64,000 bases of DNA from positions 1-64,000 of the forward strand of contig DUPM01000088.1 of the NCBI GenBank assembly GCA_012838315.1, given 5' to 3'. This document shows, in pieces, positions 1-64,000 of this stretch (the stretch's first letter is position 1; each line of letters starts with the position of its first letter). Made by a program: the position numbers and the translations under genes. The stretch is from Clostridiaceae bacterium (lineage in GTDB: Bacteria > Bacillota > Clostridia > Saccharofermentanales > Saccharofermentanaceae). The notes under the pieces were generated by a model. The model did no database searches. It saw nothing but the letters and a program-made list of their open reading frames with translations, and had not been told where the DNA came from.

Positions 1-16
1 AATGTTCGTGTCCCAC
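1..16 (-). CDS. possible start of a CDS running off the left edge
   Basis: A GTG codon at 16-14 on the minus strand is preceded by AAGGAG with a 7-base spacer, which is the strong ribosome binding site pattern used by the other genes here. Only five codons (M-G-H-E-H) lie inside the window, so nothing can be said about the product. It would be the next minus-strand gene after the large membrane protein. The call rests only on the start signal and may be wrong. Confidence 0.3.
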
Positions 17-306
17 GAGCTTTCTCCTTCGTGTTTGCTTTAGTCACTTAACATTGTATGTGAGATTGTCCACGTGGGACATCTTTTTTATTTTCGCGTC
101 ACTTCATTTTACAATTCACCGTTTATCTTTAATTTGTACTAACAATCACAATAGAAATGATGTCTTATTCTCTCTGACAGGATAAACAGCCATATACGCC
201 AGACATAACTTGAATATCCTAATTCGCTGGATTTAATATACTCAACGGCATAGATCAGAGCGATCGCTCCGTATCGCCTCGAACAAATACTACGATATGA
301 ACCTCA
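17..306. other. intergenic region, no gene seen
   Basis: About 290 bases between the end of the large membrane-protein gene and the left-edge start signal. No frame looks like a gene. The only structure I see is a 9-base inverted repeat, TGTCCCACG at 9-17 and CGTGGGACA at 73-81, the second arm followed by a T-run on the plus strand. A weak TACAAT -10-like hexamer lies at 58-53 on the minus strand. Confidence 0.5.
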
Positions 307-3300
307 CTAATCCCAATCCCTAAACAGGCGCTTTGCCTTGCTCGAGAGTTTTTCGCCCTTTTGCTTTGAAATCTCGTTCGCCGCGGCTAGGCCAATCAGG
401 ATGAGGCCGACTAGGAGCAAGTATATCCACCAATATATCATCGCCCAAAATTCGCGTGTCATATATAGGACCAGGACGAGGAGTGTCACGGTGGCGAGGA
501 TGAACCACTGCTTACGTTTTAAAGCAAAAGATACAATCAGAATCACAAAGGCCGTGATCCCGATGATCAGAGCATCGACGATATCCGCACTGGCCATCGC
601 TGCCAATCCGGCAATGGCCAGAGACAGGCATGCCGACACGAAAACGAGCGAATTGGATACTTTGTTTTTCCATGAGATGCGGTCGATCAGCACAAAGAAT
701 CCGACGAATGCAAGCAAATTGAATTCGAGAAGAATGATGTCCGGAATATGAAGTAGCGGTTGAGCCCATACCACAACCAAGACAAAGAAACTCGCGAATG
801 TTAGCGCGATGCGGTCGGCGTATTTTGAGCGGGTCCTTTTCACAAAAGATAACGAATATAGCACGAGCAGCAAGAACGCCACCCACTGAGCATATTTACC
901 CAGCGTTAAAAGTCCGAGAGCAAAAAGTACGGACATCAGAGATGGCCAATCGATCCGATTGCGGACGGCGAGTGATTCATCTTTCCGAGAACTAAACACT
1001 CTGGGATGCATCCATCGTCCAAATAGTAGCGCTCCAATAAATACCAATGAGAATATGATAATTCCGGCCCACTGAATATTCGGATGCCCAATTTTATCGA
1101 TGCAAATTATGGATGTGACGAATATAAGGAGCATATCAAACCACGCAAATCGATGTGAAACCCCTTGTACATAGCGATAAGCCAGCACTGTCAATACGAA
1201 GAGATAAACGACCGGCGTCCAGAAAATGCTCGCGGAGATTAGGAGCGCCCCGACCATTAACGTTGTAAAGAGCGACAGCCCAACCAACCCGACGCGACCT
1301 ATGTGCCTAAGCGCCGGTGGCAAAGTCTTATCAAATGCTGTAAAAAACATCGCAATGACAGTGAATATAAACGCGGCACTTGCAGGAAAAACAAGCGTCG
1401 CCATGCCTGAATTCAAATTCATCCATAATTGCGCAGACAGCGGGAGCGATATGTATATAGACACCCCGGCTATTGCGGAATATGCAGCATTGCTTGCGGA
1501 CGGATTCAAAATTGAGGGATCACGCGACTTGAGAACGAGAATAATGCAGAGATAAATAACAGATACCCAGGCAACGACTGGAATCAGAGTATCGTTGCCT
1601 GCAGAACTCAGTGCTACCATTAAGATAGTTCCAAAGATAAGCACGGTAACGTACGAGGCTGTAGCAAGCGCACGAGGCAAGCGCAGACGTCCGGCGTAAA
1701 GCGCTGCCCAGATTCCAAACGCACACATCAGAGCAAAAAAGATGACAAAAACAAATGCGGCATCCATGTACTCGTTAAAAAAGATGAACACGGGAAAAGC
1801 CATCAAAAATATGTTTTCTGATATAAGACCTGCGGAAATGCTGGCGGATTGAGTCGAAACACCGGAAGAACGCTTTTCGAGCATGAGATAAACTAAAATG
1901 GATAAAAGTATCAGAAGCGGAATGATGCCGTCAACAAATGTCAGACCTGCTTGTCCACTCCCCTCGCCCCATCCATATATATTCGCAATGACCGCACCGA
2001 TGAAACACCAAAATGAGAACATAATATCCGATATCGGCGTACGGATAGAAAACTTGAGTTTTTTATCAGAGAAGATACATGCAGTGAAGAATAATGCCGA
2101 CAATAGGGCGAGCAGACTTCCATGGGGCAATGTCTTATGAGCAAACAAGAGTACCACACCGGAAATAAAGGTGACCGCTAATACCGGGACGAGGTAAAGA
2201 ATGAATCGCGTCTTGTTGCGATAGGCAACAAATACAAGTGCGATCATCAACACAAATAGCGCTAACAACTGCAGACCGGTCCAACCGCCTCGGAGAACCA
2301 TCGCCCCAAATTGTATGAGATATACGAGGAAGATCATCCCAGTAGTGACGACCGAAAACCATTTCCGCATTATATCCGGGAAAATACCCATTGTGCCGAC
2401 GACAGATAAAATGACGGCACTCGCAATGAACATCCACAAGGTGACCATCAAATCGCCACCTGTATAAACTCGCACAAAGCCTGTCGTCAACATTGCCGCA
2501 AAAAGAATCGTCCCCGCATAGGAGTTTTTACCTCGAAATAGTTTCGTCAAAAAGAACGGCGCGAAAACGATTGCGGCTATCCCGGGCAGCACCCCCGCCC
2601 CAGAAATCATAAGTCCGATAATGGCAATGACGACCGCATGAATGACCGCAAAAACAGGAATTCGGCGGGCAATATATTCGACCGGCAAGCGCGCGTCTCT
2701 CTTCTTCTGAATCCACTGACCGAGAAGCACCAACGCGATCGCATACACATAGAGAAGCAGAATGAAGACAGCTTTCTCGGGCCTAAACGCAGCGATCGCA
2801 AATATATACATCGCGGTCATGCAATAGAGGTATGCTTGTGCGAAATAGGCAAATTGATATTTCTTGGCGCCAATCAGACATGCCACACCCAGCACGGCAC
2901 TCGCAGCGAAGAATATCCAATAACGGCCTTCTCCATCCAGCGAAAAGTAATCACCCAGCAAATCGAAAAACCCAACAGCAAGAACGCTGATTGGCAGGAA
3001 AAATGATGCAAGCGTAAAAAACGAGACTGCCGTCTTCGGAATCTTCAGCACCTTCTCCGCAACGACAGACGCGACGAAAAAGACACCGGAAAAGGAGCAA
3101 ACCGTCAAAATACGAACGATCGGCGGGAGTATCAGCCAGGTGGTCGTCGCAAATACCGCTCCGGCCAGAATGACAAATAGAACACCGACAATCAGCAGTA
3201 TATTCATCGCATTGAACGGCTTTTGCTTTACCGTGATTGGCTGCTTTGATAACGTCTGATCTGTATTCATCGGAGTGACTGCAGGAGATAAAGATGGCAC

Positions 3301-3717
3301 CTTAGTCGTAGGCGCCACATCAGGAGCAATCGCCGAGGCTTTTGTCATTGGAGCCGCTTCAGATGTGATCGTCGCAGCCTCAGTCATTGGAGATGCTTCA
3401 GGCGCTATCGTCGGTAGCTTAGTCATCGGAAGCGAATCTTCCGCATCCGAAGTTTGAACGGTCTGATCTGCATCAATAGTCCGGTTCGTCTGAAGGGGTA
3501 CGATCGGTTGATTGCCTTTAATCAAGGCATCATACTCCTCATCGGTGATACGCTGATCTTCATGAAGTCGCTTCAGAAAACGCAAGAGACGATCGGTTTT
3601 GAATGCGTTTTTTTTAGCCTTTTGTTTATAATTTAATGTGACGATGAAAAGAATCACTATAACCACAAAAAGAAAAGGCCCGGAATTTGTCAATAAATCA
3701 AAAAATATAAATGGCAT
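307..3717 (-). CDS. giant polytopic membrane protein with SHOCT-like N-terminal segment
   Basis: Encodes 1136 residues, most of it hydrophobic helices. Residues 10-30 form one transmembrane segment. Residues about 41-68 (TDRLLRFLKR, then ITDEEYDALIKG) resemble a SHOCT-type oligomerisation motif, where a Leu-rich helix is followed by I-T-x-E-E-Y. A Thr/Pro/Ala-rich linker of four 13-residue repeats covers residues 97-148. From about residue 168 onward there are some 25-30 predicted transmembrane segments and few soluble loops, ending in a short basic tail. The layout resembles large DUF2157-type or SCO7613-type membrane proteins of Gram-positive bacteria, but I recognise no catalytic motif and assign no function. 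The ATG start at 3717 has GGAGA eight bases upstream. It lies downstream of purM on the same strand, 54 bases away. Confidence 0.8.
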   Translation of the reverse strand: MPFIFFDLLTNSGPFLFVVIVILFIVTLNYKQKAKKNAFKTDRLLRFLKRLHEDQRITDEEYDALIKGNQPIVPLQTNRTIDADQTVQTSDAEDSLPMTKLPTIAPEASPMTEAATITSEAAPMTKASAIAPDVAPTTKVPSLSPAVTPMNTDQTLSKQPITVKQKPFNAMNILLIVGVLFVILAGAVFATTTWLILPPIVRILTVCSFSGVFFVASVVAEKVLKIPKTAVSFFTLASFFLPISVLAVGFFDLLGDYFSLDGEGRYWIFFAASAVLGVACLIGAKKYQFAYFAQAYLYCMTAMYIFAIAAFRPEKAVFILLLYVYAIALVLLGQWIQKKRDARLPVEYIARRIPVFAVIHAVVIAIIGLMISGAGVLPGIAAIVFAPFFLTKLFRGKNSYAGTILFAAMLTTGFVRVYTGGDLMVTLWMFIASAVILSVVGTMGIFPDIMRKWFSVVTTGMIFLVYLIQFGAMVLRGGWTGLQLLALFVLMIALVFVAYRNKTRFILYLVPVLAVTFISGVVLLFAHKTLPHGSLLALLSALFFTACIFSDKKLKFSIRTPISDIMFSFWCFIGAVIANIYGWGEGSGQAGLTFVDGIIPLLILLSILVYLMLEKRSSGVSTQSASISAGLISENIFLMAFPVFIFFNEYMDAAFVFVIFFALMCAFGIWAALYAGRLRLPRALATASYVTVLIFGTILMVALSSAGNDTLIPVVAWVSVIYLCIILVLKSRDPSILNPSASNAAYSAIAGVSIYISLPLSAQLWMNLNSGMATLVFPASAAFIFTVIAMFFTAFDKTLPPALRHIGRVGLVGLSLFTTLMVGALLISASIFWTPVVYLFVLTVLAYRYVQGVSHRFAWFDMLLIFVTSIICIDKIGHPNIQWAGIIIFSLVFIGALLFGRWMHPRVFSSRKDESLAVRNRIDWPSLMSVLFALGLLTLGKYAQWVAFLLLVLYSLSFVKRTRSKYADRIALTFASFFVLVVVWAQPLLHIPDIILLEFNLLAFVGFFVLIDRISWKNKVSNSLVFVSACLSLAIAGLAAMASADIVDALIIGITAFVILIVSFALKRKQWFILATVTLLVLVLYMTREFWAMIYWWIYLLLVGLILIGLAAANEISKQKGEKLSSKAKRLFRDWD
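3274..3429 (-). repeat. four tandem 39-bp repeats coding a PMTK-type linker
   Basis: Residues 97-148 of the large membrane protein are four diverged 13-residue units, each beginning P-M-T-K, P-M-T-E or P-T-T-K and containing I-A-P or a similar core. The region is low in charge and rich in Pro, Thr and Ala. It separates the SHOCT-like segment from the membrane core and is probably an unstructured tether that could vary in copy number between strains. Confidence 0.75.
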
Positions 3718-3771
3718 CCCGATTCTCTCCTTTGCGATTCTTGATAGAAGCAGTTCGTTAAAATGAATAAA

Positions 3772-4944
3772 TCAATATGTAAACTGTTCTCCGTTGAACT
3801 CAATGTGCACTTGATTGCGATCGGGGGTCGAGGATACTTCAACACGTCCAACCACTTGAGCCCGAACATTGAACGACTCAGAAATTGCAATGATTTCGTC
3901 TGCCACTTCCGGCTCACAGTAAATCTCGATACGATGACCGCAATTAAAGACTTGGAACATTTCCTTGAGCGGTATCTCACCCGACTCATAAATCGTCTGA
4001 AAAATTGGCGGAAACTCGAACATATTATCTTTGACATAAGATACGCCGTGCCCGAAGTCTTTACACTTCGCCTGTCCACCGCCTGTACAATGAATAATAC
4101 CGGAAATATGCGAACGAAAACGTGGAATAATCTCAGCTAAAATCGGCAAATAAGTTCGGGTCGGCGACAGTATCGCGTCACCGACAGTCATGGTCGAACC
4201 CGGAAGAGGATCTGACAATAAGAACTTCCCGCAATAGGCTTTATCCTCTGGAATGGTCTCCGAAAGGGATTCCGGATAGGTATGAAGATATTGCTTCGAT
4301 AAAAGCATGTGTCTTGCGGCGGTCAATCCGTTCGATGAAATGCCGGAATTCTCTCGGTCTTCATAGCTCGCTTGTCCGGAAGACGAAAGTCCGACAATGA
4401 CGTGACCCGGCTTGATATTCGACGCGTTAATCACATCACTTCTCTTCATACGCACGACAATGGTGGAATCAATGATGATCGTGCGCACTAAATCGCCAAC
4501 ATCTGCCGTCTCACCGCCACACATATGTATTTTTACCCCATGCGACTCCAACGTATCTACAACGCGGTTGTAACCATCAATCACTTTCGCAATACACGCG
4601 CCATTCACACGATGAGCATTTCTACCGATCGTGTTGGATAAACTAAAGTCGTTAATAGCACCAATACAGGCTAAATCATCAGTATTCATGACCAGTGAAT
4701 CCTGTGCCAACGAGGAGAAAACCTCCGGATCTCCGGTCTCCATATACTTGAGATAACCGACGGAGGACTTGGTCCCTGCACCGTCTGCATGAATCGCCAT
4801 ACAGTAATTCTCATCTCCGGCTATATCTTCGATGAGTTTGCAGAACGCACCCGGAAAAACACCTCCGGACTGATTAGCGACCGCCTTCTTGACATCATCC
4901 TTAGTCGGTGACACGCCTCTGCTTAGATAGGATTCTGCTGACAT
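3772..4944 (-). CDS. purM: phosphoribosylformylglycinamidine cyclo-ligase (AIR synthase)
   Basis: PurM closes the imidazole ring of purine synthesis: FGAM plus ATP gives AIR. The 390-residue product has the family's N-terminal sequence (Y-L-S-R-G-V around residue 5), the A-I-H-A-D-G-A-G-T-K-S nucleotide/substrate segment, M-N-T-D-D-L-A-C and the H-M-C-G-G-E-T-A-D-V segment. At 390 residues it is longer than the E. coli form (about 345) and matches the long variants seen in Bacteroidetes and some Clostridia. Longer readings of this frame would run into the RNase P RNA; the ATG at 4944 has AGGAG seven bases upstream and is preferred over the ATG at 4950, which would leave only one base of spacing. 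The other pur genes found here (purE, N, H, D) sit 40 kb away. Confidence 0.9.
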   Translation of the reverse strand: MSAESYLSRGVSPTKDDVKKAVANQSGGVFPGAFCKLIEDIAGDENYCMAIHADGAGTKSSVGYLKYMETGDPEVFSSLAQDSLVMNTDDLACIGAINDFSLSNTIGRNAHRVNGACIAKVIDGYNRVVDTLESHGVKIHMCGGETADVGDLVRTIIIDSTIVVRMKRSDVINASNIKPGHVIVGLSSSGQASYEDRENSGISSNGLTAARHMLLSKQYLHTYPESLSETIPEDKAYCGKFLLSDPLPGSTMTVGDAILSPTRTYLPILAEIIPRFRSHISGIIHCTGGGQAKCKDFGHGVSYVKDNMFEFPPIFQTIYESGEIPLKEMFQVFNCGHRIEIYCEPEVADEIIAISESFNVRAQVVGRVEVSSTPDRNQVHIEFNGEQFTY

Positions 4945-5000
4945 ACTCATTCTCCTCTTGATGAACCGCAAGGCGGCATAATATGTAAATAACGTTATCT

Positions 5001-5343
5001 GAGTCAACCTGTAAGCCGGGTTCTGTCTTAGACGATCATCTATCTAGGCCGAACATTTCTGAACGGCTCAAGCCGCCTCCTCGAGACCTGCGGACCACAG
5101 TAGTGTCTCTCCATGGCGTTGCTCCGGGTGGGGTTTACATGGCCGAATCGTCTCCGATCCGCCGGTGGGCTCTTACCCCGCCGTTTCATCCTTACCTCTC
5201 CGAAAAGAGGCGGTTTGCTTTCTGTTGCACTTTCCTTAAAGTCGCCTTCACCGGGAGTTACCCGGCACCCTTGTCCTATGGAGCCCGGACTTTCCTCGTG
5301 AGCGCTCGTTGAAGCCCTGCCCACGCGACCGTCCGGCCGACTC
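5001..5343 (-). ncRNA. rnpB: RNase P RNA, bacterial type A
   Basis: This is the catalytic RNA that trims 5' leaders from pre-tRNAs. On the minus strand the ends GAGTCGGCC (5343-5335) and GGTTGACTC (5009-5001) pair over nine bases to form P1. The conserved segments are in order: GAGGAAAGTCCGGGCTCC, then GGGTGCCGGGTAACTCCCGG, then GTAAGGATGAAACGGCGGGG, then GTAAACCCCACCCGGAGCAA, and finally ACAGAACCCGGCTTA near the 3' end. The GAGGAAAGUCC and ACAGAAYCCGGCUUA boxes are the diagnostic core. Short ORFs in this stretch are chance readings. It has its own promoter and is followed after 56 bases by purM. Confidence 0.97.
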
Positions 5344-5356
5344 AGATAACATTCCT

Positions 5357-5385
5357 ATGATAAACAAAGCCGTCATCGATGTCTA
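5357..5385 (-). promoter_or_regulatory. sigma-A promoter of rnpB
   Basis: Minus-strand TAGACA (5385-5380), 17-base spacer, TATCAT (5362-5357). The expected start point, about 5350, lies a few bases before the mature 5' end of RNase P RNA at 5343. Confidence 0.6.
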
Positions 5386-5476
5386 GCAAAACAAACGGTT
5401 TCGGCGAATTCTCCTGCCACCGCAACATCTTCGTTCAAACACGGCAATATGCATAGAATCGCAAGTCGAAAACGCG

Positions 5477-6241
5477 CTATTGCTCCGAATCTGACGCGAT
5501 GAAATTCGTTGCGATGCAAACATTGAGCTCAGAAAAAGCATGCGTCAATTTCTCTTTGAGCATCGGCAGCACAACGCGCTCCGTCGCCTCGTGTCCGGCT
5601 ACAATGACCCGAATGCCTCTCGCTTCCAGATCCACAAGAATGTGGTGCTTAATCTCACCGGTGATCAAGACATCGCACTCTCTTTCAACCATTTCAGGAA
5701 TAACCGACGACTCAAAGGATCCGCAAGCAAGTGCTACTGTTTGAACCAAATTATTCTTTTTGGACGACAATATGATACCGTTTGAATCCAACATCTTATC
5801 GACACGATCCGCCAAATCTAAAAAGGGCATGCGAGACAATAGTCGTCCGACACGAAGATAATCCAACCGGATACAAGCACCAAACCCGATGGCCTTGGCT
5901 AATGCGTCGTTGACGCCGCCCTCCGCTTTGTCGAGGTTCGTATGCATAGCGTAAACTGTAATATTATTTTCGATGATTCTTTTGATCATCGCGCCTTGAG
6001 ATTCCGAATAATCAATCTTCAGACATGGTTCGAAAAAAATCGGATGATGCGTAATCAAAAATCTTGCATCGTTCTCAATGCACTGATCTATGACGTCCGG
6101 TGTGACATCTAAAGCGAGCATTACCTTTGAGATTGGATCTTCACGTGTGCCAACCATCAAACCAACATTGTCCCATGGCTCGGCAGATATCGTTGGCGCA
6201 ATGGTATCCAGATACTCTTCAATTTCTTTGAACGAATACAT
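5477..6241 (-). CDS. Nif3-like dinuclear metal centre protein
   Basis: A 254-residue member of the NIF3/YqfO (DUF34) family, which forms hexameric toroids with two metal ions per subunit. The metal-ligand segments L-I-T-H-H-P-I-F-F and M-H-T-N-L-D-K-A are present near residues 62 and 100, and I-V-A-G-H-E-A-T-E-R near residue 220. The length matches the short family form without the central PII-like insertion of B. subtilis YqfO (about 370 residues). The start is ATG 6241 with GGAGG seven bases upstream; the longer reading adds 21 residues with no such support. It follows trmK in a tight operon, an arrangement common in Firmicutes. The exact function of the family is unsettled. Confidence 0.9.
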   Translation of the reverse strand: MYSFKEIEEYLDTIAPTISAEPWDNVGLMVGTREDPISKVMLALDVTPDVIDQCIENDARFLITHHPIFFEPCLKIDYSESQGAMIKRIIENNITVYAMHTNLDKAEGGVNDALAKAIGFGACIRLDYLRVGRLLSRMPFLDLADRVDKMLDSNGIILSSKKNNLVQTVALACGSFESSVIPEMVERECDVLITGEIKHHILVDLEARGIRVIVAGHEATERVVLPMLKEKLTHAFSELNVCIATNFIASDSEQ

Positions 6242-6310
6242 AACAAATCCTCCAAAAACTTCCCGCATGTCTTCAAACACGCAAGTATGATTGCCAATTG
6301 ACAATCGGGC

Positions 6311-6985
6311 CTATAGAGTCTGAATCACTTTTTCAACATATTCGAGAACCGGACGCAGTTCCGGTTGACCGAGCACTTCTTTTTTTAAGGTCTTCCATCG
6401 ATCTCTGATAAACGGCTCAAAATACAAAGGGCGTTTTTCAAGAATAACCGGACCCAAAACCGCGGAGATCATATCCGTCTGATAAACCTTCCCGGTATAC
6501 ACCGCTAAAATACCGACATAGAATTTGTTTTTGTCTTCGGCAATCCGTTCGTCTCGGATTTGTATACCCTTCCGTGCCATGAACTCGCGTAATTCGCGAA
6601 AAGACCTCTGCGGTTGCAGTAAAAACTCTGCGCCCATCTCAACGGCACCCTCCGATAAAGCCTCTTCAAGAATATGCATTATCTCATATCCGCCCATCCC
6701 GGCAATCAATACGGCATCATTCGCGTGCACCTGAAGCGAACGCAGTCCGTCATTGCAGAATACTCGAGTTCTATCAGAAAGGCCCTGCTTTTCGAAATAT
6801 TTCGCTGTTCGCTCCGCAGGCAAGGCATGGATATCTGTCGCAATTACCCTATCTGCCAAGTCATTTTCTAATGCGTAAGCGGATGCGTAACCGTGATCCG
6901 AACCGACGTCGATAAAGACCTCCACCGGCCGAAGCATATTCATCAGTACATCCAATCGATTGGGCAGTTCCGTCTTCTTTATCAA
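6311..6985 (-). CDS. trmK: tRNA (adenine-N1)-methyltransferase, A22 specific
   Basis: TrmK methylates N1 of adenine 22 in tRNA using S-adenosylmethionine. The 224-residue protein opens with the family pattern P-N-R-L-D-V-L, followed by the SAM-binding motif V-F-I-D-V-G-S-D-H-G-Y, and later has L-I-A-G-M-G-G and L-Q-P-Q-R-S-F-R-E-L-R, all typical of the family. I place the start at a TTG (6985) with AGAGG seven bases upstream; an ATG at 7015 inside dnaG would add ten residues unlike the family start. The gene overlaps the end of dnaG and precedes the nif3-like gene. In most Firmicutes rpoD lies between dnaG and this gene; here it does not. Confidence 0.9.
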   Translation of the reverse strand: MIKKTELPNRLDVLMNMLRPVEVFIDVGSDHGYASAYALENDLADRVIATDIHALPAERTAKYFEKQGLSDRTRVFCNDGLRSLQVHANDAVLIAGMGGYEIMHILEEALSEGAVEMGAEFLLQPQRSFRELREFMARKGIQIRDERIAEDKNKFYVGILAVYTGKVYQTDMISAVLGPVILEKRPLYFEPFIRDRWKTLKKEVLGQPELRPVLEYVEKVIQTL

Positions 6986-6995
6986 ACAGACACCT

Positions 6996-8864
6996 CTACA
7001 TCGTATCCGGCTCATCCGGACGAATTTGTTGTCTCAGATACTTTAAATATTGCTCGATCTCACGAAGTAACGCCTGATTTCGAACACGTTCTTGGTCACT
7101 CAGATTCCCAGAAAGCGATTCAACTAGCGTCTTTTTCCTTTGTTTATAGGTTTCAAACCGAATGCGATACAGCAAGTTAATGAAGATATCTATGACTTCA
7201 TCCGTCAATGCCCCGACACTGCTTTTCATGATCATTCTCGAAAAATAATCTTTGGCGGGCTTGCCGTTCAGCGTCATGTCTGAAGAAATCTCAAGTAGTT
7301 TATTCACATCAATTTGACCTTGCGCAGCAAGCATAAACACATTAGTTGCAATCTCTCTCATATTGCCTTGCGAAAAATCTTGAGGCAATGGTCGATCCGG
7401 CAATTTTATATACGCCTCCGGCAACATGCTAATCATCCCGATAAATCGAATTTCATCGGCAGATGCATACATCGTATCAGTCGGAATGGGGGCCATATCC
7501 TGTTCGCGCTCCGCACCGCTTCTGAATCGCACCGGCTCGCTGTTTTTGCTCTGAGATTCCGTGCGCACCACCTCCTGCAAAACACTGGCCACAGAAACGC
7601 CCAAGCGCTCTGCAACCTTTCCGGCGAAACGCTCTCGATTGATAGCGTTGGTCTCCCACGAAAGAAACGTACAAGCCATCTCTTGGTAAACTCGCGGATC
7701 AAATCGGCCGTCAATGGTGCTTTGAGTCTCAGCGACTCCGATCAAATAAGCCATGACCGGCGCCGCATCTGCCGCAACGCGTCGAAATGCCTCAGCACCG
7801 TGCTCTCGAATAAATTGATCAGGATCTTTGCCATCCGGAACTCGACCAACGGACAGCCGCACCTGAAGCGTGCTTTGGGAAGCCATTTTCGCCATCAGGA
7901 GTCGAAGCCCTCGTACTGCTGCCTCTTGTCCGGCTCGGTCCGAATCGTAAAAAAGGATCAACTCCTCCGCATAACGGGATGCCAACGTCATTTGCTTTTC
8001 CGTCAAAGCCGTACCCAGTGTTGCCACAACATTCTTGACACCGGCCTGATACATCGAGATGACGTCCATATAACCTTCAACAATAATCAATGTCTTTTCT
8101 CGAACGGCTTTCGCAAAATTGAGGGCATAAAGCGTACTTTTTTTCGAGTAGACCGCAGTTTCCGGTGAATTGATATATTTAGGCATGCCATCCGTCAGAA
8201 TTGTACGCCCGCCGAATGCGATGATTTTGCCCATAGTATCGAAAATCGGAAACATCAGTCGACCACGGAAGAGATCGACACGATCGCCCCTTTTGCTCCG
8301 AGTAAAAAGTCCGCATTCGTCAATCACTTCATCGCTATAATTTTTTTCTTTCAGATATCGATAAAGTCCATCGCGCGAATCCGGTGCGTAACCCAAACCG
8401 AACGTTCGAACTGTGCTTTCAGAAAGCTCACGTTTCTTAATATAATCTTTCGCGCGAGCGCCTTGACTCGATTGTAATGATTTGTAAAAATACCTCGCCG
8501 CATCTAGCAACGCCGCGCGAATCGCGTCTCTTTTCTCCGCAACAATGCGATACCCATCATCTTGAGGTTCGGGAATCGAAACTTGAACTCTCTCCGCCAA
8601 TAGACGGATGGCTTCAGGGTAAGTGAGCTTCTCAATCTCCATGATGAAATTGATCACATTCCCGCCCTTATGACAACCGAAGCAGTAATATATCTGCTTG
8701 GTGATTGAAACAGAAAAAGAGGGCGTGTCTTCGGAATGAAACGGGCACAGACCAAATTGATTCTGCCCGCTTGTCTTCGTAAAACGCACGTATTCGCCAA
8801 CCACAGACACAATGTCACTGCGGGCGACGACCTCCTCAATAATGTTCTCTGGAATCCCTGTCAC
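6996..8864 (-). CDS. dnaG: DNA primase
   Basis: DnaG makes the RNA primers for lagging-strand synthesis. The 622-residue product has the N-terminal CHC2 zinc ribbon (Cys40, His43, Cys61, Cys64), the RNA polymerase core, and the TOPRIM fold with I-I-V-E-G-Y-M-D-V near residue 260 and F-Y-D-S-D-R-A-G near residue 310. The C-terminal third is the less conserved DnaB-interacting region. The start is a GTG at 8864 preceded by AGGTGG with a short spacer. It lies between an HD-domain gene (30 bases upstream) and trmK, which begins inside the last codons of dnaG. Confidence 0.97.
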   Translation of the reverse strand: MTGIPENIIEEVVARSDIVSVVGEYVRFTKTSGQNQFGLCPFHSEDTPSFSVSITKQIYYCFGCHKGGNVINFIMEIEKLTYPEAIRLLAERVQVSIPEPQDDGYRIVAEKRDAIRAALLDAARYFYKSLQSSQGARAKDYIKKRELSESTVRTFGLGYAPDSRDGLYRYLKEKNYSDEVIDECGLFTRSKRGDRVDLFRGRLMFPIFDTMGKIIAFGGRTILTDGMPKYINSPETAVYSKKSTLYALNFAKAVREKTLIIVEGYMDVISMYQAGVKNVVATLGTALTEKQMTLASRYAEELILFYDSDRAGQEAAVRGLRLLMAKMASQSTLQVRLSVGRVPDGKDPDQFIREHGAEAFRRVAADAAPVMAYLIGVAETQSTIDGRFDPRVYQEMACTFLSWETNAINRERFAGKVAERLGVSVASVLQEVVRTESQSKNSEPVRFRSGAEREQDMAPIPTDTMYASADEIRFIGMISMLPEAYIKLPDRPLPQDFSQGNMREIATNVFMLAAQGQIDVNKLLEISSDMTLNGKPAKDYFSRMIMKSSVGALTDEVIDIFINLLYRIRFETYKQRKKTLVESLSGNLSDQERVRNQALLREIEQYLKYLRQQIRPDEPDTM

Positions 8865-8894
8865 AACAACCCCACCTATTTCAACAGAGTAAAA

Positions 8895-9557
8895 TTATAG
8901 CAGTTGCGTCTGATTGATATATAGCTCAAACGTTTTACACAAAAAATTCGCAGCGTTTCTGCAGAACTTCATGCGTTGTAAAAAAATCTCAAAATAGTCC
9001 ATAACCGGACAAATCGTCGTATCAATCTCGATCTCCAAGCGGACACAATCATCGATGACATCAATAACAGACTTCGTCGCGGCAAAGTTGACACGATCAT
9101 GGATATCAAATGTCTCTTCTTGACGATTGCGTACACGACTGCGATGTACGTCGGCCTTATCCGCAAGAATTAAAGCCGCTCCGATATGATTGGTCGGAAC
9201 ACCTTCGCCTTCATCGTGATTGGCAATCGCCATCATAATCATGCCCGCATCATCATAATCCATACCTTTTCTCAACAACATGTCGTAAGCCAACAATGCG
9301 CCCGATTGTGCGTGATTATTGCGACTAACTGCATTGCCGATATCATGGATGTATCCGGCAATCTTTCCAAGCTCTATGATTTGCTCAGTCTCCCCGAGCT
9401 TTTCTAAAATCTCGCCACACTTATTGGCCACAAGACGACAATGGCGAAAAGAATGCTCTGTGTAGCCGAGCGAATCCAGCTGTATTTCAGCCGCCCGCAA
9501 TAGCGAGACCACTTCTCTACTTTTTTGAAAATCTTTGAGCGTTAATGTCTTGGGCAT
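8895..9557 (-). CDS. HD-domain phosphohydrolase-like protein
   Basis: A 220-residue protein with a complete HD-superfamily metal site: H-S-F-R-H near residue 35, Y-I-H-D-I-G near residue 88, H-A-Q-S-G near residue 101, and A-N-H-D-E-G-E-G near residue 130, followed by I-L-A-D-K-A-D. HD proteins of this kind hydrolyse nucleotides or other phosphoesters, but the substrate here cannot be told. A dGTPase-like gene (dgt) often precedes dnaG in Clostridia; this shorter protein occupies that position and is not clearly the same family. The ATG start has GGAGG six bases upstream. It is probably cotranscribed between scfB and dnaG. Confidence 0.8.
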   Translation of the reverse strand: MPKTLTLKDFQKSREVVSLLRAAEIQLDSLGYTEHSFRHCRLVANKCGEILEKLGETEQIIELGKIAGYIHDIGNAVSRNNHAQSGALLAYDMLLRKGMDYDDAGMIMMAIANHDEGEGVPTNHIGAALILADKADVHRSRVRNRQEETFDIHDRVNFAATKSVIDVIDDCVRLEIEIDTTICPVMDYFEIFLQRMKFCRNAANFLCKTFELYINQTQLL

Positions 9558-9636
9558 AATACACCTCCGAGCGTTTCAAGTCTCGTTTTCTTCCATTCTT
9601 AGTTAACAGAGCCCACGAGCAATCAAAAAGATTGTA

Positions 9637-11088
9637 TCATATTTGAGAGTCTGCCGATGCGGCTGAAAGCCAAATTGAACACTCCAGACGCTTTTTTGCA
9701 AGTTCACATCCGACCCTATACTCCTCGTCCAACGACCCGGTCGAAAAATATCGATTTGCAGCACATCCACCGCCACAATGGTATCGCGCAAAACACGTCT
9801 TACATGATTCGCGATTCGGCATCAGACGATCGTAAAAAATCTGAAGCGTGTCCTGATCCAATATGTCTGTAGCGTCTTTTCCTTCGATCAAATGCTTATT
9901 CTCGTCCAATATCGAATGTATCGAAGATACATTCCCCATCAAAAATTTCTCTACTCCGACAAATTGATGACATGGATAGATATCACCTTCGGGCGTTACC
10001 GCACAATACTCCGCGCCAACGCCACATCCCTTAAGTCTCTTGTAGACACATGGCCCATTCGACATATCCATATTGAAGTGAAAAAAGTTCACCGGTTCTC
10101 CGGCAGCTCGGCGTCCGTGAAGATAGCGAGCCAGTTTCTCATACTCATCAAAAATAGCCGGCAAGTGTGACTCGTGAATACTGTAATCACAGTCTTCTGG
10201 TGCGACAACCGGCTCAACGGAAATTTGATTGGCCCCCAGGGATTCTGCCATATGCTTCACATCCTCGGAAAAATCAAGATTGTGACGCGTAAATGTGGCG
10301 CGAACATAGTGCTCATAATATGTCGATTCGTCGGACCTCCGCCGTTCGACAAAAGCTTTGATACGCTTTGAAATCGGCTCATAGGAAGGTTTCCCACCAA
10401 TCCCGGGACGCATGCGATTATGGACTTCCGGCCGGCCATCAATACTCAGAACACAGTTCTTCATATACTTATTAATAAATGCAGTCTTCTCTGCATCTAA
10501 AAGCAAAGCGTTGGTCGTAATCGTCAATCGGATGTCTTTGCCGTGCTTCGGTCCATTCTCGTTACAATAATGCGTCAGCTCCACAACAACCGGCCAATTC
10601 ATCAGAGGCTCACCGCCAAAAAAATCTATATCGAGGTGTTTCCTATTACCGGATGCAGCTATCAAAAAATCAATGGCCGCTTTACCGGTCTCAACACTCA
10701 GCATAGATCGGTGACCTGTTCCGTAGTCTCCGGTGCCCGCAAAACAATAAGTGCACCTTAAATTGCAATCATGGCATACATGAAGACACATTGCCTTAAT
10801 TCTCGGTTGATCCGGATACAAGTGATGATAGTCATATTCTATTGGTGCGGCAAAAAGCGTCCCCTCGGCAATGATGGAATCAAAATCATCACAAATTTCT
10901 TGAAGCTCTAAAATCGATGTCTTATGTGAAGCAACTGAATCATTAAGTAACTCGACACTCGGCCTCTGACCCTTGCCGTCAATATATAAGCGAATCACAT
11001 CATATGAAATCTCATCCAGTTCAAAAAATGCACCGGAGTCCGAGTCGTATACAATGTGTCGGTCAATCATAAAAAATGCGTGTACCAA
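9637..11088 (-). CDS. scfB: SCIFF radical SAM maturase (thioether-forming)
   Basis: A 483-residue radical SAM/SPASM enzyme that installs Cys-to-alpha/gamma-carbon thioether links in the SCIFF peptide. Residues 1-85 look like a PqqD-type leader-recognition (RRE) domain. The radical SAM cluster ligands are C108, C112 and C115 (C-N-L-R-C-T-Y-C), followed by F-F-G-G-E-P-L. The SPASM region has C-A-V-T-P-E-G-D-I-Y-P-C, then S-C-K-T-C-F-A-R-Y-H-C-G-G-G-C, and a last Cys near residue 460, enough to bind two auxiliary 4Fe-4S clusters. The start is a TTG with GGAGG six bases upstream; an ATG six codons later has no such site. The precursor gene scfA lies 80 bases upstream. Confidence 0.95.
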   Translation of the reverse strand: MVHAFFMIDRHIVYDSDSGAFFELDEISYDVIRLYIDGKGQRPSVELLNDSVASHKTSILELQEICDDFDSIIAEGTLFAAPIEYDYHHLYPDQPRIKAMCLHVCHDCNLRCTYCFAGTGDYGTGHRSMLSVETGKAAIDFLIAASGNRKHLDIDFFGGEPLMNWPVVVELTHYCNENGPKHGKDIRLTITTNALLLDAEKTAFINKYMKNCVLSIDGRPEVHNRMRPGIGGKPSYEPISKRIKAFVERRRSDESTYYEHYVRATFTRHNLDFSEDVKHMAESLGANQISVEPVVAPEDCDYSIHESHLPAIFDEYEKLARYLHGRRAAGEPVNFFHFNMDMSNGPCVYKRLKGCGVGAEYCAVTPEGDIYPCHQFVGVEKFLMGNVSSIHSILDENKHLIEGKDATDILDQDTLQIFYDRLMPNRESCKTCFARYHCGGGCAANRYFSTGSLDEEYRVGCELAKKRLECSIWLSAASADSQI

Positions 11089-11168
11089 AATATTCCTCCA
11101 AATAAACAGAAAATAGTGAAGACGATCGAATCGCCTCCACTATCTCCGATCAATCAAATCAATAGGTG

Positions 11169-11312
11169 TTATTGGATCGCTTCGCAGCTCTGGTTGGCAA
11201 CGGTGCAGCTTGTCTTGCAAGCGGACTGGCAGGATGTCTGACATTCACCGCATGCGTGGCCACTGGACGGAACCTTAACAGTCGCTTTTTGGATTTGCTT
11301 AATGTGTTTCAT
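11169..11312 (-). CDS. scfA: SCIFF ranthipeptide precursor (six Cys in forty-five)
   Basis: A 47-residue peptide precursor, too short for routine ORF listing. It begins M-K-H-I-K-Q-I, a basic leader of about 20 residues, then a core with six cysteines at residues 21, 24, 28, 32, 36 and 43, spaced with Ser, Thr and Ala acceptors. This is the signature of the SCIFF family, found almost throughout Clostridia next to its radical SAM maturase. The ATG at 11312 has GGGAGG seven bases upstream. The gene sits between yajC and scfB, the expected partner. No peptidase or exporter gene lies nearby. The family has been linked to quorum-type and metabolic control in Clostridia, but no function can be read from this sequence. 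Confidence 0.95.
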   Translation of the reverse strand: MKHIKQIQKATVKVPSSGHACGECQTSCQSACKTSCTVANQSCEAIQ

Positions 11313-11326
11313 AAATGAACCCTCCC

Positions 11327-11677
11327 TTAGTCTGCGCTCTCGCGCTTAATGATCGTGCTGATTGCGCTCTTCTTAAATGTTATCATGGAATGTGCAATAC
11401 TTGTAGTAATTGTAACTTCATCTTCCTTGATGTTCGCAACTGTACCGGTAATGCCACCGATAGTCACAATTTTATCACCAACAGCAATAGCGTCGACCGC
11501 CTTGCGAAGTTCTTTCTCTTTCTTACGCTGTGGACGAATCGAGATAAAATAAAACAAACCCATAACTGCAACCAGCATGGCAATCGGAATAAAGGAATCC
11601 AAAAGACCCATTGTCGGAACTGCCTCGGCAGCTGCCTCAGATGCCACAGGTTCTGCAGCCAATAAAATACTCAACAT
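11327..11677 (-). CDS. yajC: preprotein translocase subunit YajC
   Basis: YajC is the small accessory subunit that joins SecD-SecF on the Sec channel. The 116-residue protein has a short N-terminal hydrophobic stretch, one clear transmembrane helix at about residues 27-46, then the family signature I-R-P-Q-R-K-K-E-K-E and a small beta domain with V-G-D-K-I-V-T-I-G-G-I-T-G. The ATG has GGAGG seven bases upstream. It is the first gene of the yajC-scfA-scfB unit and has its own promoter. secD and secF are not in the window. Confidence 0.95.
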   Translation of the reverse strand: MLSILLAAEPVASEAAAEAVPTMGLLDSFIPIAMLVAVMGLFYFISIRPQRKKEKELRKAVDAIAVGDKIVTIGGITGTVANIKEDEVTITTSIAHSMITFKKSAISTIIKRESAD

Positions 11678-11715
11678 CAGTAATCCTCCAATTGTTGTCA
11701 GTAAATGTACAGCTC

Positions 11716-11745
11716 ATTGTAACACTGTAAATCAAGAAGTGGCAA
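11716..11745 (-). promoter_or_regulatory. promoter of yajC-scfA-scfB
   Basis: Minus-strand TTGCCA (11745-11740), 18-base spacer, TACAAT (11721-11716) with an extended -10 TGT. Transcription would begin near 11709, about 30 bases before the yajC start codon. It implies that the SCIFF locus is transcribed independently of queA-tgt. Confidence 0.55.
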
Positions 11746-11800
11746 GATGTTTGTTGTTAATAAGAAAGTCAATGACACTATGGATTAAACAGATAACAAA

Positions 11801-13459
<1,659 letters not shown>

Positions 13460-14503
13460 TTAACCTCTCTCTTGTCTTTTCGTAAGAAACATAGCGTCTC
13501 CAAAACTGAAAAAGCGATATCTCTCTTGCACGGCCTCATTGTAGGCGCGAAAAACGTTATCTTTGCCGGCAAATGCCGAAACCATCATAATCAGTGTGGA
13601 TTCCGGAAGATGAAAATTCGTGACCAACGCATCCACACAATGAAAATCATATCCCGGATAAATGAAAATGCTGGTATATCCGGAGCACGGACGCATATCC
13701 GGATCCATTTGGGCGACGGACTCCAATGTTCGGCAACTCGTCGTGCCAACGGCAACAATCCGACGCCCTTCTTTTCGCGCACGACGAACCTTATCCGAAG
13801 CATCTTCCGGGAAATCAAACCACTCCGAGTGCATTAGGTGATCTTCAATGTTCTCGGACTTGACCGGGCGAAAAGTCCCCAGTCCGACATGAAGTGTCAC
13901 TTCGGCAATCTCAACACCCTTTTCGTTGAGATTATTTAAGAGATCTTTCGTAAAGTGAAGTCCTGCAGTCGGTGCTGCAGACGAACCCGGTGCCAAAGCA
14001 TACACCGTCTGGTAGCGCTCTTTATCTTCCAATTGTTCGTGAATATAAGGCGGTAACGGTACGATTCCCGCACGATCAAGCACTTCTTCCCAAACACCCT
14101 CATACTCAAAGGCAATAATGCGATTGCCATCCTCTTTAACGTCTTCAACGACTGCTTCCAAGACATTTTCGATAAAAACCAGGCGCTTGCCCGGTCTCAC
14201 CTTTTTCCCCGGGCGCGCCAGAGTCTCCCAACGCTTTTCATCAATGCGCTTTAGCAATAGTAACTCAATCGCACGCCCCGAGTCCTTGATTGAACCCAAT
14301 AGTCGCGCTGGAATGACACGCGTATTATTGATTACCAAAACATCGCCCGGTCTGAGAAACCGGTCCAAGTCTTTAAAAGAATGGTGAGAGATGGTGCCGG
14401 TGGTCCCATCTAGAGCAAGCAGACGCGAAGCCGTCCGATCGTCAATCGGATGCTGCGCAATCAATTCTTCGGGTAAATCATAATAAAAATCGCTAGTTCT
14501 CAT
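13460..14503 (-). CDS. queA: S-adenosylmethionine:tRNA ribosyltransferase-isomerase
   Basis: QueA transfers and isomerises the ribosyl group of SAM onto preQ1 in tRNA to give epoxyqueuosine. The 347-residue protein begins S-D-F-Y-Y-D-L-P-E-E-L-I-A-Q-H-P, and has N-N-T-R-V-I-P-A-R-L, G-S-S-A-A-P-T-A-G-L-H-F-T and V-T-N-F-H-L-P-E-S-T-L, all hallmark segments. The length is normal. No ribosome binding site precedes the ATG at 14503, and a TATAAT hexamer lies only eight bases upstream, so the transcript may be leaderless. It is the first gene of queA-tgt and diverges from dapA. Confidence 0.97.
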   Translation of the reverse strand: MRTSDFYYDLPEELIAQHPIDDRTASRLLALDGTTGTISHHSFKDLDRFLRPGDVLVINNTRVIPARLLGSIKDSGRAIELLLLKRIDEKRWETLARPGKKVRPGKRLVFIENVLEAVVEDVKEDGNRIIAFEYEGVWEEVLDRAGIVPLPPYIHEQLEDKERYQTVYALAPGSSAAPTAGLHFTKDLLNNLNEKGVEIAEVTLHVGLGTFRPVKSENIEDHLMHSEWFDFPEDASDKVRRARKEGRRIVAVGTTSCRTLESVAQMDPDMRPCSGYTSIFIYPGYDFHCVDALVTNFHLPESTLIMMVSAFAGKDNVFRAYNEAVQERYRFFSFGDAMFLTKRQERG

Positions 14504-14511
14504 GGCTCATA

Positions 14512-14540
14512 ATTATAGTCATAATTGACGTTGAAGTACA
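14512..14540 (-). promoter_or_regulatory. promoter of queA, probably leaderless
   Basis: Minus-strand TGTACT (14540-14535), 17-base spacer, TATAAT (14517-14512). The start codon of queA begins only eight bases beyond the -10 box, so a normal initiation distance puts the transcript start within a few bases of the ATG. It overlaps the opposing dapA promoter. Confidence 0.5.
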
Positions 14541-14554
14541 GTAAATGCTATCAT
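14525..14554 (+). promoter_or_regulatory. promoter of dapA-dapB
   Basis: TTGACG (14525-14530), 18-base spacer, TATCAT (14549-14554) with an extended -10 TGC. The untranslated leader would be about 50 bases, too short for a lysine riboswitch; none is seen. Confidence 0.6.
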
Positions 14555-14613
14555 TTCAACATGTCTAATTATGCACATTTTGTATTTGCAACTGAGAACA
14601 GGAGGTTCTATCA

Positions 14614-15525
14614 ATGAAAAAGCCAATTTTTCAGGGTTCGGCAGTGGCCATTGTTACACCATTTAGTGAAGGCGGTGTGGACAGTGCCAAATTGCGCCGT
14701 CTCGTTGACTTCCATCTCAACAATCGTACGGACGCTATTGTCGTATGCGGCACTACCGGAGAAGCATCTACCATGCCGGATTCCGAACACTTAGAGACCA
14801 TCAGAATTGTTGTTGAGCAAGTCAACGGAAAGGTTCCGGTTATTGCGGGCACAGGCAGCAACGATACAGCACATGGAGCAGTTCTTTCGAAGGAAGCGAC
14901 GGCAAGAGGCGCGGACGCACTGCTTATTGTTTCGCCTTATTACAACAAAGCTTCCCAAGAAGGTTTGTTTCGGCATTTTGAAGTCATGTCAAAAGCGAGT
15001 GATTTGCCCATTGTCCTTTATAACGTTCCTTCACGGACCAATTTGAATATTGATCCCAAGACCATTTGTCGACTGGCTGATTTTTCGAATGTCGTAGCCA
15101 TCAAAGAATGTAATTTAATGCAAGTGCCAGAAGTCCAATACCTCTGCGGTGACAAGATTGACCTGTACTCCGGTGAAGACGGTGTTGTGGTTCCGATGCT
15201 CTCGCTCGGCGCCAAAGGCGTGATTTCTGTAGCGGCCAACATTCTTCCTGCTGAAATGAGTCGCATGGTTCACAGTTTCTTAGATGGAGATGTCAACACA
15301 GCTCGTGATATTCAGATTTCACTCTCGCCCTTGATCAGTGCTCTGTTCTCGGATGTCAATCCGATTCCGGTCAAGGAAGCACTCAACATCCTCGGATGGA
15401 ACATCGGCAACTGCAGACTCCCTCTGTGTGAAATGTCTGACGACAAGCAGCTTCATCTCGCGGCCGTAATGAATGGGTACGATTTTTCAGCACATAAAGA
15501 AGCGCTCAAGGGGGTGTCGCAGTGA
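14614..15525 (+). CDS. dapA: 4-hydroxy-tetrahydrodipicolinate synthase
   Basis: DapA condenses pyruvate with aspartate semialdehyde, the committed step towards diaminopimelate and lysine. The 303-residue protein has the family landmarks G-T-T-G-E near residue 49, S-P-Y-Y-N-K-A-S-Q-E-G near residue 109, the Y-N-V-P-S-R-T segment, and the Schiff-base lysine in V-A-I-K-E-C-N near residue 166. The ATG is preceded by AGGAGG with good spacing. It overlaps dapB by four bases (GTGA), so the two are translationally coupled. They form a short plus-strand operon with its own promoter and terminator. Confidence 0.97.
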   Translation: MKKPIFQGSAVAIVTPFSEGGVDSAKLRRLVDFHLNNRTDAIVVCGTTGEASTMPDSEHLETIRIVVEQVNGKVPVIAGTGSNDTAHGAVLSKEATARGADALLIVSPYYNKASQEGLFRHFEVMSKASDLPIVLYNVPSRTNLNIDPKTICRLADFSNVVAIKECNLMQVPEVQYLCGDKIDLYSGEDGVVVPMLSLGAKGVISVAANILPAEMSRMVHSFLDGDVNTARDIQISLSPLISALFSDVNPIPVKEALNILGWNIGNCRLPLCEMSDDKQLHLAAVMNGYDFSAHKEALKGVSQ

Positions 15526-16277
15526 GTAAATTGCGCGTATTCCTAAACGGCTGCAATGGATACATGGGTCGAGTCGTAGAGAACATTTGTGTCTCCGGGG
15601 ATAAAGCACTTATCGTTGCCGGAGCGGACATCAACACATCCGGCAAAGATTACCCAGTTTACGCTAGTGCGACCGATTGCAAAGAAGACTTTGACGTCAT
15701 CATTGATTTTTCTCACGTAAAAGCGCTGCCTTCAATTTTTGCTTTGGCAGAAGCCAAGAATAAGCCCATTATCGTCTGTACCACTGGGCTTTCCGAAGAG
15801 GATAAATCAACGCTCTATCGCCTGGCCGAGAAGGTCCCGGTCTTTTACTCAGGCAATATGTCTTTGGGTATCAACGTGCTCATTCATCTGGTCAAGAAAG
15901 CCGCAGAAATACTTGCGGATGATTTTGATCTTGAACTGGTTGAAGCACATCACAACCGCAAAGTCGACGCCCCTTCGGGAACGGCTCTCATGATAGCGGA
16001 CGCACTCAATGATACGCTCGACCACAGCCTCGAGTATGTATATGACCGTCATGACATTCGAGAACCCCGAGGCAAGAAGCAATTGGGGATTCATGCTATC
16101 CGCGGCGGCAATATTGTCGGTGAACATACCGTGCTTTTCGCCGGACAGGAAGAACTCCTTGAGATCCGTCACTCCGCAATGACGCGCGATGTCTTCGCTC
16201 GCGGCGCGGTCAAAGCAGCGCACTTCATCAAAGACAAACCCGCCGGGCTTTATCAGATGAATGATCTGATTGGATAA
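15522..16277 (+). CDS. dapB: 4-hydroxy-tetrahydrodipicolinate reductase
   Basis: DapB reduces the product of DapA with NAD(P)H to tetrahydrodipicolinate. The 251-residue protein begins with the nucleotide-binding N-G-C-N-G-Y-M-G-R segment, and has T-T-G-L-S-E-E near residue 88, the catalytic segment E-L-V-E-A-H-H-N-R-K-V-D-A-P-S-G-T-A and a C-terminal G-E-H-T-V-L-F-A-G substrate loop. The start is a GTG overlapping the dapA stop. The gene is last in the operon. Confidence 0.97.
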   Translation: MSKLRVFLNGCNGYMGRVVENICVSGDKALIVAGADINTSGKDYPVYASATDCKEDFDVIIDFSHVKALPSIFALAEAKNKPIIVCTTGLSEEDKSTLYRLAEKVPVFYSGNMSLGINVLIHLVKKAAEILADDFDLELVEAHHNRKVDAPSGTALMIADALNDTLDHSLEYVYDRHDIREPRGKKQLGIHAIRGGNIVGEHTVLFAGQEELLEIRHSAMTRDVFARGAVKAAHFIKDKPAGLYQMNDLIG

Positions 16278-16297
16278 TATTTTTACAGCCAACGACG

Positions 16298-16334
16298 AAA
16301 GTCCTCGTTGCGACACGCAGCGAGGACTTTTTTT
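16298..16334 (+). terminator. rho-independent terminator of dapA-dapB
   Basis: AAAGTCCTCG (16298-16307) pairs with CGAGGACTTT (16321-16330), a ten-base stem with a 13-base loop, followed by more T residues. It begins 20 bases after the dapB stop. Confidence 0.9.
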
Positions 16335-16359
16335 GCAAAAGCAAGTCTGAGCTCAACCA

Positions 16360-17445
16360 TTACTCTTCTCGGAAAGTCTCGGAATCCTCTTCCGGAAGCG
16401 ATTCATTTCCGAACGAATCAGGTATCTCATGTTCCTCTTCCGTATCAAGCACAACGCTACCCGAATCAGACCTGTCCGCCGACAAACCGGCTGAAACATC
16501 ATCAGAATCTTCTCCCGCAGATTCTTCAGCAGAAGCGGCTGCCGCTTCCTTCGTCGCAATAAAGCGCTCTATCTGCTCCCAAACGTAGAAAGCATTAATA
16601 AACTGAACTAAAGAGAATCCAATTAAAACAAAGAATACAGCAGCAAAGGAGAACCCGACATTTGAACCCAAGAAAATGAGCAAGAAAGGTATAGCCATAA
16701 ATAACGCCAACTCAATTGCCAGTATCGCAATCGTAGACGGCAATCGAATCAGCGTAAAAATAAGTGCATTCATAAACAGTCGCGGCGTCTTGAGATCAAG
16801 TGAAGCAATCATGGGATATATATGAAGTTGAACACACATAAACAAAACCAATATGACAATAAACACAGCCGACATGATGCTTGCTAAAGTGCCCTGCATC
16901 ACCGTGGAATAGAATCCCAAATTCAAAAAAATCACCGCAGAAATAACTCCGGAAATAATAGAAACAATGAGTGACTGCTTCCAGTTCTGTTTGAGGGCCT
17001 TTTTGTAATCCTGCCAGAAGAAGTTCGGAACACCGCGCACATAATTTCTGAAAACATAGGCAAGTGCAGTCTGAAATGGTCCGACAACAAAAAGCGAAAA
17101 GCCCACGAAAAACACTGCAAAGAGCATAACGATCATCGTATACAACTGATCGCCACCAGTAATGAGCGTGCCGATTGTTTCTTGCGTCTCACCTGCAAAC
17201 TCGATAATGTATTCAATAAATCGATCATATACTAACACCGGGCTTAAAAGCGGCATAACAAATATCGCAAATACATATGCTAAAATCAGCGCCGGTAAAT
17301 TCGTAAGCAACAATAAAAAATTCGCAATGCAAATCGAAAAGAATCGTAGCGCAAAAAGTCTGAAAAATCGAATAACTGCGCCTTCCTTCTGATCATCCGC
17401 GTAGACACCCGGCCCCGGTTGACTTAATCCGTCGAAAAAACCCAT
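16360..17445 (-). CDS. DUF624/YesL-like membrane protein with acidic tail
   Basis: A 361-residue membrane protein with about six to eight hydrophobic helices between residues 30 and 285 and a linker segment (F-W-Q-D-Y-K-K-A-L-K-Q-N-W-K-Q-S) typical of the YesL/DUF624 family. The last 60 residues are highly acidic and Ser-rich (many E, D and S), probably a disordered cytoplasmic tail. No enzymatic motif is visible. YesL-like genes are often found near sugar-use genes in Bacillus; here it is the last gene behind trmFO. The start chosen is ATG 17445, with GGAG eight bases upstream; ATG 17454 would sit only three bases from that site. Confidence 0.75.
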   Translation of the reverse strand: MGFFDGLSQPGPGVYADDQKEGAVIRFFRLFALRFFSICIANFLLLLTNLPALILAYVFAIFVMPLLSPVLVYDRFIEYIIEFAGETQETIGTLITGGDQLYTMIVMLFAVFFVGFSLFVVGPFQTALAYVFRNYVRGVPNFFWQDYKKALKQNWKQSLIVSIISGVISAVIFLNLGFYSTVMQGTLASIMSAVFIVILVLFMCVQLHIYPMIASLDLKTPRLFMNALIFTLIRLPSTIAILAIELALFMAIPFLLIFLGSNVGFSFAAVFFVLIGFSLVQFINAFYVWEQIERFIATKEAAAASAEESAGEDSDDVSAGLSADRSDSGSVVLDTEEEHEIPDSFGNESLPEEDSETFREE

Positions 17446-17487
17446 AACATTCACTCCGTTTTCATTTATACTATCTTATTATACGCA

Positions 17488-18828
17488 TCATTTTTGTAAG
17501 CGCGAAATATTTTCTTTAAAAATCGATACCTGCGCCAGTGCGCGCTCAGCGTATGCTTCGTATCTTTCTTTCTTGTTTTTTATTCGTCTGTCCATTGGAG
17601 GAATCACTCCAAAATTAGCGTTCATCGGTTGAAATCGCTTTGAAACTTCGGGGTCGGATATATAAGACGCCATTGCACCAAGCATGGTCTGGTCTGAAAT
17701 CGCGTCCAATTCCCCTGCTTCCAGATATTGCGTTGCGGCATAAATACCGGCCAATAGGCCCGAACCGGCAGACTCTACATATCCTTCTACACCGGTGATT
17801 TGCCCGGCAAGATAGACGTTCGAATCCGTTATCATATTGTACCTTTCTGTCAACACTTTCGGGGATCTCAGATACGTATTGCGATGCATCACGCCATATC
17901 TGAAAAATTCCGCATTCTGAAGCCCTGGAATCATCCGGAAAACACGCTCTTGTTCTTTGAACTTCAACCGCGTTTGAAAACCTACAATATTGTACATCGA
18001 TGCAGAGTGATTATCTTGTCGAAGCTGAATGCAAGCATAGGGTTGCTCTCCGGTTCTCGGGTCAAGCAAACCAACCGGCTTAAGCGGTCCGAACCGAATC
18101 GTGTCGTAGCCTCTCTTGGCCATCGTCTCAATGGGCATGCATCCTTCAAAAACGGTCTCTTTGTCAAAATCCTTCACGTCTGCCAACTCTGCTTCGATCA
18201 GTGCATAGTAGAACGCATCATATTCCTCTTTATTCATCGGACTATTCAGATAATCATCTCCGCCTTTACCATATCGAGATGCCGCAAAAACGACACTTCG
18301 GTCAATGGATTCCGAGTGAATAATCGGCGCTGCAGCATCGAAAAAATGCAATGCGTCATCTCCGACTTTATTCAAAATACTCCGGTACATATCTTCATCC
18401 GTCAACGGTCCTGTCGCTACGATAACAATCCCATCATCGGGAATGGCCTTCACTTCTTCATTGATGACAGTAATCAGATTGTTGTCCTTGATGCTTTGTG
18501 TGACCAGATTCGAGAAATCATCTCTATCGACTGCCAGCGCGCCGCCTGCCGGCACACGAGTAGCATCTGCACATCGAATAATTAGCGAATCAAGCAATCG
18601 CATCTCATGCTTCAACAAACCCACACCGTTCGTCACTTGGTCAGCGCGCAAAGAATTACTGCACACCAATTCTGCATACGTATCCGCGTGATGCGCGGGA
18701 GATTTCTTGTGAGGCTTCATCTCAAAGAGGCGAACCGGAATCCCGAATTGAGAAATTTGCCACGCCGCCTCAGCACCGGCCAGACCGGCACCGATTACGG
18801 TGATTCCATTCCGCTTCGGATCATTCAT
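17488..18828 (-). CDS. trmFO: folate-dependent tRNA (uracil-54-C5)-methyltransferase
   Basis: TrmFO makes ribothymidine 54 in the T-loop of tRNA using methylenetetrahydrofolate and FAD. The 446-residue protein starts with the FAD-binding G-A-G-L-A-G-A-E-A-A-W, followed by the family segments E-L-V-C-S-N-S-L-R-A, G-G-A-L-A-V-D-R-D-D-F, P-L-K-P-V-G-L and L-A-G-Q-I-T-G-V-E-G-Y-V-E-S-A. The length matches the family (about 435). The ATG has GGAG seven bases upstream and overlaps the topA stop codon by eight bases. The topA-trmFO pair is widespread in Firmicutes. Confidence 0.97.
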   Translation of the reverse strand: MNDPKRNGITVIGAGLAGAEAAWQISQFGIPVRLFEMKPHKKSPAHHADTYAELVCSNSLRADQVTNGVGLLKHEMRLLDSLIIRCADATRVPAGGALAVDRDDFSNLVTQSIKDNNLITVINEEVKAIPDDGIVIVATGPLTDEDMYRSILNKVGDDALHFFDAAAPIIHSESIDRSVVFAASRYGKGGDDYLNSPMNKEEYDAFYYALIEAELADVKDFDKETVFEGCMPIETMAKRGYDTIRFGPLKPVGLLDPRTGEQPYACIQLRQDNHSASMYNIVGFQTRLKFKEQERVFRMIPGLQNAEFFRYGVMHRNTYLRSPKVLTERYNMITDSNVYLAGQITGVEGYVESAGSGLLAGIYAATQYLEAGELDAISDQTMLGAMASYISDPEVSKRFQPMNANFGVIPPMDRRIKNKKERYEAYAERALAQVSIFKENISRLQK

Positions 18829-21049
18829 TGGGTGTCTCCGATCCTGAAGTCGAATCTTGAGACAATTGATTATTGGATGCGTCGCTTACACCCTTTTCAT
18901 CAGACTCAATCTTGTCGGCTTTAGCCTTCGTTCGCTTGTTGGTCACGCAATCCTTGTTGGAACACTTCTCATACTTTCGGCCACGGAATGCTTTTTGAAC
19001 CATATAGCTTTGGCATTCCGGACAAAACTTACCGTCAATCGGCAAATCCCAACTTATGAATGGACAGTTCGAGTCAGATCCCTTTTTATCACATGTATAG
19101 AAAATGCGACCTTTAAATTTTCTGGATTTGAGTGCGACTAAGCCGGATCCACAAATGGGACATTTGACCGGTACGGGGGTCTCAAGATTCTTCGTGTACT
19201 TGCACTCCGGGAAATTTGAACACGCTACAAACCGGCCGTATCTACCTTCTTTAATCAGCAGATCCCCTTCCTTACACTCAGGACACTTGTCTCCGGTCAT
19301 TTGAACTTGCATTTCAATTTTTGCAACATCTTTAACGGCCTTTTCAACTTGATCGTGAAAAGGCTGATAAAATGCTTTGAGCACCTCGACCCAGTTTCGC
19401 TTGCCAAGCTCAACATCATCTAAAGATTCTTCCATCGTTGCCGTAAATTTATAGTCGACAATCTGATCGAAATTCTCCGAAATCATCTTCGTAACAATCT
19501 CCCCGAGCTCTGTCGGATGAAGATACTTATTTTGCTTTTCGACATAAAGTCGCTCTAAGATTGTAGAAATCGTTGGTGCGTAAGTCGAAGGACGACCAAT
19601 ACCCTTTTCCTCCATCGCCTTAATTAAGCTGGCTTCTGTATATCTTGCCGGCGGCTGGGTGAACTTTTGTTCCGGGACCAGTGAGAGCTCTTTGAGCACA
19701 TCACCCTTTTCAACCATTGGCAACTTGGCCTTCGTACCTTCCTTTTCTTTTTCCTCTTGCTCGTCATCAATATCTTCGTACTGAGCAAGATATCCTTTAA
19801 AGATTATTGTTTCGCCTTGCGTTCTGAACATGTGATCAGAACATCGGATATCAAGAGTTAATGTATTCAGCTGAGCGGACGACATTTGCGAGGCAATAAA
19901 GCGATCCCAGATCATCTTGTATAGTCTATATTGATCACTTGATAGTGCGTATTGAATACTCTCCGGAGACAATTCAAAATGTGTCGGACGTATCGCTTCA
20001 TGGGCATCTTGAGACGCATTCTTGTTTTTAAACTTCCGAGGCGTCTTTGGCAAATAATCTTTGCCATACTTGTCCTCAATGATCGTCGCAGCGGCCTCAA
20101 CAGCATCCGCCGAAACACGTACGGAATCAGAACGAATATAAGATACTAGCGCAACCTGCCCGTAGCCTGACAGTTCAATTCCTTCGTACAACTGTTGCGC
20201 CACACTCATCGTCTTTCGAGAAGAAAAGCTCAATCGTCTGGATGCTTCCTGTTGTAAAGTACTAGTCGTAAAAGGTGCGGAGGGATGCGTACTCTTTTTA
20301 CCCTTTTTAACATTGTAGACAGAATAATCGTTGTCTTTGAGCTCGTTGATGACATTTTGAGTCTGCTCTTTATCTTTGAGCTTTATGCGCTCAATCTTAT
20401 CCGAATGAATCTCCCCCAAGTACTTGCTCTTGAAAGGAAAATGGATATCCGTGGGCGACAATTCTGCCGTCAAAAGCCAGTACTCTTCCTTCTGAAAGGC
20501 ATTGATTTCCGCTTCGCGATCAACAATCATCTTGGTCGCAACAGACTGCACACGCCCAGCCGACAAACCCTTGCGGATCTTTTTCCAGAGTAACGGGCTC
20601 AACTCATAACCAACCAATCGATCCAATATGCGCCTTGCCTGTTGTGCATTCACTAAGTCAATATCAATGTTTCTGGGATTCTCAATCGCAGCAACAACTG
20701 CTTTTTGAGTAATCTCGTTGAAAGAGATTCGATACGCCTTTTCCGGGTCAATTTTTAGTATCCCCGCGATATGCCATGCAATCGCTTCGCCTTCGCGGTC
20801 CGGGTCAGTTGCAATGTAGACTTGAGACGCCTTCTCTGCAAGATCCTTCAGTTCGCGAATAACCTTCTCTTTGCCACGCATGTTTATATATGTCGGTTTA
20901 AAATCACGTCTGACATCCACACCCATTGATGCGGATGGCAAATCACGAATGTGACCGACAGATGCCGCAATGACATAGTCTTTTCCAAGATATCTGCCGA
21001 TCGTTTTGGCCTTAGCAGGCGACTCCACAATTACTAAATTCTTGCTCAT
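18821..21049 (-). CDS. topA: DNA topoisomerase I
   Basis: TopA relaxes negative supercoils. The 742-residue protein starts N-L-V-I-V-E-S-P-A-K-A-K-T-I, the TOPRIM opening, and has D-P-D-R-E-G-E-A-I-A-W-H. The catalytic tyrosine lies in S-Y-I-R-S-D-S near residue 300. The C-terminal 130 residues carry three four-Cys zinc ribbons (C-P-E-C ... C-S-N-F-P-E-C; C-P-I-C ... C-P-F; C-P-E-C ... C-S-N-K-D-C), then a charged tail. The start is put at ATG 21049, which gives the standard N-terminus; its ribosome binding site (AGAGA) is weak. A longer reading adds 29 residues that fit nothing. It lies between dprA and trmFO. Confidence 0.96.
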   Translation of the reverse strand: MSKNLVIVESPAKAKTIGRYLGKDYVIAASVGHIRDLPSASMGVDVRRDFKPTYINMRGKEKVIRELKDLAEKASQVYIATDPDREGEAIAWHIAGILKIDPEKAYRISFNEITQKAVVAAIENPRNIDIDLVNAQQARRILDRLVGYELSPLLWKKIRKGLSAGRVQSVATKMIVDREAEINAFQKEEYWLLTAELSPTDIHFPFKSKYLGEIHSDKIERIKLKDKEQTQNVINELKDNDYSVYNVKKGKKSTHPSAPFTTSTLQQEASRRLSFSSRKTMSVAQQLYEGIELSGYGQVALVSYIRSDSVRVSADAVEAAATIIEDKYGKDYLPKTPRKFKNKNASQDAHEAIRPTHFELSPESIQYALSSDQYRLYKMIWDRFIASQMSSAQLNTLTLDIRCSDHMFRTQGETIIFKGYLAQYEDIDDEQEEKEKEGTKAKLPMVEKGDVLKELSLVPEQKFTQPPARYTEASLIKAMEEKGIGRPSTYAPTISTILERLYVEKQNKYLHPTELGEIVTKMISENFDQIVDYKFTATMEESLDDVELGKRNWVEVLKAFYQPFHDQVEKAVKDVAKIEMQVQMTGDKCPECKEGDLLIKEGRYGRFVACSNFPECKYTKNLETPVPVKCPICGSGLVALKSRKFKGRIFYTCDKKGSDSNCPFISWDLPIDGKFCPECQSYMVQKAFRGRKYEKCSNKDCVTNKRTKAKADKIESDEKGVSDASNNQLSQDSTSGSETPNE

Positions 21050-21120
21050 CGAATCTCTTTTCTCTTCAATTAAGGCCTTTCCGCCTTGCCGGTAAGTACA
21101 TTTTTGAAAATCATTTACCA

Positions 21121-22317
21121 TTATATACTTGAACACCGTGCAATTGTCAAAGAGAATCGATTCTGATATTCCGTTATTACGCCTGCCAAGAGCAATTCTG
21201 AAAGAATCGGAGCCATTTTATGAAATGGAATATGCGTGATTTGAGAGAGCTCGTCCGCAGTGCAGGACGCCTCACCAATTCCGAATTTGATCATTTCGAC
21301 AAGATCTGCATGCTGCACTTTTTCAGGATGAGTATCCAGTAAATTTCTCAGTTCATCTTTCTCCAGTCTTCGTCTTATTTCATCGTATTCTCTGGCCATT
21401 GCGACACCTGAAAGTCTGGCCAGCACATCCGAAGGTTCTACCAATATTTCGGCCCCGTCACGCAGTAAACTGAGGTTTCCTTTGTAACCTGAGTCAAATA
21501 TTTGTGAAGGCACAACAAAAACATCTCTTCCTTGCGCAGCCGCAAAAGAAGCGGTATGAAGTGTTCCGCTAAACTCTCCGGCCTGAATGACAACGACAAC
21601 ATCAGAAAGAGCAGACATGATTCGGTTCCTTGCCGGAAAATATTGCCTGATGGCTTTCTGCCCGGGTAACATTTCTGAAATGACCAGTCCCTCGGCACAA
21701 ATTTGCTCGTATACTGCCATGTTTTCTCGCGGATAGACTAGATCCGGCCCACAAGCCAATACAGCGATGGTCTTCGCATGATTCATTAGCGTCATGCGAT
21801 GCGCAATCGTGTCCACTCCTCGAGCGAGTCCACTAATGATTTGAACGCCTGCTTCTGCCCAGGCCCCCGTCAATACTTCTGTCGCTTGAATACCATATTG
21901 GCTCGGCTCGCGACTTCCGACCACAGCGATTGAACCCGTTCTGATGTTCAATTGACGTATGTCTCCCTTGCAGAATAACACCCGGGGCATGCCGCTGAGT
22001 GATCGGAATGTCTCCGGGTACTCACTGTCATCGACGGACACCGAGAACAGTCCTTTCTTCATATACTCTTCTGACTGACGCATGTACTGATCCCTTCGAG
22101 CGCTATATTCGAATAACGGTGCATATCGATCTTTCTGCGACGATTCCGTTATCACTTTTGACAGATAATTCTTGATTAGGTCATTCTTATATGCCAGATC
22201 TCTGATTTGGAGGAGAAGTCCCTCCTCCTCCAGTTTCTCGATAAGTGGTCGATTCAAGCATCGTTTGAATGTCATTTCAGCGACAAACAAGTCCGCCGAA
22301 AATGTGTCCTCTCGCAT
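21121..22317 (-). CDS. dprA: DNA processing protein DprA (Smf)
   Basis: DprA binds incoming single-stranded DNA during transformation and loads RecA. The 398-residue protein has an N-terminal SAM-like helical region and the Rossmann-type core with V-G-S-R-E-P-S-Q-Y-G, S-G-L-A-R-G-V-D-T-I-A-H, P-A-R-N-R-I-M-S and G-T-L-H-T-A residues near 160-300. The C-terminal 70 residues look like a winged-helix domain. The start is ATG 22317 with GGAGG five bases upstream. It follows comM by about 50 bases and precedes topA, the usual Firmicute order. Confidence 0.96.
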   Translation of the reverse strand: MREDTFSADLFVAEMTFKRCLNRPLIEKLEEEGLLLQIRDLAYKNDLIKNYLSKVITESSQKDRYAPLFEYSARRDQYMRQSEEYMKKGLFSVSVDDSEYPETFRSLSGMPRVLFCKGDIRQLNIRTGSIAVVGSREPSQYGIQATEVLTGAWAEAGVQIISGLARGVDTIAHRMTLMNHAKTIAVLACGPDLVYPRENMAVYEQICAEGLVISEMLPGQKAIRQYFPARNRIMSALSDVVVVIQAGEFSGTLHTASFAAAQGRDVFVVPSQIFDSGYKGNLSLLRDGAEILVEPSDVLARLSGVAMAREYDEIRRRLEKDELRNLLDTHPEKVQHADLVEMIKFGIGEASCTADELSQITHIPFHKMAPILSELLLAGVITEYQNRFSLTIARCSSI

Positions 22318-22368
22318 ATTCACCTCCATGAAAAAGTGGATGAGGCATAATGACTGCAGTTGGCACGA

Positions 22369-23961
22369 TTATTTCTTGTCCCGATATAAAAGTGCTTCCG
22401 ATATGTCGCTCCTTTGAACATCTATCTCCTCTTGATAATCTGCGATTGTTCTTGCAACTCGAAGAATTCGCCCCATCCCACGTGCCGAAATATGCAATTT
22501 GTCAGATGCCTCCGCCAGAAAATCAAGTTCGCTCTGAGCCACTCTGAACATGTCACCCAAATGGCCATTCCCAACCTGACCGTTGAGCATCATGGGGCGA
22601 TTCTGCTCTCTGCACCGTTGATACTGTCGCTCCCAACAAATACCAATTCTCTCCCTGTACTCATCGTTCTCATGTGCGGATGTATAGCTGAGCGACTCCT
22701 TTAAGCCGTCAATATTTACACGATACATTTCACAGAAAATGTCCATTCGATCGTAGATTGCACCACTAATACGATTCATATATTGCTGTCGACCGACAAT
22801 GCTGCAGGAACATTTCTCCGGTTCATCCAGATATCTTCCGCACCGACAGGGGTTCATCGCTCCTGATACAAGAATGGGGCGTTGTGATGTATCTCCTTGT
22901 GCGCTTGTCGCGGAATTAATTTCCTTCTCGTCAATCGTCGTGCGCAGCGAGTCTAATATGCGATTGGGAAATTCGGCTATCTCATCCAAAAACAGAATTC
23001 CACCTTGCGAAAGAGAGACAAGACCCGGAGACGAAGAACTAATGTCCCCATGCATTTGACGCATCCCGCAAGATTGAGGCACTTCAACAAACGGACGATT
23101 CCGATCAAGTAAATCCCGGGGGGACAATACCCCTGCACATCCTTTAATTTGCAAGCATCGCAAACGCTCATCATTGCTCATCGGAGGCATTAACTTCGAA
23201 AGCAGTTGCATAGCTGTGCTCTTACCACTTCCCGGGCTCCCGACCAATAGCAGATTGTGAAAACCTGCGGCGGCGAGAACAATCGCCCGCTTCGCTTTCT
23301 CCTGACCCTTAAGGAACGATATATCCATGACATGCTCTTGCCGGTTATCGAAATCACTCAACGGAAGCGCATACTCAGAACTCAAAACGAGTCCCTCATT
23401 CTTCAACGTATCATACAGGCGTAAAGCGGAAGGTTTTTCTTCATACGCGACACATCGAAATGCTCGGCATATTTGCCGGAGATTGCGCGCTCCAAAAGCG
23501 TGAAAGCCGCCTATGGCTGCTTCTTTCACTGTATCTTCAGGAATGATCGCCAGCACTGTCGCATCATGAATCGCACTCATCCTCGCCAACATCCCGGGAG
23601 TTGGACGAATATCCCCGGTTAGCGACAGTTCACCCATACAAAAGAGACGCACTCCATGCGGTATAGTAATCTGATTGGTCGCCGCTAGGAGACAAAGGGC
23701 AATCGGAAGATCAAATGAAGAGCCGCTCTTCTTCTCGTAGCTCGGAGAAATGGATATCGTGACACGTGCAGAAGGAAAAGAAAATCCGCTTTGCTTAATT
23801 GCACTCTTCACCCGTTGCTTTGACTCTTTGACAGATGAATCACAAAGCCCAACCATTTCAATAGTCGGGAGCCCGTTAACAACTGATATTTCAACCTGGG
23901 CCTCCACCGCATCAAAACGGTTCAGATAGGAAGTACTCACACAAGCATATCGATGATTCAA
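22369..23961 (-). CDS. comM: YifB/ComM-type Mg-chelatase-like AAA ATPase
   Basis: ComM is a hexameric helicase that promotes branch migration during natural transformation. The 530-residue product has the N-terminal domain with N-G-L-P-T-I-E-M-V-G-L, the Walker A G-S-P-G-S-G-K-S-T, Walker B I-L-F-L-D-E-I-A-E-F, the F-V-E-V-P-Q-S-C segment, and a zinc-type C-R-C-G ... C-S-C cluster. The C-terminal Mg-chelatase region ends with R-V-A-R-T-I-A-D-Y. I place the start at TTG 23961 with GGAGG five bases upstream; this gives the usual family N-terminus, whereas the ATG at 24015 adds 18 unlike residues. It heads comM-dprA-topA-trmFO. Confidence 0.93.
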   Translation of the reverse strand: MNHRYACVSTSYLNRFDAVEAQVEISVVNGLPTIEMVGLCDSSVKESKQRVKSAIKQSGFSFPSARVTISISPSYEKKSGSSFDLPIALCLLAATNQITIPHGVRLFCMGELSLTGDIRPTPGMLARMSAIHDATVLAIIPEDTVKEAAIGGFHAFGARNLRQICRAFRCVAYEEKPSALRLYDTLKNEGLVLSSEYALPLSDFDNRQEHVMDISFLKGQEKAKRAIVLAAAGFHNLLLVGSPGSGKSTAMQLLSKLMPPMSNDERLRCLQIKGCAGVLSPRDLLDRNRPFVEVPQSCGMRQMHGDISSSSPGLVSLSQGGILFLDEIAEFPNRILDSLRTTIDEKEINSATSAQGDTSQRPILVSGAMNPCRCGRYLDEPEKCSCSIVGRQQYMNRISGAIYDRMDIFCEMYRVNIDGLKESLSYTSAHENDEYRERIGICWERQYQRCREQNRPMMLNGQVGNGHLGDMFRVAQSELDFLAEASDKLHISARGMGRILRVARTIADYQEEIDVQRSDISEALLYRDKK

Positions 23962-24061
23962 GATGACCTCCGTCCGGTCAAGCGCAAAGAAATCATTCAG
24001 ACTCCAATAATACATTCGGAATCATTTACCCTCACGCAGCTGTTTGTTGTATGAATAATAT

Positions 24062-24090
24062 ATTAGAAAAAAGTTCCAGTTCTCACTCAA
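24062..24090 (-). promoter_or_regulatory. candidate promoter of comM operon
   Basis: Minus-strand TTGAGT (24090-24085), 17-base spacer, TCTAAT (24067-24062). Directly upstream of the -35 lie two AATTGTCG copies 19 bases apart, the position expected of an activator site. Confidence 0.4.
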
Positions 24091-24095
24091 TCTTT

Positions 24096-24124
24096 CGACA
24101 ATTAATTGGTTTTGCGACAATTAA
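24096..24124 (-). promoter_or_regulatory. direct repeat TTAATTGTCG, possible operator
   Basis: On the minus strand TTAATTGTCG occurs twice with a 19-base period, ending five bases before the -35 box of the comM promoter. A related inverted pair, CAATTGTC and GACAATTG, lies upstream of comEA at 42596-42622. A shared competence regulator is an inference only. Confidence 0.35.
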
Positions 24125-24230
24125 GTTGAAAACGGGACCAATGTCTTTTCGCTTGAATCGATAAAGTCGATTGTCCCCGGACATGATTTCATCAAATCCA
24201 AGTGTATAAATGAATATAATGACTTTAATG

Positions 24231-24260
24231 TGGTTGATTTAGGTATCTCAGTGGTATAAT
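24231..24260 (+). promoter_or_regulatory. promoter of ychF
   Basis: TGGTTG (24231-24236), 18-base spacer, TATAAT (24255-24260) with an extended -10 TGG. The start point would be near 24267, giving a leader of about 35 bases with a GAGG ribosome binding site. Confidence 0.6.
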
Positions 24261-24301
24261 ATGCCGGTGTTAATAAAACGTTTATGTAGTGAGGATAAAT
24301 A

Positions 24302-25393
24302 ATGAAGCTTGGAATTGTCGGTTTGCCGAATGTCGGTAAAAGTACTCTGTTTAACGCCATCACCAAAGCCGGTGCAGAATCCGCGAACTATCCCTTCTGC
24401 ACTATCGAGCCGAATGTCGGCGTCGTCGCCGTTCCGGATACCCGTTTGGATTTTTTGGCAACACTTTACAATCCGGATAAATACACCCCGGCAATTATTG
24501 AATTTGTGGACATCGCCGGATTGGTCAAGGGCGCAAGCAAGGGCGAAGGTTTAGGCAATAAATTTTTAGCGAATATCAGAGAAGTTGACGCTATCGTCCA
24601 TGTCGTTCGTTGTTTCGACGATCCGAATATTGTCCATGTCGACGGCAAAGCGGATCCCGCTCGCGACATTGAGACCATTGAGCTCGAGTTAGTCTTGGCC
24701 GATATGGAGTATATGATTCGTCGTCTGGACAAAGTCACCAAATCGATGAAGGGCGGCGACAAGAAGCTTGAGCCTGAGAAAGTTCTTTATGAGAAAATCA
24801 ACGCCGCTCTCGAAGAGGGCATCTCTGCTCGCCTTCTGGATTATGACGATGATGAGCAAAAACTCCTCTCCGAATTGTCCTTGCTATCAATGAAACCCGT
24901 CTTATATGCGTGTAACATCGCGGAGTCCGATATTGGCAATCAAGACCTGCCTTACGTAGAGATCGTTAAAGAGATCGCCGAGAAGGAAAACTGCCGATAT
25001 GTTGTTATATCGGCTAAAATAGAAGAAGAAATTGCCATGCTCGACGATGATGAAAAAGCCATATTCCTCACGGATTTGGGTCTTTCTCAAACCGGCTTGG
25101 ATCAGATGGTTCAGGTCAGTTATAACCTATTGGGCCTCATTTCTTTTTTGACCGCAGGCCCGACCGAAGTTCGCGCATGGACCATCAAGCAAGGCACCAA
25201 AGCGCCCGGAGCGGCCGGCAAAATCCACTCTGATTTTGAAAGAGGATTTATTCGCGCCGAAGTCGTTGCTTATAAAGACCTTGTCGAGTGCGGGACTTAT
25301 AATGCGGCCAAGGAAAAGGGCTTAGTTCGTTCGGAAGGCAAAGAATACATCATGAAAGACGGTGATGTCGTACTTTTCCGGTTTAACGTATAA
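24302..25393 (+). CDS. ychF: ribosome-binding ATPase/GTPase YchF (OLA1 family)
   Basis: YchF is an Obg-family P-loop protein that hydrolyses ATP and binds ribosomes, with a role in stress adaptation. The 363-residue protein has the P-loop [11 protein letters not shown] at residue 7, the G2/G3 region [16 protein letters not shown], the non-canonical N-I-A-E-S-D in place of NKxD (which explains ATP preference), and a C-terminal TGS domain ending in [16 protein letters not shown]. The length is normal. It stands alone on the plus strand. Confidence 0.97.
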
Positions 25394-25414
25394 ACGTAAT
25401 TTCTATGTTTAACG

Positions 25415-25744
25415 CTATTCCGGCATCGTGCTATCGGTATCTGATTTATCACCTTGACTGCCGACTTGCTCCATCCTATGGACCATAAAACGAATCAACA
25501 ACAAAGTAAACAGATGCCAAAGCAGAATGAGCCCTTCAATTAAAATGAGTTGCGGTATGCTGATGACCGGACGAATGCGAATAAACACATACAACACCAT
25601 GGTTGAAGACAGATAGACCAAGCCCGAGGCACGTAACATCGTGCTTTGGGTTTTGTTTTTAGTAGGAATAATGACCCGACCAACGAGCAAGAATAATAGT
25701 GCGGCAATGACGATCCCTGCGAGAGCAATTTGTCCGAGACTCAT
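25415..25744 (-). CDS. small three-helix membrane protein
   Basis: A 109-residue protein with three hydrophobic segments at about residues 4-26, 40-60 and 66-90, and a short polar, acidic tail. No family motif is recognised. Its start codon overlaps the stop of coaE by four bases (ATGA), so it is the last gene of polA-coaE and is translationally coupled. It converges with ychF; 21 bases separate their stops and no terminator hairpin is obvious. Confidence 0.65.
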   Translation of the reverse strand: MSLGQIALAGIVIAALLFLLVGRVIIPTKNKTQSTMLRASGLVYLSSTMVLYVFIRIRPVISIPQLILIEGLILLWHLFTLLLIRFMVHRMEQVGSQGDKSDTDSTMPE

Positions 25745-26349
25745 ATTCTGATACCCCTTTCGTGCAATTGCTCTTTGATATGCTTTTCAACCTGGATGCG
25801 AAGCGCATCGAGATCTGCATTGTTGTCAATCAATACGTCTGCCAGTTCCGCATACTCTTCAGGAGTCATTTGAAGTGACATTCTGCGCAAAACATCCTCT
25901 TCCTCCATACCTCGCTCAATTAATCGATTCAGACGAAGAGAAACATCGGATTCAACCACCCACACCTGATCACAAACATCCAAAAATCCGTTTTTCACAG
26001 GAATCGGAACGTCCAAAACAACGATTTTTGTCAATTTCTCGGCTTCTTGTCGGAGTGATTCAGCGATTTCTGATAAGACATACCGGTGCACAATGGCCGA
26101 TAGGCGATCAAGTTTTGTCTTTTCCGAAAAAACCAGAGACGATACAAATTTGCGATTTAATGCCCCTCTAGAATCAATCGCTTTATCACCGAGCCATTCT
26201 CGAATCTCTTCAATGGCCGCTCCACCGACATCAGTGACTTCTCTGGATATCTCGTCTGCATCCAGTACGCGAACACCTTTATCAGCGAAAATTTTGGCAA
26301 CGGCACTTTTCCCCGTACCGATTCCACCGGTGATACCTATGACAAACAT
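25741..26349 (-). CDS. coaE: dephospho-CoA kinase
   Basis: CoaE phosphorylates the ribose 3'-OH of dephospho-CoA, the last step of coenzyme A synthesis. The 202-residue protein has the P-loop G-I-T-G-G-I-G-T-G-K-S at residue 4, the V-L-D-A-D-E-I-S-R-E segment, and D-V-P-I-P-V-K-N-G (the family has D-x-P-L-L-x-E). The length is standard. It follows polA by six bases, a common Firmicute arrangement (polA-coaE). Confidence 0.95.
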   Translation of the reverse strand: MFVIGITGGIGTGKSAVAKIFADKGVRVLDADEISREVTDVGGAAIEEIREWLGDKAIDSRGALNRKFVSSLVFSEKTKLDRLSAIVHRYVLSEIAESLRQEAEKLTKIVVLDVPIPVKNGFLDVCDQVWVVESDVSLRLNRLIERGMEEEDVLRRMSLQMTPEEYAELADVLIDNNADLDALRIQVEKHIKEQLHERGIRI

Positions 26350-26355
26350 ACCTTC

Positions 26356-29148
26356 TTACCCCTTACAATCAAACCAATTTTGTCCGATGTGGACATCAGC
26401 AATCAACGGCACCTTCAGCGATACGGCGCCTTCCATAATCTCTTTTAGCATTTCAGCAACTGAATCTTGGTCTTCTCTCTTACATTCGATAATCAGTTCA
26501 TCGTGAACTTGCAAAATCATATGTGCAGTCGGGACACGATCTTGTAATGCCTTGCAAACACGGGTCATCGCGATTTTGATAATATCAGCAGCAGTCCCCT
26601 GTATTGGCGTATTCATCGCTGCCCGCTCACCGAATTGACGAACATTGTGATTCGATGACGATAACTCTTTGAGCACACGTCGACGCCCAAATACCGTTTG
26701 GACATATCCGTTATTCTTTCCGAATGTCTTCAGCGATTCCAAATAGGACTTAATCTGAGGATAGATTTCATAATAATGCGCAATATATCGATGTGCTTCC
26801 TGGATCGAAATGCCAAGATCCTGAGAAAGACCAAAGTCACTGATGCCATAAACAATACTGAAATTAACCGTCTTTGCTGCCGATCTCATATATGGCAGAA
26901 CCTCTGATTTGGGCACATTGAAAATGCTCGATGCCGTATTCACATGAATGTCCTCATTGCTTTTAAAAGCCTCAATCATCTTCTGATCTTCTGAAAGATG
27001 AGCGAGCAGACGAAGTTCTATCTGTGAATAGTCTGCGTCAATGAGAACCGAGTCCTCCGCCGCCACAAAAGCTTTTCGTATGGCACTTCCGGCCGAGGTG
27101 CGTATCGGGATATTCTGCAAATTCGGATCGGAGGATGATAATCGCCCGGTGGTTGTCATCGCTTGCGAAAAGTTTGAATGAATGCGGCCATCCTTCGGAT
27201 CAATAACCTTTTGAAGACCTACTACAAATGTCGAATCCAGCTTCGAAAGCTGGCGGTATTCGGTAATCATAGGAACGATTGGATGTGCTTTTTCCAGGCG
27301 AGCCAATTCATCGGAATCCGTCGACAATTGGCCGCCGGCATTTTTTCTTCCGGAAGGCAATTTCAGCTTTATGAACAACACTTCTCCCAGTTGCTTGGGT
27401 GACAAGATATTAAATGGCCCGTCAGCCAAAGCATAAATCTCCTGCTCAAGTACAGTCAGGCGATCCTGAAACTCGTTATGCAAAGATAACAAGACATTGC
27501 GATCAACCAAGAAACCGCTTCTCTCCATGCGATCGAGACACGCAATCAACGGCATTTCAATCTCATAAGCCAGTTTCTCGATACCGATACTTCGAATTGC
27601 ACTTCGCTGCTCAGAGGCAACCGCGAGAATAATTGCTGCTTCGTATGCTGATTTTCGAATGACTTCATCCCTTGAATTCGAAGAATCGTCCTGCGAAGAA
27701 ATCCACTCTTCGATCGCTGTTTGATCGCTTTTTCGAGAGTCACTCTCATCTTGAAGGAAGGCCGGCTCAGGATAGGGTATCTTGAGCGAACGCTCGAAAA
27801 GAAGTTCCAACGTCGGCGATGCGCCTTCAATTTGGTTTAATAGATAGCCTGCGAGCTCAATGTCGTGAACATGTTCAAAAGGCAACACAAAAGGTAAAAA
27901 TTTGAATTGATTTTTGATTGAAAATGCCGCAACAGGGCATGTTTTTGTTCCGACTCCCATCGATGCAAGCTTTTCGAGGACCTTCAGAAAATCACTTTCT
28001 TCAATATAGAATATCCGTTCGTCAGAAAAAGCTGCAATAATCACTGCTTGATGCGCCCCACTGTCGAGGATCTTCCAACTTGCCGGTCTCAATGCAAGAT
28101 AGTCTGATTGGCTTATCCATTCAGATTGAATGACATCGCTTGTCAATCGCTTTACTTCGTTAATCTGAGGCGCTCGAAAAGGCCTTTCACCTGAATCGGA
28201 CGCATCATTTTCCTCCGGCGAGGTCGACAACACAGCCTCGCGCACATCTTGCTCCAACTTGAATTTTTTAATCTGACTCTTAAGCCCTAAGCGATGAAAC
28301 ATCAATGCCAATTCCGCTCGATCCGGTTCCTTCACGCGCGTCTTTTCGATATCCATGGTTACGGGAACGTTGAGATCAATTTCAGAAAGACGATAGGATA
28401 AATATGCGTTCTCCTTACCGTCAATGAGTCTCTTCTGAACGGACGCTGACAGTTCAGAAACATGATCATAAATCGCGTCCAAAGAATGGTACGCTTTGAC
28501 CAATTCTGCCGCCGTCTTTTCACCGACACCCTTTACACCCGGGATATTGTCACTAGAATCTCCCATCAAGGCTTTGTACGTGACAAAATCTTCCGGATAA
28601 AAACCATATCGTTCATAGAACGCATCCGAATCATAAATATCTGTCTTCGATTTGCCGGCCTTTGAAACCGGCATGATGATGGAAACACGCTCGTTAATCA
28701 GCTGAAAATCGTCCTTGTCTCCCGATAAAATAAAGACGCGAAACCCTTGCTCTGAAGCAATTCGAGAGTAGGTGCCGATTAAATCATCTGCTTCATAACC
28801 GGCAAAATCATACCGTGCCGTTTGCATGGCATCCATGATCTCTTTGATAATGGGCATCTGAGCGGCCAAATCCGGATCCATCGGTTTGCGCGTCGCTTTA
28901 TATCCGTCAAACATGTCGTGCCGGAAAGTCTTTTCACGTCGGTCAAAGAGCGATAATATATGCGTCGGTTCAATCTCCGAAATATACTTCGACACTGTAT
29001 TCAAATATGTGTTCACCGCACCGGTCGGTGTCCCGTCGGGCGCCGTCAGATCACTTCTGCCGGCCAAAGCAAAATATGAGCGATTGATAATACTGTTGGC
29101 ATCGACCAACAATATAATCGGACTCTTTTGGGCTTGCTCTGAACTCAA
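26356..29148 (-). CDS. polA: DNA polymerase I
   Basis: Pol I fills gaps in repair and Okazaki processing. The 930-residue protein has the 5'-nuclease domain (residues 8-290, with L-S-G-D-K-D-D-F-Q-L-I and G-V-G-E-K-T-A), a central 3'-5' exonuclease-like domain, and the polymerase domain with D-Y-S-Q-I-E-L-R, the O-helix R-S-A-A-K-T-V-N-F-S-I-V-Y-G, and Q-V-H-D-E-L-I-I-E. The central domain lacks a recognisable D-x-E motif, as in Bacillus-type enzymes, so proofreading is probably absent. The start is a TTG with GGAGG six bases upstream. It is the first gene of polA-coaE. Confidence 0.97.
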   Translation of the reverse strand: MSSEQAQKSPIILLVDANSIINRSYFALAGRSDLTAPDGTPTGAVNTYLNTVSKYISEIEPTHILSLFDRREKTFRHDMFDGYKATRKPMDPDLAAQMPIIKEIMDAMQTARYDFAGYEADDLIGTYSRIASEQGFRVFILSGDKDDFQLINERVSIIMPVSKAGKSKTDIYDSDAFYERYGFYPEDFVTYKALMGDSSDNIPGVKGVGEKTAAELVKAYHSLDAIYDHVSELSASVQKRLIDGKENAYLSYRLSEIDLNVPVTMDIEKTRVKEPDRAELALMFHRLGLKSQIKKFKLEQDVREAVLSTSPEENDASDSGERPFRAPQINEVKRLTSDVIQSEWISQSDYLALRPASWKILDSGAHQAVIIAAFSDERIFYIEESDFLKVLEKLASMGVGTKTCPVAAFSIKNQFKFLPFVLPFEHVHDIELAGYLLNQIEGASPTLELLFERSLKIPYPEPAFLQDESDSRKSDQTAIEEWISSQDDSSNSRDEVIRKSAYEAAIILAVASEQRSAIRSIGIEKLAYEIEMPLIACLDRMERSGFLVDRNVLLSLHNEFQDRLTVLEQEIYALADGPFNILSPKQLGEVLFIKLKLPSGRKNAGGQLSTDSDELARLEKAHPIVPMITEYRQLSKLDSTFVVGLQKVIDPKDGRIHSNFSQAMTTTGRLSSSDPNLQNIPIRTSAGSAIRKAFVAAEDSVLIDADYSQIELRLLAHLSEDQKMIEAFKSNEDIHVNTASSIFNVPKSEVLPYMRSAAKTVNFSIVYGISDFGLSQDLGISIQEAHRYIAHYYEIYPQIKSYLESLKTFGKNNGYVQTVFGRRRVLKELSSSNHNVRQFGERAAMNTPIQGTAADIIKIAMTRVCKALQDRVPTAHMILQVHDELIIECKREDQDSVAEMLKEIMEGAVSLKVPLIADVHIGQNWFDCKG

Positions 29149-29177
29149 GACACACCTCCGTAGAACTTAATAATCAA

Positions 29178-32100
29178 CTAGGACATCCCTTCGGATGAAA
29201 TCGCGACCGCATCTGACGTTCTACCTGGTTGTTGGGCTGCAGGTTTACGCTCGGAAGCTGTATCCTTTACAAAACCGTCATCACCGGAGTTATCCCGCTC
29301 GTGTATGAGCAACGCCGTGCTTATCATAAGCTTAATGCGATTGAGTTGATTGGCTTCACTCGCACCCGGATCGTAATCAATGGGTACAATGTTCGTTTGC
29401 GGATACTGTCTCCGAAGCTCTTTAATCATACCTTTGCCGGTCACATGATTGGGCAAACAGGCAAACGGTTGTGCACAAACGATATTCGGAACACCGCTTT
29501 CAATCAGTTCAAGCATCTCTGCAGTCAAGAACCAGCCCTCACCACAAGCGTTACCGCAAGACAAGATGGTCTCTGCCTTCTCGGACAAAAGCCGGATATC
29601 CACCGGAACCTGAAACTTCCCGCTGGCCTTAAGCTTTTTAACGATGTGCTTGCGGTATCCCTCGATAATATCAATCATCCGCTGCGAAACAAACGCACTA
29701 AATGCACTTCTGCCCAAATTTTCTGCACGCCAAATCGGGTTGTAAATACTATAGAGGAAAAAATCCAGCAAGCCCGGCATAACGGCTTCACAACCCTCCT
29801 GCTCAATCACATCAACAACGTGATTGTTCGCATCAGGTTGAAACTTCACCAAAATCTCTCCGACCAACCCGACGCGCGGGCGTCTCGGTTCGTCGGCCAA
29901 CGGAAGATGATCAAATGCATCTATCGTTTTGGAAATCATGCTCTTGTATGACTTCGAATCTTTCTTAAAGCCGATTTCATGTTCAAGGTCAGAAACAACC
30001 TTCTGCGCCTCATCTGATTTTGAAGCCAAAAGCGCTTCCGCCGTCCTCTCCATCTGATAGGGTTTTGATAATCCGTCAAATCGCGACTCTCGGTTGAAGA
30101 ACGAAATCGCCTTTTCACTCCATTTGCGATAAAGAGCATTCGCCGAACCTTTGATTTTTTCATACGGTCGAACCCGAAGTAATAATGTCGACAAAAGATC
30201 GCCGTAGCACAACGCCTGCAGTGCGTGATGGAGCAGTTGTGGTGTATATTTAAGTCCCGGATTGTTTTCAAAATTCTGAGCGGATAGCGCCACAACCGGT
30301 ACTTGCTCAAATCCGGCCTCTCGCAAGGCCTTTCTCAAAAACGCAACATAATTAGTCGCTCGGCAACCGCCACCGGTTTGCGTAATGAGAACCGACGTAT
30401 TGTCCGGATCTTCCTGACCCGAGACAAAGGCATTCAGCAACTGACCGACCACCATGATGGACGGATAACAAGCATCGTTATTGACAAAGCGAAGTCCACA
30501 CTCTACATCTTCTTGAGTCGCCTCTTTGAGCACTTTGACTCGATAGCCCGCATTCCTAAATATAGCCTCTACAAACTCAAATTGAACCGGAGCCATTTGC
30601 GGTGCAAGCAATGTGTGCGTTTTTCTATGCTCGGCGGTAAAAGGGACACGTTTCACTTTATAGTCACCGATCGAACGCTTATGGATGTCCGCATCTGTGC
30701 GTTGCAAGCGCTCGTCCATCGCAACTTTCAAGGAGCGAATGCGAATACGTGCGGCGCCGAGATTGCTGACTTCATCAATTTTCAAAAGCGTATAGAGCTT
30801 CCCCTTCGACTCCAGAATCTCTTGGACCTGATCGGACGTGACTGCATCTAGTCCGCAACCAAATGAAGTTAATTGCACCAGCTCCAAATAGCTCTTGTCG
30901 ATAATATACGCCGCCGCCTCATAAAGACGGGTATGATACATCCATTGGTCAACCGAACGAATCGGTCTCTCCAACAATCCCGGAGAAGCCACGCTGTCTT
31001 CGGTAAGTACGGCAAGGCCCAAAGAGTTGATCATTTCCGGAATGCCATGGTGGACCTCCGGATCACAGTGATAGGGACGACCGGCTAGAACGACACCCTT
31101 TTGTCCGGAACGTTCAAGATCCTTGACGACCTCCTGACCCTTTTCGTAAATGTCCTTCTTGAATCGGAAATATTCCTCATCGGCAAGAACAATTGCCGCA
31201 CGAGCCATCTGTAAGGTGACGCCCGACTCTTTGAAAATATCAGCAATTTTTTCCGCCAACTTCTTGTGGTTATCCATCGGCAAAAAATCTTTAATCAAAC
31301 GAATACCCTGATCGCGAATATTTTCGACATTATTATTGATCACTTCGGGATAAGAGGTCACGATCGGGCAGTTGTAATGGTTATTCGCCGATTCATTCTC
31401 TTTACGCTCATAAGGGATCGACGGATAGAATATTGTCTTGACACCACGAGCAAGCAAATCTTCAACATGCCCGTGAACTAATTTTGCCGGATAGCATACG
31501 CTCTCTGAAGGGATGGAGTCCATGCCTTTTTCGAAAAGATTGTGATCCGAACGAGAGGAAACCTCCACACGGAAACCCAATTCGGTCAACATCGTAAACC
31601 AAAAAGGATAGTTTTCATAGACGTTGAGCGCTCTTGGAATGCCGATTGTGCCTCGAGGCGCCTTATCCACTGAAAGCGGCTGATATCTAAACGTGCGATC
31701 ATATTTATATTTAAATAGATTTGGAAGCAGATCTTCGTTTTTATTCTGTCCCGCACCGCGCTCACAACGATTTCCTGAAATAAATCGCTCGTTGTTCGAA
31801 AACTTTGAAATAGTCAGTTTACAATTGTTGGTACAAAGTTGGCAAACCGCCGTTCGCGTCTCTACCTTGAACGATTCGAGCGCCTCACGAGTAAGTATTT
31901 GAGACACCCGGGATACATCGGCACATCTCTTTTTTGCAATAATCGCGGCGCCAAAAGCGCCCATCAAACCCGCAACATTGGGTCGAATCACATCGCGTTT
32001 AGACACGAGTTCAAAGCACCTCAAAATAGCATCATTCAGGAATGTACCGCCTTGAACGACAATTTTATCACCCAATTGGGACGTATCCCGAATCTTAATG

Positions 32101-33653
32101 ACCTTATATAGCGCGTTGCGAACAACAGAATAAGAAAGGCCTGCCGAGATGTCACCCACCGAGGCCCCTTCTTTCTGCGCCTGCTTAACCTTGGAATTCA
32201 TAAAGACAGTACAGCGTGTGCCCAGATCGACTGGGTTTGTCGCAGAAAGTGCCTCCACCGAAAAGGAATGCGCATCCATCTTAAGATTCTCTGCAAATGT
32301 CTGAATAAACGAGCCGCAACCCGATGAGCAAGCCTCATTCAACATGATTGAATCGATAACGCCGTTACGAATACGCATGCACTTCATATCCTGTCCGCCG
32401 ATATCAATGATAAAATCGACTTCCGGACAGAAATATTTGGCCGACTGAAAATGAGCCATGGTCTCAATCTCGCCGTCATCGACCTTCAATGCAGCTCGAA
32501 TAATATTCTCTCCGTATCCGGTAACACAAGAATTTGCTATATGCGTGCCATCAGGCATCTGATTGTAAACATCTTTCAGGATTTTGATGGTGCTCTTGAG
32601 TGGATTGCCGTTATTGCCACCATAGTAGGTGTATATGAGCTGACCTTGATCATTAATCAAAACAGCCTTCGTCGTTGTGCTTCCAGCGTCTATTCCCAGA
32701 AAACACGGGCCCTTTTGAGCTTTGATATCAAATAGCTCAAGGGTGGCCTTTTCATGCCGCTCGACAAATGCCTCACGCTCCGCCTGATCTGCAAACAAAG
32801 GGGGAATACGCGTAATGTCGGGTTTAAATCCGCTCTCCTGCATAAATGATTGAATTAATTCATCAAGCAAAACAAGCGAACCATTAGCAGATAACGCCGC
32901 GCCAAGAGCCACGTATAACTGAGCATCATCGGGAAGCCAGAAAGACTTTGCCTGACTCTCCAAAGTACGCTCAAATGCTTTTCGCAATTCAGAACAGAAA
33001 TAAAGCGGGCCACCGAGGAATACGATATGTCCTCGAATCGGCCGGCCGCACGCGAGACCTGCAATCGTCTGATTGACCACCGCTTGAAAAATTGACGCCG
33101 CCAAATCCGATTTTGCAGCGCCCTCATTCATCAGCGGTTGCAAATCACTTTTCGCAAAAACGCCGCATCGCGAAGCGATGGTATAAAGCGACTTGTAATC
33201 CTTTGCCATGGCGTTAAGTCCGTCGGCATCGGTTTGTAACAAAGTTGCCATCTGGTCGATAAAAGCGCCCGTTCCGCCGGCACAAGTGCCATTCATTCGC
33301 TGCTCCGGAACAGGATGAAGATACGTAATCTTCGCATCTTCTCCGCCGAGCTCAATGATGACGTCTGTCTCGGGGTGATACTTTGTTATTGCAACGGTTT
33401 CCGCAATCACCTCTTGAACAAAATCCAGCCCGAGCCACTTGGCCACCGACAATCCGCCGGATCCCGTAATAGACATTTGAACTGATATGCCGGGAAAAGA
33501 ATGTGCCAAATCCTCAAATGCTCTTACCAGCTCACCCCTGATATCAGAGTGGTGACGTCTGTACTGACGGTACAATATCTCATCACCCTTGAGAAGAACA
33601 ATCTTAATAGTCGTCGAGCCAATATCTAGGCCCATGCGCAATAGTTGTGTCAT
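29178..33653 (-). CDS. giant acyl-CoA dehydratase activase-type protein
   Basis: A 1491-residue protein built from two BadF/BadG/BcrA/BcrD-type ATPase domains, a DUF2229 region and a long C-terminal part. Domain 1 (residues about 6-265) has L-D-I-G-S-T-T-I-K and G-T-C-A-G-G-T-G-A-F; domain 2 (about 318-575) has I-D-A-G-S-T-T-T-K and N-E-A-C-S-S-G-C-G-S-F, whose cysteines resemble the 4Fe-4S ligands of 2-hydroxyglutaryl-CoA dehydratase activator. A C-Q-L-C-T-N-N-C-K cluster lies near residue 625. The C-terminal 500 residues contain further Cys such as N-N-D-A-C-Y-P-S and C-G-N-A-C-G-E-G, resembling HgdB-type dehydratase subunits. Such fused proteins are common in anaerobes, but their substrate is unknown. 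The ATG at 33653 has GAGG eight bases upstream. Confidence 0.9.
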   Translation of the reverse strand: MTQLLRMGLDIGSTTIKIVLLKGDEILYRQYRRHHSDIRGELVRAFEDLAHSFPGISVQMSITGSGGLSVAKWLGLDFVQEVIAETVAITKYHPETDVIIELGGEDAKITYLHPVPEQRMNGTCAGGTGAFIDQMATLLQTDADGLNAMAKDYKSLYTIASRCGVFAKSDLQPLMNEGAAKSDLAASIFQAVVNQTIAGLACGRPIRGHIVFLGGPLYFCSELRKAFERTLESQAKSFWLPDDAQLYVALGAALSANGSLVLLDELIQSFMQESGFKPDITRIPPLFADQAEREAFVERHEKATLELFDIKAQKGPCFLGIDAGSTTTKAVLINDQGQLIYTYYGGNNGNPLKSTIKILKDVYNQMPDGTHIANSCVTGYGENIIRAALKVDDGEIETMAHFQSAKYFCPEVDFIIDIGGQDMKCMRIRNGVIDSIMLNEACSSGCGSFIQTFAENLKMDAHSFSVEALSATNPVDLGTRCTVFMNSKVKQAQKEGASVGDISAGLSYSVVRNALYKVIKIRDTSQLGDKIVVQGGTFLNDAILRCFELVSKRDVIRPNVAGLMGAFGAAIIAKKRCADVSRVSQILTREALESFKVETRTAVCQLCTNNCKLTISKFSNNERFISGNRCERGAGQNKNEDLLPNLFKYKYDRTFRYQPLSVDKAPRGTIGIPRALNVYENYPFWFTMLTELGFRVEVSSRSDHNLFEKGMDSIPSESVCYPAKLVHGHVEDLLARGVKTIFYPSIPYERKENESANNHYNCPIVTSYPEVINNNVENIRDQGIRLIKDFLPMDNHKKLAEKIADIFKESGVTLQMARAAIVLADEEYFRFKKDIYEKGQEVVKDLERSGQKGVVLAGRPYHCDPEVHHGIPEMINSLGLAVLTEDSVASPGLLERPIRSVDQWMYHTRLYEAAAYIIDKSYLELVQLTSFGCGLDAVTSDQVQEILESKGKLYTLLKIDEVSNLGAARIRIRSLKVAMDERLQRTDADIHKRSIGDYKVKRVPFTAEHRKTHTLLAPQMAPVQFEFVEAIFRNAGYRVKVLKEATQEDVECGLRFVNNDACYPSIMVVGQLLNAFVSGQEDPDNTSVLITQTGGGCRATNYVAFLRKALREAGFEQVPVVALSAQNFENNPGLKYTPQLLHHALQALCYGDLLSTLLLRVRPYEKIKGSANALYRKWSEKAISFFNRESRFDGLSKPYQMERTAEALLASKSDEAQKVVSDLEHEIGFKKDSKSYKSMISKTIDAFDHLPLADEPRRPRVGLVGEILVKFQPDANNHVVDVIEQEGCEAVMPGLLDFFLYSIYNPIWRAENLGRSAFSAFVSQRMIDIIEGYRKHIVKKLKASGKFQVPVDIRLLSEKAETILSCGNACGEGWFLTAEMLELIESGVPNIVCAQPFACLPNHVTGKGMIKELRRQYPQTNIVPIDYDPGASEANQLNRIKLMISTALLIHERDNSGDDGFVKDTASERKPAAQQPGRTSDAVAISSEGMS

Positions 33654-33683
33654 GAAAATTTCCTCGTTAGTCTTTATTCATTT

Positions 33684-34409
33684 TTATAGCTTATTCTGAC
33701 TCGAACTCGACTTCGGCTTCTTCGGAATTGCCTTTTTAGTCTGAGCCGTCTTTTTTTTGCGTTCGCTTTTATCACGTGCTAGTTTATCATTCATCGAAGA
33801 TTTCTTGAGCGCTTCGAGCTTATCTTTTGTATCGTCTCTGAGCATCTGACCCACGCCATCGGATCCGAAAAGATCCATCTTGAGTCTCGAATCCAAAGAA
33901 ATGCACAATATCTCATTCGGAATGCCCTTAGATATATCATAGTTTTTATTAAAAATATCGTATGCCGCCAATCGCAATGCCTGAAATGAGGCTTCCAGGC
34001 TTTTTTCAAAGTCTTCATATTCCGCACTGATGCCAAGAAGCAATGGCAATCCAACGAAATTGATACGCACATATGGCAAGTGCGATGAGCAAATGAGGTG
34101 TAAAGCGATAATCTTCATATAAGATTCCAGCGCAATGAATCCTGCACCACAGAAAATCGGCAAGGTACCGGGAGGCGCTATTAGTGCATAGTCCGAAAAC
34201 TCGTCAATATATCCGACAGACCAAAGGTGATACATCTCGCGATATACCGCGTGATAAAATGACTGCTCATCTTGCGTCAGCGGGCGAGCAAGCAAATGCA
34301 CTCTTCGATCAAAAAGAAACGAGAGATATTTCATCTCCTCGTGACTTGGAATACCTGCCCATTTGAAATAGGCCGCCACGTCTCTCGCATTAAACAAATA
34401 TTCTGACAT
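33684..34409 (-). CDS. conserved-looking protein of unknown function
   Basis: A 241-residue soluble protein. Residues 1-180 are a compact, mostly helical region with D-V-A-A-Y-F-K-W-A-G, many aromatic residues and no membrane helix. Residues 185-241 are a Lys/Ser-rich tail (repeated K-K, K-S-S) that is probably disordered and could bind nucleic acid. I recognise no family. The start is ATG 34409 with GAGG five bases upstream; an ATG five codons earlier has none. It ends 30 bases before the giant activase gene on the same strand, so the two are probably cotranscribed. Confidence 0.7.
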   Translation of the reverse strand: MSEYLFNARDVAAYFKWAGIPSHEEMKYLSFLFDRRVHLLARPLTQDEQSFYHAVYREMYHLWSVGYIDEFSDYALIAPPGTLPIFCGAGFIALESYMKIIALHLICSSHLPYVRINFVGLPLLLGISAEYEDFEKSLEASFQALRLAAYDIFNKNYDISKGIPNEILCISLDSRLKMDLFGSDGVGQMLRDDTKDKLEALKKSSMNDKLARDKSERKKKTAQTKKAIPKKPKSSSSQNKL

Positions 34410-34483
34410 CTTCACCTCGTGCATATCTATACATCATCTGATTATAGCACATGCGGACTAAGTCGACTCGATCAAAATCCACA

Positions 34484-34518
34484 AAAGAAAAAACCGCCAC
34501 GAAATAATTCCGAGGCGG
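34484..34518 (-). terminator. terminator after the HPr-like gene
   Basis: On the minus strand CCGCCTCG (34518-34511) pairs with CGTGGCGG (34501-34494) with one T-T mismatch, followed by a run of T residues (34493-34487). It begins about 35 bases beyond the stop codon. Confidence 0.8.
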
Positions 34519-34552
34519 AGTATTTGTAATAAAGACTGTGGATTGTCGAGGC

Positions 34553-34816
34553 TTATACCTCGGCGACATCCTCAGCAGAACCGAAAAGATTCAATCTGAA
34601 CAGTAAAGACTCATCTTCCGGGTTAGAGCAATAAACCTTGGCATTAACTACCTTACCGCCCTCAATCAAACTTACAAGACCTGCAATCTGACTCAACTTA
34701 CTCTTGAGGTTAAAACGATCGTTCTCACCTGTGATAAGCATGACGTCACCCTTACAGCTGTCCAGTGCTTTCATAAAAGCCTGCACATCAACATTACTTA
34801 GATTAAACGCTTTCAT
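34553..34816 (-). CDS. small HPr-like protein
   Basis: An 87-residue acidic protein. Its pattern (L-S-N-V-D-V-Q-A-F-M-K-A-L, then D-V-M-L-I-T-G and L-K-S-K-L-S-Q-I-A-G-L-V-S-L) resembles the divergent HPr-fold proteins found as single genes in many Clostridia, which lack the phosphorylatable His15 region of true HPr. No histidine is present, so it cannot be a sugar phosphotransferase carrier. Its role is unknown. It has a very good promoter, an AGGAGG ribosome binding site and its own terminator, which suggests a well-expressed single-gene unit. The fold assignment is tentative. Confidence 0.75.
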   Translation of the reverse strand: MKAFNLSNVDVQAFMKALDSCKGDVMLITGENDRFNLKSKLSQIAGLVSLIEGGKVVNAKVYCSNPEDESLLFRLNLFGSAEDVAEV

Positions 34817-34902
34817 GAGTCATTCCTCCTTTGTGGTGTTCCTATATCGGGGAAAAACCAACTAATATTATTGCGACAGTGCTGTTCTCATCTGTCAAAA
34901 CG

Positions 34903-34931
34903 ATTATAACATCACGCCCAAAATGAAACAA
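34903..34931 (-). promoter_or_regulatory. strong promoter of the HPr-like gene
   Basis: Minus-strand TTGTTT (34931-34926), 17-base spacer, TATAAT (34908-34903) with an extended -10 TGT. The leader would be about 80 bases and contains a small GACAG/CTGTC hairpin. Confidence 0.65.
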
Positions 34932-34946
34932 CAAGAGAATTCGAGA

Positions 34947-34965
34947 CATTAATCTATGATTAATG
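34947..34965. repeat. AT-rich perfect palindrome
   Basis: CATTAATC (34947-34954), ATA/TAT loop, GATTAATG (34958-34965): an eight-base perfect inverted repeat between the folA stop and the -35 box of the HPr-like gene. No T-run follows on the minus strand, so it is a poor folA terminator; it could be an operator. Confidence 0.5.
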
Positions 34966-34986
34966 AATATTTTTGTGCATACTGCA

Positions 34987-35499
34987 CTAGCGCCCCTTTA
35001 TTCTAAGATTTTGGTACTTGAGCACTCGAAAAGCCAGACCCGTCACCGAAGAAATCCAGGGTCCGATGTCATCAATTCGCCAAGATTCCGCTGCGTCTAA
35101 ATTGGTAAAAAATGCGTCCGCATCACGTTGTGCATCCACGTACGTCACAATCGCCTCTTCACAAAAAGGTAGTAGAAGCGAGTATATTTGCTCACCACCA
35201 ATCACATATATATCATCTTCCGAATGAACTTTTAGGTATGCCAGAAAAGAGTCTAATGAATGAATTATTTCTGCGCCGGGCACAATGAATTGCTCATCTC
35301 TCGTCATCACCAAGTTTGTCCTTCCGGGCAATACCTTTCGACCCGGAAAAGTATCCAGCGTCTTTCTTCCGAGAACAACGGTATTCCCAATCGTATGCGC
35401 TCGAAAAACGCCCTTCTGGTCTTCGGGAATAGAAAAAAGCAGATCCCCTTGAAAACCGATTCCCCATTGGCGATCCACCGCAACAATTGCTCTCAACAT
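34987..35499 (-). CDS. folA: dihydrofolate reductase
   Basis: FolA regenerates tetrahydrofolate, which ThyA consumes. The 170-residue protein has the family order A-I-V-A-V-D-R-Q-W-G-I-G, L-L-F-S-I-P-E-D, N-T-V-V-L-G-R-K-T-L-D-T-F-P, and I-Y-V-I-G-G-E-Q-I-Y. The active-site acidic residue is the Asp in I-P-E-D, within the usual W/F-x-x-P-x-D context. The start is ATG 35499 with GGAGG seven bases upstream; the longer frame adds 70 residues unrelated to the family. It follows thyA by 19 bases, the standard thyA-folA pairing. Confidence 0.95.
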   Translation of the reverse strand: MLRAIVAVDRQWGIGFQGDLLFSIPEDQKGVFRAHTIGNTVVLGRKTLDTFPGRKVLPGRTNLVMTRDEQFIVPGAEIIHSLDSFLAYLKVHSEDDIYVIGGEQIYSLLLPFCEEAIVTYVDAQRDADAFFTNLDAAESWRIDDIGPWISSVTGLAFRVLKYQNLRIKGR

Positions 35500-35518
35500 A
35501 TAATGTCCTCCCCCTCGA

Positions 35519-36349
35519 TTATACCGCCACCGGAATGCCCTTAATTGTCGGTCCGTGAACGTAGTTGTCGAGTTGAACGTTATCTGCGGAGTATGAATAA
35601 AAATCTCTCTCCGGAGCCGTAATAACAAGCTTTGGTGCATCAAAGACCGGTCGCTCGATGAGTTCTTGAACAATCGGTATATGCTTGTCGTAAATATGCG
35701 CGTCTGCAATCACATGAACTAATTCACCCGGTTCGAACCCAGACGCATGCGCCATCATATGTACCAGAGCAGCATACTGGCTGACATTCCAACCATTCGC
35801 CACCAACATATCTTGAGATCTCTGATTTAGAATAGCATTGAGGCGATTATCCGTAACATTAAAGGTCATCGAATAAGCGCAAGGATATAGGTGCATCTCA
35901 TGCAAATCCTGGTGAACGTATATATTGGTCATCATTCTTCGACTGTATGGATTGTTGTTCAAATCAAACAGCACCCGGTCGACTTGATCAAATTCGCCTT
36001 CTTTATACTTATGCTTTACACCTAACTGATACCCGTAAGCCTTGCCAATTGAGCCGGTCTCATCCGCCCACGCGTTCCAAATTTTGGAATTCAAATCATT
36101 GACATTATTAGATTTTCTCTGCCAAATCCAGAGAATTTCATCCAGAGCCGCCCGAAAATTAATGGACCGCTGAGTCAATATGGGAAACTCCTCACATAGA
36201 TTGTAGCGATTCACCAAACCAAAGCATTTGAGCGTATATGCCGGACTTCCGTCCTCCCACTTCGGCCTTACTTTCTCGTTCTCCGTAGAGACACCCTGCG
36301 TCAGTATTTGCTTGCAATTCGCAATAAAAATATCATCTGCCCTACTCAA
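35519..36349 (-). CDS. thyA: thymidylate synthase (ThyA)
   Basis: ThyA methylates dUMP to dTMP using methylenetetrahydrofolate. The 276-residue protein begins S-R-A-D-D-I-F-I-A-N-C-K, like Gram-positive ThyA, and contains the catalytic cysteine in H-L-Y-P-C-A-Y-S-M-T, the R-S-Q-D-M-L-V-A segment (family R-S-x-D), N-V-S-Q-Y-A, and I-A-D-A-H-I-Y-D-K-H. I choose the TTG at 36349, which has GGAGG eight bases upstream; the same frame stays open through the tRNA-Pro terminator and gene, which is a chance extension. It heads thyA-folA. Confidence 0.95.
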   Translation of the reverse strand: MSRADDIFIANCKQILTQGVSTENEKVRPKWEDGSPAYTLKCFGLVNRYNLCEEFPILTQRSINFRAALDEILWIWQRKSNNVNDLNSKIWNAWADETGSIGKAYGYQLGVKHKYKEGEFDQVDRVLFDLNNNPYSRRMMTNIYVHQDLHEMHLYPCAYSMTFNVTDNRLNAILNQRSQDMLVANGWNVSQYAALVHMMAHASGFEPGELVHVIADAHIYDKHIPIVQELIERPVFDAPKLVITAPERDFYSYSADNVQLDNYVHGPTIKGIPVAV

Positions 36350-36377
36350 TGCAACCACCTCCGAAAAAACTATTCCC

Positions 36378-36386
36378 ATGATAGCA
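36378..36386 (-). promoter_or_regulatory. extended -10 promoter element for thyA-folA
   Basis: Minus-strand TGCTATCAT, an extended -10 identical to that of dapA, 28 bases before the thyA start codon. No good -35 is seen, and the upstream tRNA terminator isolates the gene from tRNA transcription. Confidence 0.4.
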
Positions 36387-36440
36387 TACATATCGCTTTT
36401 CTCGTGAATCACGCAACTAATTCTCGAATTTTTTGGCAAC

Positions 36441-36470
36441 AAAAAACGGGAATCCTTTAAAGATTCCCGT
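36441..36470 (-). terminator. terminator of tRNA-Pro
   Basis: On the minus strand ACGGGAATC (36470-36462) and GATTCCCGT (36454-36446) form a perfect nine-base stem with a seven-base loop, followed by T residues from 36445. It starts right after the tRNA CCA end. Confidence 0.93.
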
Positions 36471-36471
36471 C

Positions 36472-36547
36472 TGGTCGGAGTGAGAGGACTTGAACCTCCG
36501 GCCTCTTGGTCCCGAACCAAGCGCTCTACCACCTGAGCCACACCCCG
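36472..36547 (-). tRNA. tRNA-Pro (anticodon CGG)
   Basis: A 76-base tRNA with an encoded CCA end. The acceptor CGGGGTG pairs with CACTCCG. The D arm contains GGCTCAGGTGGTAGAGC, the anticodon stem-loop is CTTGGTTCGGGACCAAG with the anticodon CGG, and the T arm has GGAGGTTCAAGTCCTC. It reads the proline codon CCG. It has its own promoter and terminator and stands alone. Confidence 0.97.
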
Positions 36548-36579
36548 AAAATGTCGCCTTTTCCAAGACGAACAATAGA

Positions 36580-36608
36580 ATTCTACTCGTAAACAAGCAA
36601 ACTGTCAA
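36580..36608 (-). promoter_or_regulatory. promoter of tRNA-Pro
   Basis: Minus-strand TTGACA (36608-36603), 17-base spacer, TAGAAT (36585-36580). The expected start is about 26 bases before the mature tRNA 5' end. Confidence 0.8.
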
Positions 36609-36749
36609 CGAGAAAATCGGTAAGATTTGCACAAATAAAACGTGGCGTGTGACAATAAAAAATAGAGGTACAACACTACACCACTACTAGAAGATGTCCC
36701 CATAATAATAACAATTTGAAGTGTACGCCGTCGAAGTCAACAGTCGTGC

Positions 36750-39446
36750 TCATGAATCCACTTTAGGGCTCGCGGCCTTTTTCTGACTGAGAAATACACA
36801 CATCATGACAAAAGCTATAGTTGAGGCTATTGACGTCGCGATGCCGGCACGAAGACCTTCCGGCTCGAACTCGAACGACACATTGTGTTCTCCCGACGGT
36901 AACTCAATCGCCAATAATGCACCAAATGAATTCACCGTCTCTTGACTCTTCCCATCCACAATTGCATGCCACCCTTTGTCAAAGGGCACCGTTAGCAACA
37001 AAACACTATCCTGGGGCACCTCAACTGAGCCACTCAGCGACTTGGCCGTGTACTCGATATTTTCAAGAGTATTCTGATATAATAACTCATATAAAGCATC
37101 GATCGCTCTTATGTCCTCTGTCGCAAAAGCAATTCGAATATTCCCTTTCGACCTGTTCGCAGGAATTAGCACATGTACCGAAAAAATCTCATTTGCCGAA
37201 GGCATCAAACCGCAATCAATAATCTGACCCTCCTCGGGAATAAAGCGCTGTTCTGTAATTTCCTGCGTGTCTCGATTCTCTACACGCAATATCACTCCAA
37301 CTTTCGAAACGTTACGAATATGGAGATATACGCGCTCTCCTTCGGTAAATCCTTCGGGAGATATTTCTAAGTAAGACACTTCGTCCGGAGAATTCACTAT
37401 AAACAACTCTTCATCCTCAGTACTCGTGGCATTAACCTTGTTTAATATGTCGAATCTTTTGATGCGATATACAGGCGCTGAACCCAGCTTATTAATAAAG
37501 GAATTCGTATTATCAAATGCCGACCTATTTGAATCCATTCGAAAATTCGTAGCTTCATTCGGAATGAGATAGCCAATCGGAAGCACACGTTCATCGGAAT
37601 CAACTCGATAGCGACTGAAAATCATGTTTTCGGATGCCTCGTTAAAGCCATCGGCTTTATCAACCGGATTCGTTTCATTATCTTTGCCGAGGAACTCGCT
37701 TGCGGTCACACCATCTTCATAAACGATAACATGCTTTACACCAAACATAATACGCGTAGTGGGAACCAGTCCGTCACTTCCGATTATGTTCAGATCGTTA
37801 TTCGACAATCCTAATCCGGAAAAAAACCTCACGATGTCTTGGGGGAGCATTGAGGTAAAACCTGAAATCGATTTGATGCCCAAAGCTGCGCCGTCATTTC
37901 CATTGTCTTGCGGCAAAAGAACAGAGCGATAAAATCGATCGGAATCAAGTGCATCCAACTCTGAAGATATCGATTTTGCATGCTGAGCAAATGACCGATC
38001 AAAAGTAAAACCCTCATTCTCAACGATAAATTTGAGTGCGAACCCCGTTGAAAAAAAGACCTCTAAAATCGTTGCAACCAACAAAAGCTTTGCAGCTCGA
38101 TCCACCCGTTTCTCGTTATCTATGTTCCTTTGCATAAAGATTAAGACAACATAATACAAAGTTAATGCTACTATTGATGCGCCCATCACTGAAAGATTTA
38201 TTCCCTTTTCGAAAAACAGGAAGATTGCAGAAAGTGCTACTGTACTAATGATTTGGCTAAATACCAGAACTTTCGTCCCCGAAAACCGAAAATTCAGCAA
38301 CAGCTCTACCAGCATGAAGAGTAATACAAACACGAGTATGAAGGATTGTCGATACGGAAATTGATTCGGTGCACGCATGCCGTGCCACAAGAGATTTATC
38401 AGCGGAATGGACATAGACAGATACAAAAATGCCAAGAGCCCAATCATCATTATTTTCCGTTGCATAGAAAACCGCTTGCAGGTTGCATACAAAGGGATGA
38501 CGGCAAAAACAATTATGCCGCAATAAATATTGGGCAGACCAAATCGGATGACAGGATTGGAGAGCACCATGAATCGCGATGCTAAATCGATCGGACTAAA
38601 TGCCGGGATAAGCGACTGCACTCCCTCAAAAATCGCCCCCCTTGAAAGAGAAGATACGATTTGAGCGATAACCGGAAAGATCAAGACAGCACTCATGCCG
38701 GTTGCAACGATTGAACTCAAAGAATAATAGAGAAAGGCCGGCACAATCGGTTGCGATCGTCCCTGCTCCTTGGCATCAAAAAATAACACGACAAAAAATA
38801 TAATCGAAAATACACAGACAATAAAGCCCATATAAAAGTTTGAGGTAATCGCTAAAAAAAGTGTAAAAACATAAAGAATGAAACGCTTCTCGGTAATCAT
38901 TCTCCATAAGCCTAGAACGATCAATGGTAACAAGACAACGACATCCATCCACATGATGACCCAAAAATACGATACTACAAATCCGCTCAACGCGTATAAT
39001 AATGAACCACTCAGTACGAATTGATTCTCTGCTCCATACTTTTCTCTAAATAAAATCGAAAATGAGAGCCCCGAAAGTCCAACTCGAATCAATGCGATAA
39101 GCGTAATAACATCCAGCAGATTTTTCTCGGGGAAAATCAAAGCGATAATATTAAGCGGACTGGCACAATAGTATGCAATCGTTGGTAGAAACGACGTGCC
39201 TAAACCAATATTCCAAGAAAATAGAAGGCTTTCACCCGTATGAAATTTGCGTCGAAGCTCCAACAAAAACGGCGCAATCTGATGGTATAGATCATTCGTC
39301 AATAATGAAGCATGTCCGAAAGGACGAATTCCGAGAGCAAAAAAGAGGGCACCCAGAATGAGTACAGGCAGAAAAACGGCAATCCACAAGTTTTCATGTG
39401 GAATACCCACCTCCGAAACAAAGATTCGTTTAATGCGGTCTTTCAA
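36750..39446 (-). CDS. YfhO-family membrane protein
   Basis: An 898-residue membrane protein. The N-terminal 480 residues hold about 13 transmembrane helices, and the first loop contains S-L-L-T-N-D-L-Y-H-Q, typical of the YfhO family of GT-C-like glycosyltransferases. A large extracytoplasmic region follows (residues about 480-865), containing V-P-F-D-K-G-W-H-A-I-V-D-G-K and the C-terminal P-S-G-E-H-N-V-S-F-E-F-E-P, both family hallmarks, then a last membrane helix. In B. subtilis YfhO helps glycosylate lipoteichoic acid. A similar cell-envelope role is likely but is inferred from the family. The start is a TTG just after AGGAGG. Confidence 0.88.
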   Translation of the reverse strand: MKDRIKRIFVSEVGIPHENLWIAVFLPVLILGALFFALGIRPFGHASLLTNDLYHQIAPFLLELRRKFHTGESLLFSWNIGLGTSFLPTIAYYCASPLNIIALIFPEKNLLDVITLIALIRVGLSGLSFSILFREKYGAENQFVLSGSLLYALSGFVVSYFWVIMWMDVVVLLPLIVLGLWRMITEKRFILYVFTLFLAITSNFYMGFIVCVFSIIFFVVLFFDAKEQGRSQPIVPAFLYYSLSSIVATGMSAVLIFPVIAQIVSSLSRGAIFEGVQSLIPAFSPIDLASRFMVLSNPVIRFGLPNIYCGIIVFAVIPLYATCKRFSMQRKIMMIGLLAFLYLSMSIPLINLLWHGMRAPNQFPYRQSFILVFVLLFMLVELLLNFRFSGTKVLVFSQIISTVALSAIFLFFEKGINLSVMGASIVALTLYYVVLIFMQRNIDNEKRVDRAAKLLLVATILEVFFSTGFALKFIVENEGFTFDRSFAQHAKSISSELDALDSDRFYRSVLLPQDNGNDGAALGIKSISGFTSMLPQDIVRFFSGLGLSNNDLNIIGSDGLVPTTRIMFGVKHVIVYEDGVTASEFLGKDNETNPVDKADGFNEASENMIFSRYRVDSDERVLPIGYLIPNEATNFRMDSNRSAFDNTNSFINKLGSAPVYRIKRFDILNKVNATSTEDEELFIVNSPDEVSYLEISPEGFTEGERVYLHIRNVSKVGVILRVENRDTQEITEQRFIPEEGQIIDCGLMPSANEIFSVHVLIPANRSKGNIRIAFATEDIRAIDALYELLYQNTLENIEYTAKSLSGSVEVPQDSVLLLTVPFDKGWHAIVDGKSQETVNSFGALLAIELPSGEHNVSFEFEPEGLRAGIATSIASTIAFVMMCVFLSQKKAASPKVDS

Positions 39447-39533
39447 TGGTCCTCCTTGACTAGCGGCTAAAATGCGAGATATGCATCTTATCTTCCGCGC
39501 GAAATGACATCCACATTATATATGAATAATCAG

Positions 39534-39564
39534 AAAAATGGGCCGTCACACAACGCAACAGCCC
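39534..39564 (-). terminator. terminator of thrS
   Basis: On the minus strand GGGCTGTTG (39564-39556) pairs with TGACGGCCC (39548-39540) using three G-U pairs, with a seven-base loop, followed by A then five T residues. It lies 17 bases after the thrS stop. Confidence 0.75.
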
Positions 39565-39581
39565 AAATCCGAAATCAAAAA

Positions 39582-41378
39582 TTAATATACTTTCTTGCGC
39601 GTGGAGACCTCATCCTTAAGTTTTGCAATGAGTGCCTCCGGCGTTAGACTACCTAAATCGCCTTCATGACGCGAGCGAACAGCAAGTTGATTTTCCTCAA
39701 CCTCTTTGTCTCCAATGACAAGCATATAGATAATTTTGTCCATTTGAGCTTGGCGAATCTTCTTGCCGATTTTCTCATCACGCGAATCCACCGATACACG
39801 AATGCCTTCACGAGACAAGAGCGCCGCGATGTTCTTAGCGGCATCCACATGCTTATCGGAAATCGGCAAAATCCGCGCTTGTTCCGGCGCCATCCACAAC
39901 GGCAAGACGCCTGCAAATTTTTCGAGAATGAGTGCCAGAGTGCGCTCATAGCATCCAATAGAAGTGCGGTGAATAATATAAGGATTCTTCTTCGTGCCGT
40001 CTCGATCTGTGTACTCCATCCCGAATTGCTTCGCCTGTTGAAAATCAATCTGTATCGTAATGAGCGTATCTTCTTTGCCCCAGACATTCTTAATCTGGAT
40101 ATCGAGCTTCGGTCCATAAAATGCCGCTTCTCCGTCAGCTTCTTTGTAATCGAGCTCTAGTTCATCGAGTATGCCACGCATTGTATTCTGGACAGCCTCC
40201 CACTCCTCCGGAGAACCCACGTACTTTTCTTTGTTATTGATATCCCATTTGGAAAAACGATAACTAACATCATCAGAAAGGCCCACAGCATCCAGCATAA
40301 AGCTCGCCAAATCGAGCGCGCCTTTAAACTCTTCATTCAACTGCTCAGGCATGCAAATAAGATGGCCCTCAGATATAGTGAACTGGCGAAGGCGAATTAG
40401 GCCATGCATTTCACCGGAAGACTCATTTCTGAAAAGTGTTGATGTCTCTGCGTAACGAATCGGCAGATCGCGATAGCTCCTGGACTCATTAAGATACGCA
40501 TGGTACTGGAACGGACAAGTCATCGGGCGAAGCGCATATATTTCTGACTCATTTATCTTTCCTTCGTCTTGAATGACTTCTGCCGGATCACCCATCAAAA
40601 ACATACCGTCACGATAGTGATACCAATGGCCGGAAATTTTATATAGATCCGACTTGGCAAGAAGCGGTGTACGAGTGTACTGATAGCCTCTACGATCCTC
40701 TTCGTCCTCGACAAATCGAATCAAAGTCTGAAGTACTTTGGTACCCTTGGGCAAAATGATTGGAAGGCCCTGACCAACGCATTCAGCGGTCGTGAAGTAC
40801 TTAAGCTCGCGACCAATTTTATTATGGTCACGTTTTTTGGCTTCTTCAATACGATCGAGATATGCCTTGAGCTGATCCTTGTCCGGAAAACTTGTACCAT
40901 AAATACGTTGGAGCATTTTGTTTTTTTCACTGCCACGCCAATATGCTCCTGCAACTTGTGTCAGCTTAAACGCTCTAACCTCTTTCGTGTTTTCCAAGTG
41001 CGGCCCGGCACAAAGATCGACAAATTCGCCTTGCTTATAAAATGACAGAACCTCATCTTCGGGCAAATCCTCAATGAGCTCAACCTTGTATTTTTCACCT
41101 GCTTGATGCATTTTCTCAAGAGCCGACGCGCGATCAAGAACAAACCGTTCAACCGGCAACGCTTCTTTGATGATTTTTTTCATCTCCTTTTCAATCGCAT
41201 CGAGATCATCCTTGTCAAAGGCTTTTTCGCGATCAAAATCATAATAGAATCCGTCTTCGATAGCCGGACCAATGGCTAATTGAGTATCCGGCCATAACCG
41301 CTTAACGGCTTGCGCCATAATATGTGCACTTGTGTGACGATAAGCCATGCGACCATCTGCTGTGTTGAAATCAATCAT
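39582..41378 (-). CDS. thrS: threonyl-tRNA synthetase lacking the TGS domain
   Basis: ThrS charges tRNA-Thr. The 598-residue enzyme starts directly before the editing domain (H-T-S-A-H near residue 16, with the further ligands F-V-D-L-C-A-G-P-H near residue 120). The class II catalytic core has the zinc ligand in R-P-M-T-C-P, and R-N-E-S-S-G-E-M-H-G-L-I-R-L-R-Q-F and P-Y-I-I-H-R-T-S-I-G-C-Y-E-R (motif 3). The C-terminal anticodon-binding domain ends with D-R-D/S-R-D-E-K-I-G-K-K-I-R. Most bacterial ThrS carry about 60 more N-terminal residues (TGS domain); these are missing and cannot be hidden upstream, because the T-box terminator is there. The gene is controlled by its T-box leader. Confidence 0.95.
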   Translation of the reverse strand: MIDFNTADGRMAYRHTSAHIMAQAVKRLWPDTQLAIGPAIEDGFYYDFDREKAFDKDDLDAIEKEMKKIIKEALPVERFVLDRASALEKMHQAGEKYKVELIEDLPEDEVLSFYKQGEFVDLCAGPHLENTKEVRAFKLTQVAGAYWRGSEKNKMLQRIYGTSFPDKDQLKAYLDRIEEAKKRDHNKIGRELKYFTTAECVGQGLPIILPKGTKVLQTLIRFVEDEEDRRGYQYTRTPLLAKSDLYKISGHWYHYRDGMFLMGDPAEVIQDEGKINESEIYALRPMTCPFQYHAYLNESRSYRDLPIRYAETSTLFRNESSGEMHGLIRLRQFTISEGHLICMPEQLNEEFKGALDLASFMLDAVGLSDDVSYRFSKWDINNKEKYVGSPEEWEAVQNTMRGILDELELDYKEADGEAAFYGPKLDIQIKNVWGKEDTLITIQIDFQQAKQFGMEYTDRDGTKKNPYIIHRTSIGCYERTLALILEKFAGVLPLWMAPEQARILPISDKHVDAAKNIAALLSREGIRVSVDSRDEKIGKKIRQAQMDKIIYMLVIGDKEVEENQLAVRSRHEGDLGSLTPEALIAKLKDEVSTRKKVY

Positions 41379-41395
41379 CTTTCTACCTCCAAAAT

Positions 41396-41442
41396 AAAAA
41401 AACCATACAATCTACACCCTATGGGGTGCATTTCGCACGGTT
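41396..41442 (-). terminator. T-box regulated terminator of the thrS leader
   Basis: On the minus strand AACCGTGC (41442-41435) pairs with GTATGGTT (41408-41401); inside, TGCACCC (41430-41424) pairs with GGGTGTA (41419-41413) around a CATA loop. T residues follow from 41402. The outer stem uses the 3' part of the T-box sequence, so binding of uncharged tRNA to the T-box would prevent it from forming. Confidence 0.85.
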
Positions 41443-41636
41443 CCACCCAAATTGCCTGATCGGCCACTCATTCATGACGATAACGCAGTCAGCGTCTGCT
41501 ATTTCGATATTAGCTCCCTAGCAGCGACTCCGGGTTGGTACATCTCTCTAACAACGGAAAAGGATTCCCAGCCAAGATCCTCTCTCTCTGTCGGTTGTAT
41601 GATGAGCGATGCTCTCCCATCTCTGTCTTTAGATAT
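41396..41636 (-). promoter_or_regulatory. T-box riboswitch leader of thrS
   Basis: The roughly 250-base leader contains the conserved T-box TGGGTGGAACCGTGC at 41449-41435, then the terminator, then the thrS ribosome binding site GGAGG. Stem I lies upstream, with GA-rich segments and a GGCTGGG element around 41572. Uncharged tRNA-Thr is expected to pair with a specifier codon and with the T-box bulge, and so allow read-through when threonine is short. A candidate specifier is ACC at 41539-41537, but I could not fold stem I with confidence. Confidence 0.88.
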
Positions 41637-41642
41637 GTCGTA

Positions 41643-41671
41643 ATTCTAACGCTTCAGCAAGTTATTTGCAA
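41643..41671 (-). promoter_or_regulatory. promoter of the thrS T-box transcript
   Basis: Minus-strand TTGCAA (41671-41666), 17-base spacer, TAGAAT (41648-41643). It starts transcription near 41636, giving the leader length expected of a T-box. Confidence 0.65.
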
Positions 41672-41822
41672 GAACTTGAACTTAATTATCAAAACGAAAA
41701 TCCTCATGCATTCATCGTGCCCACGTCATTCGTTTCCGTAGTGTCGGATAATCGGGTTCGTACCTTCGCGCCCGGCTCCCACGAGATGATACAAATGTCA
41801 GATGAGATCAATATGTCTCTCA

Positions 41823-42527
41823 TCATATCGTAATCTGGTGCTTGATCGCCTCAAATCGGGCGGTCTTAATACCGGGAACATTCATGATGTCTTCAATGCG
41901 AGTAAACCGTGCGACTGTGTCACGATACTGTATGATTGAATCGGCAGTGGCTTGACCGACACCGGTTAGAGTCATCAATTCCTCCCTTCCGGCCGTGTTA
42001 ATATTCACCATTGAATCCGTTGTCGTTGATTCTACGAGTACCTCACTGCCGCCCCATACATAGATATCATTCTCATTTCTGACAAGTGAAGTATCTGATT
42101 GATCGGGCGTCTCACTTACATCGTCTGAGGACGGAATATAAATCGATATCGGCTCAACAATCATAAACACTTGATTGACATGGTTAACAGCTGCGTCTTC
42201 AGTCAGACCACCCGCTAAATCGATAAGTTGATACATAAATGTACCTCGAGAAATGTCATAAACGCCCGGCTCAAGCACGCTACCACAGATGTATACCGGG
42301 AATTGCTCATCAATGACCTTGGTTATATCCTTCTCAGTTATTTCCGTTGAATTCATCGTCGATGGACCGCACACTAATGTCTCCGATGTGATACAAGGTG
42401 AACTTGATAGCGTCTCAATAACTATGGGCTCCCGGCCTAAAACCGCAACCATTCGGAAAATTGACACAATTACAGCAAGAATCACCACAACAATAAGCAC
42501 AATCCGCTTCGTATCATGACCCTTCAT
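41823..42527 (-). CDS. comEA: competence protein ComEA (DNA receptor)
   Basis: ComEA binds incoming double-stranded DNA outside the membrane and passes it to ComEC. The 234-residue protein has an N-terminal membrane anchor (residues about 9-28), an SLBB domain (P-V-Y-I-C-G-S-V-L-E-P-G-V-Y), an acidic linker, and two helix-hairpin-helix motifs at the C-terminus (V-N-I-N-T-A-G-R-E-E-L, L-T-G-V-G-Q-A-T-A, and I-M-N-V-P-G-I-K). The start has GAGGGG six bases upstream. comEB and comEC are not adjacent; downstream comes the thrS region. Confidence 0.93.
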   Translation of the reverse strand: MKGHDTKRIVLIVVVILAVIVSIFRMVAVLGREPIVIETLSSSPCITSETLVCGPSTMNSTEITEKDITKVIDEQFPVYICGSVLEPGVYDISRGTFMYQLIDLAGGLTEDAAVNHVNQVFMIVEPISIYIPSSDDVSETPDQSDTSLVRNENDIYVWGGSEVLVESTTTDSMVNINTAGREELMTLTGVGQATADSIIQYRDTVARFTRIEDIMNVPGIKTARFEAIKHQITI

Positions 42528-42595
42528 ATACTACCCCTCTGCATAAGAACATCGTCGTTCGTATTGATATCGTTATTTTAATCACGATGATCAAA

Positions 42596-42622
42596 CAATT
42601 GTCATGACTTGTTCGACAATTG
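42596..42622. repeat. inverted repeat CAATTGTC / GACAATTG upstream of comEA
   Basis: Two perfect eight-base arms (42596-42603 and 42615-42622) separated by 11 bases, 70-95 bases before the comEA start codon. The AATTGTC core is shared with the direct repeat in front of comM. Confidence 0.4.
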
Positions 42623-42694
42623 CCGAGAGAATAGTCTAAGAGAATACGGAACAAGAAGTTTTTAAGGTATATGCGAATCTAGTGCGAGATATAA

Positions 42695-43054
42695 TTATGA
42701 CTCTTCGTGAATAATATCCTCACTGCTCGGACGAGACGCCCAAAGTTTTTCAAGGCTATAGTTCTCGCGCTCTTCAGGGTGAAAAATATGAACGATGACA
42801 TCCCTGTAGTCCAGCAAAATCCAGCGAGCGGTAGAGACGCCCTCGATATGATCCGGTGTCAAGTCGTCTTCCTTTTTCAGGACATAATTGACCTCTTCAG
42901 CCAGTGCTTTGATTTGAGTCGTCGAGGTGCCGGTTGCGATAACAAACTGCTCAGCGATGATGGTTTTTTGTGCAACCTCAATGATTTCAACGTCCGTCGC
43001 CTTTTTGTCCTCTAGTATTCCCTTAATCCGTTCTGCCAGTTGTTTAGAATCCAT
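42695..43054 (-). CDS. rsfS: ribosomal silencing factor RsfS
   Basis: RsfS binds ribosomal protein uL14 and blocks subunit joining when nutrients are scarce. The 119-residue protein has the family core (K-K-A-T-D-V-E-I-I-E-V, F-V-I-A-T-G-T-S-T-T-Q, W-I-L-L-D-Y-R-D-V-I-V-H-I-F). The length is typical. It follows the nadD-yqeK fusion by 92 bases, which matches the common order nadD-yqeK-rsfS. The start has GGGAGA nearby. Confidence 0.95.
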   Translation of the reverse strand: MDSKQLAERIKGILEDKKATDVEIIEVAQKTIIAEQFVIATGTSTTQIKALAEEVNYVLKKEDDLTPDHIEGVSTARWILLDYRDVIVHIFHPEERENYSLEKLWASRPSSEDIIHEES

Positions 43055-43146
43055 CTTAATCTCCCATATGTTGTATTTGTTGATTGTGCTCTAGCGTCTA
43101 CGCTACATTTTCAGTTCTCATCTGCGTTATCAGATACTTTTCTTAA

Positions 43147-44319
43147 TCACTTTTGCAAATCATCCAATGCTTCAAGCGAAAGCGGATGCAGGTCTCGACC
43201 CTTTCGTCTCAGGCTCTCTTTAACTGCGTGAAAACAAACAATCATCGCCTGGTTCAAATCTGTTTTTACCGTTTCTCGAATCGGTTCTAAATCATCAAAT
43301 TGTCTTGCCGGTTCAAGCTTGTCTGCAAGATAGACGACCTTTTCGATGCCACTCATATTACGTCGTCCGGTTGTATGATAGCATATTGCATCCAAAATTT
43401 CCGAATCCTTTATGCCATATCGCTCGCGAGCGTAAATCACGCCAGCCGGTCCATGAATCATCTCTTTGGGCCAGATGTCGTCAATGACTAGTGACGCCAA
43501 CTGAGACATTTGATTCAACGGCAGCTCTTTGGCACAGTCGTGAAGAAGCCCTGCAATCAAAGCCTTTTCTGGAGAATATCCAAAACGAATTGCATATCTG
43601 GCCGATAAGATAGCAGTATTCAAACTGTGAAGAAGTCTCTTTTCGCTGAGTTCAGCAAAGAGTAGTCGAAGGGCGGCGGAAAAATGCGTGTAGGACTCCT
43701 CGGAGATAGCATGCATCGGCCAGTCTTGAGAATACAAGTCATTGACTTGAATAAATCGGCGAACTGCGCTCGGCAACATGGAATAGTCCTGGTTTTTTCG
43801 AATATCACTTGAAGATATGTCTGTTGTATCAAGGGGTAGAAGCACCACATCCATATCATATTTCTGACGGATTATATCAGCCATTTGCAAATCGGACTCT
43901 TGCGTCGACCCGGGCCGCGTGGAGACAATTAAGCTCACTTTACGAGCAATCTCTTCCGGTTTATACCATCTTTCAAATTCATAGAGAATATCCGCACCGC
44001 AAATCCAATATATCTTACTGTCTTTGGGGAGATTATAACGTTCAACCAATCGATCTATGGTATGAAGTGTATAAGACTTTTCTTCGCTTTGAATCTCAAT
44101 ATCTGAAACCACAACGTTCGGCATGCTGCGAAGCACAGCTTGGAGCATGTAATACCGGTAAGCTGCGGGCGTTAATGTACGATTCGCCTTAAAAACCGGC
44201 TGCCCCGTCGGCACCACGAAAAGCTCTGTTAATTGGCAGGATGCCATAACGCCTTTGATGACTTCCAGGTGACCCCGATGAAAAGGATCAAATGCCCCCC
44301 CGTAAATTCCGTATCTCAA
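43147..44319 (-). CDS. nadD: fusion of NadD (nicotinate-nucleotide adenylyltransferase) and YqeK-type HD hydrolase
   Basis: A 390-residue fusion. Residues 1 to about 195 are NadD, which makes deamido-NAD from nicotinate mononucleotide and ATP: Y-G-G-A-F-D-P-F-H-R-G-H near residue 5 and I-S-S-S-D-I-R near residue 166. Residues about 215-390 match YqeK, the symmetric Ap4A hydrolase: H-S-L-N-T-A, L-L-H-D-C-A-K-E, I-H-G-P-A-G-V-I-Y-A, Y-H-T-T-G-R and L-A-D-K-L-E-P. In Bacillus these are two adjacent genes. The start is a TTG directly behind purD. One enzyme makes NAD precursor, the other removes a nucleotide alarmone. Confidence 0.92.
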   Translation of the reverse strand: MRYGIYGGAFDPFHRGHLEVIKGVMASCQLTELFVVPTGQPVFKANRTLTPAAYRYYMLQAVLRSMPNVVVSDIEIQSEEKSYTLHTIDRLVERYNLPKDSKIYWICGADILYEFERWYKPEEIARKVSLIVSTRPGSTQESDLQMADIIRQKYDMDVVLLPLDTTDISSSDIRKNQDYSMLPSAVRRFIQVNDLYSQDWPMHAISEESYTHFSAALRLLFAELSEKRLLHSLNTAILSARYAIRFGYSPEKALIAGLLHDCAKELPLNQMSQLASLVIDDIWPKEMIHGPAGVIYARERYGIKDSEILDAICYHTTGRRNMSGIEKVVYLADKLEPARQFDDLEPIRETVKTDLNQAMIVCFHAVKESLRRKGRDLHPLSLEALDDLQK

Positions 44320-44321
44320 TA

Positions 44322-45575
44322 CTACTTCCCCGTACGACCGATGTCGGTGCGATAATGGGCATTGTTGAAATGTATTTTTTGCACGCTCTCATATGACTTT
44401 TCAATCGCGTCATCCAGATTTTCAGATTCGGCATACACGCACAAGACACGTCCACCGCTGGTGACCGGACGACCCGACACGAGCTTTGTGCCAGCCTGAA
44501 AAACCAGGCATCCGGACTCTTCTATACCAAATATTTCGTATCCGGTCTCGTAGGCATCCGGATAACCGCCGGATGCCATAACGACACAACAAGAAGCACC
44601 CGGTTTGAAGTCTAAAACTACTTCGCTCAAGCGATGGTCAATACATGCATCAACGATATCCAACAGGTCATTGCGCAACCTAGGCAAAATCGCCTGGGCT
44701 TCGGGATCGCCGAATCGCGCATTATACTCTATGACTTTTGGGCCTTCCGGGGTTAACATCAAGCCGAAATATATGACGCCCTCGAAAGGCCGCCCCTCTT
44801 GCTTGAGCGCCAGGATTGTCGCATCAATAATTTTCTCATTAATGAACAACTCGTCCTCTTCACTTAAGTCAGCACCCGGAGTAATCGCTCCCATGCCGCC
44901 GGTGTTTTTCCCCAAATCATTATCTAGTGCACGTTTATGATCGCGAGATGAGACCATCGGTATAGCGGTTTCTCCATCAGCGAAGGCTAGAATTGTTAAT
45001 TCCGGCCCGTTCAGGCATTCTTCGATAACCACAACATCTCCCGCTTGTCCGAATTTCTTTTCGGAAAACATTGAGTGAACGGCTTCTTTCGCCTCGTCGA
45101 GAGTCTGAGCAATAATAACGCCTTTTCCCAGGGCTAATCCATCAGCCTTAATCACGATTGGCATCGATTGCGATTCTAAATAGGCAAGTGCTTTACTTTC
45201 GGAATCGAAAATCTCATAACGAGCCGTCGGAATATTGTACCGCTTCATCAAGTCCTTGGAATAAGCCTTTGATGCTTCAATTAACGCCGCAGCTGCCGTC
45301 GGTCCGAAAACACGAATTTGCGCCTCACGGAGCCGATCAACCAGTCCGAGAGCCAAAGGATCTTCCGGAGCAACAAAAACCAAATCAATGGACTCACTCT
45401 TTGCAAATGCAACAATCTGATCAATATCTGTGGCTTTTATCGGCACACACTCTGCTATAGATGCAATACCTCCGTTGCCTGGAGCGCAGTAAAGCTTTGT
45501 GACTCGTGGACTCAGACTGAGCTTATACGATATAACGTGCTCGCGACCGCCTGATCCGATGACTAATACCCTCAT
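44322..45575 (-). CDS. purD: phosphoribosylamine-glycine ligase (GAR synthetase)
   Basis: PurD joins glycine to phosphoribosylamine with ATP. The 417-residue protein starts with V-L-V-I-G-S-G-G-R-E-H, and has the ATP-grasp segments A-D-G-L-A-L-G-K-G-V, S-S-R-D-H-K-R, N-T-G-G-M-G-A and E-Y-N-A-R-F-G-D-P-E-A-Q. The length is standard. The start is ATG 45575 with GGAGG seven bases upstream; a longer frame runs into purH and is not used. It follows purH by 22 bases. Confidence 0.97.
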   Translation of the reverse strand: MRVLVIGSGGREHVISYKLSLSPRVTKLYCAPGNGGIASIAECVPIKATDIDQIVAFAKSESIDLVFVAPEDPLALGLVDRLREAQIRVFGPTAAAALIEASKAYSKDLMKRYNIPTARYEIFDSESKALAYLESQSMPIVIKADGLALGKGVIIAQTLDEAKEAVHSMFSEKKFGQAGDVVVIEECLNGPELTILAFADGETAIPMVSSRDHKRALDNDLGKNTGGMGAITPGADLSEEDELFINEKIIDATILALKQEGRPFEGVIYFGLMLTPEGPKVIEYNARFGDPEAQAILPRLRNDLLDIVDACIDHRLSEVVLDFKPGASCCVVMASGGYPDAYETGYEIFGIEESGCLVFQAGTKLVSGRPVTSGGRVLCVYAESENLDDAIEKSYESVQKIHFNNAHYRTDIGRTGK

Positions 45576-45597
45576 TCTATATCCTCCGACAATTAAA

Positions 45598-47142
45598 TTA
45601 GTGTTTAAAATGACGTTTTCCGGTAAAGACCATCGCAATTCCGTGCTTATTGCACTCATCAATTGACTCCTGGTCTCGTATAGATCCACCGGGTTGCACT
45701 ATCGTTGTAATTCCGGCCTTTTGGGCTTCTTCAACACAATCCGCAAACGGGAAAAATGCGTCTGATCCCATTACAGCACCCTTCGCCTTATCACCCGCAA
45801 AAGCAAGCGCAATCTGAGCGGCGCCTACTCGATTTGTCTGTCCCGGCCCGACACCTAAAGTCTGGTTATCCTTAACAACAACAATGCCGTTAGACTTGAC
45901 GTGCTTGACCACCTTCATCGCGAAAATCATATCTTCAATTTGTTTTGGATCCGGCTGGGCTTGAGTCACCACTTGCATGTCGTCCTTTGAGGGCACCGCA
46001 GTATCATAGTCCTGAACGAGCAAGCCACCAACTACGCGCTTATAATTCAGCTCAGTGGACGGAATAGGCGTTGCGACACCAGGCAACACCAATACGCGCA
46101 AATTCTTTTTGGAGCAAAGGATGTTTTTAGCATCTTCTGTGTATGATGGCGCGATGATGACTTCCAAAAAAATCTTACTCATGGCTTCGGCCGTTTTGGC
46201 GTCAACCTCTCGATTGACAGCAACAATACCGCCGAAAATAGATACCGTGTCTGCCTCAAAAGCCTTGACCCAAGCATCATAGACATTGTCAGCAGATCCG
46301 ACGCCGCAAGGATTCGCATGCTTCACTGCAACCACAGTCGGTTTGCTGAATTCTTTAAGGCAAGAAATTGTTGCATCCGCATCCGCTATATTATTGTAGG
46401 ACAGTTCCTTGCCATTGAGCTGCTCCGCCTTTGAGAGGGATCCTTCTACCGGAAGGGCACTCTTGAAGAAAGTAGCTTTTTGGTGAGAATTTTCGCCATA
46501 GCGCATTTCAGATCCCTTCTCGAAGGAAATCGTGTATTGATTCGGAAGCGTTTTATCATCGGACTGACTCAAGAAGTAGTTGGCAATTAGTGCATCGTAG
46601 GCAGCCGTGTGTTCGAATACCTTCTTAGCGAGCATGAAACGTGTCTTGCCGTCTGTGTCACCTTGCTTCTCAATTTGAGATAGGACAATCTCATAGTCTT
46701 CTGGATCCGTCACTACCGTCACGTCATTATGATTTTTAGCGGCAGCGCGAAGCATAGACGGCCCACCAATATCAATATTTTCAACGCACTCCTCGAATGA
46801 TACACCCGGCTTCATAATGGTTTGCTTGAATGGATATAGATTTACAACAATCAAATCGATCAGCCCAATACCCAAATCAGAAACGCGCTTCATGTGATCC
46901 GGATTCGATCGAATGGCAAGAATTCCTCCGTGAAGCAATGGATGCAGAGTCTTCACTCGACCGTCTAGGCACTCCGGAAAGCCGGTAACATCCGATACTT
47001 CTTTGCAAGGTATTCCGGCATCGCTCAGTAAGCGAGAGGTGCCCCCTGTTGAAAGAATCTCGACACCCATCTCAACGAGTTTGCGAGAAAACTCTGTAAT
47101 TCCTTTTTTGTCTGAAACACTGATTAAAGCTCTTTTGATCAT
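45598..47142 (-). CDS. purH: bifunctional AICAR transformylase/IMP cyclohydrolase
   Basis: PurH carries out the last two steps to IMP. The 514-residue protein has the N-terminal IMP cyclohydrolase (S-V-S-D-K-K-G-I at residue 7, L-S-T-G-G-T-S near residue 30, and D-G-R-V-K-T-L-H-P) and the C-terminal transformylase with the catalytic K-H-A-N-P-C-G segment and D-A-F-F-P-F-A-D. The length is standard. The start is ATG 47142 with AGGA upstream; a longer frame adds 13 unlike residues. It lies between purN and purD. Confidence 0.97.
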   Translation of the reverse strand: MIKRALISVSDKKGITEFSRKLVEMGVEILSTGGTSRLLSDAGIPCKEVSDVTGFPECLDGRVKTLHPLLHGGILAIRSNPDHMKRVSDLGIGLIDLIVVNLYPFKQTIMKPGVSFEECVENIDIGGPSMLRAAAKNHNDVTVVTDPEDYEIVLSQIEKQGDTDGKTRFMLAKKVFEHTAAYDALIANYFLSQSDDKTLPNQYTISFEKGSEMRYGENSHQKATFFKSALPVEGSLSKAEQLNGKELSYNNIADADATISCLKEFSKPTVVAVKHANPCGVGSADNVYDAWVKAFEADTVSIFGGIVAVNREVDAKTAEAMSKIFLEVIIAPSYTEDAKNILCSKKNLRVLVLPGVATPIPSTELNYKRVVGGLLVQDYDTAVPSKDDMQVVTQAQPDPKQIEDMIFAMKVVKHVKSNGIVVVKDNQTLGVGPGQTNRVGAAQIALAFAGDKAKGAVMGSDAFFPFADCVEEAQKAGITTIVQPGGSIRDQESIDECNKHGIAMVFTGKRHFKH

Positions 47143-47184
47143 TTTGATATCCTTCCTTTTTATAAATCTATATTCTATCAAAGA

Positions 47185-47811
47185 CTAAACATCAATAATT
47201 CGGGCAACCCGACCATCGACCTTGATACGATTGTGTGCAAACAACTGAATCGCCTTGGGCAATATCACCTGCTCGCACTCATTCATTATACGCTTTTGAA
47301 GCGTTTGCGGCGTATCATTGGGGGCGATATCTATCGCCTTTTGCAAAATAATCGGCCCCTCATCGTAAGCGCTGTCGACAATGTGAACGGTTGCGCCCGA
47401 GACTTTGACCCCCCTCTGCAAGGCGGCCTCATGCGGTCGAATGCCATACATTCCCGCACCGCAAAATGAAGGAATTAACGACGGATGTATATTAATAATA
47501 CGGTTCTTGTATTGTTCGACGACACAATGCCCGAGCAAGGACAAATAGCCGGCCAATACAATAAACTCCGTCCCATATTTTGCCAAGGTATCCATTATCG
47601 CCCGGTCAAAATCATTTGCAGTCGAGAAATTTTTCTTCACGATACTTACGACCGAAATACCGTGTTTTTGCGCACGCTCGATAGCATACGCATCAGAGGA
47701 AGACGAAATGACGACAGAAATGTAAACATCCGAAAGAGATCCGTCTTCTATTCTGTCAATAATCGCCTGAAGATTTGTCCCGCCTCCGGATACTAAAACC
47801 GCAATATTCAT
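47185..47811 (-). CDS. purN: phosphoribosylglycinamide formyltransferase
   Basis: PurN formylates GAR using 10-formyl-tetrahydrofolate. The 208-residue protein begins A-V-L-V-S-G-G-G-T-N-L-Q, and has the folate/catalytic segments L-A-G-Y-L-S-L-L and N-I-H-P-S-L-I-P-S-F, followed by G-A-T-V-H-I-V-D. The length is standard. The ATG has GAGG seven bases upstream. It is second in the purE-purN-purH-purD operon, 75 bases from purE. Confidence 0.97.
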   Translation of the reverse strand: MNIAVLVSGGGTNLQAIIDRIEDGSLSDVYISVVISSSSDAYAIERAQKHGISVVSIVKKNFSTANDFDRAIMDTLAKYGTEFIVLAGYLSLLGHCVVEQYKNRIINIHPSLIPSFCGAGMYGIRPHEAALQRGVKVSGATVHIVDSAYDEGPIILQKAIDIAPNDTPQTLQKRIMNECEQVILPKAIQLFAHNRIKVDGRVARIIDV

Positions 47812-47886
47812 CCATGCGCCTCACATCACTTTTCGTTGGATAATATCAATACATAAAACCTGTCGAATCGAAATCATCAACACAAC

Positions 47887-48396
47887 TCAATCGGTCAGAT
47901 TTTTGAGTTTTTCTTGAAGGCGCTCATGCCTCAATTGAACGGACATCTCGAGTTCATGCTTATACTGCAGAAGTTTTGCGCTGACATCATCATTCGACGT
48001 GCCGATAATTTGAATCGCCAATAACGCTGCATTTGCAGCGCCATCAATAGCGACACACGCAACCGGGACACCAGCCGGCATTTGAACGATAGAGTGCAAA
48101 GCATCTGCGCCGCTCAACGCACCGGACTTACAGGGGACGCCTATGACCGGCAAAACAGTAAATGCGGCTAAGACACCGGGTAAGTGTGCGGCCAATCCCG
48201 CCGCGGCTATGATAACCAAAAATCCGCGATCTTTAGCAGTTGAAGCCAATTCCGCCGCTTTTTCCGGAGAACGGTGAGCGGAACATACATGGGCTTCAAA
48301 TGACACTTCAAATTTTCTCAGCATTCTGAAGCACGCCTCCATAACAGGGTAATCAGAATCACTTCCCATCAGGATTAAAACTTGTGATCTGCTCAT
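47887..48396 (-). CDS. purE: N5-carboxyaminoimidazole ribonucleotide mutase
   Basis: PurE converts N5-CAIR to CAIR. The 169-residue protein has M-G-S-D-S-D at residue 7, the catalytic S-A-H-R-S-P (His near residue 40), and the A-A-A-G-L-A-A-H-L-P-G segment, which fit class I PurE. purK is not in the window. The start is ATG 48396 with GGGAGG seven bases upstream. It is the first purine gene in the run, about 66 bases after capA. Confidence 0.96.
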   Translation of the reverse strand: MSRSQVLILMGSDSDYPVMEACFRMLRKFEVSFEAHVCSAHRSPEKAAELASTAKDRGFLVIIAAAGLAAHLPGVLAAFTVLPVIGVPCKSGALSGADALHSIVQMPAGVPVACVAIDGAANAALLAIQIIGTSNDDVSAKLLQYKHELEMSVQLRHERLQEKLKNLTD

Positions 48397-48462
48397 AAAT
48401 AATCCTCCCATTTCTCATGTATCTATTTTCGAGACAAACGCTATATTGCATCAGAATTGAAA

Positions 48463-49632
48463 TTACTCCGGTGCCTCAGACCATCTTAACTTAAGCATGA
48501 CTCTCTCATACTCTTCCGATCCCACCTCATAAGGTTCCGCACAATAATCATTGCCGGGGAACGTCGATGTCATCGAAAATGGAATAACCTTTAGCCTTGA
48601 ATCCAATAGCTGACCTTCATCCACCGTAAAGGTACACTGGATGATTGCCGTATCCGGATCCGTAAGCCATGGTTGTCCTCCAAAAACAAAATTAGAAAGG
48701 CTATAAAGAATGTACTTGCCATTATAAAACTCGATAGGCTGCAAACGGTGCGGATGATGACCCACATAGATATCTGCGCCATAATCAATGATATCGTGTG
48801 CCATATTGACAGCGACAGATTCCGGCTCATACATGCGCTCAACGCCCGTGTGAACCGAAATAATGACGATTTCACAGCCTGATTCACGCAATGAATCTAT
48901 TGCCTTGTAGATCGGTTCCATCTGCCAAGGAAAAGTGAAACCGGCCATACCAATCTTCACTCCATCGACTTCATAAACCGCATAATTGGCACTGTCACTC
49001 CAATAAATTCCTGCATCATCAAGAGTCGACCGCGTCTCCTTCAATCCGGATTCGCCATAGTCATAAGTATGATTATTGGCAAGATTAACCGCTTCTATAC
49101 TCCCGAGCTTCAAGATTTCAACATATTCGAGAGGGCCTTTGAAAGTAAATTCCTTATCTTGATAAGCTGTTGCGGTTGTCAATGTGCCTTCAAAATTAGC
49201 CAAGGTCAGATGATCCGTTTCTAAAAATGGCACTGCCTTAGAAAAAGGATATGCATAGTCGTCTGCGACGACACTTGCAAAACTGAAATCTGCGGAAGCC
49301 ACACCACGATTCTGTCCTAATGTCGTATCGCCGATAAAACTGACCACGATGGATTTTGCGGTCGGTGTCGGCGTCGGCGTCGGAGTTGGGGTAGAAGTCG
49401 GCGTCGGGGTCGGAGTTGCCGGATCTACAGAGGCCAGAGGGTCCTGCGATGTCAAGATTGTCGGGGCAGTAATCCGTGATTCTTGATTTGCCGACAGATG
49501 TCTGCTACAAGCAACCGCAAAAAAAACACCGGTTAAAACAAGAGCAACAACGAAGCCTCGCAACAAACGAAAATGCCGGCTATATTGCGGGCTGAATTCG
49601 GTTGATTTAGTTATCTTTGAAGTATTATCCAA
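48463..49632 (-). CDS. CapA/PgsA-family metallophosphoesterase-like surface protein
   Basis: A 389-residue exported protein. Residues about 25-42 form a signal or anchor helix ending in a cysteine (F-A-V-A-C, a weak lipobox), followed by a polar stretch and a Pro-Thr repeat linker (residues 73-91). The rest is a CapA-like domain: F-I-G-D-T-T-L-G near residue 99, N-F-E-G-T-L near residue 147, N-L-A-N-N-H-T-Y-D-Y-G near residue 186, V-I-I-S-V-H-T-G near residue 252, and G-H-H-P-H-R-L-Q-P near residue 290. The family includes poly-gamma-glutamate capsule proteins, but no cap operon is nearby. The start is TTG 49632, with a rather distant AGGAG. Confidence 0.88.
   Translation of the reverse strand: MDNTSKITKSTEFSPQYSRHFRLLRGFVVALVLTGVFFAVACSRHLSANQESRITAPTILTSQDPLASVDPATPTPTPTSTPTPTPTPTPTAKSIVVSFIGDTTLGQNRGVASADFSFASVVADDYAYPFSKAVPFLETDHLTLANFEGTLTTATAYQDKEFTFKGPLEYVEILKLGSIEAVNLANNHTYDYGESGLKETRSTLDDAGIYWSDSANYAVYEVDGVKIGMAGFTFPWQMEPIYKAIDSLRESGCEIVIISVHTGVERMYEPESVAVNMAHDIIDYGADIYVGHHPHRLQPIEFYNGKYILYSLSNFVFGGQPWLTDPDTAIIQCTFTVDEGQLLDSRLKVIPFSMTSTFPGNDYCAEPYEVGSEEYERVMLKLRWSEAPE
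49360..49416 (-). repeat. Pro-Thr dipeptide repeat linker in the CapA-like gene
   Basis: A run of mostly six-base units encodes T-P repeated nine times with one Ser replacement, between the membrane anchor and the catalytic domain. Such linkers commonly span the cell wall. Slippage could vary its length. Confidence 0.85.
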
Positions 49633-49700
49633 TAATCCAATCTCTCCTTGTGAAGATACTATTAATTCGGCCGGAATACACTTGATTGATAGTAAAGATA

Positions 49701-49709
49701 ATTATATCA
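49701..49709 (-). promoter_or_regulatory. extended -10 promoter of the CapA-like gene
   Basis: Minus-strand TGATATAAT at 49709-49701; a TTGCAT lies 19 bases upstream as a possible -35. The remaining intergenic bases to 49925 hold no gene. Confidence 0.45.
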
Positions 49710-49925
49710 TAAGGTCAAATTGTAAATGCAAAATTCACAAAAATGACCGAATCCTTTTGCTCAACAAAACTTGCGAAACACATTTGTTCTCTAGGATATT
49801 ATCACATTTTTAGTTAACAGTTATGACACATTATTTTTACAAAAACATTTGCACATGAGGCTAGTAATAAAAACGGAAACAGAGCATAATTTAAGTGAGA
49901 AGATAAAACGAAAGGGGCGATCAAG

Positions 49926-50267
49926 ATGGCAAGAATCGATAAAGTCGTTGAAAAGATCGAAAAACTAGGCAAAAAGCAGAATCTAAGTGCTCTTGTCAAG
50001 ATGATCGATGACCAAGATGAAGAGGTCCGTGCAGCTGTTGCTCACGCAATGGGCATGATTTCAACGTACGATGCGGGTATGCAATTGATACCCTTATTAC
50101 GCGATGTATCAGCAGCAGTCAGAGCCGCCGCCGCCGAGTCAGTCGGCAACATTCAGGCAAAACACTGCGAGGAGTATGTTCGGAAATTGGCTTTCGCAGA
50201 TTCTGACCCTGTAGTCCGGCAGATATCAAGAGATGCACTGGACAAGATTCGGACTCGGGTCATCTGA
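49926..50267 (+). CDS. small HEAT-repeat protein
   Basis: A 113-residue all-helical protein. After a basic N-terminus (I-D-K-V-V-E-K-I-E-K-L-G-K-K) it contains three HEAT-type helix pairs with the D-x-x-x-x-V-R-A-A-V-A or V-R-A-A-A-A-E-S-V-G pattern, similar to PBS lyase HEAT-like repeats. Proteins like this act as binding scaffolds; no partner can be named. It is alone on the plus strand between two minus-strand genes, with an AAAGGGG ribosome binding site and a strong terminator. Confidence 0.8.
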   Translation: MARIDKVVEKIEKLGKKQNLSALVKMIDDQDEEVRAAVAHAMGMISTYDAGMQLIPLLRDVSAAVRAAAAESVGNIQAKHCEEYVRKLAFADSDPVVRQISRDALDKIRTRVI

Positions 50268-50293
50268 CTTAATAAATATATTGTGATTTATAT

Positions 50294-50331
50294 AAGACGG
50301 CTTCTTTGCTATGCAAAGAAGCCGTCTTTTT
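50294..50331 (+). terminator. strong terminator after the HEAT-repeat gene
   Basis: AAGACGGCTTCTTTGC (50294-50309) and GCAAAGAAGCCGTCTT (50313-50328) form a perfect 16-base stem around TAT, followed by T residues. The same hairpin may also act for the minus-strand hexapeptide gene ending at 50355. Confidence 0.93.
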
Positions 50332-50354
50332 AATGTGATGTTGTTATAAGCGAC

Positions 50355-51035
50355 TCAACAATCGCAAGTTCTTCTCGCCACTATATCACCATGCTTTTTG
50401 TAAATACTGTTGGCGGGTACAAAGCCACGAACCATTGAAAGCGGATAAATAATCGAATTTCTTCCGACAATTGTAGCCGGGTTTAATACGCTATTGCATC
50501 CTACTTCAGTATGATCCCCGATGATGGCGCCAAACTTCTTCATGCCTGTCGGAAATCTCTGCGCACCACAAGTGAATATGGTCAGCGTCTGATCCGACTT
50601 AACGTTGGAAGTAATCGCACCCGCACCCATGTGTGCCTTAAAACCGAGCACGGAGTCTCCGACGTAATTGTAGTGAGGAACCTGAACACCGTCAAACAGA
50701 ATGACGTTCTTAAGTTCAGTTGAATTACCGACAACTGCGTTCTTTCCGACAATAGCACTGCCGCGAATGAAAGCACAGTGCCTAATCTGCGCGCCGTGAT
50801 CAATGATACAAGGTCCTGCGATATAAGCGGACGGAAATACATCTGCACTTTTTGAAATCCAGATATCCTCTCCCCTCTTCTCATAAAGCTCAAGGTCCAG
50901 AGTTGCACCGAGTTTAAGTATGAATGACTTAATGTCCGGCAATACCTCCCAAACATTCGCACGATTCTCGAAAATCTCCGCAGCGATTGTCTTCTCTAAA
51001 TCAAATAAATCCGAAATCTGAATACCTAAAACCAT
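50355..51035 (-). CDS. left-handed beta-helix (hexapeptide) transferase-like protein
   Basis: A 226-residue protein with an N-terminal helical segment (residues 1-50) and a hexapeptide-repeat beta-helix from about residue 60 to 205: I-S-K-S-A-D-V-F-P, A-Y-I-A-G-P-C-I-I, A-F-I-R-G-S-A-I-V-G, V-V-G-N-S-T-E-L-K-N, G-A-G-A-I-T-S-N-V, G-C-N-S-V-L-N-P-A-T-I-V-G. It resembles the C-terminal acetyltransferase half of GlmU but lacks a uridylyltransferase domain. It follows glmS by 70 bases, so an amino-sugar acetylation role is plausible. Substrate unproven. Confidence 0.82.
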   Translation of the reverse strand: MVLGIQISDLFDLEKTIAAEIFENRANVWEVLPDIKSFILKLGATLDLELYEKRGEDIWISKSADVFPSAYIAGPCIIDHGAQIRHCAFIRGSAIVGKNAVVGNSTELKNVILFDGVQVPHYNYVGDSVLGFKAHMGAGAITSNVKSDQTLTIFTCGAQRFPTGMKKFGAIIGDHTEVGCNSVLNPATIVGRNSIIYPLSMVRGFVPANSIYKKHGDIVARRTCDC

Positions 51036-51105
51036 AAAATCTCCTCCTTGACATGTTTATATATTATCAATTATGTGCACAATTGTCTTCGCGAATCAGT
51101 CCAGA

Positions 51106-52971
51106 TTATTCAACCGTCACGCTCTTAGCCAGATTTCTGGGCTTATCAACGTCGCAGCCCTTGTTTACAGCCATATAGTACGCAAACAACTGACACGGTG
51201 TCACCGCTACCAAAGGGGCCAAAAGAGGATCAATCTGCGGAATAAAAAATGTCTCATCACAAGCATTCGCCGCCTTCGTCTGCGTTTCGTTTGTAATGCC
51301 AAGAACAACAGCGCCCCTGGCTTTGACCTCGGCGATATTCGAAATCATTTTTTCAAGCAATACTTCTTGTGTCAACGAACAGACGACCAACGTACCCTTT
51401 TCAATTAAAGCAATCGTACCGTGCTTGAGCTCTCCGCCCGGATAGGCCTCTGAATGAATATATGAGATCTCCTTGAGTTTTAGAGATGCTTCCATAGATA
51501 AATAGTAATCAAGTCCTCTTCCAATAAAGAAGATACTCTTTGCATTGAAGTGTGAAGATGCAAATCTCTGAATCTCAGACTGCTTGGCTAAAGTGGCTTC
51601 GATATGTTCCGGCACTTTCAGCAATTCGGATTGATATCGCAAATAATCCTTCTCGGTCATTTTGCCGATCATGTAGGACATCTCGAACGCAATCAAATAA
51701 ATACAGGCTAATTGCGTAACATACGCCTTTGTCGAGGCAACAGAAATCTCAGGTCCGGCAGCAGTGTATAGCACATAATCCGCTTCTCTGGCTATTGAAC
51801 TTCCGATGACGTTGACTATAGAAAGCGTCTTTGCTCCACGCTTTTTGGCTTCGCGCATCGCAGCCAACGTATCGAGGGTTTCCCCGGATTGACTGATAAT
51901 AATCACAATCGAATCGTCGTCAATAATTGGATCTTTATATCTGAATTCCGATGCGACGTCGACTTCTACAGGAATTCGACAGAGTTTTTCTATGACGCCT
52001 TTTCCGACACAGCCGGCATGATATGCGGTTCCGCAAGCGACAATATGAATGCGTCGGGCAGATAGTATGGCCTCCTTCGTCAACGGAAAATGCTCAAGCA
52101 TGATTTTGTTGTTACGGATTCGAGGCGCCACCGTTGCCCTGACAGCCTTTGGCTCTTCAAACATTTCTTTCATCATGAAATGCTCGTATCCGCCCTTTTC
52201 CGCGGCCTCCGCATCCCAATCAATCAGAATCGGCTCCCTGGCAACAATTTGCCCATGCACCGTAAATACATTTACGACATCTTTTCGGACCAGAACAATT
52301 TCATTATCTTCAATGATTAACACTCTTCGGGTGTGCTCGATTATGGCCGGAATATCTGATGCCACAAATTGCTCATCATCACCCAATCCGATAATCAGCG
52401 GATTATCTTTTCGCGCAGCAATAAGTATATCCGGATGCTCAATACAGAGGACAACAAGCGCATAAGATCCTTCAAGCTCAAGTAACGCGGTTTGAATAGC
52501 GCTGAATATATCGTTGTTGCAATCCGTTAAGTAGTGAAACTCAATGAGTTGCGCCACCACCTCGGTATCCGTCTGAGACTGGAATATGAATCCTTTAGAA
52601 ATCAAGAAATCTCTGAGTTCCAAATAGTTTTCTATAATTCCATTGTGAACAACACAGATATGGCTGTTCTGAGACAAGTGAGGATGAGAATTCTCATCGC
52701 TCGGCTCGCCATGTGTTGCCCAACGGGTGTGCCCCATACCGATGTGGATGTTGTCGGCCTTTTCAGCTTCAGGGTGAATTGAAAATCCTTTTGACTTAAT
52801 CTGCTCTTTTAAGTTCTTAATTCGACCCTTTTTTTTGATGACCTGGATCTTATCGTCTTTCAAAAATGTGACGCCTGCCGAGTCATATCCTCTGTATTCA
52901 AGCTTTTTTAGGCCCTCAACAACAATCGGCAACGCTTCCTGATTACCGATATAGCCAACGATTCCACACAT
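51106..52971 (-). CDS. glmS: glutamine-fructose-6-phosphate aminotransferase (isomerizing)
   Basis: GlmS makes glucosamine-6-phosphate, the first step to UDP-GlcNAc. The 621-residue protein begins C-G-I-V-G-Y-I-G, with the catalytic Cys right after the initiator Met, and has G-H-T-R-W-A-T-H-G in the glutaminase half. Two SIS domains follow (A-C-G-T-A-Y-H-A, I-S-Q-S-G-E-T-L-D-T, and G-R-G-L-D-Y) and the end is P-R-N-L-A-K-S-V-T-V-E. The length is standard. It begins 19 bases after glmM, leaving no room for a glmS ribozyme. Confidence 0.98.
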   Translation of the reverse strand: MCGIVGYIGNQEALPIVVEGLKKLEYRGYDSAGVTFLKDDKIQVIKKKGRIKNLKEQIKSKGFSIHPEAEKADNIHIGMGHTRWATHGEPSDENSHPHLSQNSHICVVHNGIIENYLELRDFLISKGFIFQSQTDTEVVAQLIEFHYLTDCNNDIFSAIQTALLELEGSYALVVLCIEHPDILIAARKDNPLIIGLGDDEQFVASDIPAIIEHTRRVLIIEDNEIVLVRKDVVNVFTVHGQIVAREPILIDWDAEAAEKGGYEHFMMKEMFEEPKAVRATVAPRIRNNKIMLEHFPLTKEAILSARRIHIVACGTAYHAGCVGKGVIEKLCRIPVEVDVASEFRYKDPIIDDDSIVIIISQSGETLDTLAAMREAKKRGAKTLSIVNVIGSSIAREADYVLYTAAGPEISVASTKAYVTQLACIYLIAFEMSYMIGKMTEKDYLRYQSELLKVPEHIEATLAKQSEIQRFASSHFNAKSIFFIGRGLDYYLSMEASLKLKEISYIHSEAYPGGELKHGTIALIEKGTLVVCSLTQEVLLEKMISNIAEVKARGAVVLGITNETQTKAANACDETFFIPQIDPLLAPLVAVTPCQLFAYYMAVNKGCDVDKPRNLAKSVTVE

Positions 52972-52990
52972 AATGTCTCCTTAATGCGGC

Positions 52991-54343
52991 TTATGAAAAG
53001 TGTCTCTGAATAATACCGACCAAATTCCCGGCCATGAGCGCAATTTCTTCCTTGTTCTCGCCTTCAATCATGACGCGAACAATAGGCTCTGTTCCGGAAG
53101 CACGGACTAAAATACGACCCTTTCCTGCCAGCTCAGTTTCGTAATTTTGAATTGCAGTTTGAAGCTCGGGAAGCGCCATTGCCGCCGATTTATCTTCGTT
53201 TTTCACCTTTGCGGATAACAAAACTTGTGGGAGAATGTGAATAATTTCTCCTGCCTTTTCCATTGATTGATCTTTTCGCCTGAGAGCCTTCAACAGAGCA
53301 AGCGCCGTGAGCATCCCATCACCCGTCGTTGCGTGATCTAAAAGGATAACGTGCCCGGATTGTTCGCCTCCGATGTTGTAATCATTTTCAAGCATATTCT
53401 CAAGGACATAACGGTCCCCGACTTTTGTCTTTTCGACGTGAATACCATTCTTTTCGGCCATGATATCCAACCCTAAGTTGCTCATGACTGTCGCTACAAT
53501 TGTATTGGACTTGAGTTCTCCAAAGCATTTCATATCGTTTGCAATAATCGACATAATCATGTCACCATCGACCATCTTGCCGGCACCATCAACTGCCAAT
53601 AAGCGATCTGCGTCTCCATCAAAAGCCAATCCCAAGTCACACTTCTCCAATACGACTAACTCCTGAAGCTTTTCCATGTGCGTCGATCCACAATCCTTGT
53701 TGATGTTGACCCCATTTGGCTGATTCCCGATGACCACTACCACAGCGCCCAGATCTTCAAATAACTCACTGGCTACATCATATGATGCGCCGTTTGCACA
53801 ATCGATTGCTATGCGCATACCGGACAAATCGACACTCATTCTTCTCTTAAGATGCTCGATATAATCATGAGCCGCAACCGTCTTCTCATACACAGTACCG
53901 ACCTCTTCGCCGACAACACGATTTTTGGAAAATACGTCGTAATCCGTCACACGCTTTTCGATCTCATCTTCAATCTCATCTGATAGTTTGAATCCGTTAC
54001 CGGAAAAAAACTTAATACCGTTGAACTCAAATGAATTATGCGACGCGGATATCATAACACCGGCGTCGCATTTGTACTTCTTTGTAAGATAAGCTACTGC
54101 GGGGGTTGGTATAACACCGCATTTGATGACATCGGCACCCGCAGAGCATATGCCTCCGACGAGAGCCGCCTCGAGCATTTTGCAGGAAATACGGGTATCC
54201 ATTCCGATTAATATCTTTGGTTTTCGATTCGCGTTCACAGCCAATACCATCGCACCGGCGTACCCCAACCGAAAGGCCAAGTCCGGCGTAAGCTCCTTGT
54301 TTGCTACGCCTCGAACACCATCTGTACCAAATAAACGACTCAT
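52991..54343 (-). CDS. glmM: phosphoglucosamine mutase
   Basis: GlmM converts glucosamine-6-phosphate to glucosamine-1-phosphate; in Bacillus it also binds and restrains CdaA. The 450-residue protein begins F-G-T-D-G-V-R-G-V-A, with the phosphoserine loop S-A-S-H-N near residue 100 (V-M-I-S-A-S-H-N), the metal site D-G-D-A-D-R, G-G-E-Q-S-G-H and the phosphate-binding R-A-S-G-T-E-P. The length is normal. It lies 13 bases after cdaA and 19 before glmS. Confidence 0.98.
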   Translation of the reverse strand: MSRLFGTDGVRGVANKELTPDLAFRLGYAGAMVLAVNANRKPKILIGMDTRISCKMLEAALVGGICSAGADVIKCGVIPTPAVAYLTKKYKCDAGVMISASHNSFEFNGIKFFSGNGFKLSDEIEDEIEKRVTDYDVFSKNRVVGEEVGTVYEKTVAAHDYIEHLKRRMSVDLSGMRIAIDCANGASYDVASELFEDLGAVVVVIGNQPNGVNINKDCGSTHMEKLQELVVLEKCDLGLAFDGDADRLLAVDGAGKMVDGDMIMSIIANDMKCFGELKSNTIVATVMSNLGLDIMAEKNGIHVEKTKVGDRYVLENMLENDYNIGGEQSGHVILLDHATTGDGMLTALALLKALRRKDQSMEKAGEIIHILPQVLLSAKVKNEDKSAAMALPELQTAIQNYETELAGKGRILVRASGTEPIVRVMIEGENKEEIALMAGNLVGIIQRHFS

Positions 54344-54356
54344 ATAATTGCCTCCG

Positions 54357-55874
54357 TTAAGTTATAGTTTTCGGATAAATAACCACCGATATCGTTTCCG
54401 GATCCTGAGATTCCAAACGATAGTATACATTTTTATTCGAAGAAATATCAATAGGTATGCTATAAACTCCCGGACCGGTAACCTGTAAATAGTCAACCGA
54501 AGCAATCATGTCTGCACTCTGCAGATTATCGAGTACACTCTTACGACCGACAATTAATATCGTCACGCTCTCGTAGTTAAAGTTCGTTTCGAGCCCGTTT
54601 TCTTCCAACACAGACTCCGATTCAAAAAACAAAGGTACAGAAAGTGTCTTCTCAACCACGGGATTGTTGTTAATCTGAATATACATCCATAGCCCGAGCG
54701 AGATAAAAAAAGAAAGAAGAATGTACAAAACCTTATGCGACGTATTCATCCGATTGTATGTCGAGGTGGATTTATTCCCATTAAATAAATGAAAAACTGA
54801 TTTTCTCTTTGTCGAAGCGGAATCGGCAGAGGATACAGCGCACACGCCGGAAGCTGCGACAGTATCAACCTTTTCTCCCATATTTCGAATAACATCTTTA
54901 TTATCTGAATCGATTGCAGTCGAAGTCTCGTTTGCTGGAACAGAGCCTTCCTGTTTCTTTTTACGAAGATTATTTCTCTCATAACGAATGCGGCGAACCA
55001 ATCGGCCCGCTACAGAATTCATGCCGAAAACGCTGAGAAGGTTTTTTCTGAGATCTTCTCCATTTTTCATCTCGTAAAGACAGCCGTGAATTGCCAAAGA
55101 CACCTTTCCACGCTCTTCGGAAACAGCGATCGCAACCGCGTCCCCCATCTCACTGGCACCAACTGCCGCGCGATGTCGAGTCCCAAAATTCACAAGGGTG
55201 TGCCCTGTATCGGATAAAGGCACATGGCAACGAGCGGCGACAATTCTGGTATTGCGAATTAGGACCGCACCATCATGAAGCGGGGATCCTTTGTAAAAGA
55301 TAGATTCCAACATTGGAGAATTAACAGAAGAGTCCAGAAATACTACATTCTCTTGTTCCAGAAGTTCGCCGAGTTTGGAATTTCTCTCGATAATGATAAG
55401 AGCGCCGGTATAGGTCTTTGCCATTGCGTTGGTCGCATAGACGATATTGTCAATCATCGCAGTGACGTCTTCATTTTCTGATGGATCTTCTTGAATAAAT
55501 GCATTGGAGAATGTCGAAAATGACTTGAGCCCAACGGTCTCAAGCGCTCGTCGAAGCTCCGGTTGGAAAATGACGACAAAAGCAATTGCGATAACATAGA
55601 GCATCCTATTAAATAGAAAGCTCACCATCTCAAGTCCAAAAAGGCTACATACCAGAGTAAAAATGACAATCAACGACAATCCTTGCAGAAGTTGCCAAGC
55701 GCGTGTCTGACGAAGAAGCTTGATGAGCTGAAACGTCAAAAATGTGATTAATAGAATATCGACAACATATCGGATAATTTCCGCAGGACCGCCGAAAAAC
55801 AGGTACCCGCTGTCCAAGCCGGCGAATATTTCCGCAAAGAAATCGAAAACCTGGGCCATGATACCGTCATTCAA
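54357..55874 (-). CDS. cdaA: diadenylate cyclase CdaA fused to a YbbR (CdaR-like) domain
   Basis: A 505-residue fusion. Residues 31-105 hold three transmembrane helices as in CdaA. The DisA_N cyclase core covers about 115-270, with the D-G-A motif at 201-203 (S-P-L-H-D-G-A-V-L-I) and G-T-R-H-R-A-A-V-G at 231-239, the catalytic pair for making c-di-AMP from ATP. CdaA normally ends near residue 275. Here a basic, then Ser/Thr-rich linker follows (300-375), a fourth transmembrane helix (381-400) and one YbbR-type beta domain (about 405-503) on the outside. In Bacillus the YbbR protein CdaR is a separate gene with several domains. The start is a TTG behind GGAGG; glmM follows. Confidence 0.93.
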   Translation of the reverse strand: MNDGIMAQVFDFFAEIFAGLDSGYLFFGGPAEIIRYVVDILLITFLTFQLIKLLRQTRAWQLLQGLSLIVIFTLVCSLFGLEMVSFLFNRMLYVIAIAFVVIFQPELRRALETVGLKSFSTFSNAFIQEDPSENEDVTAMIDNIVYATNAMAKTYTGALIIIERNSKLGELLEQENVVFLDSSVNSPMLESIFYKGSPLHDGAVLIRNTRIVAARCHVPLSDTGHTLVNFGTRHRAAVGASEMGDAVAIAVSEERGKVSLAIHGCLYEMKNGEDLRKNLLSVFGMNSVAGRLVRRIRYERNNLRKKKQEGSVPANETSTAIDSDNKDVIRNMGEKVDTVAASGVCAVSSADSASTKRKSVFHLFNGNKSTSTYNRMNTSHKVLYILLSFFISLGLWMYIQINNNPVVEKTLSVPLFFESESVLEENGLETNFNYESVTILIVGRKSVLDNLQSADMIASVDYLQVTGPGVYSIPIDISSNKNVYYRLESQDPETISVVIYPKTIT

Positions 55875-55925
55875 TCGATGTGTCCTCCCTCATATTTTCG
55901 CCATTCATTATATCATAAAAGAAGC

Positions 55926-56927
55926 TTATCTTTCTTCTCTGAAATAGGGGCGCCCGATTTCTTTCGGGCCGGGCCATGCCTTTTTGCGGAAGGAAAAAGC
56001 GATGAGTACCACGACGGTTAATAAATATGGAAACATCGACATGATGTACTGATTGAATATCGGTATGGATGATAGTCGTTCATTTAGCTGAACCGAAAAT
56101 CCTAGAATCGTCAATGAACCAAAAACATAGGCTCCGGCTATGGCTTTGATCGGATGCCAGCGAACAAAAATGACGAGTGCGACGACCAACCAACCCTGTC
56201 CGGCTGTCATATTGCTCGTCCACGATCCCTGTTGCACGAGCGGAAGGTAGAGTCCGCCAATACCACACAACATGCCTCCGAGAATGATGTAAAAGTATTT
56301 AATACGAGTCACCTTGATGCCGGATGCGTCTGCAGCCGCTGTGTTTTCACCCGTCAGACGAAGTTCAAGACCGGCTCGTGTCTTAAACAAGAACACCGTC
56401 GCAACAACGGCCACCAATACAGCAACATACACATATATATTGTGTGATAGAAAAGCTTTGTTGATAAATGTAAGAAATGGACCCGAAGGGCTCGACAGAG
56501 AAAATGGCTTTAGCTTGAATATCTTAGCAATATTATCCGGGGTGGAAGTATTCGAGACCTTGCTACCGAGGGAGTTCGCAAGACCGGCGCCAAATATCGA
56601 CAGCGCCAGGCCGGCGACGTTCTGATTCACTCTGAGGGTCACGGTCAAAATGGCATATAGTAATGCCCCAAACCCTGCGCCGACACAGGCAAATAAGATT
56701 GCCAGAAAAAGACTTGAAGAACGAACAGCTGCGAAGTATCCCATTGAAGCACCTAAAAGCATCATACCCTCAACACCCAGATTGAGATGACCCGCACGTT
56801 CTGTAATAAGTTCACCAACTGTACCAAATAGCATAACCACAGAAAACGCTATGGCAGAGGCGATAAAACTTGCGCTAAATACAATCGACAACAGAGAACC
56901 CGTTGCTGAAAAAAAGTCTCCAATCAT
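55926..56927 (-). CDS. nucleoside ABC transporter permease 2
   Basis: A 333-residue permease of the BPD_transp_2 (RbsC/YufQ) type with about ten membrane helices. It has the conserved L-N-L-G-V-E-G-M-M-L-L-G near residue 47, and G-G-L-Y-L-P-L-V-Q and G-Q-G-W-L-V-V-A-L near residues 225-250. It pairs with the upstream permease, whose stop it overlaps (ATGA). With the BMP-type binding protein, the family imports purine nucleosides or related bases. It is the last transport gene; cdaA starts 51 bases later. Confidence 0.9.
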   Translation of the reverse strand: MIGDFFSATGSLLSIVFSASFIASAIAFSVVMLFGTVGELITERAGHLNLGVEGMMLLGASMGYFAAVRSSSLFLAILFACVGAGFGALLYAILTVTLRVNQNVAGLALSIFGAGLANSLGSKVSNTSTPDNIAKIFKLKPFSLSSPSGPFLTFINKAFLSHNIYVYVAVLVAVVATVFLFKTRAGLELRLTGENTAAADASGIKVTRIKYFYIILGGMLCGIGGLYLPLVQQGSWTSNMTAGQGWLVVALVIFVRWHPIKAIAGAYVFGSLTILGFSVQLNERLSSIPIFNQYIMSMFPYLLTVVVLIAFSFRKKAWPGPKEIGRPYFREER

Positions 56928-58066
56928 AGCGCATTCTCCTTTGTTTCGACTATCGGCTCAACATGATGAACTTCTTCTTTATCCGATGGAATCGCATCTA
57001 ATTTATTCTTAGCCCCATGTGCTCCAACCACCACTTTATACCTCAGCATGAATTCCGAACCTAACACAGACATCAAAATGAGTCCCTTTACAATGTCTGC
57101 AACGGCTGCGGGCACACCCATTCGAACCTGAATAAACTGCGCACCTTGCTCAAGTGCAGCGATGAGGAAAGAAACGACAATGATCATCGGTGCAGAAAGG
57201 TTTGCCAGCCAAGCGATGACAATCGCGGTAAAACCGGCACCTCCTCCGAGGCTCGAAGAAAGCGTACCGGTTGATCCCATGAGCTTAACGGCGCCAGCAA
57301 TTCCAACAATTCCGCCGGACAACAAGACACCGACAAACATGATTTTTTTGACGTTCATACCCGCGTAGTGCGCCGTCGGCTCACTTTCACCGACAACACG
57401 AATTTCATAGCCTAATTTTGTTTTCTTAATCAAAAAGAATACGAGAATTACAATAATCAGCGGCGCAACAATCGCGAGGCTGACTCCCGAAACATAAGGG
57501 ATTCTCGCTTTAAAAGGGATATCTTGTATACCGGGAAAACCCATTTTTGCCGGGTCTTTCCATAATTCGAAATAGAGGTACTGCACAAAGCAGATGGCTA
57601 GGTAGTTCATCATTAACGTAAAAAGAGTCTCATTCGTCTTCATGTGAATTCTAAAAAAACCGGGAATCAGTGCCCAGACGCTTCCACCGACAAAACCGGC
57701 CAAAAGCATCGCAATCATCATGAGCGGTCCGGGTGTTGAGGCCGGCATAATCATTGAGACACCCATGGCCGCAGTGGCCCCCATGAGGATTTGCCCTTCT
57801 CCGCCGATGTTCCAGTATCTCATTTTGAAAGCAATGGATAGTCCCAGCGCTGTCACACTTAAGGGAATCAGAAACGAAATCGTATTTCTAATAGCGATTG
57901 CGCTTCCAAACGACCCCTCCGCAAGAGAGATAAAGGTCTTGATCACCGGATAGCCGAGTGCGGCAATGATGATTCCGGATAAAACGATACCGATCAAAAA
58001 GCCAATTAAACGATATGAAATCGCTTCCTTTTTAGAAAAGGATTCCTTTTTCGAAATTCTAAACAT
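56924..58066 (-). CDS. nucleoside ABC transporter permease 1
   Basis: A 380-residue permease of the same family, with eight to ten helices and the signature W-N-I-G-G-E-G-Q-I-L-M-G-A-T near residue 95, and E-S-E-P-T-A-H-Y-A-G near residue 230. The C-terminal 35 residues are a polar tail. The start is ATG 58066 with GAGG eight bases upstream, overlapping the ATP-binding protein gene by eight bases. An upstream ATG adds nine residues without such a site. Confidence 0.9.
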   Translation of the reverse strand: MFRISKKESFSKKEAISYRLIGFLIGIVLSGIIIAALGYPVIKTFISLAEGSFGSAIAIRNTISFLIPLSVTALGLSIAFKMRYWNIGGEGQILMGATAAMGVSMIMPASTPGPLMMIAMLLAGFVGGSVWALIPGFFRIHMKTNETLFTLMMNYLAICFVQYLYFELWKDPAKMGFPGIQDIPFKARIPYVSGVSLAIVAPLIIVILVFFLIKKTKLGYEIRVVGESEPTAHYAGMNVKKIMFVGVLLSGGIVGIAGAVKLMGSTGTLSSSLGGGAGFTAIVIAWLANLSAPMIIVVSFLIAALEQGAQFIQVRMGVPAAVADIVKGLILMSVLGSEFMLRYKVVVGAHGAKNKLDAIPSDKEEVHHVEPIVETKENAL

Positions 58067-59669
58067 AACTGACACCTCGCCGGAGTTCTTCAAGTGTGGT
58101 GCCGGACATCATTTGACCGATTTCTTCTTTCGTTGTCGCAGATGAATCGACGATTCCCATATTTTTTCCTTGGCACAGGACCATGATACGATCACAAAGA
58201 TCAATCAACACATCCAGATCTTCACCAATATAAAGAACAGAAACATTCTTCTGTTTTTGCTCATTGAGCAAATTATATATCGTATAAGACGAATGAATAT
58301 CCAGGCCTCGAACGGCATATGCGGCTATCATCAACTTCGGGTTCAAATGAATCTCTCTGCCGAGTATAACTTTTTGAATATTTCCTCCGGAAAGCATTCT
58401 AACAGGATGCTTAAGTCCGGGCGTTTTGATATCCAATTCTTTGATAATCTTCTCGGCTTTTGTTTCCACGTCCTTCATGCGAATCAGCGGGCCCTTCGTC
58501 AGCGCATACTCTTTTAGCAATATATTCTCGTCGATACCCATCGATGCAACCAGCCCCATACCAAGACGGTCTTCGGGAATGAAGCACATCGCAACGCCCT
58601 TCTGTGTAATATCTCTGGGCGACAAACCTGTGATTCGCTCTTCATCAACCATAATCTCCCCTTGCTGGGGACGAATGATGCCGGCAATTGATTCACAAAG
58701 TTCCTTCTGACCTCCGCCGGCCAGCCCAGCAACACCGAGAATTTCGCCATAATGCGTCGTAAACGAAAGATTATCGAGTTTTGGAACCGCTTTTGAATCG
58801 GAGTATGTCAATCCCTTAACCTCCAAACAAACCTGTTTCTTGGGATCGGGATCCGGCTTATTTATCGACAAGTTGATTTTGCGACCCACCATTTTTTCGA
58901 CTAAATCATAAGCGTCTATATCAGAGACATTGCAGGTCTCGATACTCTTTCCTTTTCGCAGAACCGTCACTCGGTCACAAAGAGTCATGATTTCGTTGAG
59001 TTTGTGGCTGATAAATACAATTGCACAACCTTGAGACGCCATTTTTCGAAGTACTGTAAATAATTTTTTGGCTTCTTGCGGTGTTAAGACCGCTGTTGGC
59101 TCGTCAAGAATCAGTATGTTCGCACCACGAAGCAACACCTTAATAATCTCGACCGACTGTTTCTGACTGACCGAAAGTTGACTCGCCGGGATGGACGGAT
59201 CAAACTCAATTCCGAAACGCGATGAGAATTCGTTGATTTTTGGATGTGTTTTTGAAGGAGAGCGAGAAGCATATCTCAGAATATTGGCGCGCAAAACATC
59301 ATCTTTTTTGATCGAGTTCTTAGGTGGCTTTTTCATGCCGGCGACAATATTATCTGTCGCAGTCATCGCTTCGGCCAATTTAAAGTGTTGATGAATCATG
59401 CCAATACCACTGTCGATTGCATCTCCCGGAGAGCGAAAATCTTTAATCTCGCCGTTCACTTCGATCTGACCTTCATCCGGTCGGTATATGCCGGATAGCA
59501 CATTCATTAAAGTGCTCTTACCCGAACCGTTTTCGCCGAGTAACGCATGAATTTCTCCCGGCAACACCTCAAAATCCACAGCCTCGTTGGCAACGACTGC
59601 GCCGAATATTTTGGTGATTCCTCGCATACTAAATGCCGGCTGAGTATCCTTTCGGATATTAGGTTCCAT
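58059..59669 (-). CDS. nucleoside ABC transporter ATP-binding protein (two domains)
   Basis: A 536-residue double ABC ATPase of the RbsA/YufO type. Domain 1 has Walker A G-E-N-G-S-G-K-S-T near residue 45, the signature L-S-V-S-Q-K-Q-S and Walker B I-L-I-L-D-E-P-T-A-V-L. Domain 2 has a degenerate Walker A G-L-A-G-G-G-Q-K-E and the signature L-S-G-G-N-I-Q-K, with A-A-Y-A-V-R-G-L-D in place of a full Walker B. Such an asymmetric pair is usual in this family. The start is ATG 59669 with GGAGG five bases upstream. A strong hairpin lies between it and the binding-protein gene. Confidence 0.93.
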   Translation of the reverse strand: MEPNIRKDTQPAFSMRGITKIFGAVVANEAVDFEVLPGEIHALLGENGSGKSTLMNVLSGIYRPDEGQIEVNGEIKDFRSPGDAIDSGIGMIHQHFKLAEAMTATDNIVAGMKKPPKNSIKKDDVLRANILRYASRSPSKTHPKINEFSSRFGIEFDPSIPASQLSVSQKQSVEIIKVLLRGANILILDEPTAVLTPQEAKKLFTVLRKMASQGCAIVFISHKLNEIMTLCDRVTVLRKGKSIETCNVSDIDAYDLVEKMVGRKINLSINKPDPDPKKQVCLEVKGLTYSDSKAVPKLDNLSFTTHYGEILGVAGLAGGGQKELCESIAGIIRPQQGEIMVDEERITGLSPRDITQKGVAMCFIPEDRLGMGLVASMGIDENILLKEYALTKGPLIRMKDVETKAEKIIKELDIKTPGLKHPVRMLSGGNIQKVILGREIHLNPKLMIAAYAVRGLDIHSSYTIYNLLNEQKQKNVSVLYIGEDLDVLIDLCDRIMVLCQGKNMGIVDSSATTKEEIGQMMSGTTLEELRRGVSYV

Positions 59670-59698
59670 GTATACCTCCGGAAAATAAATACATTTCA

Positions 59699-59724
59699 CG
59701 GCATCCGAGCATATTCGGATGCCG
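59699..59724 (-). other. intercistronic stem-loop between binding protein and ATPase genes
   Basis: CGGCATCCGA (59699-59708) and TCGGATGCCG (59715-59724) form a perfect ten-base stem with a six-base loop. No T-run follows. Similar hairpins behind binding-protein genes protect the upstream mRNA and lower downstream expression, giving excess binding protein. Confidence 0.7.
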
Positions 59725-59751
59725 CAAAATGCTTATTCGTAAACTATTTGT

Positions 59752-60870
59752 TTAGGAAGGAATTTGGCCGATGACGCCCTCAACAAACCAAGCCATACCC
59801 ATCTGATCGTCGTAAGGAATACTTTCTCCTTCAGCAATCTTCAGTTCACCATTCTGATCATATATCGGACCTGCAAAAACAAATGCATTTCCTTTTTCAG
59901 TCACTTCAGAACGCGCTGCTTCAACTGCAGCCTTTGCCTCCTCTGAAACAAGCGGTGAAAGCGCATCAAGCTTTGCTACGCCTTCTTTCATACCGCCCCA
60001 ATAATTCTCAACGGCCCACTTGCCATCAAGCACTTGGCCGATCTTGTAAGTGTAGTATGTGCCCCAATCCCAGAGCGGCGCGGTCAAATAAGCATCCGGA
60101 GCGCCGGCATAGGTCAAGTCGTAGCCAATCGCATAAGCACCGGCTGATTCAGCCGCTTCAATCGCTGACGGAGAATCCTGGTGTTGTGCCATGATGTCAC
60201 ATCCATCGGCTAATAGGGCTTCTGCAGAAGCTTGCTCAACAGCAGGATCAAACCATGTGTTCGTCCAGGATACTTTTACGACAACATCCGGATTAACCGA
60301 ACGTGCCCCAAGCGTATATGCATTGATCCCGCGGATAACTTCCGGAATCGGGAATGCTGCGACATATCCAAGTTGATTCGTCTCGGTCATCATACCGGCT
60401 ACGATACCTGAAAGATAGCGAGCGGTTTCGATCTGACCGAAGTATGCATCCATATTCTTGCCTTCATAGCCGTTACCGGAATATTTGTAGCCCGAACAAT
60501 GTGAAAAATAGACCTCAGGATACTTCGCCGCTGCCGCTACAGTCGGATCCATGTATCCGTAACTGGTGGTGAAAATCAACGTGCACCCATCATTTACGAG
60601 GTTCTCGATAGCAGCGTTCGTTGCTTCAACATCCGCATCGTCAACACTTTCAAGTTTTTTGACTTCAATTTTGTCTCCATAGGTCGCAATCGCCTTGGCA
60701 ATGCCTTCGGCATGCGCCTGAGAATATCCGCCGTCATCCTCCGGCGAAATGTAAACAACACCGACCTTGAGCACTTTGTCTTTCTCTTCTTCCTTTTTGT
60801 CGCAACCGGTGATGGCAAGCATACCGACCATCATGATAACAGCGACAATCAATGACATGACTCTCTTCAT
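59752..60870 (-). CDS. BMP-family nucleoside-binding lipoprotein
   Basis: A 372-residue lipoprotein. The signal peptide ends in the lipobox L-A-I-T-G-C (Cys23). The mature part matches the BMP/PnrA/Med family: V-G-V-V-Y-I-S-P-E-D-D-G-G-Y-S, F-T-T-S-Y-G-Y-M-D, Y-V-A-A-F-P-I-P-E-V-I-R-G-I-N-A and V-S-W-T-N-T-W-F-D-P. These proteins bind purine nucleosides or related compounds. The ATG has AGGAGG seven bases upstream. It follows xpt by 21 bases, pointing to purine uptake. Confidence 0.93.
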   Translation of the reverse strand: MKRVMSLIVAVIMMVGMLAITGCDKKEEEKDKVLKVGVVYISPEDDGGYSQAHAEGIAKAIATYGDKIEVKKLESVDDADVEATNAAIENLVNDGCTLIFTTSYGYMDPTVAAAAKYPEVYFSHCSGYKYSGNGYEGKNMDAYFGQIETARYLSGIVAGMMTETNQLGYVAAFPIPEVIRGINAYTLGARSVNPDVVVKVSWTNTWFDPAVEQASAEALLADGCDIMAQHQDSPSAIEAAESAGAYAIGYDLTYAGAPDAYLTAPLWDWGTYYTYKIGQVLDGKWAVENYWGGMKEGVAKLDALSPLVSEEAKAAVEAARSEVTEKGNAFVFAGPIYDQNGELKIAEGESIPYDDQMGMAWFVEGVIGQIPS

Positions 60871-60891
60871 AAGACTTCCTCCTGTAAGTGA

Positions 60892-61476
60892 TTACTCTTC
60901 GTCCGAAAATACGATGCGATGATCGATCTCGGACATCTCTTGAATTATGGCTAGGGAATGAACCCGAATGCCCTTTTTCCGAATACGGCTTCCGCCCTCC
61001 TGAAATCCTTTTTCTATAACGATACCGGCGCCTGCAACCGACGCACCTGACGCCTCTACAATATCAACCAACCCATCCAAAGCACATCCTTTGGCAAGAA
61101 AGTCATCAATAATCAGAACTGTATCCTCCGGTCGCAAATACTTCTTACTGACACGCACAACATAGTCCTTCCCTTTTGTAAAAGAATGCACCGTTGCCGC
61201 AAACGTATCCGTATCGAGATTTTTAGAAACTGTTTTCTTAGCAAAAACCAATGGAACGCCCAGATGAAACGCTGTCGACAAAGCCGGTGCTATACCTGAA
61301 CTCTCAATCGTCAAAACCTTGGTTATTGCCACGTCCGAAAATGTTTCAGCAAAGTCGCGTCCAATCGCATCCATAAGCTGGGGGTCAATTTGGTGATTTA
61401 AGAAGCTGTCTACCTTAAGTATGTCGGTTCCGACAATCGTACCCTCTAAAAGGATTTTGTCCTTAAGTGACTGCAT
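60892..61476 (-). CDS. xpt: xanthine phosphoribosyltransferase
   Basis: Xpt salvages xanthine to XMP. The 194-residue protein starts M-Q-S-L-K-D-K-I and has the family N-terminus (D-S-F-L-N-H-Q-I-D-P), the E-S-S-G-I-A-P-A segment, F-A-K-K and the PRPP loop V-L-I-I-D-D-F-L-A-K-G near residue 125. The length is standard. The start is ATG 61476 with GAGG five bases upstream. It leads the operon xpt-BMP-ABC transporter, so salvage and uptake are coupled. Confidence 0.95.
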   Translation of the reverse strand: MQSLKDKILLEGTIVGTDILKVDSFLNHQIDPQLMDAIGRDFAETFSDVAITKVLTIESSGIAPALSTAFHLGVPLVFAKKTVSKNLDTDTFAATVHSFTKGKDYVVRVSKKYLRPEDTVLIIDDFLAKGCALDGLVDIVEASGASVAGAGIVIEKGFQEGGSRIRKKGIRVHSLAIIQEMSEIDHRIVFSDEE

Positions 61477-61522
61477 ATTGACCTCACAATCGAAACGTTT
61501 TTTATATCCGAAACATAATGAC

Positions 61523-61550
61523 ATTATAAGACATCGCCTCAAAACTTCAA
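61523..61550 (-). promoter_or_regulatory. promoter of the xpt-transporter operon
   Basis: Minus-strand TTGAAG (61550-61545) with a 16-base spacer, or TTTGAA with 17, and TATAAT (61528-61523). The start near 61516 leaves a leader of only about 40 bases, so no purine riboswitch fits. Confidence 0.6.
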
Positions 61551-61618
61551 ACAATGAAACCGAAAACAGATAATAAATATGTTTTAGTGTTTTGGCGAAT
61601 CAGACTCAATACTAATCG

Positions 61619-61656
61619 AAAAAAACAACTCGCGTATCGCTCTCATCCTGAAAGCG
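61619..61656 (-). terminator. weak terminator after the Crp/Fnr gene
   Basis: On the minus strand CGCTTTC (61656-61650) pairs with GAGAGCG (61644-61638) just after the stop; seven T residues (61625-61619) follow, but 12 bases later. Confidence 0.35.
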
Positions 61657-62364
61657 CTAATAATCATACTTAAAGCCTTCAACGATCTCCGACTCCAGTC
61701 GAACGATGTCAAGCAACTTGATATCTCGTCCCGAAACCTCAATCAAACCATCCTTTTGCATGTGTATCAACTCTCTGGAAAAGGAGGGTCTCGGCATGGC
61801 AAGCAGTTTGGCGATGACTTCCTTCGAAACCGGAAGTCGCACCGAGTCGATATCTTGTCCTGTAGACTCCTGCTCAGTCTTCAATTCCATAAGGTAAAAA
61901 GCAATTTTATGCCGTATGCTTTTTTGAGCCAATAGAGCAATGCGCTTGTTTTGCGTGCTGACACGATCAGATAAAATTCTTAAAAAATTAGCTTTGACAA
62001 TGCTACTCTGATCCATTAGGGCACTAAGGACATCTTTGTTCACGAAAAGAACTTCGGTCGCGCTCATCGCTTCAAATGTAAACGCGTAATAGTTCTGGGT
62101 ACCGAAAATGAGGTCTTCACCAAAAAAATCTCCGGACTTGAGAAGTGATATCGTCGCGAAGTCACCGGATGTCGTGTACTTTTGCATTGCGATTCGTCCC
62201 TTTTCGATGACGCCAATACTTGAACATAAATCGCCTTCTGCGACGACAATTTCTCCCTTTGCAAAACTTCTCACACGCGTCAACGCACAGTAGTTTTGAA
62301 ATGTTGTTCGCTCCAAACCGGCGAACAACGATGTCTTTCCCAATGCTTCACAGGCCTTAATCAT
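61657..62364 (-). CDS. Crp/Fnr-family transcription regulator
   Basis: A 235-residue regulator with an N-terminal cyclic-nucleotide-binding-like beta-roll (residues about 20-125; G-E-I-V-V-A-E-G-D, G-D-F-F-G-E-D) and a C-terminal winged helix (about 165-225) with the recognition helix K-E-V-I-A-K-L-L-A-M-P-R-P-S-F-S-R-E. Neither an N-terminal Fnr Cys cluster nor the Crp cAMP arginine-serine pair is obvious, so the effector is unknown. The start is ATG 62364 with GGGGAG seven bases upstream, overlapping the nagA stop by eight bases, so it may control amino-sugar use. Confidence 0.88.
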   Translation of the reverse strand: MIKACEALGKTSLFAGLERTTFQNYCALTRVRSFAKGEIVVAEGDLCSSIGVIEKGRIAMQKYTTSGDFATISLLKSGDFFGEDLIFGTQNYYAFTFEAMSATEVLFVNKDVLSALMDQSSIVKANFLRILSDRVSTQNKRIALLAQKSIRHKIAFYLMELKTEQESTGQDIDSVRLPVSKEVIAKLLAMPRPSFSRELIHMQKDGLIEVSGRDIKLLDIVRLESEIVEGFKYDY

Positions 62365-63619
62365 GAACATTCTCCCCGTTTCTATCGATTGTCGCTCCAC
62401 TCGTACTGGTATTCATGGTAGATTGATAAATGATTCGCCCCTCACAAATGGTCAAGACCGGAATCAGACGGTCATCCAGAATCGTAATATCTGCCAGTTT
62501 TCCTTCCTCAATACTTCCGGTCATTTGTCCGACCCCAATGACTCGAGCCGGGTTAATGGTCGCGGCTCTTATCGCATCCTCAAGTGGAACTCCAATGGAA
62601 ACCAAGTTTCTCACACCCTCGGCGACAGACGAAACAGATCCTGCCAAGCGACCGTCTCCGAAATCAGTCCTTCCATTATAAACCTTAACAAGGGCATTTC
62701 CGAGCTTGTATTTACCATCGGGCATACCCGCGCCCCTCATTGCGTCGCTGACAATGACAGCGCGGTTGGGTCCGAGAATCTTAAAGGTTAAGGCCAACAG
62801 CGATGGGTGAATGTGTACAAGATCGCAAATCAATTCCGCCGTCACAGATGAATCTTCAAGGATGGCGCAAACCGGGCCGGGTGCTTTGTGATGAATCGGG
62901 CGCATCGCATTATACAGATGCGTCGCATGACGAAGACCTAAAGCGACAGCTCGTCGCGTAATATCATAGTCCGCATCAGAATGCGAAATTGAAAGTGCAT
63001 AATCCTTAGAAAATGTTCGAATAAATTCATCCGCACCGGGAAGCTCAGGTGCGACATCAATGATTTTTAGCAATCCGGGAAATCGACTCTCAATTTTATT
63101 GACAAGATTAATTTCAGGCAGTTGTAGTACTTCTGATGACTGGACACCACTTCTCGAAGGCGACAAAAACGGCCCCTCCAGATGAACTCCAATAAGCTTG
63201 GCACCGTTAGGGGTATCACGAAAAAAGTGGTCTACATGAGTGAGCGCGGCCATTAAACTCGGTTCGTCAATCGTCATCGTTGTCGCGCAAAATGAAGAAA
63301 CACCATAACGGGCCAAGTGAGATGACAATTCAAAAACAGCAGTGGCTGAGTCATCACAAGTATCCGCTCCACCTCCGCCATGGACGTGAATGTCGATATA
63401 TCCCGGAACCGCGTAGTAACCACCAATGTCGATGATTTGTACGTCGCCGGATACTGTTAACGCACAAGCGCTATCACATTGCACGCTACTCATAGCATCT
63501 TTTGGCCCCTGTGCATCTGATACAGAATAAACCCCATCAATTATTTTACCTTTGATATGGATATCGGATCGACGAAATTGAAAATCCGAATGACAGACCA
63601 TTGCGTTTTTCAAAAGCAT
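62357..63619 (-). CDS. nagA: N-acetylglucosamine-6-phosphate deacetylase
   Basis: NagA deacetylates GlcNAc-6-P to glucosamine-6-P. The 420-residue protein has the amidohydrolase metal motif Y-I-D-I-H-V-H-G near residue 74, H-L-E-G-P-F-L-S-P near residue 146, I-S-H-S-D-A-D-Y, G-L-R-H-A-T-H-L-Y-N-A-M, and V-S-D-A-M-R-G-A-G near residue 290. The length is slightly above the usual 380-390. The ATG has GGGAGA close upstream. Its product also feeds GlmM in the c-di-AMP/cell-wall operon. nagB is not in the window. Confidence 0.96.
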   Translation of the reverse strand: MLLKNAMVCHSDFQFRRSDIHIKGKIIDGVYSVSDAQGPKDAMSSVQCDSACALTVSGDVQIIDIGGYYAVPGYIDIHVHGGGGADTCDDSATAVFELSSHLARYGVSSFCATTMTIDEPSLMAALTHVDHFFRDTPNGAKLIGVHLEGPFLSPSRSGVQSSEVLQLPEINLVNKIESRFPGLLKIIDVAPELPGADEFIRTFSKDYALSISHSDADYDITRRAVALGLRHATHLYNAMRPIHHKAPGPVCAILEDSSVTAELICDLVHIHPSLLALTFKILGPNRAVIVSDAMRGAGMPDGKYKLGNALVKVYNGRTDFGDGRLAGSVSSVAEGVRNLVSIGVPLEDAIRAATINPARVIGVGQMTGSIEEGKLADITILDDRLIPVLTICEGRIIYQSTMNTSTSGATIDRNGENVHD

Positions 63620-63631
63620 CGGATTTCTCCC

Positions 63632-64000
63632 TTATGACCGAAGTCTTCGGCTCCCCAACAGATAGAGCCCTTTTCTGCAACGAATAGCAGAAATCATTTC
63701 CTCGATAGTATAAACGTCGTTCTGAAAAAGAATCCCGCCTCCCGGTATCGTATCAATATCATGCGTGTCTGATCCGGATGTCACCACAAGGTGATTCTCG
63801 CGAGCATATGACATGGCATCAATATCCCATTGCACATCGGGATTTCTGGAATTGACGACTTCGACAGCATCCACCAATTCAGGAAAAAGACGAAGTTTTC
63901 GGATATAGGGTGCTTGTCGAAATGGGTGAGCGTGTATATTAAATGCGCCATCCCGACGAGAGTTTTGCAAATACGTCTCAGGACTCCACGACAAGATATC
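63632..64000 (-). CDS. PHP-domain metal-dependent phosphoesterase, cut by the window edge
   Basis: The C-terminal 122 codons of a PHP-family protein. The stretch includes I-H-A-H-P-F-R-Q, V-E-V-V-N-S-R-N and T-S-G-S-D-T-H-D, the last metal-binding motifs of the fold. The reading frame stays open to base 64000, so the start lies outside. PHP proteins of this kind hydrolyse phosphoesters; the substrate is unknown. It is 12 bases ahead of nagA and so belongs to the same operon. Confidence 0.85.
   Translation of the reverse strand, partial: DILSWSPETYLQNSRRDGAFNIHAHPFRQAPYIRKLRLFPELVDAVEVVNSRNPDVQWDIDAMSYARENHLVVTSGSDTHDIDTIPGGGILFQNDVYTIEEMISAIRCRKGLYLLGSRRLRS

Follow-up and report, generated by a model that had tools for sequence, protein, structure and literature searches.

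The window analysed here, a stretch of 64,000 nucleotides from a Clostridiaceae bacterium, carries a SCIFF ranthipeptide precursor gene and its maturase gene, which we interpret, with a probability of roughly two in three, as a housekeeping pair that makes its precursor in excess, yields a product other than a classical exported bacteriocin and has yajC as a neighbour general to such loci. The locus is an ordinary member of the known clostridial SCIFF family, not a new kind of system.

The precursor gene scfA (11169..11312, on the minus strand like all genes of the locus) encodes a 47-residue peptide, MKHIKQIQKATVKVPSSGHACGECQTSCQSACKTSCTVANQSCEAIQ, with six cysteines at positions 21, 24, 28, 32, 36 and 43, and matches TIGR03973 with 70 bits (cut-off 50, E 1.2e-19) and PF13165 with 70.4 bits (cut-off 27). 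It is not a chance find, since TIGR03973 gave 0 matches in 14 control genomes. Eighty bases downstream, scfB (9637..11088) begins with a TTG codon preceded by GGAGG and encodes the 483-residue radical SAM/SPASM maturase ScfB, which scores 520 bits against TIGR03974 (cut-off 425). Its radical SAM CX3CX2C motif is present as CNLRCTYC (PF04055, 48.8 bits, above cut-off), and its SPASM domain is recognised by TIGR04085 of NCBIfam (55.2 bits against a cut-off of 27), with PF13186 slightly below threshold (20.4 bits, cut-off 21.5). The nearest solved structure by sequence is 5wgg/5why (E 1e-131, residues 1-476), which we take to be CteB. The genome of the window has this single TIGR03973 precursor match and this single maturase above the TIGR03974 cut-off; two of its other SPASM proteins (L003 and L004), considered as extra SCIFF maturases, were rejected at 144.6 and 62.4 bits.

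Read along the minus strand, the gene order is queA, tgt, yajC, scfA, scfB, HD hydrolase, dnaG, trmK, nif3 and RNase P RNA. Upstream of scfA lie yajC (11327..11677), encoding a translocon-associated membrane protein (TIGR00739, 82.8 bits, cut-off 44.2; PF02699), and two usual upstream neighbours of such loci, the tRNA-guanine transglycosylase gene tgt (12320..13450; TIGR00430, 564 bits) and a gene of cluster c2, which is conserved upstream of these pairs (13460..14503), presumably of queA type given its position. Downstream follow the gene of a 220-residue HD-domain hydrolase (8895..9557; PF01966, 27.5 bits; family alignment A1), for which the sequence match to a solved structure, 2pq7, is too weak to suggest a function, then the DNA primase gene dnaG (6996..8864; TIGR01391, 413.5 bits), the tRNA (adenine22-N1)-methyltransferase gene trmK (6311..7015; PF04816, 118 bits), which overlaps dnaG by 20 bases, and a nif3-like (DUF34) gene (5477..6304; TIGR00486, 194 bits). 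A class A RNase P RNA (4996-5344) lies 3' of nif3 and overlaps the start of a purM-like frame. The initial annotation had described this set from yajC to nif3, with a six-cysteine, 47-residue precursor adjoining its radical SAM/SPASM maturase; the coordinates are exact, both members of the pair and yajC pass their family cut-offs, and profile matches bear out each of the four downstream genes on the same strand. Between yajC and tgt, some 640 bases (11678-12319) hold a plus-strand frame of 119 residues (11964-12323) that had no family match in the profile scans, and this stretch is possibly a remnant or an insertion.

Among characterised systems, the locus stands closest to the SCIFF pairs ScfA/ScfB (CteA/CteB, Tte1186a/Tte1186). 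Both window proteins exceed the family cut-offs, and the precursor shares the cysteine positions, the C32-K-T34-S-C36-T37 stretch and the leader MKHI. The pair differs from the family in being followed by HD-dnaG-trmK-nif3 instead of secDF, and in the end of its leader, which is SGHAC here and GGC in most copies from elsewhere in the class. Kinship with the freyrasin-type maturase PapB is limited to the broad radical SAM/SPASM group: ScfB reaches 224.8 bits against the PapB model, under its cut-off of 340. ScfB also scores 432.7 bits against NF040492 (not_ScfB), the model of ScfB-related orphan maturases, but its cut-off is 855 and here the cognate precursor adjoins. In the accessible text on freyrasin, the PapA product, a Cys-X3-Asp pattern is reported, and this pattern is absent from the window precursor, which has no Asp.

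The surroundings of the pair were compared across 65 loci, 24 in the order of the window and 41 elsewhere in the class, picked from the matches by hand at about one per genus or family and not at random. Translocon-type surroundings with yajC are general in the class, and adjacency to primase is local to one order. In the 21 loci of the order with Thr at precursor position 37, which belong to four families, yajC lies upstream and dnaG downstream in every case (21/21 each), with an HD gene between scfB and dnaG in 12/21, a gene matching a hexapeptide model in 6/21, and secD downstream in 0/21. Among the 34 Thr37-type loci from the rest of the class, yajC lies upstream in 26, DUF3792 is present in 23 and secD follows in 24, alongside HD in 4, the hexapeptide gene in 5 and dnaG in 2, both times behind secDF. 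Since dnaG follows in all Thr37-type loci of the order and in only 2 of 34 elsewhere, yajC (upstream in 47/55 Thr37-type loci overall) is the general neighbour and dnaG the lineage-specific one. The arrangement yajC-scfA-scfB-(hexapeptide gene)-(HD)-dnaG is thus conserved in relatives, as the initial annotation had proposed to check; of the link it drew to both translocon and primase, the first half holds generally and the second does not extend beyond the order, so that a special tie between SCIFF and primase is rejected as a general rule. Behind dnaG, rpoD is found in 14/21 Thr37-type loci of the order and in 0/7 of those from the family of the window, six of them readable at this point, since L073 breaks off within dnaG. 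The window accordingly differs from the dnaG-rpoD arrangement, whose name we take to be the macromolecular synthesis operon, in that dnaG overlaps trmK (6996-7015) with no rpoD between. The accessible part of PMC7738495 likewise describes the SCIFF precursor as conserved and its surroundings as differing, and a literature search outside the primary SCIFF papers returned no paper naming both SCIFF and yajC.

The gap between scfA and scfB contains a terminator-like stem-loop (11109..11147, minus strand) of 18 pairs followed by a T-rich tail, which is a probable transcription stop judging by its predicted fold. Folded with its surroundings, the hairpin (11147-11109) reaches z -3.97, and 0/200 shuffles were as stable. 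After identical cases were merged, the comparison set comprised 120 combinations of gap and core. Of these, 110 were long enough to fold, and 98 had both an assigned scfB start and a length of 45-310 bases. Fold z is below -2 in 85 of the 110, some of which have a misplaced scfB start, and a stable hairpin of -10 kcal/mol or lower, followed by at least four T in nine, occurs in 48/98 scfA-scfB gaps compared with 4/83 other gaps. The latter comparison is rough, the 83 control gaps running from stop to next open frame and not to a start codon, and not being de-duplicated; the shuffle test on the 110 gaps does not share this fault. Across eight loci of the order, selected by the visual likeness of their hairpins and compared on the structure of the window, 95.4% of cells in the 14 inner pairs can pair and 5/14 pairs have changed on both sides, which 0/500 shuffles match. 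By eye, the hairpin is present in 17/21 Thr37-type loci of the order; the exceptions are L079, L085 and L090, with gaps of 0-16 bases, and L088, with a GC-rich gap and no T-run. In the whole set, 10/120 gaps are shorter than 30 bases and too short for a hairpin, two of these with an unsure scfB start.

Such a stop likely means that precursor is made in excess over maturase. The initial annotation had suggested one transcript from yajC through nif3 and had considered a terminator between scfB and the HD gene. None is predicted there (fold z +0.42, no structure); the one predicted after scfA makes a single even transcript unlikely, and yajC to nif3 is probably not one, though three of the 21 loci of the order have almost no gap within the pair.

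Precursor and maturase co-occur across the class, usually one each per genome, with a core that hardly varies. The precursor family was matched in 49/58 relatives and in 250/293 genomes sampled across the class, 248 of them above cut-off. A profile search for scfB in 30 genomes found one copy in each of the 20 with an above-cut-off precursor and none in nine genomes of the order devoid of scfA or in G323, in agreement with the accessible part of PMC5300114, which expects ScfB alongside every ScfA. G323 itself carries near DUF3792 and secD an scfA relic with an internal stop (L158), an apparent loss of scfA at its conserved site. The two genes are not adjacent in 15 of those 20 genomes; an assembly break may account for the separation in G115, G308 and G331, where scfB starts less than 400 bases from a contig start and, in G331, the contig with scfA ends shortly after it. 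At some loci, scfA remains between yajC-DUF3792 and secD with scfB at another place in the genome (L105 and L227), or is followed by HD with scfB likewise elsewhere (G066 and G098), and HD comes directly after scfA in L222 and L223 and behind a hexapeptide gene in L220 and L221, all four loci being devoid of scfB.

The same set of precursors bears on which residue accepts the cross-link. According to the accessible text of two reviews (PMC8172795, PMC8326336), Cys32 is joined to Thr37 in vitro in Tte1186a and CteA, in conflict with the Cys32-Thr34 link obtained for CteA in E. coli; the numbering of the window ScfA matches the Cys32, Thr34 and Thr37 of CteA, so that the predicted thioether donor (Cys32) and acceptor (Thr) residues are present. 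In 167 distinct precursor copies, a count that takes both halves of two-core precursors and includes the relic L158 and the partial L039, K33, T34 and N40 are found in 167/167 and C32 in 165/167, and position 37 has 118 Thr, 47 Gly, 1 Ser and 1 Ala, the Ala being that of the relic. These copies come from related genomes, and the searches that found them used TIGR03973 and a profile built from CKT-bearing sequences, which biases the set towards Thr34. Thr34 is kept in all 167 while 47 have Gly37, a residue devoid of the side-chain carbon that a gamma link needs; the alignment favours Thr34 over Thr37 as the predicted acceptor. The one genome with Ser at both 32 and 37 (G245; L204, L233) has its precursor beside scfB and a decarboxylase-like gene, and its maturase is sister to the Gly37 clade; with Ser replacing Cys32 there, a Cys32 cross-link cannot be universal, so that this genome either speaks against universality or is a single odd case.

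The 35 rows with maturases of Gly37 type group in one clade, with starred SH-aLRT support and a single change, in a quick tree of 150 rows without bootstrap in which 16 rows have no residue-37 label. None of the 10 Gly37-type loci read has yajC beside it (0/10), and 7/10 have a gene resembling Orn/Lys/Arg decarboxylases (PF01276 in one member). Within the window's own family, genera are split between Thr37 and Gly37 forms. Three precursors consist of two tandem leader-core units in one frame, the inner leader having no start Met (L143/L230 in G060, L147/L232 in G154, L150/L231 in G326), and their maturases are one subclade within the Gly37 lineage. A broader reading would have SCIFF comprise at least two lineages, one of them per genome as far as seen: a translocon-linked Thr37 one, to which the window belongs, and a Gly37 one. 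The invariant Cys32-Lys-Thr34 would be the true cross-linking unit, the terminator would set a large precursor excess, and the cross-linked peptide, uncleaved, would act within the cell. We put this forward tentatively, as somewhat unlikely.

If gene order reflects function, the peptide could instead be of service to the Sec translocon (YajC/SecDF/DUF3792), perhaps as an accessory associated with the membrane. The frequencies of yajC upstream of Thr37-type loci and of secD downstream outside the order are as expected from such a role, as is the retention of scfA between yajC-DUF3792 and secD in L105 and L227 when scfB lies elsewhere. SecDF is also commoner with SCIFF, being found in 197/250 SCIFF genomes and 25/43 SCIFF-less ones (p 0.006, kinship uncorrected). 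The same counts leave 53/250 SCIFF genomes devoid of SecDF and more than half of the SCIFF-less genomes with it, and the Gly37 loci, as noted, do not have yajC upstream. In a genome-wide profile search of the 34 genomes of the window's family for SecD_SecF_C, the genome of the window and 29 more gave 0 matches, and the remaining four gave weak ones (18.8-25.5 bits), three of them just above the Pfam cut-off of 20.5. The window's family thus has SCIFF without clear SecDF; SecDF is rejected as an obligate SCIFF partner, and service to the translocon is unlikely. In this family, no clear SecDF was seen in the 34 genomes searched, and yajC is present in its seven Thr37 loci. In the other genomes of the order, SecDF was found in 16/24 (one of them partial, 46.4 bits), with a weak match in G040, and in the two genomes compared for distance, G036 and G048, it lies about 113 and 50 kb from SCIFF on one contig.

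Alternatively, enzymes encoded far away, outside any cluster with the pair, could mature and secrete the product, which would then be an exported signal or a bacteriocin. Quorum sensing is listed for SCIFF in the accessible part of one review (PMC8326336). The most suggestive locus is L080, a Gly37 locus where two tandem exporter-type ABC pairs flank scfAB (4211-7944 and 11777-15380), the first ending just before scfA on the same strand and the second lying behind the decarboxylase-like gene. Exporter-type ABC genes (cluster c25, called from ABC_membrane and ABC_tran in the cluster member scanned) occur in just 3/66 clustered loci, and L080 is the only one where they directly precede scfA on its strand, those of L037 being about 5 kb or more from scfA and those of L072 lying 2.6 kb away on the opposite strand. 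A profile scan of 186 of the 198 unnamed neighbours within 5 kb gave ABC_membrane in 5/94 of one batch, with ABC_membrane absent from the families listed for the other batch of 92, which had Lon_C in 3/92; no widely recurring exporter or peptidase stands among the families listed, the 25 commonest of each batch, a level at which rarer ones may be missed. As the initial annotation held, no transporter or peptidase was recognised near scfAB among the window genes scanned, a subset of its frames; the single transporter recognised in that subset, an ABC set at 55.9-60.9 kb with permease and PnrA/Bmp-like domains, is 45 kb away. The genome-wide peptidase search, confined to the C39 family (PF03412), gave 0 matches in the genome of the window, an assembly of 163 contigs that is 95% complete, and was positive in 8/14 control genomes. 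A missing dedicated exporter is the rule elsewhere too, with exceptions. Bacteriocin cores in general are not near-invariant, and the SCIFF core is so across the class, which together with the missing C39 peptidase and the rarity of exporters makes an exported signal or bacteriocin quite doubtful.

The HD gene is an optional SCIFF neighbour. Of the 70 class genomes matching both HD and SCIFF (two of them through HD fragments only), 27 have it no more than 5 kb from scfA. It follows scfA without scfB in G066 and G098, and in G080, where scfA is at another place, scfB is its only SCIFF neighbour. Its presence in 70/250 SCIFF genomes and 9/43 SCIFF-less ones is no enrichment (p 0.46), which rules it out as an obligate partner, though the adjacency recurs across many families. 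An ancestral yajC-HD-dnaG remnant was sought in four Gly37-form genomes of the window's family (L215-L218) and not found, their HD genes having no named neighbours beside them except in L216, where one gene weakly matches a hexapeptide model. A functional unit with replication, with ScfB or its product working together with primase or the HD protein and yajC to nif3 forming one regulated operon, would account for this recurrence and for the constant place of dnaG in the order, and is highly improbable given the rarity of dnaG beside SCIFF outside it, the even distribution of HD and the terminator-like hairpin inside the pair.

For the housekeeping pair that we favour, the following course may be proposed. 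By analogy with CteA/CteB and Tte1186a/Tte1186, ScfB would bind the conserved leader and tie Cys32 to Thr34 through a thioether at a non-alpha carbon. Transcription from tgt-yajC would mostly stop after scfA, as the hairpin suggests, leaving precursor in excess, and expression of scfB and the genes after it would depend on read-through or on their own promoters. Because C39 is missing and no exporter recurs beside SCIFF loci, we infer that the product acts within the cell or at its membrane, or is released through a general pathway, and would not be a classical exported bacteriocin. The position of dnaG as the next gene would follow from the absence of DUF3792 and secDF from this site, the presumed direction being their loss from it. 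In C. beijerinckii, disruption of the pair lowered sporulation genes and raised agr, according to the accessible part of PMC8102284.

SCIFF is widespread in Clostridia, and the locus of the window is in itself ordinary. The hairpin nevertheless yields a prediction, an RNA 3' end inside the scfA-scfB gap, and the loci where scfA and scfB lie apart show which genes each of them stays with. The links that merit tests are adjacency to the translocon and the RNA stop, and not primase. Finally, natural Gly37 precursors would offer a direct test of the conflict between Thr34 and Thr37 as the acceptor.

Follow-up and report, generated by a model that had tools for sequence, protein, structure and literature searches.

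The fused gene and its surroundings

The window analysed here, the whole stretch of 64,000 nucleotides of contig DUPM01000088.1 from a Clostridiaceae bacterium, carries on its reverse strand a gene in which a CdaA-type diadenylate cyclase and the beginning of a CdaR-type protein are joined in one open reading frame. From N- to C-terminus, the encoded protein is laid out as a CdaA_N domain with three membrane helices, a DAC domain, a linker predicted to be disordered, a fourth membrane helix (TM4) and one YbbR domain. The features of the locus are as follows.

55883..55889 (-): probable ribosome-binding site GGGAGGA, read from the sequence
54357..55874 (-): fused cdaA-cdaR gene, single uninterrupted ORF of 505 aa with a TTG start
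55560..55787 (-): CdaA_N three-helix membrane domain, residues ~30-105 (Pfam PF19293)
55083..55436 (-): DAC domain, residues 147-264 (Pfam PF02457, E 9.9e-35)
55266..55274 (-): DGA catalytic motif, D201-G202-A203 (ortholog alignment)
55170..55178 (-): RHR catalytic motif, R233-H234-R235 (invariant in the ortholog alignment)
54747..55025 (-): cytoplasmic linker, residues 284-376, variable and mostly predicted disordered
54672..54743 (-): TM4, residues ~378-401, CdaR-type N-terminal TM helix (...LWMYIQI..NPV) (hydropathy, model helices, CdaR profile)
54372..54659 (-): single YbbR domain, predicted external, residues ~406-501, corresponding to CdaR unit 1 (CdaR profile, fold search)
52991..54343 (-): glmM, phosphoglucosamine mutase, 13 bp downstream of the fused gene (four PGM_PMM Pfam domains)
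51106..52971 (-): glmS, glutamine-fructose-6-phosphate aminotransferase, after glmM (SIS and GATase Pfam domains)

The TTG start is supported by the ribosome-binding site and by TTG starts common to near relatives. A TATAAT-like hexamer occurs in the short gap upstream (55880-55930, minus strand), suggesting that the fused gene may have its own promoter, though the transporter genes upstream run in the same direction. These genes, directly upstream at 55926-60870 (-), encode a BMP/PnrA-type substrate-binding protein, an ATPase and two permeases of a nucleoside-type ABC transporter, and a phosphoribosyltransferase gene adjoins them at 60892-61554.

On the downstream side, glmM follows the fused gene directly, as in the cdaA-cdaR-glmM operon, and both glmM and glmS, named as neighbors in the first-pass annotation, were recognized by their Pfam domains. 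A gene for a 226-aa hexapeptide-repeat protein lies after glmS (50355-51035, minus strand); this protein is possibly an amino-sugar acetyltransferase or GlmU-related and linked to the locus. Hexapeptide-repeat genes are also found directly 3' of the fused gene at loci L036, L037 and L016 of relatives, where glmM is not next. Nor is glmM directly downstream at L035, L050 and L086, the last of which has a thrS-like gene in that place. This displacement of glmM in part of the order suggests that the fusion outlives the classical operon.

Identity of the two halves

The N-terminal half matches CdaA. CdaA_N (PF19293) was detected above the Pfam cut-off at residues 34-106 (E 8.9e-8), and in the full-length AF2 model membrane helices span residues 30-56, 59-78 and 82-102 of this domain. 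The CdaA equivalog TIGR00159 of NCBIfam matched with 202.1 bits against a cut-off of 188.8 (E 9.3e-60), and a fold search with the full-length AF2 model matched the cyclase part to Bacillus subtilis CdaA (8ogk, TMt 0.93). The DGA and RHR motifs, described as complete on first reading, are indeed so at residues 201-203 and 233-235, and nearly all of their residues are invariant in an alignment of 25 orthologs. We infer that the fused protein is a CdaA-type membrane diadenylate cyclase, which by analogy with CdaA/CdaR biology would synthesize c-di-AMP.

The identity of the C-terminal half is less apparent from Pfam, where YbbR (PF07949) was called in the fused protein at residues 430-499 with E 0.03 and 15.1 bits against a cut-off of 22.3; some orthologs score above this cut-off. 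We used a CdaR profile built from 17 separate CdaRs of other Clostridia, which matched the fused tail with E 3.5e-17 in a scan of the whole genome. The match is limited to profile positions 6-126 of 416, the part of CdaR that holds its TM helix and YbbR unit 1. In the reverse search, the best domain match of a fused-tail profile fell within the first ~100-130 residues of every separate CdaR. An AF2 model of residues 372-505 reached a mean pLDDT of 86.5, and its top seven PDB fold matches are all YbbR (5hqh, 4qdy, 3lyw, 2kq1, 2kpu, 2kxy and 2l3u), including structures of Listeria monocytogenes lmo2119 and Streptococcus pneumoniae SP_1560. The full-length model likewise has a helix at residues 378-403 followed by a YbbR domain; its pTM is 0.38, and TM4, YbbR and cyclase are not placed relative to one another.

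The weak Pfam score could be read as pointing to some other small external beta domain, an identity to which we assign practically no probability since it is refuted by the CdaR profile and the seven YbbR fold matches. The weak YbbR call is genuine, and the C-terminus is the CdaR TM helix with YbbR unit 1, ~120-125 residues in all. The tail thus has the N-terminal TM helix and ensuing external YbbR of a CdaR; of the three to four YbbR domains unit 1 alone is present, and the tail shares the open frame of cdaA instead of forming a separate polypeptide after it. The linker, fourth membrane helix and YbbR domain of the first-pass annotation are borne out by the agreement of hydropathy, CdaR profile and AF2 models, as is its view that the YbbR array is reduced to one unit, given the end of the profile match.

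Distribution, origin and copy number

The fusion is carried by an order of gut and anaerobic-digester Clostridia, which we take to be probably the GTDB order Saccharofermentanales. An ortholog of the fused gene was found in 57 of 58 relatives, and the gene is present in 111 of the 113 genomes of the order, representing four families and 24 genera; named relatives with the gene include Saccharofermentans and 'Ruminococcaceae' MAGs. The orthologs are nearly always single open frames of 435-569 aa, and the short exceptions (G047, G022, G264, G308 and G297) are fragmented or near contig ends, where visible. Two of these were considered as unfused members and rejected: the YbbR part missing from L026 (G022) sits at the start of another contig, and the frame of L089 (G047) runs off the contig end. 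Neither an 85%-identical relative nor the order as a whole has a stop or frameshift in the stretch from residue 275 to 380, and with order-wide orthologs the proposal of a CdaA-CdaR fusion in a single chain is upheld.

Conservation differs along the protein. Majority identity among orthologs is 81% in the DAC domain and about 55% in TM4 and YbbR, compared with 30% in the linker, which ranges from 65 to 99 aa and has pLDDT below 50 at residues 294-376 in the full-chain AF2 model. Invariant residues in the ortholog alignment include a GR pair and an NP motif, and within YbbR G443, R444, Y484 and R486 do not vary. Estimates of dN/dS, which come from one pair (the 85%-identical relative) with synonymous sites near saturation, were ~0.040 for TM1-3, 0.044 for TM4 and YbbR and 0.167 for the linker. 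TM4 and YbbR are under strong purifying selection, as strict as that on the TM1-3 membrane domain.

Outside the order, no other fusion was seen among the matches listed for 196 genomes of the class, nor was one seen in a sample of 159 genomes of the phylum. Long frames in G170 (734 aa), G389 (479 aa) and G358 (576 aa) reflect upstream read-through, with cdaA stopping before a separate cdaR, and the longer CdaAs of G067 and G099 (374-395 aa) are accompanied by a separate CdaR. These two unfused CdaAs (L065 and L070) have a Lys/Glu-rich C-terminal tail of ~90 aa.

On first reading the fused gene was set against other Clostridia, where the two genes are separate, and this contrast stands: the outgroup cdaA and cdaR are separate ORFs, and the separate CdaRs, 400-497 aa long, contain as many as four stretches that each score as YbbR. 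The two outgroup ORFs either adjoin or share a few to ~26 nt, which would make an in-frame join easy. All fused proteins group in a single clade (support 100/99) in a maximum-likelihood tree built on the cyclase part, so that a single origin is the simplest reading. In the ancestor of the order, CdaA probably gained in frame the TM helix and YbbR unit 1 of its operon neighbor CdaR, and the remaining YbbR units would have been lost. In a fragmented draft with a Pfam YbbR score under the cut-off, one might suspect that faulty assembly or sequencing, or two genes read through by chance, had produced the long frame, but this explanation has next to no likelihood and is refuted by order-wide conservation: about 100 further genomes from four families have the same frame, which has a single origin and whose codons show purifying selection over both halves.

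The genome, in 163 contigs, has one DAC match and one CdaR/YbbR match, each of them the fused gene. A search for an independent cdaR had been proposed with the first-pass annotation; neither this nor a second DAC gene was found in the 95.5%-complete genome. A separate multi-domain cdaR could sit in an assembly gap, completeness being 95.5% and not 100%, with the fused YbbR as an extra. This is very improbable, as in 37 of 39 related genomes it is the fused frame that the CdaR profile picks out (in G022 the piece is on another contig), and G018 gave the only further match among the 39, one no better than noise (E 0.095). The scan includes the single- or few-contig assemblies G036, G039 and G048, which also speak against a hidden cdaR.

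The genome also encodes a PgpH-type protein (7TMR-HDED and HD) and one of DhhP/NrnA type with DHH-DHHA1, and the presence of these PgpH-like and DhhP-like phosphodiesterases makes c-di-AMP turnover plausible. Two further proteins of 587 and 502 aa (L101:421-2184 and L102:1261-2769) have DHH without DHHA1 by Pfam and are candidates for divergent phosphodiesterases. A search of the genome for the c-di-AMP riboswitch RF00379 gave no match.

Proposed working and relation to known systems

We think it probable that this cyclase, the sole c-di-AMP synthase found in the genome and ancestrally fused to the CdaR TM helix and first YbbR unit, acts as a 1:1 unit tuned by YbbR. For this reading, sequence comparison supplies the architecture, the conservation, the single origin, the purifying selection that both halves show, the place in the operon and the failure to find a separate cdaR; the contact between TM helices, the topology and the modulation by YbbR are proposed by analogy with CdaA/CdaR biology. 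The fused protein would most likely be a constitutive CdaA-CdaR unit, two copies of which would pair via their DAC domains to produce c-di-AMP. The CdaR helix would pack against the CdaA membrane helices, with one YbbR per subunit on the outer side of the membrane, from where it would tune the cyclase by way of this packing, and GlmM of the same operon may act from the cytoplasmic side. The N-terminus of CdaR is cytoplasmic, and the last 20 residues before TM4 include four K/R and no D/E, suggesting that the topology of the complex of two separate proteins is preserved in the fused form. The TM region of CdaA is where CdaR binds in other species (as summarized in PMC6368335 and PMC10243994), and the CdaA catalytic domain is bound by GlmM (as summarized in PMC6368335).

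The first-pass annotation had gone further and suggested direct transmission of an envelope signal. This part is not supported: the variable length, low conservation and predicted disorder of the linker argue that it serves as a tether and not as a stiff transducer. So floppy a linker is unlikely to work as a rigid lever, and any signal should pass via helix packing.

Another possibility is that the TM-YbbR part is structural, serving assembly, stability, localization, 1:1 stoichiometry or a scaffold for cell-wall enzymes, and conveys no envelope signal. The variable, disordered linker fits this, as does the loss of most CdaR YbbR units from a gene that was nevertheless kept, and in Staphylococcus aureus CdaR has no conclusive regulatory role (PMC6368335). 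However, TM4 and YbbR are under purifying selection equal to that on the membrane domain, with the GR pair and NP motif invariant, and CdaR alters c-di-AMP levels in other species: it was activating in B. subtilis co-expression (as quoted in PMC8316131) and lowers c-di-AMP in Porphyromonas gingivalis (PMC9259658), so that the published effects differ in sign between species. We regard a purely structural role as unlikely, though far from negligible, and favor the tuned 1:1 unit. A broader idea, which we offer tentatively and with some doubt, is that in this order CdaA and CdaR together are one obligatory membrane receptor-cyclase, with TM helix and YbbR unit 1 as the minimal regulator, and that the other YbbR units of ordinary CdaR are dispensable for cyclase control.

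The fused protein shares its membrane domain, DAC, DGA/RHR motifs and fold with CdaA/DacA (TIGR00159; PF19293 and PF02457) of Bacillus, Listeria and Staphylococcus, and the genes have their place in a glmM-glmS operon in common; it differs in a C-terminal extension of ~220 aa comprising linker, TM4 and YbbR. The TM helix and first unit of CdaR/YbbR (PF07949), a separate protein with three or four YbbR domains, equal the C-terminal ~125 residues of the fused form, in which the later units are absent and the CdaR N-terminus is linked covalently to CdaA. Proteins uniting CdaA and CdaR are on record for some streptococci (A5LQF8, E1M7C3 and V8IIN0; 2023 review, PMC10243994), so the fusion as such is not new. 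The streptococcal forms are 'large fusion proteins' of some strains only, whereas the fusion described here has one YbbR, is order-wide and belongs to a separate lineage. In the spirochaete Borrelia turicatae, cdaA also adjoins a gene for a YbbR-domain protein, bt0009 (PMC8316131), but these are two separate genes without a glmM partner. In the searchable literature, which leaves most subscription papers outside, neither a single-YbbR form nor order-wide fixation came up, and we found no papers on Saccharofermentans and c-di-AMP or under the term 'CdaA-CdaR fusion'.

The fusion is evolutionary evidence for CdaA and CdaR as functional partners. It fixes the CdaA:CdaR stoichiometry, and with both partners in one gene it offers a construct suited to structure determination and to reconstitution. 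Fixed across an order with one YbbR, it is also a natural test of which part of CdaR matters, and a lineage that keeps the TM helix and one YbbR points to that part.
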